Assembly: GCF_964355755.1 (NCBI RefSeq)
Contig: NC_092678.1
Coordinates: 23,788,365 to 23,852,364 of the forward strand
Direction of reading: 5' to 3'
From: Antedon mediterranea
Taxonomy: Eukaryota; Echinodermata; Crinoidea; Comatulida; Antedonidae
Length of the DNA: 64,000 bases
The notes beneath the pieces are model-generated. The model was not told the DNA's origin and ran no database searches. It saw nothing but the letters and a program-made list of their open reading frames with translations. Positions 1 through 64,000 of the stretch are shown here, in pieces. Each line of letters opens with the position of its first letter. Within the stretch, counting starts at the first letter, position 1. A program made the position numbers and the translations under genes.

Positions 1-72
1 TAGTGATATGACATCATCACATCCATATATGGCCACATCACATTTTTTTGATAGTGTAGACAAGGTTTTAGA
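1..72. mobile_element. MITE family A, partial copy at the window edge
   Basis: Right-hand part of the palindromic element found ten times in this window. It ends with the shared terminal motif GATAGTGTAGACAAGG. The left part lies outside the window. Confidence 0.7.
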
Positions 73-192
73 GTTATTTAGTTAATATTGTTACAGCTGA
101 AAGTTAGACCAATAGTTTCACACATTTGCAGTGCTACCTACTCACATTTCTTACTACTTTTATTATGGATGTGTGATTTTTCTTTGTCCCAG

Positions 193-3100
193 GAACAAAA
201 GATCGCACAAAAATGATTGGAAAAACACCTGAACCAAGCATAAGTAGATGTCCACAACTTAAGAAAGGTAGCCTAAGCACAACACTCCCAGCCACCCCAG
301 TATTCCAGGAGAAAAGAGTTGTGCCGAAAAGGATCATATCATCTAGTTCAAAATCAGATGCATTGAAAAAGTCAACATCAAGGTACATCAGTCTTGTGAA
401 TAAAGTTTATTTTTTATTTTTTTAAATTTTATTTCATACTCATCCGCCAATTGCAGGATGGATAAACTATTTAATAATTTCACAAGACAAACATATACAC
501 AAGATGCTCTACATAAACAAAGACTTATTATTAAGTCTTTGGGAGTGGAGTTGTAATTTGTCATGAGAAAAAAACCCTGACATATGACAGGGCTTGAACC
601 CAGGACCCTTAGATTGGTAGCCAAGCATCATAACCACCAAGCCACAGCTCCACTACCATTTATATATATTTAATAAAAAAAAAAGATAATGTATAGCGCA
701 AGATAGATAAGAACGGCTTACTAGTAATCTACCCTAAACTACTTAAAGTCATCCTCTGGTACTCTACCTATATATTATAAATTCACACTGTACAACTACT
801 TTTAACACAGCACCAGTAGTCCGACATCAGCAATGTCTTTAAGAACGACACCATCAACTCCGTCTGTTACCGTACGTCCTAAGGGGTCGGCTTCAACCAC
901 TGGTTCTGCACGTCGGCGGTCTGGCATACCTACACCAATGAGGTCAACAACCAAAAGTAGATTCAGCTTTAATAATGTACCACCACCGAGGTAAGTTGTG
1001 AAATATGGTTTATTATGGTGTCTTGTAGAGCTCATTGTCCCATTGTTTGATAGCATTGGTAGGCCTATCGCTAATACCGAAACTAAGTGTTTAAAACATT
1101 AACTTGCTATCCAATCATTGGGAATAGAAACTATATTATTATTTGTGGATAGGCTGAGGGAAGCCTGTATTTACAAAATGTATACACATGAAGCTTGGTT
1201 AACCTCTTGTACCATAATGAAGCAATCATATCATATAATTGAGCATTTCTGTAATCCTAATTACTGTGATTTTATTATTGTTTTTTATTTTTTTATTTAG
1301 TCCACTCCCAATGCGAATGAGCCAAAGTTCAACTAGCAGTAGTGTTTCTGATTCGCCAGTCTCACCAGATGTCATCCAAGAAAGGGCAGCCTTCACCAGA
1401 AAGCAAGAGCAATCTGCATCACCAGTATGCACACATGTGATAGAGAAGAAAGGAAACGAGGAACAGGCTCAAGACCCGCAGCCTCCTGCCACTGGTGATC
1501 TTAACCCAGTGATGTTGGAGATCACCAGTAAGCTAGAGCACTTAGATTCTCCAGTTTTTGAGAATAAAGCAGAGAAGAATGACAAAAGGCATTTGTTTGC
1601 TGCTTCTGGGAATGCTAAGCAACAGCTTAAGTGTGATGTGAAACTTAGTCCAGCTAAAACACCAGTTGTAAGTTAGAATTTAACAGTAAAATAAGAAATT
1701 AAATGTACTTTCATTAGTCACTGATAATGACAGCATTATAGACATCATTTTTTCTACATTTTATTTTATTTTTATTTTATTTTATTTTATTCAATCAAAA
1801 CCAACAGCGATAAATACCGCCACTAACAGGTTTGAAACATAAAACAATACAACATCAAAAACGGTTAACAATAAAATACAGATAAAATATATATATATAA
1901 ATATAAAACATAGATTGGCATGCCATAAAAAATTTCAATTAAAACAGGTTATGCAGACTGTTCAAGAAGTGAACACATCATCGTCCTCTTAAAATAACCA
2001 AGTCTATCATTAAAAATATCGATATGATTGCTATTTAGATTATTAAATGTATAAGGTAGTCTATGAAAAAGTCCCCTCTTAGTACAGTCGACACGGCTAA
2101 AAGGAATATGCAATAAATGTCTGTTTCGTGTACGACCAGGAACATTTAAACTAAATAGTGAAATTAATGAACAGTCATATTTAGAATTTAAAATATTATA
2201 TAAAAAAAAATTTAAAACTAAACTATAGTATCTTTATTTTATTTTCTTTGTTTTCAGTTAATTGACTTAAATGATAGTAAGTCTTCACAGGTATCTCCAA
2301 ATGTGGCTAACTTGATTAAGTTTGGTGACACTCCCGAGGCAAAGGAAGTAAGTTATCAATAATACCAATAGATGTTGTAAATTATTTCATGTCAAATGGT
2401 CATAATGATCTTGTAAAATTCTCAGCTCCTGTTTAAATACATTATTAGTTATCCGCTTGGTATACCAAGCGGATAACTCCTTGTTATTGTATGAGATCAA
2501 CAGTTTTTTTCTGTATTATTCTTCTTTCCATCCTTCCTTTTTGTGGATCGCGTTTCTCTAAAATGTGTAAACATAACATTTCATAACTTTGACAACATAT
2601 GGGCATTTACGTGAAGTTGTGCACCTCCTATTTTTAAATGACGTCATAGTTGCGCAACGTAACTTACGCGCAATTTTATGAATTTCAATGATTGATCATA
2701 GATTAAAAACTAAAAGTCATTTAGTATTGACACTTTGACAAAATTTAAGTCATATCAGGGGCAAACTTTCTACGGATTAAAAATGGCATGTTTCACAAGA
2801 AGTTACGCGCGCACGCGCATTTAAAATTTCAAAATGCGCAAAATTAATTTCTAATCAACTTTTTATGCGTTTCTTGTCATTTTGAGCATGTCAAAAATTC
2901 CCACGGGCGCGCAATTTTTTACGCACGCGGTGCGCACGTAGCGTTAAAAACATATTTTTTTCCCTTGAATCATATTTTTCAAGCCTTTCCTAGTAATTTT
3001 GAAAACAATTTAGACCTTTTCCAATTTAAATAACGCCATACGAACACGTTGAATTAAACATTTCATGCGCGTTTTTTATGAAAAAGCTTAAAAAATCGTC

Positions 3101-4500
3101 AAAATTATGTCTTTTTTTAAACAGTCATAGTTTCTAAAGTAAACCGTGAACCGTTTATTTTTATTACAAAATCTAGAAGTTGATGAGTTGTAGATATCGG
3201 ATCATGCATCGATAAGGCTAAAAAAACATTGTGACGTCATCGTATGGCCACACGAATGTAAAATATAGGATTTTTGTCTCTTTCGTTATTGCTCATCACA
3301 TTCAATGGAGCGCATCACGCTTATCTGTATTCCTTTTTCTCCTACATTTATATATTGTGTAGGTCAATCAACTTTCTTTAGCATGAGATAAAAATATTTT
3401 AATTTTTATGACGTCATCATGCCTAAAAATTTTAATTACGTGGGTCATTAATTTCATCTTTACAGTAAATTTTAATCTGTAATAGCTCGTAAGAATAAAA
3501 TGTGATAATCACGATTAAAACGTTTTATGGAAGCAATTGGATTGTAGATACGAATTCATGTAAACATTTTGCCAATCGGATGTTGTGACGTCATCATATG
3601 GCCAGTTGAATAAAAAAAGTCGTATTTTCATATTTTGCGTAATAGTTCATCACATTTAAAAGGGTGCGCATCTATATTTTACGTATTCAAATTTCTTCTA
3701 CACGTTAATATGTTGTTCCTGAGATAATTTCCTTCTAAAATTGCTATCTAAGTGTTTCATTTTGATACCGTCGCCATGTTAAAAATTGGAATAAATGGCG
3801 GGTCCCGTAATTTCACCTATTCTACACTGTATGTAATATGTATACAGATTATACTGTTTGCATGTATATACTATATGACACAAAATTGACAGAATTCAGC
3901 ACTAACAGCATATCATATTCTTCAGTTCTTGTCATAATGCCATAATCTTTATCTGTGTGCAATATTCCAACGTGCACGTGGCGTTTGTCGTGGTGCGGAT
4001 AACTAACTCGTCAAAGTGACGAGTTTCATGTCTAGTGTAGGTTTAGGTTTGTTGATGTCATTTCCTATATGGAGTCTTTAAACATTTTCTAAAGCTTGGT
4101 TCCCACTAGAACGTAACGCAAGGACGTAAACGCAACGCAAGCATTTTAACCAATCACAAGCGAAGTTATAGACAGTTAGCAATCACAAGCGAATAAGCCA
4201 ATGCTTGTGATTGGTCGATTCACTTGCGTTGCTAGTGGGAACCACGCTTTAAGCCTTATACATCTTTCATATTCACAAATGTTGCTGTCTATCAAATTTC
4301 TAGTTGACTTACACATGGAGACATTTGTTCTTCTTGTTTGGCGCTTGTAAGCCAGTAAATTATATTGCATGACACATGTTTTTATAAGCAAGCATTATTC
4401 ACTTTCCTACTATTTCTATATAACATGACTGTTGTTTTTTTATCAGCTTATGAAAACCCTTCCAGTAAGTGAAAAAGAAAATCTATTGATTGTCATCTAG
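193..4500 (+). CDS. GTSE1: GTSE1-like microtubule and clathrin binding protein, 3' part (five exons)
   Basis: Only the C-terminal part is in the window. Exons are 193-382, 811-990, 1301-1667, 2258-2347 and 4447-4500 (stop TAG). All have GT donors and AG acceptors and the phases agree (2, 2, 0, 0), giving about 293 residues. The product is Ser/Thr/Pro-rich and disordered. Three features point to GTSE1, a vertebrate G2/S-phase protein that binds EB1 and clathrin. There is a basic stretch with an SxIP-type EB1 motif (RRRSGIPTP, exon 2). There is a clathrin-box-like LIDL (start of exon 4). The tail ends with SEKEN close to the stop, resembling the end of the vertebrate protein. The identity rests on these short motifs, not on a folded domain, so another EB1-binding disordered protein is possible. 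Introns carry a SINE, a LINE fragment and a 1.56 kb DNA element. Confidence 0.6.
560..656 (-). mobile_element. tRNA-derived SINE head in a GTSE1-like intron
   Basis: Read on the minus strand it has an A-box-like stretch (GTGGCTTGGTGGTTATGATGC, split here only for description) and a good B box (GGGTTCAAGCCC), at tRNA-like spacing. The body probably continues toward lower coordinates. The anticodon arm is not convincing for a working tRNA, and the copy is intronic. Confidence 0.5.
1750..2165 (-). mobile_element. Non-LTR retrotransposon 3' fragment with (AAAAT)n tail
   Basis: On the minus strand an open stretch of about 70 codons (about 2160 down to a stop at 1949-1951) resembles the C-terminal tail of LINE ORF2 proteins. 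It contains TRNRHLLHIPFSR and FHRLPYTFNNL. It is followed by a short 3' UTR and an (AAAAT)-type tail at about 1752-1790. The reverse transcriptase core is absent, so this is a 5'-truncated insertion in an intron. Confidence 0.6.
2447..4004. mobile_element. Non-autonomous DNA-transposon-like element with palindromic end
   Basis: The left edge is a perfect 32-base palindrome at 2447-2478 (half site AGTTATCCGCTTGGTA). The right edge repeats GCGGATAACT at 3995-4004, so both ends share a 10-base inverted repeat. The interior has no coding capacity. It holds two diverged direct copies about 354 bases apart, starting near 3231 and 3585, each with a GTGACGTCATC followed by TATGGCCA. A related, degraded fragment lies near 23040-23160. 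The exact boundaries are inferred from the terminal repeat only. Confidence 0.45.
4091..4250. mobile_element. MITE family B copy (inverted CCAAT element)
   Basis: Terminal inverted repeats of the type AAAGCTTGGTTCCCACTAG (left) and CTAGTGGGAACCACGCTTT (right). Inside are ACCAATCACAAGCG and its inverse TGTGATTGGT. There is no coding capacity. Related, more decayed copies occur at about 33809-33870, 36955-37111, 51185-51300 and 59287-59460. Confidence 0.6.
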
Positions 4501-4637
4501 GAAATGCGAGCATATGATGATGTGTCATCAGTTTTAACAGATCATTACACAGAGTTTTAATTTCGGTACTAAAGCCCATACAAGTACCATGATTCAGGTA
4601 CTGTATGTTTTGAATCTATTATAGTATTTTATGACCT

Positions 4638-4760
4638 TAAGCTCTGTCTACACTATTGAACTAGTTTGAAAAAAAAAGTGTGATATGCCCCAATATAGTA
4701 GTGATATGGGCATCACATTTTTGTGTCACAAAAAGTTTGATAGTGTAGACAAGGCTTTAG
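4638..4760. mobile_element. MITE family A copy in the 3' UTR of the GTSE1-like gene
   Basis: Starts AAGCTCTGTCTACACTAT and ends with the near inverse GATAGTGTAGACAAGGCTT. The whole element is close to palindromic and would fold into a long hairpin in the transcript. Confidence 0.75.
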
Positions 4761-5026
4761 ATTATCAAAACTGTGTTGGCAAAGAATGACTCCATATCTA
4801 TTACAATGATTGATTTGTTGTTTCAACTAGGTGGGATCCTCTAAATAATATTCTGGCATCCTCTCATATTTCAAAAAAATGTTTCCCAGTACTGTATACG
4901 CCTCTCAACATAAAATCACTATGCTTTCATTACAACAGATTGTAATCTTTTTTAGGATATAAATATACGATTGCATTTGTAAAGCATGTTCATTATTTTG
5001 AATTAATTAAACATTTTATGTATTTC

Positions 5027-5032
5027 AATAAA
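5027..5032 (+). terminator. Poly(A) signal AATAAA of the GTSE1-like gene
   Basis: A canonical AATAAA lies about 530 bases after the GTSE1-like stop codon. The predicted 3' UTR (4501 to about 5050) contains a complete MITE copy at 4638-4760. Confidence 0.5.
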
Positions 5033-5049
5033 TTAAAATCATGTAAATA

Positions 5050-7510
5050 TTGTAAAATGTGTCTTTAAAAATGATATGATGAATATATAACTAATTTACT
5101 ACTATAGAATATTCCTTAATATCAGTAATTTTTTTAAAATGTCCGATGAAAAATTACTAATGTTTCTGCGGTTACTTTATTTTAGTCATTGCGTCAGTCA
5201 ACCGGATCATTCAGTTCTTGTTCATGTAGTTACATTAGGACAGTGGAAACTTCAATAAAAAATGAAGTCATTTCAACAATTCTTAACTTAGATTTATAAC
5301 AGTAACTTAAATATTATGTAATAATTACTTACTAAAACTATTCCATTTTATAGATAGGTATAATACATATAAATTTACCAAATTTTAAATTGAATATATT
5401 GTAGAATACAAAGAATAATTATGGCTGGTATAAAGTCATTCATTTTTGTATTTATATAGTATTAGTTTTTTTGTAGCACAGTGTAAACCGAGCATTAGCG
5501 TTCTTCAAGTTGTTTAATAACGTAGTTATTATTTTTTTAGTGTGAATCGGTTCTTATTTTTTTCTCTAGTTATCAATTGCAATACAATATATCTTGATAA
5601 ACAAAATGTGATTAATATTTGTTCGTATTTTCCATTTTTATTTTACATATGTGTGCAGACTTAATCTTTGTGTATATACATACATACAATGTTTGCAGAA
5701 CTTGTGATTATAGTATCTTGATGACGTATTAAATCGTGTCACATGTCACACATGTATCTAACGTATCTTGTCAGTTTTTAAAGAATAATCAATCTGCTAT
5801 ATTTGGCACAATGACGCAACACAAGCACGTACGCGCAGCGCACGAGATGGCAGTGACGGATGATCCAAAAACTCCCCATTATTCATTTAAACCGTTTTTG
5901 CATCGTATTGAAAAAATAATGAAACCGTTTGCGATTTAAATCGTTCGATTTAGTTCTATTTTTAAAAAGTAACCCTCGTGCGACAATTATAAATTAATTT
6001 GCAAGATTTGCCATAGAATTAGGTCAATTAGGGTCAAAGATATCGATCATGACAGCAGCGTTTTGCAGGTCATTCGTAGAAACAAAGTCATGGTTTGTTA
6101 AAACGAATCATATTAGAAAAATCGTTACTATATTGTTATTATTTTTGTTTTATTATTACTTATTAAACTACAGTATAGTGTATGATTATGTATGACATAT
6201 CATAACAGATGCTTTTGTCATTGTAGACATGCGCAGATTAATAATAAAAAATTACGTCGTTGATAGAACCAGGGAGTTGTCATTAATTGCTAATAACAAC
6301 TCCCTGATAGAACGTACTTCAGTCTCCTACAGTATCAGGGAGTTGTTATTGCTAATAACACTCCCTGCTCCTACTAACATTGACTGCAGTGAACTTGTAA
6401 CATTTTCATTTTCTTTTTATATCAGAAAGTGGAAAACTTTTAGTTGAATTGAAGTAAGTGAAATGGTATATATCTATTTTAGGTACAGTTCATTTCTTTC
6501 ATCTTTATACAAAAGCCACAAGAAGCGAATGTCACTCTAAATGGAGTTTAACCAGAACCTTGCGGAGACCGGGATTCTTATGATAACAATCATAAGAACG
6601 ATAACAATGTTACGCCTATGTGTGCCCTTAATTCAGACGTGCTTAATTCCTATCTGTAGCCTTTCTAAAATTCAATATATCATAGATCCAAGATAATTGC
6701 ATGTTTCCTTAATATGCAATTATAATACCAAATGTAGAGAGTTGACATAAACAAAATAACAAAAACAAGACACATACTATTTATATACTTTACTACTTAA
6801 AATGTAATCTAAGCTATATGATACAATTGCGTAGAAAATAAACTAAAAAGTGCTGACTTCAATTTTAAAATATATTAATTGATAAAACTTCTAATTATAC
6901 AAATTGCTGTCAAAGAACAGCGCCTCACAGCAATCACGTGATCAAGCGTAGAAAGCAGACGATTGTGTCTTTAATTATGTTTATTATTTTAAATATATTT
7001 TCTATCATTTCATACAAAAGAAACGTATTTCTAACCGTTCTTAAGCCGATTTTCCACTAGGCGAATTTGTTCGCGCGAATCGAACGCGCCAGCTTGTACG
7101 CATGTGTATTCATGTTTACGTCTTCCAAATCCTTCTCTACGCATGCGTATTAGCTGACGCCTTCGATTCGCGCGAACAAATTCGCCTAGTGGAAAATCGG
7201 CTTTACATCCTTCTATATGACATATATTACTTTTACCTCATTCCATGTTTCGTCAAGACATTGACCACCTAAAATTACGCACTGTATTATCTTGTAATTA
7301 TCAAACTAAAAAAACAACTTATATACTAGACTTGCCTTACTTTAGAAGGAATGTGGTGCTTTGACTTGTTTTTCAAAAATTAAATCATTCAAGTGTAGGC
7401 CTATATTTGATGATTAAAGATTCCGCAATAACGTTTTTTATTTTATCAATAATCACGTGTTATGATATTATATAGCCTCATCACGGAGAAACAAAATCTA
7501 TAAAGATGGC
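5050..7510. other. Intergenic region with small hairpins, no gene seen
   Basis: Between two convergent 3' ends. No exon-like open frame with splice support was found. It holds two tandem hairpins at 6270-6307 and 6336-6367 (arms CAGGGAGTTGT / ACAACTCCCTG and similar) and one palindromic element at 7043-7203. The rest is AT-rich unique sequence. Confidence 0.5.
7043..7203. mobile_element. Palindromic element with about 50-base arms
   Basis: The left arm starts AAGCCGATTTTCCACTAGGC and the right arm ends with the inverse, GCCTAGTGGAAAATCGGCTT. Both arms continue through the CpG-rich GAACAAATTCGC / TTCGCGCGAA stretch. It has no coding capacity and is probably a MITE. The terminal CCACTAG resembles family B, but the arm sequences otherwise differ. 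Confidence 0.6.
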
Positions 7511-7511
7511 C

Positions 7512-7521
7512 TTTATTTATT
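7512..7521 (-). terminator. Overlapping poly(A) signals of the CCDC3-like gene
   Basis: Two overlapping AATAAA motifs on the minus strand, about 210 bases after the stop codon. Confidence 0.5.
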
Positions 7522-7730
7522 AAACCATAATATACAGTTGGTCTAAGCATGGAGGTAACATTTTTACCTCCATGGTCTGAGTTTCGACATTTTGATCGTT
7601 ACTCGCAGGCTATTCTACTTTTTAGGCTACAATATCCAAAATGACGACAAACATTTTTTTCTATTTGCAAAAGGGGAATTATTTTGTTGAATGAAGCTTT
7701 TCAGTGAAATCATCAAAAATCATCAAAACA

Positions 7731-10700
7731 TCAGAATAAAATAGAAACCAGGAACGAGACAATTAGTGTAATCAACCCAAGATGTGTTATTTTATTTGCC
7801 GTATTGGGTTTTGGTAGTTTACCAAAGTCACTTTCAATAAGCTTCGCTGGGTCCTTTCGTTTCGCCTTCGTTTCTGATGCTGGCGGGCATGAGTACTCAT
7901 CTCCCAGTTTTACAATGTCCTTTCCGAACTCTGTCCGAACAACATCCATACTTAGTTCTGTAAGATCGATTGCAGCCGATTGATAGTTAACCTCCATAGG
8001 AGCTTGTTTAACCGAGGAAAGGCTGTCATTTAACATGAAGATGTAGTAATTGTGCTTCCTTATCGTTGTAAATTTACACGAAGACCCTGTGTTTACTGGT
8101 GCTAGCTCGATTGCCGCTTGTCTCACTTTGTTGAACACTCCATGAAATGGACAGGTAACCAACACTTTGGCTGTGTAATATTGAGGTATATATATCACGG
8201 TGTTGTTCCTGTAGTCTTCTCTGGTTTCTGTACTTGGAACCAAATTGGTCTGCAATGAAAAAAAAACCGCAAGTAATGATTAATTGGAACTTTCAAAACA
8301 GTTTAGAGAAATAGTTTTGAAGTAAATAAAAGAAGTTTTAGTAACAAAAAACAATTTAAAGAATTTTCTAGTTAAAAGGAACCATAACACTACAATTTCC
8401 CCAAATCAAGGTGCAGTATCAAGGTGCAGTATTCACCCCCACAACCACACACAACACAGTCGACATCATTACCTCTCAGCGACCCCTGCTACAGAAATTG
8501 AAACCTGTTAACAATGCCCTTGGTATACATTTTACATGGCTTGTCTTTGTGTCGTATGTTGGTTAAATCCATATGTTTCAGTGAATTCTGATTAACTTTC
8601 TTTCGATCTCCATTGGATACCTTATGTTACTACAGCAGCAGTCAACCGCATGCAAAGGTTTGATGTCTAATTAAGCAAAGTTATTTGAAAACACGTCGAA
8701 TGATGATTCGTGTGAAAGTTTCGGATTTGGCATCTAGGCTAATTATAGACATAGACTATTTTTTCACAAAAAGGCATTTCTTAAATGTCTTCCTTGGATA
8801 ATAAGGTAAGATGTTACAACACGTTTAAAATAGGTGCTTTAAGAAAAAACATTTAAAATACTAAAACATGATACAAAATATTGCATCATCAAAAACAAAA
8901 AACTGTTCTCGAATTTTGAATTTTCACCTAACACTTTTGGTGACTCAGGGTTAAACAATATGAATGAACGACGTATTGAAGAGCTAAACGTGCTGAAATA
9001 GACAACACCTCATACCAGCCCCTTCAATTGACCTTCAAAGCAGACTCGTGAATTTATAATTATGATATGTCAAACTCAAGCTGTTAAGATCATTCGTATA
9101 GAATATCATACTTATTTTGACCTATTTATATAAGAATGAAAAATATAATGGTATGTTGTATTCTGACTTTTGTCTTTCCTCTCTGTATAAATTTGGAAAA
9201 CTTTCCAATATTTTAATTTTTTTTTCCGAAGATGTTTTACTCTTGTGCGTCGAATGTAAGCCTATTCATTTGGATATGTTTGATGTTTGTATGATGGAAT
9301 TGATTACTGTTATAAATTACTTAAAATTCATCAATTTACATTTTAAATAATTTGGAAATCCAACATACACTATTCAGTCTTTTCGTTCGTATCAATAAAA
9401 AAAAGTAAGCACCACACATTTAGCGAGGTGATTGGTTAAAATTGAGAGTAGGAAACCAGAACAATTTGAATCACGATTGAGCCCGAAGTGACAACAGAAA
9501 GTATGTCGGACAAGAGGTGAAACGAGAAAACAACATTTGAAAAAAGTTTGAACTGAGGCTTTTACGTGAATGCTTCTTTTAAAACGTTACATCTACCAGG
9601 GAAAAAAATATTGACAATGGTTGGACTAAAATCAAACACCCACGCAGTGCACTTTGATGAAATTAATGAAAACAAACTTTACATCAACAGACAATAAACA
9701 GCAAGCAAAGTCCGCCAAAAGTTGTCAACAACTGTGAAGCGGAAAAAAAATATTTAAAAAGATAAATTTATTTCTAAATCTTTGGAGAAGTATCAATGAT
9801 TCTAGCACGCACGTACAGTAGCTAAATACTCACCAAGGAGATGCAAACAAAATTGTATGTTCTCAATCAATCAGTCAATATTCATCATTTATTTTCTTCA
9901 ATTTAAAACAGTATACACAATGGTGTTTTTCATAAATTAATAGAAACCTAGTAAAAACGACGAAACTTGTTAATAATTAACAAAAAACACCGTAAGCACC
10001 AACTGTGTTGTGGCTGATGTAGACACGGTATACACAATGAGCTCTCTACAATGTGTGGTGGGTTTCAACCTCCAGTGGAGACGTGTTTGTTTTGGCGGTC
10101 ATTCACGTCTAACATTTGTAATTAGTAAAAAATTTAAAATAAATCATAAAATCAGCAACAGCAAATGTACAGTATAAACAAATCTAGCTACAGAATACAC
10201 TAATATTGGTTAATTAATATGGCTTTGTTGGGACGTGGAAACGGTCACTTCATGAACAGACGTAGGACCTTGCACGTAGCCATATTGATTAAGAAATAGG
10301 ATCAAACTCTGTGATGTTTTAAGCTCTGTCTACACTATCTAACTAGTTTGACAAAAAAAGTGTGATGTGCCCAGATATGCTAGTGATATGCCCAAAATGG
10401 TAGTGATATGACATCATCATGTCCATATATGGGCAAATCACATTTTTGTCACATAATGTTTGATAGTGTAGACAGAGAGATTAAGTAAAGATTGAAACCG
10501 AGAAAGTCTCCAAGTTTTGTGATGAGTAAGTCGTCTGGTTGATCATTACTGGCGTAAGTGAACGATGAGTCAGGGGGTAGTGTTTTATGCATGCTGTTTC
10601 TAGTAACTCTCGGTTGCTAAAATGCAGCTGTTGGGGGAGATAAACAACTCAAAACCTAAATAATAATAATATTGTGAACTAGACATGTTATTTTGTATAT

Positions 10701-12109
10701 TTTAAGTTAATAAATAACCCTATGTCATGACGTCGGTTGGCTTTTATTTGAGTTCAACATCCGATTTTCTTAACATTATTTTTCAGAGTTGTCGAAAAAA
10801 GGTTACTCAAAACCTAAATAATAATACTCTTGTGAACTAGACATATTATTTTGTACTGTATATTTTAAGTAAATAAATAGCCCTCTGTCATGATATCGGT
10901 TGGCTTTTATTTGAGTTCAACGTTCGATTTCTTAACATTATTTTTCAGAGTTGTCGAAAAAAGGTTACTAATGTCTTTAAAGTAATGTCCCAAATTCTTC
11001 TCGATATCAACAACAGATGTGAGACATGATTATATTGTATTCTTAACTAATAAATCATATTGATGACAAGAACTTTTGATACATAATGACGTCAAACGTC
11101 TGAACTTTAGCTTTCCCAGGCTTATCATAATAATCACATTTACGGATATAACGAATGATGAATTACATAGCTCTCAAAGTAACATGGGCATTGCTTCTTT
11201 TTGAAGAACATATTTCTCTTACAGCTACGGTTTTTTGAAAACTCAGACCATGATGGGTGAAAGTTTGAGATTAGGTTCGAGAGTTTTCCATGCAAAAGAC
11301 AACGCACATGTGTTGGTAATAACTCATCTAATACCATTTTTTTAAATCTGTTGAATCCAGGTTCGTCATGAACGATTATCCTACAAAATTATTGTAGGCC
11401 TGAAATAAATGTTAGCAATGGTCTTTACACGAGATATACAGGAGAATATCGATTCTCTGCGAGAGAATGAAGGAGATAATAAGTGGGGCACAAGAGAGTG
11501 AATACCATTTCTCTAATATTATATACGATTCCGCCTATAATGCATATATTTGAACATACGACAGAAACAGGAAGGTGCTCCTCTATCAATCTGCAGCAGC
11601 AGAATTGACCTTTTCGAAGTTTTTGATTAATAATGTTTAATCTTTTAATGCCAGCGTTTAATTGAAAATTATAAAAGAATTACAAGATCGAATTTATTTT
11701 TGTAGTAATTCAAGATAATTATTTAGTTGATTGACATTTTAAAACCCATGGGTTCTCTTTTGATCCACAAAAATAGGTGAGTCAAATCTAATCTAATCAA
11801 ATCAAATAGTCGATGAACGGGGTACGAACATTTGTAAATTTCCATACGCTCATAATAACACAAGTTTGTATCTTAAATAGTAACAGGCATATACCTATTT
11901 GATCTACCATTTAAACACATTTCTGTAGACCTAGAAAACTATGCAATAATACTTACCACATAGCCCAGAATGACAGTGTTAGCTGCGGTTAATCTGTCTT
12001 TTAATGGTAGTTCTGTCCAGTCCCTAGGAAACATACACGAATCAACATCTTCCACAATTAATATTACCGAAATCAAAGCAAAACAAAATAACGTAAGATA
12101 CTTCGTCAT
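7731..12109 (-). CDS. Secreted CCDC3-like protein with hydrophobic C-terminal tail
   Basis: Two exons, 11957-12109 and 7731-8249, joined in phase 0 with good splice sites, give 223 residues. Exon 1 encodes a signal peptide of about 24 residues (MTKYLTLFCFALISV...), then CMFPRDW and a TVILGYV strand. This matches the start of the mature vertebrate CCDC3 (C-x-x-P-x-x-W, then a hydrophobic strand). Exon 2 carries YTAKVLVTCPFHG and SCKFTTIRKHNYYIFML, matching the paired cysteines and aromatic strand of the same globular domain. The vertebrate coiled coil is absent. The protein instead ends in about 16 hydrophobic residues after a hydrophilic stretch, as in GPI-anchored proteins. I infer a secreted or lipid-anchored extracellular protein; the family call comes from remembered similarity. 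Confidence 0.5.
10319..10478. mobile_element. MITE family A copy
   Basis: Nearly full-length: AAGCTCTGTCTACACTATC at the left, GATAGTGTAGACAGAG at the right, with the internal TGACATCATCATGTCCATAT seen in other copies. Confidence 0.75.
10647..10967. repeat. Tandem duplication of about 160 bases
   Basis: Two adjacent copies, about 10647-10805 and 10806-10967. Both start CTCAAAACCTAAATAATAAT and end GAGTTGTCGAAAAAAGGTTA, with scattered substitutions between them. Confidence 0.75.
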
Positions 12110-13474
12110 TTTCTCAAACGTTAAATATATTTTCCCCAGAAAAAAAAGTAAACTCTACACCAAATATGAATCCTGTTCGTGAGAAGTACAATTTATCACT
12201 AATGTCCAGTGGCTAATATTAAGAAAGAACTGCCAGCACCAAAAGCTGGTCAAAAATATTAGGCGTTCAGATCACTGCGTTTACAGATTTTGTTCGCATT
12301 CCAAAGTCATCGAGTCATTTTCAACTGAAGCTATTGGCCAAATATTGTTGCTCTAAGCTGTAGGACTTCTTGGCATCACTACTTTCGATGTACGTTTTTA
12401 ATTTCAGTCTCAGCATGGGCACTGAACCTGTAATCTATACGAGTTTCATTTCTACGTCATCATAATACATGTTTTTCGAGAACTTTGAGTAATCGGGGAA
12501 AGTTAGGAGCGATGTACTGTGATAAAGAAACCAATGACGTATACAAACAATAATCTAGTTAAATAACATTGTATGATATGAAAAATGCAATCCCAATCGG
12601 AAATGATCGGGTATTCGTTTATTCTGTAACAATGCATCGGGAAAGTTCGAGTTTTCACTTTTTGGCTCTCTTATCTTGAATAATATACAAAATATAGCAG
12701 AAATAAAAATATAGGGTAATAAAAGTTTTTGACCGACACCTTGGTGAGAGCATCCAGGCATCATGCGTATTAACTATTACGCGTTTGAGACAAAACGCTT
12801 ACAAAAGCTAATTAGAGAGGTTGTTCGTGCGCTGCGCACACGTTTATCAAATCTAAGAATTTGACCAATGTATTTTGTGCCTGGTAGAGAGAAATCTATA
12901 AAAACTTGAGGAAATTGATAATTTCCACGCCGACATTTGGTGTCTGATTATATGATTAATAACTTGTAGCCTGCTATTAATTACCTATTCTAAAATGAAT
13001 GAATAGTCGTTGTAGTTCCTAATTTCTTTACTTTTTGATATAAAAAATGCAAAAACATTGTTTGCAAACTAAGGTTGTTTGTACGTTGTTTGCAGCTACC
13101 AAAACAATCACAGTTTTCATATTCATTAAGAAATTAATTTATATCATGTTTTTTCTCAAAAACCCAATCATGCATGACCTATTTTGTCTGCAAAAAGGTC
13201 TTTGAAGAAGTGATTATGACTTCCTTTTATGAGGGCGCTATATACAATATTTTGTTCACAACGTTGGTGTGTGCAGTTACCTGGAAATTCTGATAAATAC
13301 ATGAAATTATCAGGTTTGAGGATAAATAAAACCTTTTTTTGTTATAAATATTAATTACGATTTTGAATAAGATCAGGTAGATCAGGAAAATTGTTGATAT
13401 TTTGTTGTTAAATGGTTGATAAAAGGGATTTAATGAAAAGTTAAGTGACGTGTTGATGTCCACGACAAAACAAG
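12110..13474. other. Divergent intergenic region between the CCDC3-like gene and TMEM115
   Basis: Should hold both promoters. No convincing TATA box or transposon was recognised, and the open frames here have no family support. Confidence 0.4.
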
Positions 13475-15177
13475 ATGGCGTCTTCCACAACAGAAACAAC
13501 ACTAAAAGTTCAAATGAAAATGGAGCATATTCGAACTGCACTTACAAAAGGCAGTGTTGTTATAAAGGCAATATGTGCAGGACTTCTTTTGTTTTACTTC
13601 TTTTCGATTTTTATTGAAAAAGAGAATCTTATGAATGCATTGTCCGTCACACCTGGACTGGTGTTTCCCCCAAGTTTTCATGTGTGGACACTTCTGACAC
13701 ACCCATTCGTAGAAATTCATATTTGGAACGCACTTGTAGGTGTTCTTGCTGTAGCCATATGTGGAAAATTTATAGAACCAGTATGGGGAGCCTTGCAAAT
13801 GCTCATATTCTTTGCTTTGATCACCGTTGGCTCATCAGTTATGTCTTCTTTGGTTTATTTGTTCATCTACATGGGGTCTTCGAATATTTATTATCTTTTT
13901 GACACACACTTTTATGGAATGACCGGAACAATAGCCGGAACTACTGTAGCTTTGAAACAATTGATAGGGGATCAAGAATTACCGACAGGTCCATTGAAAT
14001 TATATGTAAAAGACATTCCGCTGTTATATCTCTTAATGTCTGTCATCCTGAAACTGGTCGGCCTTGTCTCTGGAACACATCCTTGTTTTGTCGGATCAGG
14101 TAATTATTATAAAGATATTACTGTACATTTACACTTTTATTTCGGTTTCTTCGAAATATGTGGGTAACTGATTTTGTTTACATACAACGTTACATCAAAC
14201 ATGCATCAACAAATTGTATTCCATAAAAATAATGAAATATAATATACTGTAATAAATTGATCCTGTATTTAAATAATTCTTAATATTTCATAAAGTTTCA
14301 TTTGTCATTTTGTTTTCATTTTACCATTGAATTACAGGAATATTTGTAGCTTGGGTGTATTTGCGATTTTACCAGAAACAATCTGACGGTAAGATACTAG
14401 GGGATATGTGCGATCACTTCAGTTTTGCCAGCTTCTTCCCAGAAATAATACGACCACCGATCGCAGTCTTTTCCAATACAGGTTTGTACAATACTATAAT
14501 ACAAGTGAGAATCAATATCATAAGGCATTTAATGAATATGCAGACCATCTTAAAATTATGTTAAGTTTCGAGAAATCTATTCTCATCATCTGAACTACAA
14601 TATTATATTGCTAATAAATTTTTTAACAAATTAGGAACCATTCTCCAAATGATTTATTAAAATAATTTAAATGAGATTTTTAAATTTCACTGTAATTTTT
14701 TTTTACAGTTCATGGATTTTTGGTTAAAATCAAAGTTTGTAAGAAACAAGTAAGGAAATACGATGTTGGAGCGCCCTCAGCTATTACAATCACCCTTCCT
14801 GGTACGGACCCCGCTGATGCAGAAAGAAGAAGGTAGGGTACAGTTATTGATCAACATGGTGATTGGCCATTAACCTTCTCAACATTTTATCATTTTGGAT
14901 TTGATAAATTGTATAATAATTAATGAGTGTCATACTTAATGTTTTTGTATTTATTCTTATGCTATTTTTTTAAACATTCAGACAACTCGCCTTGAAAGCA
15001 TTGAATGAACGACTGACTCGTGTTGAGCAACAAACAGAATGGCCTAGCATGGATGATCAGCCAAGCACGTCGGACGATGCGAGCCAGCCTCCAAGTCTAA
15101 AAGAAGAAGCAGTGGCTGATAAACAAGACGTACTCGTTGATATCGAAGGAAGCGCTACAGGAATGACGAGTACGTGA
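13475..15177 (+). CDS. TMEM115: TMEM115, Golgi rhomboid-like membrane protein
   Basis: Four exons, 13475-14099, 14338-14481, 14709-14832 and 14982-15177, in consistent phase (1, 1, 2), encode 362 residues; human TMEM115 has about 350. The N-terminal half has several hydrophobic segments of the rhomboid-like fold without catalytic residues. It includes VTPGLVFPPSFHVWTLLTHP and FIEPVWGALQMLIFF, both hallmarks of this family. The second half contains WVYLRFYQ, DMCDHFSFASFFPEI, KYDVGAPSAITITLPGTDP, ALKALNERL and WPSMDD. These follow the vertebrate protein almost residue for residue, up to an acidic, variable tail. TMEM115 is a Golgi protein linked to retrograde Golgi-to-ER transport. The start ATG sits in a good context (AACAAGATGG). 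Confidence 0.95.
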
Positions 15178-15544
15178 CAACCAATCAACCGGAGTTTAAC
15201 GCCGGATCTGTGTGAAAAGGATATATTAATGTTTTAGAGATATAGTCTGTGCTATTTGAAGGCCAGACAGTCAAACTTACAATAGTCAGTAGACTAACAT
15301 CAACTAGGCTTCAACTGCTAAGAAAGCTGAATAACATAAAAATAATTCAAGGTGCACTTTTACAGAAGTACAGTTTGTGAGGAATGTAATTCAAACTAAG
15401 ATTTTCCCTCACAGTAACATATTCAATGATAATTGATATATCATTAATTAATACTGTACACTGTATGTATCACATAAAACATGTAAAAAATATTTTCTTA
15501 CAGATGTTAATTAACCTCACTTTCCCTGATACAGTTTGTTCTCC

Positions 15545-15635
15545 CATGTGCTGGCATCCCTGTGCGAGAGTTTGATTCGAACCTCGATCTCACGATCAGT
15601 AGTTGAATGCCTAACACACTGCGCCATACACCCTT
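15545..15635 (-). mobile_element. tRNA-derived SINE head
   Basis: On the minus strand: A-box-like ATGGCGCAGTGTGTTAGGC and B box GAGGTTCGAATCAAAC at tRNA-like spacing. The anticodon arm is not tRNA-like, so a SINE head fits better than a working tRNA gene. Confidence 0.5.
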
Positions 15636-16652
15636 ACAAGTTCATAGGCAAAACTCTACTATTTGAATCAAAGGTGTTGTATACAAACTATAGTGTAAAT
15701 GTATGCAGTATACAATATTAGGTACATGATGTACAGTAACTATATCAACCAGATGGATTACTATATATTTAAATTTATAGATTTTTATTACAGTATTGAT
15801 ATATACAAAAATGTAAAATTTGTTTATTAACTTGATAAATATTATATTAACCAAGCTATTGAATCTAAGCAATATGTGCGAGTAAAATCTAAGTAAAAAC
15901 GTGTTATTGTAAGGCAGTATGGTAACAACGTAAGCTAGGATTTAACCTGTAGTAGGCTGGCATCCCATCCAGGGAGAGGTCACACCCTGTCGACCTATTA
16001 GCAACTATGATTGAATCACTTGGACATTTTAACATTTATTTTGTTTTTTTATATTTTAATTGGGTCTTTATAATTATTATTTGTCATTTTAAAATGATTC
16101 TGGTAATAGATTAGATTATTTTTAATGCTCATAATTATACAGTACATGCATATAGATTAAATTCCATCCCTTTTGTATTTTGATGCGACTGAAAATTGTT
16201 ACCCGTGTGTTGTCCTCTGTCCTTATATACAAGAGGTAGAATTACATACGTTGGTACTTGCACATTTGTTGTTTTTGTGATGTCATGTTGAACCAGTAAA
16301 CTCATGACAAGCTCCATTTTTTCCCTAGTGGTCTAGCCTAACGTATTGCACACATCGATTGTACTGTACTCTCCTTTCACAATGAATGCCAAACAGTTAC
16401 TGTATTATATATGAATAATATACTGTACATAAATTGATTTTTATAGGCTTTCATTTTTTTTTTTTAAATTTGTACCCCTTCCCTTATTTTGAAATTGACA
16501 ACACAAGATTTTAATGCCTAAATACTGTAGTGTTAAAACATGTTGACCTTTGTTAGTTCCTCAGGAAATAAATTTTTATTTATTTTAATTGCTTAATAAT
16601 GGAAAATACAAAAGGTTATGTAGCAAAACCTAGGTGGTAAAAAGAGGCTTCT

Positions 16653-16791
16653 TAAAGCTCTGTCTGCACTATCAAACCTTGACAAAAAAATGTGATGTGC
16701 CCATATATAGACATGATGATGTCATATCACTACCATATTTGGGCACATTACACTTTTTCTCACACTATTTTGATAGTGTACACAAGTTTTA
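16653..16791. mobile_element. MITE family A copy
   Basis: Starts TAAAGCTCTGTCTGCACTAT and ends TTTGATAGTGTACACAAG. Here the internal TGATGTCATATCAC segment is in the orientation opposite to the copy at 10319. Confidence 0.7.
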
Positions 16792-17085
16792 AGGTTGGTG
16801 GAATAAATGTTGGCTACTTGCCCTATTACCATCCACAAATGTCAAAACTAAAAATAATTCAAAATCAATTAAAATATTTAAAAAATGTTTTCAAATGTTT
16901 ATTCAGGCATTGTACTAACATGCGGCAATGCTATCAACATAACATAAACATGTTTTAGAATTATTCATTCTAGTTAATTTACTTGATTTGTATAACTAAA
17001 ATGCTTATAATTAAAATTGAATCAAACTGGTTGTCAATTTTGTGTTTTACAATGACACACATTCATAGTTAGCAGTTCCGTGACA

Positions 17086-17091
17086 TTTATT
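17086..17091 (-). terminator. Poly(A) signal of the SEPHS-family gene
   Basis: AATAAA on the minus strand, about 265 bases after the stop codon at 17357-17359. Confidence 0.45.
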
Positions 17092-17356
17092 CTTCCGATA
17101 TGATTGTAACCGTTGGTCAAAGGTTATACGAGAACTGCTTAACAGTTAGCTTCAAGGTCAAAGGTTATAAGAGGACAACAGTTTTAGCTTCAAAATTATA
17201 GGCAAAACGTTACTATTTAAAATGAAATAACTGATTGTATTTGGCACTATAAAATTGCTATGACGATGATGATGAATTGCAATAAGTGAAACATGATATA
17301 TGATTTAAAAATACAATTTTCTGTGCATTTTGGGAATAAAAATGACCATAATTATA

Positions 17357-20300
17357 TTATTTCATCTTGGTGGTGACCTCTATGACTCGTGGTTTGTCGA
17401 TAACTTTAGCTTTTCGTTCTCCTTTTTCAACTATTCCAATTATCCACGCCGTGTGGCCATCGACTCGTTCAATTTCCTTGCAGTAGGCGGCAGCTTGTTC
17501 TCGTGGGAAGGCGATTAGTAGGCCTCCTGTTAAAAAAGGAAATAATGAATAAAAAATATATTAGAAAAATTTATTTATTCATACATCCTTTCTAATGATG
17601 GTGTAATTAGTGATTTAGCAAAGCTAACCTGATGTTTCTGGAGAAACTCCCTGCGTAAGTTTAAACGTATTACCATACGATGAAAACTGTTGAATAGCGA
17701 ATGGTTTGGCAACGGATGACATCTTTCCAATCACTGGTAGATTGTGGATGACAAAGTTCACATCGTTTCGTTGATTTTTAACTAATTGTTTTGCTGCGCC
17801 TAGTATTCCATATCCATCAACGTTTGTAGCACCGTGTGCGTTAAACTTTCGCATCGTGTCTGCAGCTGTATAAAACAGAGAAATGATAGCAACACTGTTA
17901 AAGCTTGTATCATCTACAAACGGCGTTTGTCTTTAACAAGTTTGCCAATAACTATATACAATATACAATCAATACCGGAATATGGAAAACCTTCTTTTCT
18001 TGAGATCCAAAAGGTACCAAATTCATTTTTACTATTAAAAACCAATTCCGAATACCATACAATTCCAGAAAACCAGACATATTAGGCCAGCTTAAAAGTG
18101 AGAGTTGAATTAAAAATAAAACTTTGTATTGTTTATATTCTTCTGGAAGATAAAGAATTAATAGTTATATGGCCGAGCGGTTAAGGCAGGGGCGCCGTTT
18201 ACCGTATCTAAAGAGCCAACAACAACATCGGCAAGGGTTCGAGGGCGACTCGCTCCTAGTTCTGGTGGTGGAACAAGTCTTCTCGGATAAGGACTATAAA
18301 CCGTAGGTCCAGTGTACACAGTTATAACCTGTGTGTACTTTAAAGAACCCAGTTCATTATTCGAAAAAGAGTAGGGGGTTACCCCGGTGAACTGGTTCAC
18401 ACAATAGCCCCTGTATCAGGAGGATTACCACCTATCTGATAGGACAGTGATTAATTCACTATTGGTAATCCTTGGCCACATTGCCTAAAGACATAAAATA
18501 AAATAAAATAAAATAGTTAAAATCTGCCTACCATTGTTGTTCAGTCTAGCCATGTTATACATAGCTTCTTGGTAGGCTCTTTCTACGTCTTCAGCAGCAG
18601 CTATTGGCTTGATTCGGTTCCATTTGTCTGTCAACTCAAGGAACTGATGGACTTGTACTGCGACACTGGTTCCTAGTGGTTTGGTCAAAACAAGAACATC
18701 TCCAACAATAGCACTGTCTGGCCTAAAATTACAAAAATGTTTAATTTATTTAGTGCACACCTACAGTGAGTTAATAATAATAATAATATAACCCATACTT
18801 TGTAAACTAATGCTCTGTTACACTATCAAACTAGTTAGACAAAAAATGTGTGATGTGTCAAAATATGGTACGGTAGTTATGGTACGGTAGTTATGTGACG
18901 TCACTGTGTCCAATGGACAGCGCATCACATTATGTTGTCATGTTGACAGTGTAGACAGAGCTTAAGACTTGATATGAAAGGCTTAGGCCGAGTTGTCTGG
19001 CATGAACAAATCCATTAAGACATACGTGATAATATCATGAGGGGGTATGATAACTGTGGTCGTTCCTCCAACCACACACCATGGGTTCAAATAGGTCCTT
19101 CCAGCAATCACATCCGTTTTTGCTTCTTTTGCCATATCCTGTAAAAAGAATAGTCTTATATAAATAATTTTTATTATTTGATTTGTTAATTCATTCTGAC
19201 TTCTGAGGACGTTCGAAGTATATTGATTGAAACGTTGAGAAACCCAACAGTTCTTTTCAGAACTATATACACGTAGTGTACCGAAAAACTTGATATCAAC
19301 ATATTATTATCTAATTTGAATATAAATCATTTTTATCATGATTAATGGATTGCACTGTAGAGTAGTTGCCAGACTATTCCATTTTTCTATGTGGGTGGTA
19401 TACTTTATCTTGGTATGTAGGCACAGACTAAACACTGCTGTAAAGATACTTACTTTAAAACCCTGAACAATCAATGGAGCTATTGCGTCTCTTTCCTTGT
19501 CAGAAAACTTATTTGGAAGACCAAGTTGCATGACAATTGTGTCACATTTGAGAATTCCAATTGCATACAAGTCACCGAGCGTACTGGAGCAGGCTATTTT
19601 ACCCTGGAAATTAAAAAAAAAAAGATTACTAAAAAAAGATATCTATCGGTAAATGACTCACAGTTTTAAACTGAGAAGAATGACTGCAGTTACTGCAGTA
19701 TTGGCGAATGACTGCTAGTTACTGCAGTAATTACTTACCATCATATAGGGATCATCCACCAATGCTGGACTCATATTTGTGCTTTGAATCATGCTAAACC
19801 CTCCATTGCAAGGCCTAATCCCAATATGCGAGTTCTCACCTACAGAAAAAAAAGGAAATCAAATTGGTTCAAATCAAATACTACTTACACTAGTACTACC
19901 AAAACTAGTTTACGACCTACATACAGTACATAGTTCATTTGTAAACAAGACAACATACATAAAATCAAATATAATTATTATTATTTAATATTATTGTAAT
20001 AAATAAATGTAGGCAATTTATGTAACAAGGCCTATTGAAATTTATTTTATATTTAGTATATTGACTCCCTCCCCAACCCTCTCAAATTAAAATGAAAAAA
20101 AAAAACAAATGAAAAAAAAACAAACCCCAATATCATTATGTAAACAAAAACAAACAAAACCTCGTGGGACCAAGCACCGGGAACCATAATACTAGTAGTA
20201 AGGCTTTCTCAAGCACTTCCTATTCCTAGCCCACAAAACACAGAACAAAGCATGAAAATCGCCATGAAGTATGCCTTCCAATAATTGTTAAAAATTGTGA

Positions 20301-20761
20301 ACAATGCTAGGATTAAATCAACTATTAAACTATTACCACAGTTTATGCGTTTATTTATTATATGTTTTTAGAATTAAAATCATAAATTATGTGTAAAATA
20401 GAAGCAGACCGTTTGATGTGTGAATCAAAAAATCTACTTGATATCAGGGTACGAAAAGGCACCCAAGCCTACTCAAAATGAAGTTAGCCAATCAATTTCC
20501 CAGTGTTTACAAATGTTTTAACGGTGTAAACATTGACTTACCAAGTTGTGGTACAATGGATTGAGGTTGATCAAGCAAGCCCATGGTATTTTGATCTTGT
20601 GCAAGAAGTTCGTTTTCCTCATCTTTGAATATCTTCAGTAGTTTATCTGTAGAATCCTCCGGCAAGGAGCAAGCAGACCCTTTCAAATCCACAGATTTCG
20701 ACATGCGAAATGACTTGTCTAAATCGTGGTCTTCTGGGTTAAATATAGGTCGTTGGGCCAT
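17357..20761 (-). CDS. SEPHS1: Selenophosphate synthetase family protein, probable pseudoenzyme
   Basis: Seven exons: 20542-20761, 19739-19839, 19454-19603, 19026-19138, 18532-18722, 17629-17865 and 17357-17526. Phases agree throughout and give 393 residues, the normal SEPHS length. Homology runs end to end: [86 protein letters not shown] and [10 protein letters not shown]. The family makes selenophosphate from selenide and ATP (SEPHS2), while SEPHS1 has another role. In this protein the catalytic motif reads KGSACSLP: Ser29 stands at the Sec/Cys/Thr site and Ser32 replaces the invariant Lys. Other changes are Asn95 for the Asp of TTD, Ser114 for Asn, Arg171 for Gln, and Asn273 for the Asp of ATD. 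I infer loss of synthetase activity. No in-frame UGA was seen. Confidence 0.9.
18158..18515 (+). mobile_element. tRNA-derived SINE with conserved-looking central domain and (AAAAT)n tail
   Basis: Begins with a Leu/Ser-type tRNA-like head: A box GGCCGAGCGGTTAAGGC, B box AGGGTTCGAGGGC. A body follows containing TCGGATAAGGACTATAAACC and CGAAAAAGAGTAGGGGGTTA, and a tail of AAAAT repeats at about 18491-18513. The body strings resemble the central domain of SINE superfamilies widespread in animals (as I recall from fish and other deuterostomes). It sits in the sense-neutral interior of a SEPHS intron. Confidence 0.65.
18811..18964. mobile_element. MITE family A copy in a SEPHS intron
   Basis: TGCTCTGTTACACTATCAAA at the left, CAGTGTAGACAGAGCTTAAG at the right. 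The interior has a small duplication of a TATGGTACGGTAGT unit. Confidence 0.7.
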
Positions 20762-20955
20762 TTTCAGGGTTTTAATACGTTACAAAATGGACAATTAAAC
20801 ACTAAAAAGTTAATAATTTTCAAAAGACGGTACTAATTAGGTGCAATTTGTAAATAATCTTGACGGTAACGAAATTATATTTCAACCACACTGATAAATC
20901 CCCGCGCTAGGGTCGGCGAGTACCGTACCAGATTCTACAACAGCTTGACCTATGC

Positions 20956-20970
20956 TTCCCACAATGCACC
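20956..20970 (-). promoter_or_regulatory. Possible ZNF143/Staf-type site upstream of the SEPHS-family gene
   Basis: TTCCCACAATGCACC (plus-strand reading) lies about 200 bases upstream of the start codon. It resembles the CCCA-x-x-ATGC core bound by ZNF143/Staf at many animal promoters. The match is short and its function is inferred from position only. Confidence 0.3.
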
Positions 20971-21944
20971 ATTTTGACGCCCTCGTACGAGGTTAAAATA
21001 CTGTGTAGAATTTTAACAAGCTTTTCCCAATAATTCGCATAAAATAAAACAATTTTCAGACAACATACAATTCAAAATTAATACTCTGTATTTTTATAAA
21101 CTATTTTAGACCTATTCAAATGTGTAATGATAATCATAAATGTGATTTAAAGCAATAAAATGTTAATATTTATTATTAGTAGCCTAGGGTGTTCGTAACA
21201 TTTATTTAGTAGCTAAAGGGGCTTCCTTCACCTTATTCCTGGATTCTGATAACATAGGGAAAATGATAAATATAGGAATGACATCTTCAAATGAATACAA
21301 ATAAAAAGAGCCCAGGTTTTGATTGTCTTATATATAATTTTATGTATTATCTATGCTATAAGCGCGCTTACCTGTATTTATTTAATTATTTTTTAGGTAA
21401 AAGAAAACAGTGGTGGATTCAGAGGGAGGGGCGCACCTTCTGAAAACAAACAAAAAACACATTTAGGCCTAAAGCCTTAACACTCTTTCACTATGTATAT
21501 TATTTAACATAACTAGGCCAACATGATAACTTCGAAGTCACGTCACTTTTTGAAATGTTAGAGGAAGGACCAGCTAGGCCTACTACGGCTGAGCTGAGAA
21601 ATTGAAAAATAGAGCTGCTAGGTCCCCTGAAATTATAGCCTATTTACTTTATTGGCAACAAAAACAGCATAAATATAAACAATCATTTTTGTTGACAAAA
21701 GGTGATAAGATTTAGTTAAAAGAAACTAATTGCACGTATACATGAAAATATGAAACGAAATTATAAGTCTACAGGACCAGTCCACCATGCTTGGTGGAGC
21801 TAATAATTTTGAAAAATTCGAAATATGGATAGAAAGAATATAAGTCTCCACGACCAGCCCCTGCCTATCAAATTAACTTGACTCTCTAAATATCTCTTTA
21901 AAAAAAAAAAAAAAAAAATTATATTTATTAAAAAAATAATTCCG

Positions 21945-22030
21945 TAGAGATTCGAACCCCAGCTAGTAGAGTTGAGAGAATTCAAACAATAGGCTAGTTC
22001 ACAGAGCACTACCCGTTACGCCACAAGTAC
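21945..22030 (-). mobile_element. tRNA-derived SINE head
   Basis: Minus strand: A-box-like TTGTGGCGTAACGGGTAGTG and B box GGGGTTCGAATC. A poly(A)/poly(T) run lies close by at about 21898-21920, consistent with the 3' tail of a retroposed copy. Confidence 0.5.
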
Positions 22031-22162
22031 ACGAGCAATGAATAGTGACAATAGGATATTCTTAAACGCGCTTCATATTACGTCATTCTAATCGTTACGT
22101 CATAATTTGCATGACGTCATTTTGAAGAAACGAATCTAGTTTTAACGTTGACATAAACCAGA

Positions 22163-22400
22163 GGGCCGGATAGCTCAGTCGGTAGAGCGTCGTGGAACAC
22201 GATTATCATGGGTTCAAACCCCATGCCGGTCGGTGGAAAAGAGTTAAAGCTATGCGAGCTTCTGTGTTTGGGGTTCACAGATTTAAACGTCCCCCTTTCC
22301 ACCACACATTATGAGGCGATAACATCAAAGCATCTGATGTGTGGTACCCCCAAGGCTGTGAGAGAGCCTTACCGTGCTAGAGGCAAGGGAGCACACCATA
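22163..22400 (+). mobile_element. SINE with a near-complete tRNA-like head
   Basis: The head at 22163-22232 has a six-pair acceptor stem (GGCCGG / CCGGTC), a perfect D stem (GCTC / GAGC), and a T arm with the canonical TTCAAAC loop. The A box (TAGCTCAGTCGGTAGAGC) and B box (GGGTTCAAACCCC) are excellent. The anticodon arm is about four bases too short and lacks U33. A non-tRNA body follows, so this is a SINE head and not a functional tRNA gene. Confidence 0.6.
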
Positions 22401-23797
22401 TTTTTTTTCTGTGGCTTCCCGCCTCCTTTCGATGTGGTAAATTTTATGTTTGGCGCCCTCAATTTTAATGTCGGAAAAAAGGGAATTGTAATTCTCTTCG
22501 TTACGTGTTTGGAAGATAATTTATATCTCATCGTAGTTTGGTATGTCGTGCGTTGTTATGCAAATGAGTTTGTGCAGGTGAAGTAGGAAAGCTATGGTAT
22601 TGTTAGTCATTCGCTGACAACACGCCACACTGTTACATTTTGATTCTGTTAATCTTTTCCATTTTAGAACCAGTCACCACTGAATGAGGACCTGTGGTGG
22701 CGAAGCGCGAATTTTGTTGAATGACACCCCTAGATGATACTCTAACACGTAAAATTCATGATAAATGGCCCCTAGGGCACATCTCTCTGCTAACATCAAA
22801 GACAATTTGGAATTAGTAGGTGGTGTAAAACTAGCTAACCCCAATGATATTTATGTGATTATTTTTACCATATCACTAAATGCGTCTTTTTTCCTTTCAT
22901 GCATTCTTAATAAGCAAACACGGCTCTCTGTGGCCTATAGAAATTTTCTTTTGTTAAAGAAAAATATTACGACAATCCCGAAATAATAAACACGGTAGTG
23001 AAGGTCGTCAAAATTCCCTAAATATTTTAGTTGACAAAACTCCTAATCTTATATTTTTGTCTGCTGTATTATTCTTTCTTTCTGTCCATCTTTTGTTCGC
23101 GTTTCTCTAAACCTTGTAAACATTTTGAATTTGAATTTCTTCATTTAGTAAATTAAAACACAATTACAACACACGGAAATAGCAAGGGCCAACTTTTTGG
23201 AGTAAAGATATGTGTATGTTTAAAATTAAAAATCTTAATTTCTGATCAATTTCACGCACGGTTCCAGTTTTAGGACATTTTGAGCATTTCAACAATTGTT
23301 TTTAAAAGTTACTTAATTCGTTGATTCAGAATGTATAGCGAATTTATGTTTTGTGTTCCTGACATGAAAGTAAATAGTGTTATACTGTATATATTCAATA
23401 GCTTGATTTGTTGTCATCGAACACTATGGCAGCAAACCAGAAGGAAGAAGAATAGTTTAATTAGAAATTCCTGCTACCCAACAAACTTGCTATCCCGCAC
23501 CGTATTGAACAATGCACGCCGCGACCGCATGTAAAGAATATAACTCATAGGCCTACTTGGTACAGTTGGCCTATTGTTATGCATTTTTTGCATTATACAT
23601 GGTTACGCATATATTATTAAACATTAAAGGATTTTTGACGTCACTGGGCAGTCTGCAAACCAATTTTGCAAAACACTGACTCGTCAATTATTTGTATGGA
23701 AGTCGAGTTCGTGGAAACAGCTCTTTCATATAGCGTCGTTGCAGCCCCATAATTCGTTCGTAGTTATAAATCTATAGGTTTATAGCTAATTTGTCAT

Positions 23798-26700
23798 ATG
23801 AATTATTTTCATTTTAAAAAATCCACAGAAATAGAAAGGATGGTAATGACATCAAGTGCTACTGTTGAGAATTTACATGTTTTACTACAACAAATACGAA
23901 GTTGGAGACCAAAGCGATGTCCAGGTTTTGATAAGCCTCCGTGTCCCATTCGAGTTGTAGTGTTCGGAAAGTGTGGTGCCGGTAAAAGCTCACTTATAAA
24001 TAGCTTATATTGGCTGTCTAGATACGACTTAAAAAATTCCAATCCTGGACATTTTGAGAGTATAGTAGCGTGTTCACCAGCAGATGTCCAAACTACTGGT
24101 GGAAACACTACACGACTTGTGAAGTTAGACGTCTCTGACAACATGGAGTTTGTAGATTCAAGAGGATTTCAAACAACAGACATCAACGTCCGCAGATTGA
24201 TAACCATGATATGCAGTAAGTTGTCTTGCATTTTTAATTTAGTCAGGAAAGTTACGGTACATTTTGGAGAACAATGGTGATTTTAGTGATTTATGATGCG
24301 CTGGTTATGTATTTTTTTTCCATTATGGCTCTGTTTTTTTTTCTGTTTAGAGGGTTATGGACAATTCGATAAAGACATGGATTGGATACCACTATGGAAA
24401 ACATATTTATATCCATTTTTTTACGACTATGTTCGCAAAATGGATTTTGCTGTATTTGTTGTCAGGTATGTCGCTATTATAATAGGATGATTTTGTAACA
24501 CACTTGTGACACAATGCATTAAAATACTACTATATTTAACATTATCTCTATCACTATTAATTGTTATGCATAATAACATATCACCTTTCTAACAATTGAA
24601 TTTTACACAGTGCGAACAACGAAAACTATATTGAAGAGTGTAGAGCTTTCATTGGTCCTATAAAAGACGGAATAGGTAGGTACAGTATTACATTTTTGGT
24701 ATAATATTTATAACTTTATAAGACGTTTACTATAATAACTTTAAATAAAAGTTAATGACGTGTTGATTGGGTCATTTTGTTTGTGAGTGACGAATTCAGT
24801 TCTTAGATCCAAAGCATTTTCTTAATTGAACAGTCAAAATTTGGATTTGCACTATATTTTGAAATAATTAACTGTATCAGTAGGACTGATATCATAGATA
24901 TCATCATAAACATAGTTATCATCATTAATCATTTAGCTCTGTGCACAATATTGCATAACAAAATTTACTTCATTTCCATTCTATCAAGATTAAATTTTAA
25001 ACATCATTATAAAATATTATCAAAACTTAAACTTGATTTTGGCCAATTTGTAATTTGGTTTTTAATTAGGGTATGCACCACTTGTTGTTGTTACTTCAAG
25101 AGATAAACTTGATTCTTCTAAGAAAAGAAGTATGGAGGTGAACCTGACGGCCTATGGTAAGTTAATTTTCTTTTTTACCTTTTCATGTTGAAACTAGAAT
25201 ATTACTACAATAATGTATGTAAAATCAAGGATTAATCTTGTGTACTATGGAATGACACACCTACTTGATGTAATTTATATCACAACCAAGGCAAGTTTTG
25301 ACTGTCTAATCAACCAAGCTTCTCGATTTCAGTTGAACGAACCCATTCTCTATATACAAACCAAACAGTTTCCAATTGATTGGTTTAATCAAATACTATT
25401 GGTATACTTTTATCAAGAAATACTATATAAAACATGGAATTGCATTTTATCATTTGAACAAACAAAATCAAACCCAAATTATTTCTGCCTGGCTTTTCGA
25501 AATTAATCGCGATTCTAGGAAAAATTGTTATCTGTATGATAAAAAATAAATAATTATTCACTTATGTTATTGATATTTTTAAATTAAACCATAACATAGG
25601 TGCACACGCAGCTGTCTTTGTTGAAAATTACACAACACGAACAGATAGGGAACGAATGACTATTACTGAAGTTGACACCAATAAACACTTTGATTTATGT
25701 AAAGTGTTCACGACAATCCAGAGAGAATACAATCATTTTTTAACAGGAAAATATGAACATCGACATTCTCGTTTCCTAAAACCAGCAATCATTGTGCTGA
25801 TATTGATGCTTTGTGGTTTTCTGTTAGGTAAGCAAGTTTCCATCGCATACACTGTACCCATGACGTACCTCAAAATTAGATATGAAAATATCTGTGCTCA
25901 TAATTAAAATTACGTTTATGTTAAAACAATACTTTCTCGTAAAACTTGACTGACGTGACTCCTCTTTATCTCTTTACTACCAACATGGACAAAATAAAAA
26001 TTATAAATGTCTATTTACTGGAACTTAGGGTGGCATAGAGCTGGTTTTAATGGTGTGCGTCGTGACTGCAGTGACTTTGGCATTATGTCGGGAAATGGTG
26101 TAAATACTATTCGACCAGGCAGTGGAGAGCCGTTCAATGCTTATTGCGATATGACGACAGATGGCGGTGGTTGGACAGTACGTACATACCATTTTTCAAA
26201 TCCCATATTGGTCTTCCCCGAGTTACTATTGCATCACCATTTATATTTAGTAGGGTTTCCACTGACGTTGTGTTATTAGGAGTGAACCGGATTTGTGTGC
26301 CGATAAATATACTTATATAATTATATATATAAGAAAAACTTGTGTGTGACCCCTAAAAACGAACCCTTATGATTATTAATATAAAAAGACAACATAAATA
26401 ACAAAGATAAAATCAGAACTTTTGAACTATGAAGTTTGTTTCCAAAAGGTCCTAAGGCGCTTTCTCTTCTGTACCTTACTCGTTGAACCTGTAAGGGATA
26501 TTATATTGTATGGTAGGCCTAATAGTATAAATGCACGAACAAAATCTAGAAGAACAAAGTCTATAAACGGTGATACCTGTAAGCATTGATAATAATAATA
26601 AGTTATGATTATATTATCTTAAAGGTTATTCACAGAAATTCTGATAGATCTGATGGATTTTTTAATAAAAGTTGGGAAATGTACAAAACTGGTTTCGGGG

Positions 26701-27589
26701 AACGAGATCAAGATCATTGGCTTGGAAACGAGAAGATTTATCGGCTAACTAACGTATCAAAATACGAGTTAAGAGTTGATTTAACATCATTCAAAAGTGG
26801 TTCTCGATTTGCTCTCTATGACAATTTCAAGATAAGCAGTGAAGGCAGCTTGTATAGGCTACATATTGGTGCCTATAGCGGTGATGCTGGTACGTAGTGA
26901 ATGACGGTGTGGGTTTTTTTTAACCCTTTTTCCTCTTTCGTGCCTTTTCGTTTGATTGATAAACAATATAATAAATCGGGATAATGATGTATAGGAACAA
27001 CGAACTATCATAATAATAACACTGGTATTCATTGAAAATATAGGACAATTAATTATAATGTGAAAATTAAGGAAAATTATTGACGATTGATTATAAAAAT
27101 AATAATGACAACACTTGATAATAATTAATGGTTGCAACGTTGATGGTGGGTGAAAAGATAACAGATAATTAGGTGCGATTAATGATAAAAATGATTATGC
27201 TAATAATGAAAATGATGTGGATACAGTATAAATGATAATGATCCTACAAAATGTCTTTTTTTTTATATATAGGGGATGCTCTGATATGTCACAATGGAGC
27301 TTCGTTTTCATCCATATCCGGCAAGCAGTCAAAACACAAATGGTGGTGGTTAAGTGAGTGTTCCCATAGCAACCTCAACTACGCGCCCGGCGCATATAAA
27401 GGCCTCTATTGGACTCATTTTGAAGACGCAAAACTGAAATCAGCCGAAATGAAAATTCGTAGAATCGATTACTTTCGATTTGTTTATATTTGGTATGCAT
27501 ACTCAATTCTTCATTTGCCAGAGATAATTCTGGCAATTACAGCGATTATTATAATAACAGTAGCATGGACTGTAATAAAAAATAACTGA
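23798..27589 (+). CDS. Membrane protein fusing a P-loop GTPase to a fibrinogen-related domain
   Basis: Eight exons: 23798-24215, 24351-24465, 24611-24675, 25070-25156, 25600-25827, 26029-26177, 26625-26889 and 27273-27589. Every junction is GT-AG and in phase (1, 2, 1, 1, 1, 0, 1), giving 547 residues. Residues 52-240 form a GTPase: P-loop GKCGAGKSS (57-65), Thr-rich switch I (about 99-105), DSRG (120-123) and a G4-like TSRDKLD (208-214). A basic stretch (RHSRFLK) precedes membrane segment 1 (about 289-305). Residues 306-506 are a fibrinogen C-terminal domain: RRDCSDFG, YCDMTTDGGGWTV, WLGNEKIYRLT, HNGASF, SNLN, EMKIRR. A second hydrophobic segment (about 524-544) ends the protein. Predicted topology: GTPase in the cytosol, fibrinogen domain outside. 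The GTPase subfamily is unresolved (AIG1/GIMAP- or IFI44-like are options). An alternative start is Met at 23840. Confidence 0.8.
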
Positions 27590-27610
27590 AGGCCTACGCG
27601 ATATAAAAAT

Positions 27611-27776
27611 CCCTGTCTACACTATATCAAACTGTATTTGTCCAAAAAATGTGATGTGCCCATATATGGTAGTACTATGCTCAAATATGGTAGTGATATG
27701 ACATCATCATGTCCATATATGGGCACATCACATTTTTTTGTCACATAAAGTTTTTTATAGTGTATAAAAGGCTTTA
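27611..27776. mobile_element. MITE family A copy just downstream of the GTPase-fibrinogen gene
   Basis: CCCTGTCTACACTATATCAA at the left and TTATAGTGTATAAAAGGCTT at the right. It begins only 20 bases after the stop codon, so it probably forms part of the 3' UTR. Confidence 0.7.
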
Positions 27777-29220
27777 GGATAATTATAAGGAAATATTTCG
27801 ATTTTTTAGATAAGATATCATGTAAAAGTATTACCTATACTTCGTTTTTTGTTTCAGTAATGAAATAACGTACCACTATAAAGACAGATTAAATTTCCCA
27901 TTCATTTATTTTCATATGATACTCAACTGAAGTCGCTGACGGATTTGTATACAACTTATATATCTACCAGAGGCCCTATATTGCACACATAAAATAATAG
28001 GAATCTCTTTGGCCACATATACGTGTAGACATGCGTAATCATCTTTAAACTTAAAACTAATATAGAAATGTTAAGTATAATGAATTTACATATTATAAAT
28101 TAAATATACAATATAAATACAATTTACAATGATGTATAGGCCCTAATCGTTTTTTATTATATTTTAAAGTTATAGTATATGCGCAGCAAATTAGTTAAAG
28201 TTAACATTCATAAATTAATAATTAATAGTGCACACTGTATATAGGTTATCATGCATTAGAAAAAAGTTTAAATATCAAACGCTTGCTTTTGATTCATGTC
28301 AATATAATTATGCCTATTATAGTGAGAAAAAATATCAAAAGGTTGTATAATACAATGCAGTATTATTTTTGGTTTGTGAATACATTTATAATGGTGGTTG
28401 GTTAATTTTTTAAATATTTTTTAAATTTTTATTTTTATTTTTTTTAAGTACAGTATGGATCGTCGTAAAAATATAAATAAGTATTAGTAAACACTGCCTA
28501 GTTAAGTCTATACTTTCATTTTAATTGATGCAAATTGGTGGTTTTTAACTAATGTTTTTATTCAGCGTAGGAATAATAATGCCCTGTTTCCTGTATTATG
28601 ATTAATGCTTATGTCATCATGGCGAAGAGACAGTTGACATGTGCGTAGTGGGGAAATCCCCAGTGGTAACAAACCGTTACGTTACACACGCACGTGAGAA
28701 AATGTCTCCCTTCGTGATGTCATTAACGCATAAGACAGTGCATTTGGTTTGAACGATTAACAAATCCGCATTATTATTTTATTTTAATAATGTTAGCACC
28801 AAGGAAAATATATAAAACCACATTTACGTTACACAATAGCTATATTTCTAATAAATAATTCTATCATTGGATACAATACGTTCACCTAAACTAGGGTATT
28901 ATGACATGGCCTATTGCTACGTTTATCTAGTTACTATTAATTAAAAAGTAAATACTTTTATATAATAATTGCTTGTTGCTTAATAAACTATTAGTATAGT
29001 ATCAAATGTATTGCGTAATATTTTAACAAGCACCAGATATTTATTTCGTTTTTAATAATAATATTTAAACCAAATCACATTAGTTCATCAAATCACCCTC
29101 AGATAAAACATTTTTGTAAGAATTATACTACATTTTTTCTCAAACAATCTGCTAAACATAGAGAGAATGTATAATGTTGCAGATTTATTCTGAGCTAAGT
29201 GGGCCTACTATGAATACATT
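27777..29220. other. AT-rich intergenic region, nothing recognised
   Basis: Between the 3' ends of the GTPase-fibrinogen gene and the Piccolo-like gene. No exon, RNA gene or clear repeat was found. Confidence 0.4.
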
Positions 29221-29485
29221 GTTATCCAAATAAACATAATTTGTCCTCTTTTTCGTCAACATACATTACAAGATGTACGCGCAATGCAAGATAATGACCA
29301 CAAATAATTATTTTCCACTGAGGACGCAACGAGCAAAGGACGTAAAAGTAGGTTAACCAATCAAAAGCAAGTACGGATCACCATCCGAATGTTTGTAGTC
29401 ATTTGTGGTCATTATCTTGCATTGCGCGTACATCTTGTAATGTATGTTGACGAAAAAGAGGACAAATTAGGTTTATTTGGATAAC
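29221..29485. mobile_element. Foldback element with 85-base inverted arms
   Basis: Arms 29221-29305 and 29401-29485 are inverse copies differing at one position. They start GTTATCCAAATAAAC and run inward to TAATGACCACAAAT. The 95-base loop contains an ACCAATCA motif like MITE family B. The right arm supplies AATAAA (minus strand, 29472-29477), 155 bases past the stop of the Piccolo-like gene. Confidence 0.75.
29472..29477 (-). terminator. Candidate poly(A) signal of the Piccolo-like gene, inside the foldback arm
   Basis: AATAAA on the minus strand at a typical distance from the stop codon (29632-29634). Confidence 0.35.
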
Positions 29486-29631
29486 CCATTTGTCATTTGT
29501 TAATTGGAGCTCTAATTATCCGTTAATACTATCCCGTCGATGAAATTGTTCTTTTAATATATATTACTAATAGAATTAAAATCAATTTATAATACGAAGC
29601 AAGATTAGCCTCGGCCAACTGATGACGAAGG

Positions 29632-30898
29632 TTAAGGAGTTCTAGGTGAACTAGGTGTAAATAATCTATACCAAGCTGTGACTTTGCCACTTGACATGTC
29701 CACATTATCAAGCCATATCATAGTTTCCCCGACCATCGTGTTTCTACTAAATCTCCCGCCATCTGCCCAAAGCATAACCTAAAAAATAGACAAATAGAAA
29801 AGGTACATTAATTCTATAATTTAATTAATGTCCAGTAAAATCTAAAAACATATGACGTCATCGTTAGCGATGTTATTTTTAAAGCCGGCCCTCTAGAGTT
29901 TATTGAAAAAACTTTCATCACATCATGCGCGCACACGGCAGACGATCAAATTGTAACGAGAAGAAACTAATATAAAACTACTTTTTTTGAGTGGAATAGT
30001 TAAGTAATATTTATACAGGTTCAGGAAACGGTAAGCCTAGTAAACTTAGACTACTCATATAAAGGATCAGAGCTTGACAAGTTTAGGATAAAAAGGTTTA
30101 ACTAGACTAAAGGCTAGGCCTAGGCCTAGGCCCAACTGGTTTGTTTTTTTCCTGTCCATCATGGACCATCCCACAGCACGGGCACGGGCCCGGGCCCGTC
30201 ACAATATGCCTGACAGGCATTTTCTATTTGGGCCTAGCTAGTGAGAGTGTAGAAATTAGACGAGCTATTGACTTAGGCCTAAACCTACTAGAGGCCTACT
30301 ACTATAAGTATAATATTGGCAAATAAATTAAAAAGTTTTAGTACAGTCATATATCGCTATAAATACTGCAAAAATACCTGTAAGGAAGCGCCTATAATTG
30401 GTTTATGGAATATGAATTCTTGACTAAAAACTGGTTCTAACTGTTGTTTGATTGTATGCGATTTCTTCTTAGAAACTTTTTTATTGCCCATAAATAGAAA
30501 TAGCTTCACGTATACATCTATAAATATATGAAAACAACATATTTTCAAAAACAAAATTATTGATATTTTCTTTAATAATAAATATATATTCCTAATTAAT
30601 ATAATAACGGTATGCCTATTTACTGAATGCATTCTGTGTATTATTAGCTATTTTGTTTAGTCTGTATATTGGTATAAATAATGATAAGTTTAAAATTTAA
30701 AGTAAGTGTATGTTCATGCCAGTATAGAAGGAAACATGTACTGTAATTACTTGTTTGATTTACCTGGAATATGATCGGTGTCTTTTAACTTGAAAGTCAT
30801 TTTTCTACACTGTATGATATCAACATAAAAGTAATCTCCGTCTGATCTTTTATCCTTTTTTAAACCAAGTTTGATTTCTCCAGTTGACTCTCTTGTTG
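29632..30898 (-). other. PCLO: C2B domain and C-terminus of the Piccolo-like protein (three exons)
   Basis: GEIKLGLKKDKRSDGDYFYV, DIIQCRKMTFKLKD, DHIPDVYVKLFLF and GETMIWLDNVDMSSGK match Piccolo C2B closely. The loops lack a full aspartate set, so this C2 probably does not bind calcium. The stop follows a short PSSPRTP tail. Confidence 0.88.
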
Positions 30899-33800
30899 CT
30901 AGAAAAAAAACCAATTATAGAATCTTTCTAATTAAGTTACCACATTCTATATAAAACCATTGATTGGCCGTTGATTTATGTTTTCTTTCATCTTTTCCGT
31001 TAATTTTTTGACAATTTATAAAGTTGTTTTGCCCTTGGTAATTTACTGTAAGCACAAACCAACTATGTATACTGTATTCCTGAATTTTATTTCTTTAGAA
31101 TTAAGTATTGTAATTAAGTGATATAATTAGATCGTATTTATTATGTGTTGTGAGATAATAATGTCAACCAATTGCATCATAAGTGATGTAATTACTTCTA
31201 ATCAATGTGTAATACTGTACTATTTCTAATGTTACTTGATTACTAATGTACTAGAACTAAATCTTTGTTTTAGAATCAGGTAGTTCTGATAAAATTATTA
31301 GTAAAAAAATGTACCACCGTTGATAATGAAATCCTAGATTAGTAATTTTTAAAAAGAGAACACAATGAAAAGTAAAATCAAATTGTAAACCCATTTTGAA
31401 GTGAAAAAAACGATTAATGTTTGCAATAGTAATCATAATTAATGTAGTGATGTAATGTTATACAAATGACAAATCATTATGTTATGCATGCAATTATGGT
31501 AAAGGAAAGTTATAATTGGAGATACATCGTTCCACGAGTGTTGCTAATGAATGCACATGCTCCATACCACCAATGACTATGGTTCTTATAACCATGTCAT
31601 TTTCATGCAAACTACAGTATGGTCTATTCTATAAAGTTATGTCCAGGTCATCAAAAAATTGACGTCATCAGTGACATTGCGAAGAGACAACATACGACGC
31701 TGGCGTACACCAAACGCATCAGTTCGTCTTTTTTATACGCATACGTCAACTGGTGCGTCTTTGATGTGTCAAGTTATTTCTTGAACAGAACCTTATAGCT
31801 AGTATGTTAAAAAGCATGATCGTGTTATGATATCAAATGTTACCTTTCCACAGTACGTCTGGCTGTCCTTAAAGATTGAAAAATTAAATTTCTTTTTTGA
31901 ACCCGTTTATCATAACAAGCCAGTTTGTAAAATTGTAAACAAAAATAAAACTAAACTTACATGTATCGTTTTTAAGATTGTTCAATAATGGCCCATTTTT
32001 GTATTGATTTTTTTACAAGTCTCTCTCTAAATAATATTATGCATAACAATGTGCAGATACAAAGGGATAGGATAGTATTTAAACGGGGAGATACTGTAAA
32101 TCAGGATCTAATCAATGCAATTTAACAAAAACTATGAACACACTGATTGAAAACTTACGAGGTAGTTCGGGATCTACAACCTGGCCTGGACCTAAATTAT
32201 CTCCTATAAGCATTCTAGTGTATACTGCAGTTTTCATGTTGATGGACGACTGTCGGTCGTTGGACTCGAACTGTCTGCTCCAAAGCTGACTGTGATAAGA
32301 TACATACAAATAAATCAATATATGCAAAAGGCTAAAGCCCTGTCTACACTATCAAATTTATGTGAAAAAAAAGTGATGTACCCATATATAGACATGATGT
32401 CATATCACTACCATATTTGGGCATATCACTACCATTTTTGAGCACATACCATTTTTGGTCAAACTAGTTTGATAGTGTAGACAGAGCATTAGAATGGTGC
32501 AGTAACACTTTAGTTTATTAAGCCTTTTGCACCCAACACAAATAGAATATTGACTGTACAAATTCCTAAGCACCATACAATAGCTTTAGCGTTATACTAG
32601 TACTGGAGTACAGTAGATTAATATGATTGTAAAAGTTGGGTAATTTACTGTGATTGTTGGATTAGTTAGTAAGTTAGGAGTACTCTTAACTAGAAACGAA
32701 AATGACCATACATAAACACGTGCTCTATTTATTAGGGCTTGCTCAATTTATTGCCAAGGCTCAGTAATTACTTACTGTAAACATATTTATAGGGACTTAA
32801 CATTATCTTTGTTTAATTACTATTATTACAACAACCTGTTAGAATCTGCCAAGTCACATAGTCTACGTGCGGCTATTTCACTATCGGCATTGCTTCCTTT
32901 TGTTTTCTTCCTTTTCCTTACTCTTTCTGCAATTATGAATTTTTAAAAATTACTTTTTGGTTTGTTTAGACTGTTTTCTAAACTCAAAATGCCATTTTAA
33001 TTCAACTTTTCCAATTATTTAAGAACTGCACGTGACATATTTACCGTTTGTTACAGATCTTGGGTAAACACCACTATCTTGCCTTTTTCGATCATGTACT
33101 GGGGTTGTATTTGTAGTAAAGTGACTAAAAAGAAATCAAACAAAAACAGGTTTAAATGGTACTGAAGACCTTTTGTAATTTCTAACTCTAATTGTGATTT
33201 GTTTTCTTATTTCTTGTCCATAGATAGTAAATTTCAACAGCAGTTTTATCCCAATTCGCGATAGTTTATGGAAATATTTCGATAACATTAGCAAGATGTT
33301 CCTACAATTCGATTGTTTTTTTTTTATTAAGAAGAGAGGTAAGATTTTATTCTGTACATTTCCTTTCGGACACGTCACTATTTCCATTATACTTAATGCT
33401 GAATTTGAATAATAATATTTTGCAATATCTATCGTGTGGCAGAAGAAGAAGAAGAAGAGACCAATTTATTGGTGTCTTTCCGAAGACTATAGACCTATAA
33501 TACAGTCTCTAGCAGTACTGTAGATATTTCGTCCAACCAAAAGAAGAGGAGTTCAATCTTGAATCATTTAAAAATGGTGGTGTGTTTTTTATAAAGACCT
33601 ACCATGACGATGTTCTCGGTCTATCGTCTGACATGTAATGACTGGCATAAGGCGTTCGTGCGTGTGTTTCCTGAAGTTTAAAAACGGGTGATTCGGTTCT
33701 GCTTTCGTCGTGGGCACTCTGAATCGTGTCTCCGCCATCATAAGCTAAAGAATAGAAATAACAGTTGATGGGTTTGAAGCTTGTTCACACGGACATTACT

Positions 33801-36800
33801 GAGGATGCTAAAGCTTGGTTCCCACTTGGGGCGCAGCGCAGCAGCGACTTAAGCGCGACGCCAGCAATTTTTCATCACTACGCTATGGGAAGCAGGGGAT
33901 TTGACGGTATCAGTAGCTCTTGATTGCGGTACTGTAAATATACACTAGGGTGAAAATGATATCGTGGATAGCTAGGTCGTAAAATGTATATATATATAAA
34001 AGAAACAGACATACAAGGTCTTCGCTTTGGATCTCTGCTTGTGAAGTTGAGTGGATCTTCATCACGTGAGGTTTTACGACGGGGTTTTCTGCTCATTTGG
34101 CTCGAGTCAGATCTGGTTCCTATCGAATCATCGGAATGTGTTTTTGATCGACGACGAGGCTGTTCGTTATGTATTACGACATCGGCTTTTATAGTAGATT
34201 TCTAAAAAATATATTTGAAATACATTTCTTGAGAAGTGCGATAAATGATGTTGTTTTGAAAGTAGCAAAACGAATAAAATAGATGAAAAAAACATTAAAG
34301 CTACAATATGTTTCTACTTGTAAACAATGGACATTGGTAACACATTATGAAATAATAGTTTCCTTACCGATATTTGGTTGGAACCAGAGCGTTTTCTTTT
34401 ATCCGTTTCTGAGCTTGATCCAGAGTTTGGTTGATCGGGTGGCGTTGATAACGATTTGTTCGAATGTCGATTGTCATGGTGATTTTTTGGATTAAAATTT
34501 GCAACTCGGATGGATTCTGGCAAAAGCAATGACGGTTTAAATTATTTACATTGGTGTATTGTATATGTACTGTACTATTTAGATATCTGGTCAGGATTTG
34601 ATCATTATTAAAAAACAAGCTAACAAAATGCCGATAGAATGAACGTGCTTTATTTAATAATGAAAGAGAACACAATGCAACAAAAAAACAAAAGTAGAAC
34701 ACCAACACGATTTTGAAATATCAATCAGTTAGTATTTACCTTTTGGTTTGTGGCGAACATCCGCTGATATCACGACGTCAGGCGAGGGTGTTTTATCTTT
34801 TAATTGGTTATTACTACTGGACGGCGAGTCTAAGGTGTGAGATGAGGACGAACGAGAGGACTGATTATGAGCAACTAGAAAGGGTGAATTAAGTTCTACC
34901 GAAGAGTGGGCAGGATGTTTAAAATAACTTGGTCTTTCTTGTGTATAAAATTGTCTGTCTGTAACCGGAGGTGACGTTGACAATGATCGTTTCATTTCTT
35001 GAGCTTCGTAGCTTTCAGTTGGTTTCTGCATTCTGGAGATGCGTAAATCAAAGTTTGCTGATTGTGGACGTTGCCTTTGATGCCGTTTTGGCGATTTTGA
35101 CGAGGCTCTTGTTCGAAGCGTGGGTTTATCCCTTTTTATTGGAATTGGTTGATCGGTTAGTTTAAGAGCACGGATTGCGTCATCTATTCTTGTGAGTGAC
35201 GTAGATATATCTGGGTGTTCTTCAGGTGACATTTGACCTATTAAATGAACTCCTGAATCTGAATTTTGAGGGTGATCTAAAAGAACAATTGAACGACTGG
35301 TATTAACGAGCAATATATACTTGAAAATTATTAACTTATTTGTAAAAATACTTTTAGTTTTGTTATATGTTTTATGAGAAGAGTTTGAAATATGATATTG
35401 CTATACATTTCATGAAATGTTAATTTATGTAGAATGTTAGAAAAATAAGACATAGTCGTAAAGTGCAATAAAATAAGCGTTGTTTACTAAACAACAAACA
35501 AATGGAATGCGAAGCCACAAGAAAAGGGAGGTCAAGTGCCACGTAGTGCAACAATGAATGCAACATTTAAAAAATACACAAAAGGGTAAAAATAACGAAG
35601 ATTAAAATGTTTAGATTAAAATCATACCTGGTGAACTGGCCTGTAGCTTTGCTAATCTGAAGATGTAAGAGGGGTGACATGAAAGGATGTTACTACAATA
35701 GACATAAATGTTTAAACAAACTATACAGTGCTATCAAAATGTTAGTACATATACCCGAAAACCGTTATGATTTCTCCAAGAGGCAACCAAACTTCTGGAA
35801 ACCTCTCTGACAAGGTGTCTAACTTCCTCAAACAGGTTGACCAAACCTGCATTCTCTCACCCTAGTAGGACACACTCATTTATCTTTCCTAGGAGTGCAT
35901 GATATGCCTTGATATGCAATGTGATTATGAAAATGTACTCAGTATGTTATTCATAATCCGGTTTGTAGGCCTAACACCAAAGAACTTCAATTTTAACATT
36001 ACCGCCACAAACTATTTATATATTTACGAATTTCTGCATGTACTCTATGACGCAACTGTTTTGAACATTTATACAACAATCAGTGATGAACGTAACGTAA
36101 TAAAATGATTATATTGTAACGTTTTGCTAAGTGATATATTAATAGTGGTTGCAAACAGCTTATAGTACAGTTTTCACAGATGTGTTTGTTATATCACTAC
36201 AAAGTCGTATGACATGAAGTAATAGATAGATTATAGGTAGTATACAAAATAATAATTATGTATTATCTTAAATAATATTGCTTGTAAACTATCCTAGAAT
36301 TTTAGATCAAAAGGGAATGGCCGGTTGTCATTCAGTACACGATTAAAAAACAATTCAAACGGTTAAAACGACATGCTTTGTTAAGTTTTAAAGATTTTGA
36401 AATTGTATGTAATTAATGTAATGTTCATTTGGCCTAATAGATAAGCACAGATATGAGCAGTAAAGATATTTAGCATTCGAATGAAATAAAACTAAAATTA
36501 AGTACAAACAGGGTGACATCCATCGAATAGAAGAAAATAAATAAAATAGATAGTATTTAGTATTATGGTAAAAGTTTACCTCGATCGATTGCTGAGACGT
36601 CTGAGATGGATCGATCCGTATCATATTCATACGCAGAAGAACTTGGAGAATCGTTATCAATTTGACCTGCGGACACCGGATATGACGTACCATCTGATAC
36701 GCGTTTCCAGAAGGCTGGGTCAGATGTACTTTGTTCACTGCGCGTCTTTGGTCGCGTCATCTGAGCCGGTGGTTGAAGGAAGAATCCACCTGGTTTGATG

Positions 36801-39800
36801 GGGGAAACCAGTTGAGGAGTGTGTGCTTCAGCTGGAGCGACCTCTCCTTGATGTTGCAATTTATACCATTTTGGATTGTTGTCAAGATTATCCATATTAG
36901 AAAGGTCAATCATTACCTGTTGAAGATAAAGATTTTCTTGTTTTAGTTTAACTTTAAAGCTTGTTTCCCACTGGACGCAACTCAATGACGTAGACACAAT
37001 TCAAGTAGTTAGTTGACCAATCCCAAGCGACACTTTGGATTATCGATCGCGTCGTGATTGGTCAAATTATTTACAGTGCGCGTTTCATTTACAAGTGAGA
37101 ACAAATCTTTAACAGCGACAACCAGAGTCACAATCTGCCGTTGATTATCTACATGCACGCTTTGGCCACTGACTTTAAGGAAGGATTAGATTTTAAAACA
37201 CTTTTACCTGACCCATAAAATCGTTGGTCGAAAATCGATCATAGTCCCATACAAGTATTTCCAAAGATTTAGTGCAAAGTTCCCTTCGTCTGATTCCTCG
37301 AAATAGGAAAGTCTGATTCCAATTTGGATTCAACGTCCGTGGCACATACATTGTACGGCGTTTGTTTTCAGCACTAAAATGGAAATCACATAATGTTATC
37401 TTACTGAACACAATGGAAATATGCAACAGGAACACGGTATATTTATCATAGAAAGTATACAGCATGCTTAGCTTATTCTAGAAGAATATCTTGCTCAAGT
37501 TGATGAAATTGCTTTCCTACTTTACTTGGTTTTCATGACGTTTCACAAACATGGTTTCCACTCAAAGGAATGGAATGAATTATATTCTGGTTTAACAAGA
37601 TTTGACCTTGTTTCCAGGAGGATGGCAATGATGAAAGCGTTGTAATCAAGATTAAGACAATGTTTGCCGTAGTTGACAGTAGAAAGTGTGTACAGTATGT
37701 GGTTGAAGGTATATTTTCTACTGCATGTATAAAAATGATGAAAATGATGTTAATATACTAACCATCTTCCAGGGAGAAGGCAGATCTTTACGAACGGATC
37801 GGCAAGTCCATTACGATCTTTAGGTGCTAGATCACGTGCCTTTATTACGGTTATAAACAGATCACCGACATTGTCATCGTAATCAAGTTGGAGCTAATAA
37901 AGAAATAGAAAATTATAAAATAACCACAAAAGTTTATGTTATTCGACATAGAGCAGATTTCTTATATACTTATTTATTATCTGAAGTTACCACAGGGTTA
38001 AAATACTATATAATAATATTTACCTCAATTTCCCCCTTTATAGACTTCATTCGTTCCTTCCGCTTGCGCTAAAAAACATTAAAAAATAAATATTTATAAA
38101 ATGAAATAATTAACTAACGAAACGATTCAAATGATTTTGAATAACAAGTATCTGAACATTTAATTTGTATGGCTTTCTTCGTTTACCTTTGGTGTGGATG
38201 TATTGCTAGACGTTGATTGGCTTGTTGAAAACGACTCACTTGATTGAGACGGAGAATGTGATTGGATGCCTTCTAGTCGTTTGGTTAAAGTACGCGGGTC
38301 AACGCCATTCGTACATTTACCATCGGTTTCTGCGGTAGAAATAAAACATATTAAAAGATTATCTAATAGCGCAAAATGTACGCACGCATAACATGCTGTA
38401 TATCTCGTAAATCAAGCGGAGCATTTTATTATCATAAAAACGCGTTTGTTATGTAGCATGACGATATGGACATCATAATACCTGTCAGAGAAGCCATCAA
38501 TTAGAGACCTACATTAGCAAAGCAAATAATATAAATCCAACTGATTCCATAATCCGAGGCTTTAGTGAACGTCTTACGCTCGCTAGGAAGCAATTTCCAA
38601 TAAGTAAGACTCACTTGCAGTTTATCGCGTAAATTATTTCATAGGCAACTTTTACTAATGTTACCGAGGTACATAATGAAAACTAGATATTCAGTCTAAA
38701 GAGGTACGTCCTCCGATGAAACGACAAATACAAATTATGACACTATACAATTGTACACGCGAAAGCAAAAAGAAAATAAAAAATAAAAAAGAAAGGATTC
38801 TATGCAAAAAACTCCTCAAAAACATGTGCTTTTCTCCACTGTTACAGTAGTATAAAAATAAATAGTCTAGGCCTATAAGTGTGTAATCTTACCGTAAATA
38901 GCAAATTGCCTACTACCATGTGACGTTTGTTTAGATGAGGCGCTTTTTCGCGGTGAATCCATCATGCAAACTCCACTGCAAGTAATGAATAAAAAAAATC
39001 TTACAATTACGCTCTTAAAGCAATGTTTTCCTTGTGGCACTCATGAGCAATGATACAGTATTTCCATTAAAAATGCGGTGTGCCCATATATGGACACGAT
39101 GACGTAATATGTCAAATTAGTTTGATAGTGTAGACAGAGCTTTAGTTTAATTTGAAAGTACTGTATCTAGATTGTTTATAGCAAACTCGTATTGATTGAA
39201 GACATCGCAGTATCAAATAAAGTACACGGTACCTTCTTATTACAATTTCAACTTCTCCGTCTGAACCACTAATTAATTGCTGAGTCTCTTCATACGTTTT
39301 GCCTTCTAGTGAAACCCCACACCATTCTAATATTTCATCTCCTAACTGAAGTTCTATAAAAAGAACATGTAATAATTTATGTTTGTTTCGTGCATCAAAC
39401 AGGCGTGTCAATTTTGAATAATTTTATTCTTTTTTCTTCATTCAATAAATGCGAATAGAGGACTCTTTCTGAAACAAGCTTCCCAGCTTGAAGGGTTATC
39501 CTCTGCTATTCCATAACTGTACAATTATTAATTTGTGTATGATTTTGTTAAGTTCAAACTATAATGTATTGTATTGTGTATTTTATGGATAGCAATAAAT
39601 ATCACAAACAAATAAACAAACAAACAGTACAAAATATACCATACGCCTAAACGTAAAGTAATATCAAGAGAAACAAAACACAGTTTAATAAAGAAAAGAT
39701 TATAGTATTTTATTTAGATAATAAGCCTTAAAATGTTGTTGCTTACGTACCAGGTACTTTTTCAGCGACCCCTCCAGGATATATTTCAGCAATATACGCT

Positions 39801-42800
39801 CCTACTTGTCTAGATCCGGGTATAAACTTTCCTCCGATAATGCGCATGCCCAGGCCATTGCCTCTAGATGATCTATCAGAAGGATCTTTACTTAAATAAA
39901 ACTTTTTAGTAGGGAACGAATACTCCCGGACCTGTGTGGAATAGATTTATAAAACAAACATTCAACCACAAAACTGACCACTGTATTATTTGTCAAGCTT
40001 TAGTTATGTTCACACTGAGCCCGAACTCGTACAAATTCATGAGAACTGGATTTAGTGTAAAGCTCTGTCTACACTATCAACGTTTATGTGACAAAAAATG
40101 TGATGTGTTTTTTTATTACACCTTATTTATAGAGGATGACCCTACCATATTTGGCCACATCACACTTTTTTTTTCAAACTAGTTTGATAGTGTAGAAAGA
40201 GCTTACTACAGTACAACCGTTAACAGTAACGCATTCCGTAGAAAACGTACACGTGGTGTGACCGAAAACGTAACGTACGTAATAGCCCGAATCCTTTTAT
40301 GTAAACATTTAACGTCATTGATTATAAACATTGCAATATAATTAAACTAACACTGTATTATACATTTATTTACGTCATTTTAATGTAAGCTGAAAATTAT
40401 CTTTTTTAATTTTTACCTAATCATTCCTATGGAGACTTAATTAATAATCTTACTTTAAAGTAAATATATACGTTTAACCCAGTTTATATCTAGAGTGTAC
40501 ACATCAATGTCTTGTAAACAATTTGTCAATATCCTCCTCAGAAACAAACGAAACAACGCCAACGCAAGATAATTATTTTCAAGCTTTACCATAAACTGAG
40601 CTAAGTGGTGATAACACTATAACGCTATAATACCACCGCGTAATATTAACCAACATACGCAGAATAAAAGGTAAACACGATTAATTATACAGGCCCACAT
40701 CAACACCAATCAAATTATATAATCATTAACATAATTCAACAAATAATTGTTTTAAATTCGATTATTTAAATGTTTCGTTAATGACCAACATTAGTATTTT
40801 TGTGAATACATATCTTTTTTCTACATATTATTTTTGTCACCAACCAAACACCTTAACACTCATTTTAATGGTGTATCTATTGGTTGAATTGTGTAAACAC
40901 TAACTAAACATTAACTTTCATCCAAGTAATCGTTGCTTATTAGTTGTTTTTCGGACTAAATTGTAATCATTACGCATTAGAAAAACAACATGAATAAATG
41001 CTTTTTCAAAATATTGAAATGAATGGAATATAATACAATTTAACTTACCGTTGGTTCTGATTTGTAGCTTGAAAATGAGCTTTGTCGGTTTCTGTGAATT
41101 GGAGCACTTCTATATTCCTCAACATCGCTGTCGTCTGCTCCTCCACGGCGTGTCCACTCACTCGCTTCCATCCTTACCTCCTGGCTACTATAATAATAAT
41201 CAGCTGGGCAAGAAAGCAGACAATCTTAATAACGCTTTACAGACTTATAAACATAATCTACTAAATGTATTTATCATCTACATGTATTGGAATGTATACT
41301 GATTGGTTCTGTGCGAACGTACCCCGGTAGTCACAATTGATAAACTGCTTGTGATGTTTTATTTCTGATTTGCGCTCGCTCTATTTTCATCAATTAGACG
41401 AGTCTATTTTACTCTCGGGTAAATTAAAATGATCAACTTACAGTGCGGTATTATCATTTTATGTAGTTGATAATTGTAATGTATTGTTTTCAATCCTTCT
41501 CAATACATTTATATTGATAAAATTTTATTAAGCAAGATAAAAATATCGCTAAATTATTTTTTTATGTCTAACAATCTTCATACATTTGAAAGTTTAGTTT
41601 TTCAACATCTATAATATTGATTTATATTTAAATACATCTCCGGGATTCAGAGCAAATTCCATTGGTTAATGAATACTTTATTATGTTATGTAACTAATTA
41701 CCACTTTATTCGGTCATATCACGTGTGTACGCGTTCATAAGCTGATGAAAAGGGAATGGATTTAGTACGCGCACGTCATTTATGTCGGTATCGTCGATAC
41801 ATATACCATCAAACAACATTATTGTAGCAGTTAATATTGTTTCTTGAATTTGTGTTCTCGTTTGTATCTCAGAAGCAGATGAAATGTAATGTCCACAAAT
41901 CTAATGAATTGGTTAGAACCGGATCACGCGATTGAAAGAAATGGTCGAATCGGGTACCGGTTCTTGACGTACACCGATTCGGCGACATTTGGTCATGAAT
42001 TTGGGGCAATCAAGCTGTTATGATCGGGAGTGGAAACATGCTTCGAGGTAAATAGGTTTGCTGGAACCTTGTTTAGTTGTTTTGGTGACTGCGTATTCAT
42101 ATATCTTTCGATTAAACTAACATTACTGACATATCAGTGTCTTTTCTGACGCCATAATGTCGAGCAACAAACGTGTAGTATTACCCATGATTCTTCTTCT
42201 TAACTTCATTCCATTTTTGTTTATCGTTTATCTATTCGTATAATTCTAATATTTGCAGGCATTCATTTCCGTTGAACCCACACAAAGAAATTGTATTATT
42301 ATTACGAGAGGCTTTTTTTTTCACGATATAAAAAGTGTGTAACCAAGTTCATTTAGAATGTAGTTATAATTACATATGGAAGATAATGAAGTTATACCAA
42401 TATTGTTAATGTGACAAGCATTGTATATTTTTTATAAATAAAAAAGCCAGGTTTAAAGGAAACATTTGTGTAACTATACTACCGTTAAATAATGTATTAT
42501 ATATGCGATAAATGTTCAGCATGTTAGTAAGAATATTATACTGTTATTATCAAGAAAATATTTTGACTTATTCTTAATTCAAGATTATATTAAGCATTAT
42601 AGGTAAAATAGTTCCTTGAGAATACATCGTCATTGACACCACGCAGAAACATACGCGCGCGTAAAAAATTATGCTGTAGTGTAGTATGCTACACGTACGT
42701 AAACGTGTGTGTTTCCTGATGGTGCCACTGTCGAAATATGAGACTAATAGAAAAGGATGAGAATTTAGAAAAAAAAATGACCTTACCGTAAGCTTTCTGA

Positions 42801-45800
42801 TAATAATCCAGAAGTTGATCTTTGCTCATATGGACTACACGATCAGGAAGAGACATGGTACTAAGGTGCATGTAGGGATAGATCATGCCAGCTACAACAC
42901 AGTACAACGCGAGAAAAACAAACATCCAATAAGAGACGTTACGTTATGAAAATAAGTTTGATAACTATAGAGGGCGTCTTGATTAAGTCGAACTCGAATA
43001 TAATTGATATCAGTAAAATACTGTATGCTATTAATTTAGTATAGGAAGTAATATTGATTCTACCATTCTAAACTGCTTTACCATGAAGCCGTCGAGATTA
43101 CCAAACTTATGTGCAGTTATGTATAGAAATTAAACATTTTTCAAGCATTGGTTTAAAAGCAGTATGAAATATAAATATTATGATTGTATTTTACGTTTGA
43201 AATATAAGTTCATTCCAGCATGCTGTAAATAAGTTTAAAGAACAATATTAACATAACGTGCAAAAGTTACTATAATATAATAATTGATAAAGAAGAGTGT
43301 GCAAAGTTTTGCTACAGTGTATTGCACTTATAGAGTGATCGTGCAAAGTATTTGAAGGCCAAATATTATGGAGACTTTATACCTTCCAGATTTGGATAAG
43401 ATTGCGTGGATGAGACAGGAATAGGTGACGATCCCATGCTTCTCTGTGGAGCTGACTTTGATGGACTGAGTAATGGCTTCCCTAACATTACTCCATGAAC
43501 TTGGCTGCTTGTTTCACGTCCGATACTGTCATAGCGCCTCTACAATCAGAAACAATAGGTTACATTATATTTGCAGATATGTGAATATATGTACTTTTGA
43601 TTTAATTGTTTGTTTTATTCGAATCCGTTAAAAATGTTGAGGATTTACCCTTTCATTTCGATGCTGATACGAATCTGAATCAGACGAACCGTCTGTTTGT
43701 CGACTTGACCTATAACCCCGAGTATCAGACGAATCAGAGCCAGACTTGAAATTCGGAATATCTTCGCGCCCTTCTTGAATTGACTGGTAATCCCTTCTTA
43801 TTGACTGAGAAGGCGTATCATCTAGAGGCAGAATAAGGCCGTGGGCATCGCGTTTCAATACGGATTGTCCTCTGTCGGGTAAATAAGGAGAAGATAGTGA
43901 CAGAGTGTGAGATCCATCAGTTTCGTCGAGTTGAGCATCTGACATGGTTTTCATACCAGCACCTAAGTGTCTGTTGTCGGTTCGTTGTATATCACCCATA
44001 CTTTGACTTAATTTAGACGTTTGTCCAGTCCAGTCGCTACGACGTTGTGCTTTTATCTGTTCCAGTCGTTTGGCAGATTCTTCCATTTGGCGCTTTCGAC
44101 GTTCTATTTCTTTCCTAAATTGCCTTTCTTGGTCTTCGCGTATCTTTCTTTCAATTAGTTCACCTTCTTTGCTTAATTTTTCTTCATCAATCTTAAAAAT
44201 AAAAATGCAATGATTAATATAATGTTATATACCAATATATTGTTGCATGATAGTTAATAGTTCCGAATGATTTACTAGGTATAATTATAAACTGTAATAC
44301 CATGCATAAATATTGATTATGTTGTTAATGTGTGTATATGTTTTCCTTAAAATTGATAATACATTCGCATTGCTAGTAAAGTTTAATAGCTGTTCATAGT
44401 ATGATGTTGGTAATAACTTACGAGTCTTTTCTTGTCCTTTGTTCTATATTGACGAAGAACAGGCGGAGACGAACTATTAGTTCTCCGTACAGACGCATCT
44501 GATTGGAATTTCTTTCTTGACATATGCGAGTCGTAAATGGTATCTTCAAATTCACCATCACTATGAGTACAGCGTGAATCGTGCTTCTTCCTTTGAGCAG
44601 TTGAGATCCTTCTTAAGTCATCAGATAATCCATACTTTTGTCGAACTTCCCTTTCTATCTCTGATCTTTCGTAAGCTTTATACTGAGTTCCAGTTGACTC
44701 AGATATTTGCTTCTCAATCTGCTTGATGATATCCTCTTCTGATTTCGTCAACTGGAATCCATGCGAGAAGGGTCTTAGGACGTCATCGAGATCTGACATC
44801 GACTTTGATCTCTCATCATCTGATGATTTACTCTCACTGTCGTGCATCATAACCATTTCATCAACATCAAAGATCATACCAGTACCTTTTTGTCTTCTTT
44901 CCTGACGTCTAAATATTCTTGCTGCTGTCATATCAAGTCTTTTCTTATCTTCTTCTGTCTTTTTACCAGCACGCTCTACTTCAAGCTTCTGTTTTTCAAG
45001 TTCCGCTGCCTTTCTCCTAAGCATCTCCCTTATGTACTGTAGATTCAATGTCTTGTCGGAATCTGATTCTTCATTGGCGCTATCTGCTGTCATTCCGACA
45101 GAGGTTATTGATAAACGTGTGCTTGGTACTGGTGGAAGTCTTCGTCGAATTTTAGACATTGTTTCTGAGTTACCCCCACGTTCAGAATCAGAGTCGGATA
45201 CATCACTGCCTTGAGCTTGAATCTGTTCAATGAAAATTATATAATATATAGTTATTTTTTGTTGTATTATAAATTCAATTGTTTTTATTTATTCCAAACT
45301 ATAAAATGATATAAATGTGGATGAGTTTTGTGTATTCTCAGAATATAATCTTGTATTCATGATGGGTATCAGGTACCGTAAGTGTAAGAATAATACATTG
45401 AATTAAAGAAGAACAAACACAAGTATATAAAAAACAACAGAAACGATAACAAAATGTTACTTACTCCTGAAGCATGCCTTTTATGGCTCGGTGGTTTTCC
45501 TGGTAATGTGAACATTTTCGAAGAGTATTCTGATTGACCCTCAGAGGTATGTTGCCGAGAAGAAGAGGTGGGCATCAACGGTGTGGTAGAGGCGTCGGTA
45601 ACAGGTAAACGTTTACTGTTTCTCTTAACAATCATCTCTGGTGTCGATGATCCGCTGGATCCACGTGACGATGTTGATGACACAGCAGTAGAGACGTCTT
45701 GGTCAGTACCGACCCCTTTTTCTCGGAACATCTTCGTTTTTGGGACAAATAATGATTCAGAATCGGAAGTTGGTGGGGATCCTTCTGGGCTGGTGCCTAC

Positions 45801-48800
45801 AGCTATGCTACTGGTTGTTGGACAAGTCGGGGATATCGAAGGACTTTCCAGTTGGTGGACGTCGGTAGAATCTGGTTGGTTGGATCTTATTGAGAGTAAA
45901 TGTGTGCCTTTTGTTGTGTACATAACTGCAATCGGTGCTTTATCACCCTCATTGTCATCATTTTCCTTTTCAGGTACAGTTTCAGTTCCAACTGAAACGC
46001 GTTGATGTTTCCTGCTACTGGCGATTCTAGTAACGCTTTTAGTTGAAACTTCACCATCTTCTTTACTTGTACTTGTTGCGACTGTTGCTGTTGATTTTGC
46101 ATCGTCTCCTTCAATATTTCCATCCTTTGTAGCGGGAACATGTTTTCTAACAGCTGCAGTAGGTCGGGGTTCACCTGTCTTATTTTCTTGTTTTAATTCA
46201 GTAGTCAGTGTACTGTTGTCTGACGAATCCGAGTTCTTTCGTGACCTACTGATCCTTTTAGGTGATTCTGGTAATGGACTGCTACTGGTATCTCTGATGA
46301 ATTGTTCAAATTGTTGCACCTTCTCTTGCAAACTTTCTCCCTCTCGGCCAACAATACTGGAACCCTCTTGTTCTGTTGACTGCCTAAATGTTGCTAAAAG
46401 CCGGGGAGACTGTGGTGACTCCTGAACGAACTTGGACGTCTTTGTAGCTACTTGTGACGTTTGCTGAAAAGTTTGTTTAATTTCTTTTACTGAGCTTACT
46501 CCTTTTTGAGATTGTGTTCGTTGTATTGATGACAAACTCGGCTTTGGGGGAATAGGTGGGGGTGCTGGAGGTTTATGTCTAGGTTTCGGTGTAGGTGGTT
46601 TTTTCTTTTCTGTTAATGTATTTTCGTTTGTCTTGTTTTGCTGTTTACTAGTATCTGGCGAGGTAACTGTATCTCCAATTTTAGCTAGTATAGGTTTCTC
46701 AAACGATTTACTTGTTTCAATTGGAGTTGGTGGTGATTCTAAAACTTGAGTATCTGATTTAGACGAAACTGTTGAAACTGGTGTAACTTTTGTATGATCG
46801 TGGTAGAGTTTTAGAGGCGGCGGTCTGGGCTTTGGTGTTTTTATTGATACATCTTCTTTACTGTCCGCATCTGATGAAAAAGATTCAAATAATACTTCAT
46901 TATTTTCGACCACTTTTTCAGAAGATCCAGTAGAAATCTTTTCAGGTGATGGCAGTTGCTCTTGTATTTCATATTCCTCTTCCTCTTCTTCCATCACTGT
47001 TTCTAATTGAAAGGCATCTTCTGGTGTTAAACTTGATTTTCTTGAATACTCTTCGTGAAGACGAAACTCTTCGTCTTCGTCATCTTCCTCTAATAAATCT
47101 GCTAAATCGCCACTCCCGTAAATATCATTCATTTGAGAGTCTTTGCTGTAATGATGTATAGTGTTATCATACATGCTTTCTTCTTCAATATCAATGTCCT
47201 CCTCATCTTCGTACTCAAGAGGAGACTCTTCTGCCAGAGATGGGTCAGCGTATTCCGGAGACGGAAAATCACCGGATGAATAGTCAGCATCGGGAGGAGA
47301 TCCTGACGTATCTACATCCCAAATTGGTGACAGAGGATTTTCAATCATACGTCGACTACGTTTCCTTTTGGGTAGCGAATTCGGTTTTTGTTTACGATTC
47401 GAAGGATATTGAAACTGAGACTTTACAATAACAGGTGTAGCAGTGCGGTTCGTTTTATTCGCTTTTGCTAATTGTTCGGATTCTGTTTCCATTCCTAGTT
47501 TAGTTAAATCACCTACAGATCTATATCTCATTTCTGGTTTTTCCTCTTTCTCACTTGGAAATCCGTAAAATGAGGAAGACTTTGCAGTGTTTTTACCTAA
47601 GAAACATCCCTGTTGAAGGTAATCTTCAGCAGTTAGAAGGGAACGACCTCTTTCTGATAGTTTTGGGTCACTAATGGCATGTGAAGGCTTTTCTCCAATT
47701 ACAACCTTTGATTTTGTTTTTCCTCCACAAACCCGGATCTCACTGTCACTTAAACTTTCGCAATCTAATGAGTAATTCCGTTTTCCATTAGCTAACATCA
47801 TTTCTATCTCTTCACGATACGGTGATAAAGTTTTATCTGTAGCTGTGTCATCATGAGATACAGTTGATGTGTGATCAATATCTAGTGCTTCCATTTGCAA
47901 ATCCTCTTCTTCATAGTCGTCTTCGTCAAAATCATGTCCATCACTGGATTCTCTGTCAAGTGAACTTGTAGACCCAGCGCTAATTTTTTCTCCTCCAAAG
48001 TTAAACGATTTAAATATTTCTTTAAATCCTTCTGTATGGCTATAAATTTGTTCTTCTATAGATTTAAATTCATCACTATCAAGAATCGATTTTCTCTCTT
48101 TTATAGCCGGTAAATCATGTATTGAAGAGGCTACAACTCTACCAGAAGTACTACCGTTTGGTCTCGCTATTTCATCTTGTTGCTGGCTAATCGTTTTCAC
48201 ACTATCGACTGATATTTCCGTATTTTCTACAATTACTTCATCTTGCTTCTGATTCCTTTTCGCATCAGTACTTTCTTTGCCTGACATTTGCATAAGCATT
48301 TTTCTCATTTCTTCGTCATCAAGGTCTAAGCTGGTTCGGGATTCCTCGGCAAGAGTCGGTGTAATGTCCTCGTCTCGCATACTTTCTAGACCACTATCGG
48401 AAGCAGAAAACGATGACGTCATAGTATTTTCTGGCAGACTATGGTTGCTATCTCGCTGTCGATTATGCTGTTGATCGTCTGGAGTTTCATCACTGCTTGA
48501 TCGTTGGTCCAAAAATTTAACTCCTGAAAAATATAGTTTCGTAGCAGAAGATTATAATACACGTAACGATGTCTTTGAAACTGGGAAATGAGTTAACAAA
48601 TTCACAAAATAAGTAAATTCTACTAGGATTGTATTTTGGCAACGTAAATCTAAATAAACACTATATATTGAGATAGGTTCTACATTGTTTATGCTAATAT
48701 TTGTTATCTATAATTATATAGTGACATTTATGCTTGTCATCTGAGCTATTATGCTAAGCGATTTGATGTGACATGAAACTCTAGAATTTCTCCCTCGTCG

Positions 48801-51800
48801 TAACATTATTTATTTTTATCGTTTAATCGCCAACTTGAATGTTTATGATGCGTTAAAATACTTTACCATCATTATGCAGGCTTCTTAAGGGTTATACTGT
48901 CACTAGCTTATGGATAGTACATGTGAGAATAATTTATAACTACATTTATCGTCTTTTTGTACATTATTTTTCCAAATAATGTTGATCGTTTTGTAGGATC
49001 TATAAACGTATTTATTACAGAAATATCTAAAAAACAATAATTCTGTGGGTAACAGTGGACGTATCTCCATTAAAATACAAATTAAAAATGGTGAAGCACA
49101 AACATAGATTAAAACGTAAGCGACATGCAACCGTTTATGATATAGCCCATCTTGGATAATAACATAAAGTGTGTTACGTGGAGAAGTAGGTTAGTAACAT
49201 GCAATGGGTAGGCGGTATATGAATCATATAGGCCTATGCTAATTTTGCTTTATTTTGATATCCAAACTGATATTTTAACGTGGGTAAAAATGTCATTATT
49301 ACATTAAGTTTTGACATTGTGGAGACTATGCCTCATATGTGAGTGGGAGTGGAATCATTGTAACAGCTTTAATGAAGTTATCGTTTTAAAATGCATTAGT
49401 GCCAATTAGTTTCATTTTCCTTAGGGATAAATGTTTATTGCATATATTATTATAATTATTTTCAGTTGGTTTTTCAAAAAAAGGGGGCATAAATGCTATA
49501 CATACCAGTTGATATAATCTCTGATATACCACTCCGCTCGAGTCCTTCAGACGCCACCTTACGTAATTCGTCAGCAACTTTTGGCACATACTGTATATCA
49601 ACCGACTCCAGCACTGAATCTCGAATGTTTTCGTACTCTGAAAATGAGGCGGTTCGTTCAAAACGTATGCCTTCGGAACGACCCTGCAAACAAATTCAAA
49701 TTTTGAACACGCAATATGAAATAAAATTAGGATCTCAACAATATATAAAAAAGGGTAAACTTTATCCATAATTTTTTTGGACAAAATGAGTTATTATCTG
49801 GAAAAAATTTATTTAAATGTAAGGTGACTGCGATTCTCGTGTATAATGGACAATAACGATTTATAACATTATGAGTGTGGATTATGCCAAGTTTAGTGAC
49901 ATATACATATGATAACGCTTTATTTGATATAAATTCAGTTATACACAAATAAGTATTTAGATAATGTGTTTTATTACTCTTTTATCAACCATGTCATATA
50001 AATTCGACAGACTGAGTGTAAAATATGGCACTTTGCAGTCCAACACGATTCAACTTACTGCGTTTATTGCCATAGTTGCTTCGTCCAGACTGCTTCGCCT
50101 CCCTGATCCAGACGGTTTACCTCTTTGTCGATGGTACCATGAACCTGAACTGGCTATAAGATGGCGGCGATGGTAGCACATGTTGCAAAGCCATACATCC
50201 TTCTACAATAATTAAAAAAAGCGAATGAATTTAATTAAAAGGTTTACACTGTATTATAATATAAAGTACTTTTCTAAAAACCTTTAAGCCCAAAAGGCTT
50301 TTAATCCGTGTACAGTGATTTGAAATGAGACCTGGAAGTCATGTACTTTGCTTTACGTATTCTATACAATTTAAACGATTTGTACCTTTGTTTTACTTAA
50401 AATAAGTCTTTATAAGATGTATTGTATATTCTATAGGCCTATACGTTTTAACGAGTGGACATAATCCGACGCGTTAATGTAACTATAAGTGTAACCCGTG
50501 CTAATAATACTATCGCATGTTATAATGTGTACAGTATATGGACTTTGATTACTGTACATTATAAAATTTGAACCAAACAAACCCAATTGGCTATGACCAG
50601 TATGTTATTATCGACCCATTAAAACCACAAATAAGTTAATTAGTTACATTGCACTAATTTTAACGAATAAGTAAGTCCTATATAATAATAATATTTCTCT
50701 TTGAATAGAGGAAAATCACATAAGAAAATAGAATTTTCACTGTATGTTGCAATATGTTAATGTGTCTGATCACGTGGTTCCCATAAACACGTAATATTTT
50801 TAAACTATATTAGCAAAAACGTACGGTTATAAATTGTGTCCGTTATTTTTATTGTGAAGATACCGAGACCCACTTGTAATAGATGTATTATAAATAGTAT
50901 GGTTATTCCATAATAGAGATTGTGGATATACTGTATTAATAAATGTTTCTTGTATTAACGTTAGATAGAGTCCTATATTCGTTGTATCGTATGATCTGTT
51001 AACGTATTCAATCAGTGTTGTGAGTAACTGTTGTAATCATTTATGTCATAGGACATATTTCACTCATGCATTAGCTGTAGGGAAGCATACAATCGGAGTA
51101 GTTCTACATTAAATTCAACTTGTAATTTCGTCATGTTGAATGTACATCGTAACAGTGCAATTATTTCAATTCATAAACTCGGCCCAAGTAAAAACTGGCT
51201 CTAACATAGGCGCAACGCGCGGAAGCGAACGCGGACGCCCCAAGTAATTGACCAATCATACGCGATGGATTATCCAAAATGTCGCTTGTGATGAAATGAA
51301 ACCTTTTTTTTTTATGGAAGATGGGGCTTTTTGTATTGTATAAGTTTTTAGTCTAATGTCGTTTAAACAGAAACTGTACTTGATGTTACTTTGTACGGAT
51401 CTCAACCCACGCCAATTATGGATGATATCTAAATTAAATAGTATTTTAGCTGATGAATCTCATATTCTCAACAATAAGTTAGTAGTTACCAGATCTGGAA
51501 CAACAATTTCAGTAAAAACAAATAGACATACATTGTCATTCTTACCTAGCGCCATTAGACTATACAACAGTGAGTTTCAAAGATAGGTCATTAGGTCTGT
51601 TGTATTTTATATTGCTGATCATTTGTTGTTGTTTTTGTTGTTGTTAGTTCCAAGTTGATCACGAATGTAAATATTATGTATGTATTGTTTTACTTGTGTT
51701 TTTCTGCCAAGAAAACAATTATTATTATACTATGTATATGAATGACTTAATAAATCGAATCTGAATCTGAAATCTGTCCCCCACCTTCAATTCCCAGATA

Positions 51801-54800
51801 TATCAATTGCTTTTATTTGTTAACTTATGTTTAGCAGCAACAACACATTGCGATTAATAACCCAATAAACAAACACTGATTATATGAACATAAACGATTT
51901 TATTTTCAAATGAAAATATAATTACATGAAAATAAAGCAGCCGCAGCAGCTATTCAATAAAAAATCACGTAAAGGAATAATGAAAATATTGCCTGCTTCT
52001 CCTCAACAGAATTCAGTGAGATAGATTTCATAGATTTACATTATTGATTTTTACTCCTGCTTCTTCGTCATATTATTCAAGATGAAATGGACGTATCAGC
52101 TTCGTTTTTTAGTCTCTAATTCTGTTAAGTGGCTAGGTATATATTTCACTGCGCTGATGTATGTAAAATAGATAGATAAATAAAATTCTCATTTTGTTTT
52201 TCATTCGTCGTCTTCTTATTCTTATAATTTTGATTTCTTTTAATTCCTCTCATCTTTATATATTCATATTTGTTATCTGTTCATTATATATTTTCTATCA
52301 TATTTCTTCGCGTACTTATAATCTTCCTCAATAATCCTTTTTTAGACTTGATTTTTTATTTTCTTCAATTTTTGTCAATCTTCTGTTCTTTCCCCATTAT
52401 TATTCTTCTTATACAGCTCACATTTTCCCCTGTTGCTCATTTAACTCTTCTTCCTTTTCCTTCTCTGTTTTCGTCTTCATTTTCTTGTGATATTCTTAAC
52501 AATTATTCAATTTCGAATTAATTACAACTAGTTATGTATGCACATTATATTGAGAGACGTGTTACTCCCATAGGTTATAAAAATACGCATATAATTTATT
52601 TTTAAATTTACCATAATTATAATAAGAAACATGTCAGGCATTTTTAGAATGGAATTAAGTAATCCTGGTTGGCACTTCAATCAATATCGTTATTTCCACT
52701 AACGTGAATAAAGACGTTCAAAGCAGTATAATATGCAAATTCATTGCCAAAGTCAGCCATATCAATACTAAACATAATTGCTATTGATTTGGGATCAATA
52801 CCTAGTTCTGGTTAATGACTACCAAGTTGTAAATACGAATTTAGCATCTGTAAGAAAAACTACTAGAATGACGTCATGGAGATATCGGTGTTACGCGTTC
52901 GTACGCAAACATTGCGCGTGTAGTGTGAATAAAAAATGTTGAGGTCGGTATTCCTCTTGTGGAGAAAAGTAAAACCAACGAACAATTAAACATGATTGTT
53001 ACCAAGTTGTTTTAAATTTATGAAGATTGAAGAAATGTGTCTAAACAGATTCAGTTTAGAAGAGAATTTTTCTTTTTAGTTGATCCAATAGATGCAAAGT
53101 ATTAAAAAACGTTTCGCAAATATTAGGATCCAAATGAAATTATTTCAAGATTCAGTTTACACAATATTATTTAATTCAAAAGACTAGTGTCATCTATATA
53201 GTGTGTCTTTAGTTGTGATAGAATGCAACATGATAATAAATAGAGAATTCAGTATTCAGTAATATTAAAATATATGACTGAAAGGATGTCTGGTCAGTAG
53301 ATACCATAGCACCGATAAATGATATACTACTGTATCTTATTACACGTTAAGAAAGATTAGTTGAATACATTTTAAAAATGTCAAAGTACCCTATTCATTG
53401 TGTTCAGAGTTTAAGTGTTTTGCAGTCTTGACATATCACGTCCAATGTTTAGACATTGGCGCAGGCTCGCTGAAAACTGTAAGATCTCTGGCTATGAGAA
53501 AGAGAGCTTTAATTAAAAAATATGAGGTCATAGAATTAAGGGGCGAGTCATTTGTAGGGAATAACTTTCAAGAACCATAAATATTGTATATAATAGGCCT
53601 ACAACATAAAGAACATAGCCAAAATCGTCAACGTTTAGGCTATAATTTTTTTTTTTTTTACGATATTCAGTTGGTCATAACTAAAACACTCACTTTGATC
53701 ATAGACGAACTGGCTTATTTATAAAGAAGAGTTATTATTTTGACGGCCTAATTTTACATTAAAAAATATCTCCATTCATATTTATTATTCGTTCTACTTT
53801 GGGCGATCAATGTTACTTAAGCGTAAGTAATCGTTCATTGAATTCTACGTTCATGTTTTAAATTATTTTACGGAAGACGAGTTTACACATACATCTGTAT
53901 GATATGTCATGCTCGTTATACTGTAAGTAAACAAATTAAGTATTAGAAATACCGAGATCGCAAACAATTCATTTAAAATGCCAATATTTGTTGTCAGTGT
54001 TTGCTTAACGTGACGTCATATATACATCTTCTACACGTCATATACATGTCGGCTTATTTGTTGTTTATTCTAAAATTGTTGACGTCATCAAATTGCCTCT
54101 AAATATATGTTCATTTATTTTTGTAATTTATTTCTAAATTTAGAAAAACTTTGATTATTTTTCACTTTTCAAATACTGCTTATACTTTAATAAAATAGAA
54201 ATATGCATATTAGTGTGTATTTCACATATTATGTGGGATACATTTTATAATATCAGCAGTCACTTAACCATGTTTTTACCAGTTAGGCCTAGGTCTAATT
54301 GGCTTTTTTCCTTCACACAATGTTGATTAAAACTCTTATATCATTATATGTTGTATTATTATATGCAATGTTTTTGGTTCAGTATGGTTTGCTCATATCC
54401 GCATCAGAGGTTATTATTGTTGGAGCTTAACAAATAATGCATTTTCGCCGTTATTTTGGCCAACCTGATCTCAACACGTGATAGCTAATGGGTGACTTGT
54501 TTATCCCCGATGCATTATAATCAGTCGAAATAATAATCCAGATCCAAATATACTTATTGTCTAGAAATCCCAGCGGGAAAAGTGATCATTTTAGTCATCG
54601 ATATTGCAGATTTTTTGACTATGATAATGAGATATTCGATGCATAAGGATACAGTATACTGAAATCTGACTAGTTTGATAATGCGTATATATCGCGACAA
54701 TACAACAAGTTGGCGCACCCGTCTATTTTATGTGTACTGTATCTTAATTATAATATTGGATATGTTTCCTTTACGTATCAATAGCAATAAGATTTAATGT

Positions 54801-57800
54801 ACATAAATGTAAAAGTCGTGAGTCACACAGATCAATTATGTATCTTTACGACTACTCGATTCAGCATCCACAGTCCAACTACTCATAACATTTTGTATGA
54901 AATCAGTTTGCTGATAAATATTCCAAATGGTGTGTACTTGATTGCAGTGTACTTTATATCACGATAGTTCTTGTTTCTTATGAGGTGGTTGAACATACGA
55001 ATTTCCTTGGTGATTGGTTGCTTTTCGTGGCATTCTCCCTTCCATGGAACATCATGCCCTACCCATTAATGATCTCTTTACCGGGTTCTTTTTCTGTCAC
55101 CAGTAATGTTAAATACATCATCTTTCTTTTTTTTCATTCTCCATCTTATTCTTAACTAGGCCTACTAATTAATTATGTAAAGCCGAATATTTTCGCGCGC
55201 CCTTTTGTCGCGATATTCGGGATTTGTGTATTATTAAAAATCACCAGAAGAGAGAGACTTCTCCGTCCTCCCATCAAATCCCGATATAGTGAATAATAAA
55301 TGAAATATAAGTACTACTGTAAGTGATAAGAATTTTAATCCAAGTGACTGTGTATTTATAATTCAGAAAAAAACAGAAAATAGTTATGTGCAAAAGCTAA
55401 TAATGCGCATGTGCAGTAGAAAAAGCATGAAAATATCGATCGAATATCCGAACCATAATTGGAATTTGTGTTGCAAATATTATGGCAATAATACAATGTT
55501 ATAGGACGTAGTAATAATGCAAATGAGATAGAGCAGGCTTAGAAAAAAAACTATATTACCATAAAGCTTCTAGTATAGTAACCCCATAACAAAGCATATT
55601 ATTGTCCATAGTAATTCAGTTCAGTACCGTATAGGTAAAGCTCTGTTTACACTATCAAGCTTTATGTGACGAAAAAATGTGATGTGCCCATATATTGACA
55701 TGATGATGTCATATAACTGCCATATTTGGGCATATCACTACCATATTTGGACACAACACACTTTTTTGTCAAACTAGTTTTTTATAGTGTAGACAGAGCT
55801 TAACATGATTGAGGTTTGGGGGAATAGGGCGTAATGCTCTCTGTTATATCATGTATACCACTTCTCTCTATTTCTGACTTCTTAAAAACATTTCTTTATT
55901 TGACCGGACGTTGTTTCCAAATCAGGATTTTAGTTATTGTTATTATTATTGAAGAAGAATTCATGTTTGAAAAATAAATTGATTATGAATTTAATTGAAG
56001 TTGAATTTTTAGTTACCCGGAGATTGTAATTGTTACTGGTAATGAGATGATAATGACGTCATTATCAATTACCTATGAACATTTTAATACACGATAGGGT
56101 TACTAATATAAGCTTTAGAGTAAACTAAGATCTATTTGTTGCTGAAAAAAGATCAATATAGCATTCTAAATTTTGTAATAGAACTTTAAAAATATGTACT
56201 GTATATAAAAAAATGTTATGTTTTCTCTTCGACTCACCTTATGATAAGTGTTGCACAAAATAGCCAGATATACAGAATGTGGAAATAATAAAACAAACAT
56301 TAACCTTTGTACCCAGTGATTAAATTGATTCACATTATTCTATTATCATTATTACATTGATATAACAAAATATCAAATATTATTTGCTTTATGACCAGTT
56401 ATGAACAGTTAGTTGTTCAAATTAGCTGTATCTTCATTTTTCCGGCAGTTGATAATGTATGCATCAATCTCATAGCAACAAAAACAAATTACCGAATGTT
56501 AATTTTCAGTATTTTTAAATGTTTCAAAATGCAATTTGTAAATTGTAACAATGAGAATAATCTCTTGTGTATTATTAACTGTTATAATTACATAATTACT
56601 TTCTATGGAACGCGCAATTTACTGGCAATATTCACACTAGACTTATACCATAATGTCTAACCGGATTGACCGTTTAAGGAGTAACATTATTTGAAAGGGC
56701 ATAACATCCCTTTAACAATGAAATTCAGTTTTTAGGTTTTAAATTAGATAAGCACATCACATGGAAGAGCCATATAAACTTTATTAAAAATAGGATAAAA
56801 AAGAAATCTGGAATTCTGTTTAGTTTACGCCATATTGTACCCCGTAATATTTTACTTATGCTTTATAAATCATTTATTCAATCAAATATTACTTATACGT
56901 GCTACCCCAGACTTCTAAACCATAAGTCCCATCTATATCCTATTTTACTTGTCCAAAAAATGTGTCTTAGATGTATAACTTTCTCTGATTTTATGGTTCC
57001 ATCTTCTCCATTATTTAAAGATCTGGGTATTTTAGACGTTTTTAAGTTGTTTGAATTAAGTATAGTTAAGTTTGTTCATGACTAAATTAACGGCAAAACA
57101 CCACATCAAACAATGGAATACTTTTATTTAATTACACATAATGCTAGTACCAGATTTAGTAATAGATATAATTTTGCAATTCCGAAAGCTTGCACAGATG
57201 CTGGTAAATTTAGAATTTCTTTTAATGGAGCTCAACTTTGGAATAATTTACCCTTAGTTATAAAATGTACCTCTTCTAGATTTAAATTCATAAATGAAGT
57301 TAAATGTTTACTTTTACAAAAATATTAATGTTAGCCCTTGTTTACGTTATTTCTTTCATATAGTAATTGCTCTTTCTTTCTTATTGAATTATTGTTGATA
57401 GATGAAAATGTATGCATTATCACTAATTAATTTTTTTGTGACAGGAGTCAAACCTTGATTAGCAAAAGCTATTTTTTGGCTCCTTTTCACACACACATAC
57501 ATATTGTATTGTATTGTACTATTTATGTATGATGATGTGAATAAAGTTGGTATTATTATTATTATTATTATTAACATGGATAGAATATCTTTTTAATATG
57601 TGAATTAATAAGTATAACTGGAATGGCCCTTTAAGGAGTACAATTTGAAAGGGTATATTATAGCTTTAATATTATGAATTCATAATTCTAACCGGAATGA
57701 TCCTTTAAGGAGTAATCTTAAAGGGCATAGAATTGCATTTTAACATGAATTCATGAGTCTAACCAGAATGGCCCTTTAAGAAGTAATATTTGAAAGGGTA

Positions 57801-60762
57801 TAGAATAGCCTTTTAACATGAATCCATAAGTCTAACCGGAGTGGCCCTTTAAGGAGTAATATTTGCTTCAGCGATCTTTATACCCTGAAAGCTAGCGATG
57901 GCGTTTGCTAATTAACTCGTGCATTATTAACTCCACTCATTAAATCGCAATGTAATCAATAATATTCCATTATTGTACTACTTTAATGTATACCTAATTA
58001 CGGTGACGTAATACATTTATTATTATTACTCAGACGAACTAACCTCAATAAAAGTAATACACTATTGGCCTACCTACATAAAGATATTTTGCCTCTCAAC
58101 CATGCTGAGGCTGGGTCATATGCATGATTTTATAGGCCTATATATTTTTGAAAGAATCTTCTTGTGTAGGCCTACTTATATGGCTGAATGGTGAATGTGC
58201 GCTATATACTGAGTATTATTTGTTACAAAGTCGTGGCCTCAATGAATGAACATACCTTGTGTTAACGGTTAAACATTTCCATCCATTATTTCAATCTATT
58301 TTCAAAGCATTTATATTGTCAATGCAACGTTATGATATTATAGACTAATCCAATGAAGACAATTAGAATTTGTACTTTAGTAGTACAGTGTGAATAGGGT
58401 ATAATCGCGTTATATTTCCACATTAAGCAGCTAACCGTGTGTGAATACACATTATCTCGGCGTCAAAGTCTGCATTATGCTAAGCAGGTAGAATTCTCTA
58501 GCGACGGTGAATAATGCGACTATCAAATATACATTACTATAAAATAGCTAGCCATGATATTGCAACCAGATTCGGCTATGCATTCTATGTAATAAATATA
58601 TGTACAAAGTATAGACAATTTTACTTTCAAATTTGGAATGTTCTATACATGTTAGGCCTATAGCATACATTATAACAGAAAAAGAAAAACTACCTTATAA
58701 AATCGTGTGTAATTGTATAAAAGGTTCACTTTGAAATTATTTGATTATACTTATTAAGATAATTGTGTAAGTTGTTTAATTTCAAAATAAAACCTCGCCA
58801 CCAGCGAGTTAGTAGTTAATGCATAGCCTAAGTACAGTGTTAGGCCATTGAACGGTGTGTTTAGAAATAAAAGCAGCATTAATTTTTGCCTGCTTTGAGT
58901 TTGAATTAGGCACGCCTGTATGCCTAACAATATGATTACCGATGGTTGACTTGCTATCATTTACACCTTTCAACGCAAGATGTTTAATCAATCCAAAGAG
59001 AAATTTAATTTAATTATCATTATAATAAGTACATAACTTAACGTTTGTATTTAAATATCTTATAAATATATCAGAAAATAAAATGGTCACGTATTGTAAG
59101 TGACGTCATCGTGAAGAGAAACAATATTGGAGCTCTTTTCTCAATTTTGTCCGAAACTGTCAATTTTTGAAGAATAATTATCCTTTAAAACTAAAACTAG
59201 ATTTTCACATAGAGATGCAAAATTGTTCGTGTAATTACGTAACATTTTTGAACGCACATTATGTAAATTGTGTCTCTTTATGGTATTTGGTTGGTTCCCC
59301 ATTGGACGCAACTTAAGGGCATAAGCGCAACGTAAGTAGGGCCTACTTTAACCAATCACGGCGCGATGGTGGATCATCACAATGTCGCTTGTGATTGGTC
59401 ATTGGCGTTACGTGAACAGAAGTCTTTGTTAGAGATAGAAAGTTATGTACTAGGAACCTTACCTTAGTTGCCACTGATGTGACGTAAAATCCACATTGTA
59501 AACAAACTGGCCTCTCGCAATCTGCGCACGGTAAACCTTCCTGTGCCGTACCTGGCAACGCGTCTGGGCTTAGAACGGTAACTTGACATATTGGACAAAA
59601 GTTCTTATCCTTTAGGGATTCAGTGTCCGTGAATCGACTTAGAAGTGATTCCGCATACGAGGTAAAATCCTCTTCTAAATTTCTAAAATAAAAAAATAAA
59701 GAAAAACAATTCTTTAAAAATCTATTTCAGAGCTGAAATAAGTTTCATTAAAAAAAACCCTCATGGATGAGGTAATCACAACCATGGATTCGAACCCAGA
59801 ATCGAATTAAGTTGATTGTACACGCGTGTATTATGCGTGTTTATGGAGACTCGAGTGCTCGTAAAGTGTACTCATTAATATGCACGGTTGATGACTTTAG
59901 ACAAATACATCATCAATTGAACCTTGGCGTCTCATCCATTATCCGAGTTTCTTTAATTAAACTGCAAGAATTATTCACACTATTATATAAGAAGACATGA
60001 ATAACCGATGATTCTTCTTCATTCGATAGTCAGTAGTAATATTAGATGGTATAATTTAATTTCACGATACAAAAGGCTGTAATAAATAATATCTCAAACT
60101 GTTGTATATAATTTGTGCGGTAAGACCTTTTGGCATGCTATACTACTAAGACATAATATAAACAATAATTGTAATACATTGGTGTGAGATATTACTAGGC
60201 GCGGCCTAGGCCTACTTCAAATAATGCAACACCAAATGTAAAATATAGAATGTTCCTCAGTAACTATATTTATTTTGTTTACAAATCATTATTTCATACT
60301 CGGGTTTACGTTTGCAGAGAATGAACGCATTGCGTTGCTTAAGTGCGAACTTATACCGATGTCAAAATAGTAATACTTTTGCTTAAGTGATGTAATTTCC
60401 GTAATTTAGTACTGGAAGTGCCCCATCTTTAAACCCTTTTTTTATCCACACGGACTTTTAAATTGTGGCCTATTGTAAATAATGTCATGGTAATATTATT
60501 GTTTTATTAAAAAAAAAAAAATGAAATGAGTAACTAACCGTATTCTGTCTTCTTCCGTAGCCTCTAAATCCCTGGCTCTATCTAACACATCCTGTATGTG
60601 TTTTTTTTCTTCAACAGTTAGATGGCTTAGATCTGCTTCAAGCTCAGGTGGTTCTATGGGTAAGTTGTTGTCAGCGGCTAGTGCAGGTATACTATCCCTT
60701 CGTATATGTGAATCTCGTACTTGGTACAGCTCAGATTCATCCTGACTCTCCGTATTCCCCAT
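29632..60762 (-). CDS. PCLO: Piccolo/Fife-type presynaptic active-zone scaffold
   Basis: About 29 exons and 2,840 residues. Exons: 60539-60762, 59463-59682, 50059-50202, 49506-49683, 45465-48523, 44422-45222, 43649-44191, 43383-43539, 42787-42891, 41049-41180, 39751-39931, 39233-39353, 38893-38975, 38187-38329, 38024-38068, 37763-37893, 37208-37373, 36580-36916, 35628-35651, 34740-35276, 34368-34516, 34015-34201, 33603-33744, 33045-33124, 32836-32926, 32159-32289, 30764-30898, 30378-30517, 29632-29778. Phases agree except between 42787-42891 and 41049-41180. Domain order is N-terminal MGNTES myristoylation-type motif, EADLSHLTVEEK helix, zinc finger, disordered region, coiled coil, PDZ, C2A, C2B. 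These follow vertebrate Piccolo and fly Fife more closely than RIM. The family organises presynaptic release sites. Confidence 0.88.
32332..32491. mobile_element. MITE family A copy in a Piccolo-like intron
   Basis: AAAGCCCTGTCTACACTATC at the left, AGTTTGATAGTGTAGACAGA at the right; full length. Confidence 0.75.
33809..33870. mobile_element. MITE family B, partial copy
   Basis: TAAAGCTTGGTTCCCACTTG followed by a CpG-rich stretch. The right half is missing. Confidence 0.45.
36955..37111. mobile_element. MITE family B copy in a Piccolo-like intron
   Basis: Left end TAAAGCTTGTTTCCCACTGG, right end AAGTGAGAACAAATCTTTA. ACCAATCCCAAGCGACA and GTGATTGGTCAAA lie inside. Confidence 0.55.
37208..37893 (-). 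other. PCLO: C2A domain with a full set of calcium-binding aspartates
   Basis: Loop 1 reads KDRNGLADPFVK and loop 3 WDYDRFSTND, so all five aspartates used by synaptotagmin-type C2 domains are present. This agrees with Piccolo C2A and differs from vertebrate RIM C2A, which lacks them. The domain continues as MIDLSNMDNLDNNPKWYKL in exon 36580-36916. Confidence 0.85.
39061..39146. mobile_element. MITE family A, truncated copy
   Basis: Only the right half, from GTGTGCCCATATATGGACAC to GATAGTGTAGACAGAGCTTT. Confidence 0.65.
39233..39931 (-). other. PCLO: PDZ domain of the Piccolo-like protein (two exons)
   Basis: Exon 39751-39931 carries the GLGMRIIGG carboxylate-binding loop and GAYIAEIYPGGVAEK. 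Exon 39233-39353 carries LQLGDEILEWCGVSLEGKTY. Both match the Piccolo/RIM PDZ type. Confidence 0.9.
40058..40204. mobile_element. MITE family A copy
   Basis: TAAAGCTCTGTCTACACTAT at the left and AGTTTGATAGTGTAGAAAGA at the right, with a diverged centre. Confidence 0.7.
43649..44191 (-). other. PCLO: Coiled-coil exon of the Piccolo-like protein
   Basis: Starts with a long charged helix (ERKIREDQERQFRKEIERRK) of about 60 residues, then Ser-rich sequence. It precedes the PDZ domain, where vertebrate Piccolo has the coiled coils used to contact other active-zone proteins. Confidence 0.6.
45465..48523 (-). other. PCLO: 3.06 kb single exon, disordered acidic and proline-rich region
   Basis: Encodes 1,020 residues without a stop. 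It is rich in Ser, Glu and Asp, with acidic clusters (for example DEDDYEEEDLQ) and proline-rich, SH3-ligand-like stretches (KPRPPPLKLY, KPPTPKPRHKPPAPPPIPPK). No folded domain was recognised. Entry phase is 1 and exit phase 0, so it cannot be skipped without a frame change. Confidence 0.85.
51185..51300. mobile_element. MITE family B, decayed copy
   Basis: A CpG-rich GGCGCAACGCGCGGAAGCG stretch followed by GACCAATCATACGCGATGG and TGTCGCTTGTGA. The outer ends are degraded. Confidence 0.4.
51340..51775 (+). mobile_element. Non-LTR retrotransposon 3' fragment
   Basis: An open stretch ending at 51586 finishes with SFLPSAIRLYNSEFQR, typical of the last residues of LINE ORF2 proteins. A short 3' UTR follows and ends in a GAATCT-type repeat tail near 51752-51772. 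No reverse transcriptase core remains. Confidence 0.5.
55637..55802. mobile_element. MITE family A copy
   Basis: TAAAGCTCTGTTTACACTAT at the left, TAGTGTAGACAGAGCTTAAC at the right; full length. Confidence 0.75.
56655..57866. repeat. Minisatellite of about 68-base units, interrupted by a LINE
   Basis: One unit at 56655-56719 and about four at 57615-57866 share TAACCGGAATGGCCCTTTAA, GGAGTAATATTTGAAAGGG and TTTTAACATGAAT. The units are separated by the retrotransposon at 56720-57573. Confidence 0.75.
56720..57573 (+). mobile_element. Non-LTR retrotransposon 3' fragment with (ATT)n tail
   Basis: Encodes the end of a LINE reverse transcriptase and its C-terminal region. FLGFKLDKHITWKSHI, LLMLYKSFIQSNITY and FNGAQLWNNLPL are typical strings of the thumb and tail. 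One in-frame stop (57083-57085) breaks the frame. The element ends with ATT repeats at 57551-57572. It is 5' truncated and inactive. Confidence 0.7.
59287..59460. mobile_element. MITE family B copy next to the zinc-finger exon
   Basis: TTGGTTCCCCATTGGACGCA at the left, AACCAATCACGGCGCGATGG and TGTCGCTTGTGATTGGTCAT inside. The right end reaches almost to the splice donor of exon 59463-59682. Confidence 0.5.
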
Positions 60763-62491
60763 TTTTAATGAACAACTAAAGACGACTTATTACCTAAACC
60801 AGTACTTTACATTACGGATCATTGTTTTCCTGTTTGCCCCACCTTGTCGTCATAACATATGCTGAATTAAATACTACGCGGCTTGTGTTGCCATAACAAT
60901 GCTGAAATACTACGCGTCTTGGGTTGCCATAACATATGCTGCAATACTACGCGTCTTGGGTTGCTATAACATATGCTGAAATATTACGCGAAGTCTTAGA
61001 TTGTTTAGTAGTACTAGTAGCCTATATCAATGGGTTTAATTATGAACGCATAGTTTCACGATGCTATTCGTATATTCATAGCATGTAATCGATTGAAAAT
61101 TCAGCTAGCGCCTAATCAACGATTTTCTTGAGATGAATACAGATGCAGCTTGAACGGAACTCGAAATGATTCAATTTCGCTTCTACAAAAATCACAATTC
61201 GACATAAAATTATTACAAGTTGAAAATATACAAACTTAATGTTATCTACGTTACCAAGAATGATGTATGATGTTTTTATGCTTTCTATAATGGTATTCTC
61301 TCTTCAGTCTCTTACGCCTTATTTCCACTTAAAATAGTCATCGCGTTCCAGTTATGGTAACGAATTCCTTATACGATAAATAAACCAACGTACAAATAAT
61401 AATAATAAATGGTTGACGTAATAAAACAAAATAAAAGAATGGTAATCCTATTTCTGCAACATCTATTGCACTAAAAGCACCGGGAATGAAGCAGTTGGTA
61501 CACACAGCGAGAGAGATGTCGACGACGATCTAGGCAATAAGGCGATGCTGATGCACGCTAAATGTCTGCTGCATCCATTCCGCATAATAGATCTATCCAC
61601 GAGCGATTATCATAATTAAGTTGAGCTCATCCAAGCGTATCAGACAATGGTGCATGCGTATTGTGTACTTTCTAATTATTAACAACAGTATAATATCAAC
61701 AATGTAATGACTGAAGTTTTTAAAGTAATATATTAAGCAATCTAAAGAAATGTCATGTTATCATAATTAATTCAGTATTTTATTCAAAAGGTTATAATAG
61801 ATCAATATACTTAACCATGATTATAAAATATTATGTTACATTGAAAACAAAAATCATGGGGCGTCAATAAAAATCACAATTTTTCAAGGGACCCTTTTTG
61901 TGTTCTTAACTACTGAAAACAAAAGTCTGGATTCAACCCCATTATTCAAGACTTTTATTTGTACTATATTTTTAAAAGTGTGTACCCTATCGTCTAAATA
62001 TATAGACCACTTCTACCATGTTGATTAAACGGCGTATACTTGTTATGGAAGCTACATAATTATATTTGATACACGGCAACTGTATGGATGTTTTAATATG
62101 CCATTATGGGACATTGGTTGTAAAAAGTAGTGGACCAAGAGGTGGTACTATGGTGATAGTGGAAGTCCACCATAATTAACGGTTGACCACGACAGTAAAA
62201 TTTGTATGAAAGTTGAGGTCCTGGATGTGATGAATAAAGTGTACCAAATGGCATGAAATTACCATCGTGCGCAAATCATATCGGGTTTTTATTTATATAT
62301 TGTACAAACAGAATGGTAGTCGAAAAAAACGTCAAAACAGTCTTTTTCCATCAAGGTTCAATGTTTGCGCCATTGGCGTTTCATACATAATTTTAATTTT
62401 TAAAAAGTCACGTGTTATTGTTTTGGATTGCGTTGCAGATGCGAAGCGTGCAGACTTGTTTCTATACATTAACTTTACTTGCTAAAATAGG
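60763..62491. other. Divergent intergenic region between PCLO and NUDT5
   Basis: Should contain both promoters. It includes a short tandem repeat at 60847-60990. No TATA box was recognised. Confidence 0.4.
60847..60990. repeat. Tandem repeat of about 39 bases, about 3.5 copies
   Basis: The unit contains CATAACATATGCTGAAATAC followed by TACGCGTCTTGGGTTGC. The copies lie 85 to 230 bases upstream of the Piccolo-like start codon. Confidence 0.75.
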
Positions 62492-64000
62492 ATGACTTGT
62501 GAATCACAAGGCATGTCTGAATTCATCAAACAAGAGGTAATGTATGATATAAACACTCAGAGGCATTAGATTTGTTGTTTAACCCAAGCCACTGTCTTAG
62601 CTAGGTCTTTAAGCTAGGCTCTACTACATTTACTTAGACCTACACTATCTAGGCTAGCTCTACCGTGATTGTTTACTACTCTACCCGCCGAACCGGAACG
62701 GTTAAGGTAGAGGCCTATAGTACAAGGCCAAGGCTGCTATACCTAATCTAATGATATAGGTACTGTGTTTAATATTAGTTAGTTAGATTAGTTGTCTTGT
62801 TTTGCTATCGCTACAGCACACACTTCGAAGCTTCCAAAGTTAGTATATACTTCTACTAGTAGAGTACTAGTAGTAGTAGGTCTAGCTGGCTAGCTAGGCT
62901 AGTGTGTATAGGTTGCCTTCTAATTCTATCCATCAGAACGAATCGTAAAAGATACCGTTTATATATTGGACCACAATAATGCATTTAAAGTATTTTTTTA
63001 CTGTATTGGTGAGCTGAGCCATTATTTTTCAGTTTAATTGGCATTATTAAAATAAAATTTCTTATGTTATTTTTGTACAGACAATACACAAGGAAAAGTG
63101 GCTGTCACTGGAAAAGTACACATACAAAGATCCTAATGGACAGGAGAGGGTTTGGGAAGTGGTAGAAAGAACAACTAAATCCAAACAGAAAGATATTGGA
63201 GATGGTAAAAATTTAATCTCGGGGTCCAGGGTTCAATCTTCACCTAGTTAGTGCTATGATTGTAACTCATGATTGTTTTTATTACACTCCCTAAGCCTTA
63301 AATGAGACCAGGGAAGAGTTAAATTACAATAATTTAACTCTTCCCTGATGAGACTTGTAGTTAATAAGCATGATCATAGTTTATCCATCCCTGTAATTGG
63401 CAAGTTCTTTGCTGTTGGATATGTTGAAATGAAAACAAAATCCAGAAACTTATATCATGAAAGAAGACACCTATTTATTCAATATTATGGTATTAATACC
63501 ATAAGTATAATGTACTGCACTTATTACTCAAGGCTAAATCAATCATCGGATTTGAAATGATCTTTAAGGTTGTACTGTAGTATAGTACAAGGTAGCATGA
63601 TTAGTCAGCCTAAGCTATGACTATTCACTAAATAACTGTATACTTGAACTTTACACTGTAAATGCACTGTTATCTGTTTCTTTTTACACAGCTGTGGGTA
63701 TTGTAGCAATTTTAAAGAGGGCGCTGCATCATGATTGTATATTACTTGTCAGGCAATACCGCCCTCCTATCAAAGGATATTGCATTGAGTTCCCAGCAGG
63801 TATGAAAGGCTATTATATTTATTTTGTAATAATAATTATAATACGTTGTACAATACAAGTACATTCTTTGTGTATTTATTTATATTATACACTATTTATT
63901 TCTCAGGTTTGATTGACAAGAATGAAACTCCATCAGAAGCAGCAATAAGAGAACTTAAGGAGGAGACAGGGTATAGTGGCATAATAGAAAGTGTCTCACC
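62492..64000 (+). CDS. NUDT5: NUDT5, ADP-sugar pyrophosphatase, 5' part
   Basis: Exons 62492-62536, 63081-63204, 63692-63799 and 63907 onward, cut by the window end; phases 0, 1, 1 agree. The translation follows vertebrate NUDT5: [48 protein letters not shown], then the Nudix box [20 protein letters not shown] followed by TGYSG. The box pattern G-x5-E-x7-REL-x-EE-x-G is complete, so metal-dependent hydrolysis of ADP-ribose and related nucleotide sugars is expected. Start choice: ATG at 62492 in a short first coding exon; Met at 62513 is an alternative. No signal peptide, consistent with a cytosolic or nuclear enzyme. Confidence 0.92.
63307..63350. repeat. Short perfect-type hairpin in a NUDT5 intron
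   Basis: Inverted arms CAGGGAAGAGTTAAATTA / TAATTTAACTCTTCCCTG around a few bases. Confidence 0.6.

Follow-up and report, generated by a model that had tools for sequence, protein, structure and literature searches.

A candidate gene fusion of a tail-anchored GTPase with a fibrinogen C-terminal domain in the crinoid Antedon mediterranea

The genome of Antedon mediterranea (354 Mb in 18 contigs) contains a locus in which eight exons join a P-loop GTPase, a hydrophobic segment and a fibrinogen C-terminal domain in one open frame. We read this locus, at a probability of about 0.6, as a single gene in which intronic recombination would have added a fibrinogen domain, luminal or extracellular, to a tail-anchored GTPase. 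The exon borders are repeated beyond chance elsewhere in the same genome, those of the GTPase half in genes on contig C11 and those of the fibrinogen half in genes on contigs C10 and C1. We infer that the fusion is transcribed as one mRNA, as well as its topology, localisation and function. The window (the whole stretch of 64,000 nucleotides analysed) corresponds to C9:23788365-23852364, and the positions given below are counted from its first letter.

The eight joined exons (23798-27589) yield 547 codons plus a stop, the sole stop being terminal; all seven introns are GT-AG with canonical splice sites, and the frame is in phase across every junction. The joined sequence bears out the eight-exon model of an earlier reading made from the letters alone (the sequence-only reading), including its coordinates, the 25827/26029 junction and the 547-residue frame, and also its placement of the hydrophobic segment and the end of the GTPase within one exon. 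The features of the locus are as follows.

23798..24215, plus strand: exon 1, N-terminus and P-loop half of the GTPase; donor GTAAGT; ends in phase 1, as in the C11 relatives
23966..23989, plus strand: G1 (P-loop) motif GKCGAGKS, with DSRG (G3) further on within exon 1
24351..24465, plus strand: exon 2, GTPase; end in phase 2, common to both C11 relatives
24611..24675, plus strand: exon 3, GTPase; end in phase 1, common to both C11 relatives
25070..25156, plus strand: exon 4, GTPase, with TSRDKLD (G4-like); end in phase 1, common to both C11 relatives
25600..25827, plus strand: exon 5, end of the GTPase and hydrophobic segment 1; the homologous C11 exons end in a hydrophobic tail and a stop
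25773..25827, plus strand: hydrophobic segment 1, aa 287-304/305; aligns with the two C11 tails
25903, plus strand: ATTAAA in intron 5
25993..25998, plus strand: AATAAA in intron 5, which could easily occur by chance in AT-rich DNA
26029..26177, plus strand: exon 6, start of the fibrinogen domain; phase-1 acceptor, in position and phase as in the fibrinogen genes read at locus L006
26625..26889, plus strand: exon 7, middle of the fibrinogen domain; placed by the frame and the exons of relatives
27273..27589, plus strand: exon 8, end of the fibrinogen domain, hydrophobic segment 2 and stop; placed by the frame and the exons of relatives
27503..27580, plus strand: hydrophobic segment 2, C-terminal of the fibrinogen domain, aa 520-545; mean Kyte-Doolittle hydropathy 2.48; codon use not coding-like

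The frame is open over all 547 codons; the product, however, is probably 533 aa long rather than 547, starting at ATG 23840, because this ATG has A at -3 and G at +4 (11 bases 3' of an acceptor-like CACAG) and ATG 23798 has neither. The codon score is low in the GTPase part (0.07) and modest in the fibrinogen part (0.14), by reference to other coding 39-codon windows (mean 0.42, 5th percentile 0.10).

P-loop GTPases carry the motifs G1 (GxxxxGKS), G3 (DxxG) and G4 ((N/T)KxD). The GKCGAGKS and DSRG of the window gene match G1 and G3; its G4 is TSRD, without the lysine, and the C11 relatives have TSKQ at this position. The Pfam matches of the GTPase half to P-loop GTPase families all stay below cut-off (RsgA, 0.0012; MMR_HSR1, 0.0019; also dynamin, AIG1 and others). 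The GIMAP-type GTPase suggested by the sequence-only reading is not borne out, and we reject a GIMAP/AIG1 assignment: AIG1 scores 16.1 bits against a cut-off of 27 and covers residues 52-70 only. Some AIG1 match occurs in three of the four GTPase family members scanned (best E 4.6e-05), and seven AIG1 matches over the cut-off elsewhere in the genome are among the matches listed. An IRG/IIGP GTPase was also rejected (IIGP 12.9 bits against a cut-off of 24; best E across the four family members 0.0017). When a four-row profile was compared with solved structures, the best match was mt-EngA (E 0.00059), and septin-9 matched over about 106 positions (E 0.0078); because the structure matches are mostly short and lie around the P-loop, we do not assign the GTPase to a family. 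A pattern search for prokaryotic relatives of the GTPase gave 589 matches, none of which was confirmed.

Searching the genome with the GTPase identified four loci: the window gene, two genes (L001 and L002) on the minus strand of C11, at 19.56 and 18.96 Mb, and a weak locus on C3 (L003), in which the hydrophobic tail is absent from the exon read. Further searches, started from a C11 copy and from C3, contribute no more than a partial tail repeat behind L001 (E 0.02) and a single match with E 5.9. The two C11 genes are 33-34% identical to the GTPase half and have the same five exons, with four exon ends matching the fusion in position and phase (1, 2, 1, 1). In both, a hydrophobic tail closes the last GTPase exon and is followed by a stop (RIVKFVLFMLLFLLLLRILFGYFI and then the stop in L001); thus the C11 genes share exons, phases and anchor with the fusion but stop after the anchor. 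The corresponding segment 1 of the fusion (aa 287-305) has a mean Kyte-Doolittle hydropathy of 2.42 over 19 residues, the best value outside both hydrophobic segments being 1.18. Since the C11 relatives share exon ends and phases with the fusion and end in an aligned segment plus a stop, segment 1 is, judged from this alignment, the inherited, ancestral tail anchor. The exon ends and phases of the C11 family, and its hydrophobic tail in the last GTPase exon, are all found in the window gene, and the family deserves naming because the GTPase in the window falls below every Pfam cut-off.

In L002, a phase-1 donor-like AGGTGGGT lies directly past the anchor and may indicate how a donor of this kind arises. 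No fibrinogen match at E <=10 was found in the three fetched GTPase loci (about 5.9 kb downstream of each C11 copy). The sequence-only reading had suggested that the gene may mark a system expanded in this lineage; with four GTPase loci and one fusion from the genome searches, and the other three loci without a fibrinogen match in the stretch fetched, we reject an expanded fusion family.

The fibrinogen C-terminal domain was confirmed by a domain search of the 547-residue product, in which Fibrinogen_C (aa 316-505, E 9.8e-40, 137 bits, cut-off 22) is the sole Pfam family over its cut-off; the fibrinogen part also aligns to 4m7f (E 2.7e-31). The sequences closest to it, at 42-50% identity, are two apparently single-exon genes and exons from clusters that lie on C10 (at 12.73-12.92 Mb) and on C1 (at 1.14-1.16 Mb). 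Four stretches of the clusters, each some 10 kb long, were read and together contain nine complete or partial genes. In those inspected at base level, the opening fibrinogen exon has a phase-1 acceptor at the residue of exon 6, and the inner introns follow GGWT (phase 0) and YSG(D/N)AG (phase 1) in fusion and relatives alike. Fibrinogen domains by themselves are very numerous in this genome, with at least 157 Fibrinogen_C matches, a lower bound because 150 of 370 candidates were scored.

The calcium site and the Cys-Cys S1 loop of FIBCD1 and tachylectin 5A are absent from the fusion. The THCAQTYKG of tachylectin 5A falls in a gap of the fusion alignment and its DKDHD aligns to GKQSK; the missing loop comprises two calcium-binding Asp and one of the S1 disulfide cysteines, the first (Asp393, Asp395 and Cys401-Cys414 in FIBCD1, according to PMC3908420). 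Of the eight relatives with a visible last exon, seven have a D-x-(D/N)-x-D loop and a Cys before WW, and one C1 gene has neither; the last exon of the ninth relative lies outside the stretch read. The fibrinogen part of the fusion has two N-glycosylation sequons and an even number of cysteines (318, 344, 448 and 472), one of them (in LIC) at a new place. The fibrinogen domain proposed by the sequence-only reading stands, and the recognition role given to it is weakened by the missing calcium site and S1 cysteine. Because the acetyl/calcium pocket is gone, partner binding or oligomerisation would be expected rather than classical acetyl-sugar recognition.

All eight fibrinogen relatives with a visible end stop within two codons of MKIRR, and the fusion runs on into segment 2, which may therefore be captured 3' sequence. 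Its hydrophobicity is unusual, since only 0.95% of 14,319 random stop-free 45-codon pieces (rest of the window, both strands) attain a Kyte-Doolittle value of 2.4. The last 39 codons have a codon score of -0.43, a value equalled or exceeded by 66% of 373 stop-free pieces of non-coding DNA. We regard segment 2 as a real membrane segment with moderate confidence; with this segment present, even if its codon use is doubtful, the single membrane crossing of the sequence-only reading was not upheld.

The fibrinogen half could alternatively belong to a separate gene with a signal exon of its own, and the region 20801-26028 was scanned for such an exon. The stricter setting returned none and the looser setting eight rows, none of them in phase 1. 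The looser scan does find a phase-1 signal-peptide-like exon upstream of five of the nine fibrinogen relatives (e.g., MLVRLIVLSLMVAKVHS...), together with chance phase-1 rows; because it finds no exon for the other four, its silence in this region is moderate rather than strong evidence, and a signal exon could be overlooked. In the five relatives, the signal-peptide exon occupies the place taken by the GTPase/anchor exon in the fusion. The N-terminus of the fusion is not hydrophobic (by hydropathy alone), and its hydrophobic segment lies N-terminal to the fibrinogen domain, as in FIBCD1-type proteins. The proposal of one gene, with a cytosolic GTPase and the fibrinogen domain across the membrane, therefore gains support from the C11 tail anchor and from the absence of a signal exon that is present in five of nine relatives, its topology being predicted.

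The fusion can be compared with systems in which one of its halves is known. FIBCD1 has a cytosolic N-terminal part, a membrane helix and a fibrinogen domain outside, as set out in PMC3908420. Like FIBCD1, the fusion has a hydrophobic segment ahead of its fibrinogen domain, which is predicted to lie across the membrane. However, FIBCD1 as described there has a short cytosolic tail, a coiled coil, a polycationic region and a retained calcium/acetyl S1 site, whereas the fusion has a whole GTPase, about ten residues from anchor to domain and an additional hydrophobic segment, and lacks the calcium loop. GIMAP1, GIMAP3 and GIMAP5 are cytosolic GTPases whose C-terminal hydrophobic anchors target intracellular organelles (PMC8201404). 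The fusion resembles them in having a GTPase followed by a hydrophobic anchor, but falls below the AIG1 cut-off. To our knowledge, no GIMAP has a domain beyond its anchor. The C10 and C1 fibrinogen genes have the exons and phases of the fusion; unlike it, they have a signal-like exon (at least five of nine), a stop at MKIRR (eight of eight) and the calcium/cysteine loop (seven of eight). In snail FREPs, a fibrinogen domain is also joined to another domain, but the partner there is IgSF (PMC7588048) and in the fusion it is a GTPase.

The 201 bases of intron 5 separate the two halves, and the locus might instead hold two adjacent genes, a tail-anchored GTPase ending in this intron and a separate secreted or membrane fibrinogen gene. 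Both C11 relatives are stand-alone tail-anchored GTPases, the frame of exon 5 stays open past 25827 for another 26 codons into the intron before a stop, an AATAAA follows at 25993, and a signal exon may have been overlooked, as noted above. A weak pyrimidine tract at the exon 6 acceptor also speaks against a single gene. Nevertheless, a separate fibrinogen gene would require a start codon and a signal peptide of its own. The gap measures 201 bases, the nearest in-frame ATG upstream of exon 6 (26007, directly after a stop) opens a non-hydrophobic sequence, the scan of 20801-26028 yielded no phase-1 signal exon, and the exon 6 acceptor fits exactly in phase and position. We therefore consider two genes unlikely. 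Since intron 5 contains AATAAA and ATTAAA, early polyadenylation there could produce a short tail-anchored GTPase isoform, perhaps beside the fusion. It is more improbable still that the locus is a decaying or recent chimera, with exons open but the binding loop lost, read-through past the old stop and no selected function. The absent Ca/S1 loop, the non-coding-like codon use of the tail and low codon score of the GTPase, the continuation where eight of eight relatives stop, and the single copy found are all consistent with decay, but 547 codons of AT-rich DNA run without a stop or frameshift, the splice sites are all canonical, and four cysteines are retained. Moreover, because identities are only 42-50% for the fibrinogen half and 33-34% for the C11 GTPases, the two halves have both remained open through a long divergence.

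A further reading, which overlaps with the single-gene fusion we favour, places the product inside the cell: segment 1 would be an ER or endolysosomal anchor and the fibrinogen domain a luminal dimerisation module, with no surface sensing. The alignment of segment 1 with a tail anchor, the organellar targeting of the GIMAP anchors and the loss of the acetyl pocket point this way, but the secreted appearance of at least five of the nine fibrinogen relatives favours exit from the ER; we hold this intracellular version to be somewhat doubtful. At the other end stands a one-chain receptor with a cytosolic GTPase output and an extracellular fibrinogen loop between two helices, in which the body of a secreted lectin would have turned the tail anchor into a signal anchor and clustering outside the cell would directly control GTPase dimerisation. 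We offer this version with greater reserve, and a role as a surface immune sensor, as the sequence-only reading had it, would be an interpretation of the same kind.

For the single-gene fusion, we propose that a tail-anchored GTPase acquired a splice donor directly past its hydrophobic tail, and that this donor became linked in phase 1 to the acceptor of the three fibrinogen exons of a secreted protein (exon capture). With about 240 residues after it, the hydrophobic segment would act as a signal anchor, the old tail anchor replacing the lost signal peptide: the GTPase would remain cytosolic, and the fibrinogen domain would be threaded into the ER lumen and from there reach the cell exterior or an organelle interior. 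Its cysteines and two sequons would accordingly lie in the lumen or outside. Segment 2, if real, would return the chain to the membrane, making the domain a loop between two helices and leaving both ends cytosolic. Some GTPases switch on dimerisation. By analogy with these and with FIBCD1, which is tetrameric according to PMC3908420, the most likely mode of action would be control of the GTPase by fibrinogen-domain association: the domains would self-associate or bind a partner on the far side, and clustering would set GTPase dimerisation and nucleotide state.

A GTPase and a fibrinogen domain on one chain were not found in the literature searched (which excludes protein databases and most papers behind a subscription), and the word 'GTPase' does not occur in the main texts of PMC9835746 and PMC6321704. 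Relative to that literature, membrane fibrinogen domains and tail-anchored immune-type GTPases are each known, and their union in one chain would be what is new. If the fusion is one mRNA, an outward-facing recognition-type domain would be tied to a cytosolic GTPase without an intervening adaptor or second messenger. The steps of the fusion are testable because relatives of both halves persist in the same genome, and if the proposed origin is true, the locus would illustrate clearly how a tail-anchored protein can gain a large luminal domain through recombination in introns.

At L002, one of two fetched loci on contig C11 of the same genome (G000) whose GTPase relatives each end in a hydrophobic tail and a stop, a donor-like AGGTGGGT in phase 1 lies on the reverse strand directly past the tail, in a position that almost matches that of the exon 5 donor in the fusion gene. 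Downstream of this site are open stretches that look like a sperm-tail PG-rich repeat protein. Directly behind the GTPase of the other C11 locus, L001, lies a fragment with one internal stop:

G000:C11:19564728-19564817, minus strand, repeating part of the exon that encodes the hydrophobic tail (69% identity, E 0.02)

Immediately 3' of the fusion gene, a short inverted repeat spans 27620-27790 (CATATATGG...CCATATATGGGCACATCACATTTTTTTGTCAC). Because L002 and L003 (a C3 locus with a weaker GTPase relative) hold similar translated pieces, this repeat is perhaps a MITE-like element. A long inverted repeat at 29220-29490 (GTCCTCTTTTTCGTCAACATACATTACAAGATGTACGCGCAATGCAAGATAATGACCACAAA) was spotted by eye.

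The window also holds the following genes and exons:

13457-14561, plus strand, TMEM115-like gene, with a Pfam DUF1751 match (E 1.3e-22)
17627-19642 and 20510-20779, minus strand, exons resembling selenophosphate synthetase
about 34000-60800, minus strand, large gene of many exons that matches Pfam C2 (E 1.6e-13) and, weakly and below cut-off, PDZ and the Piccolo zinc-finger

Selenophosphate synthetases usually carry selenocysteine or threonine at a particular place; at that place the exon here has serine (KGSACS). Pfam returned nothing for the three exons that were scanned. The large gene, which resembles a RIM-type presynaptic scaffold, includes an open stretch of 1060 codons (45372-48551). 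Two open stretches were also noted within 56705-57325; they resemble the terminal portion of a LINE-type reverse transcriptase, and a Pfam scan of the first returned no match.

Among the matches listed, fibrinogen domains form a very dense cluster at G000:C1:9.0-11.9 Mb. Many pairs within it score equally, and the members of some pairs lie about 0.5 Mb from each other; this looks as if it reflected recent segmental duplication or duplicated assembly.
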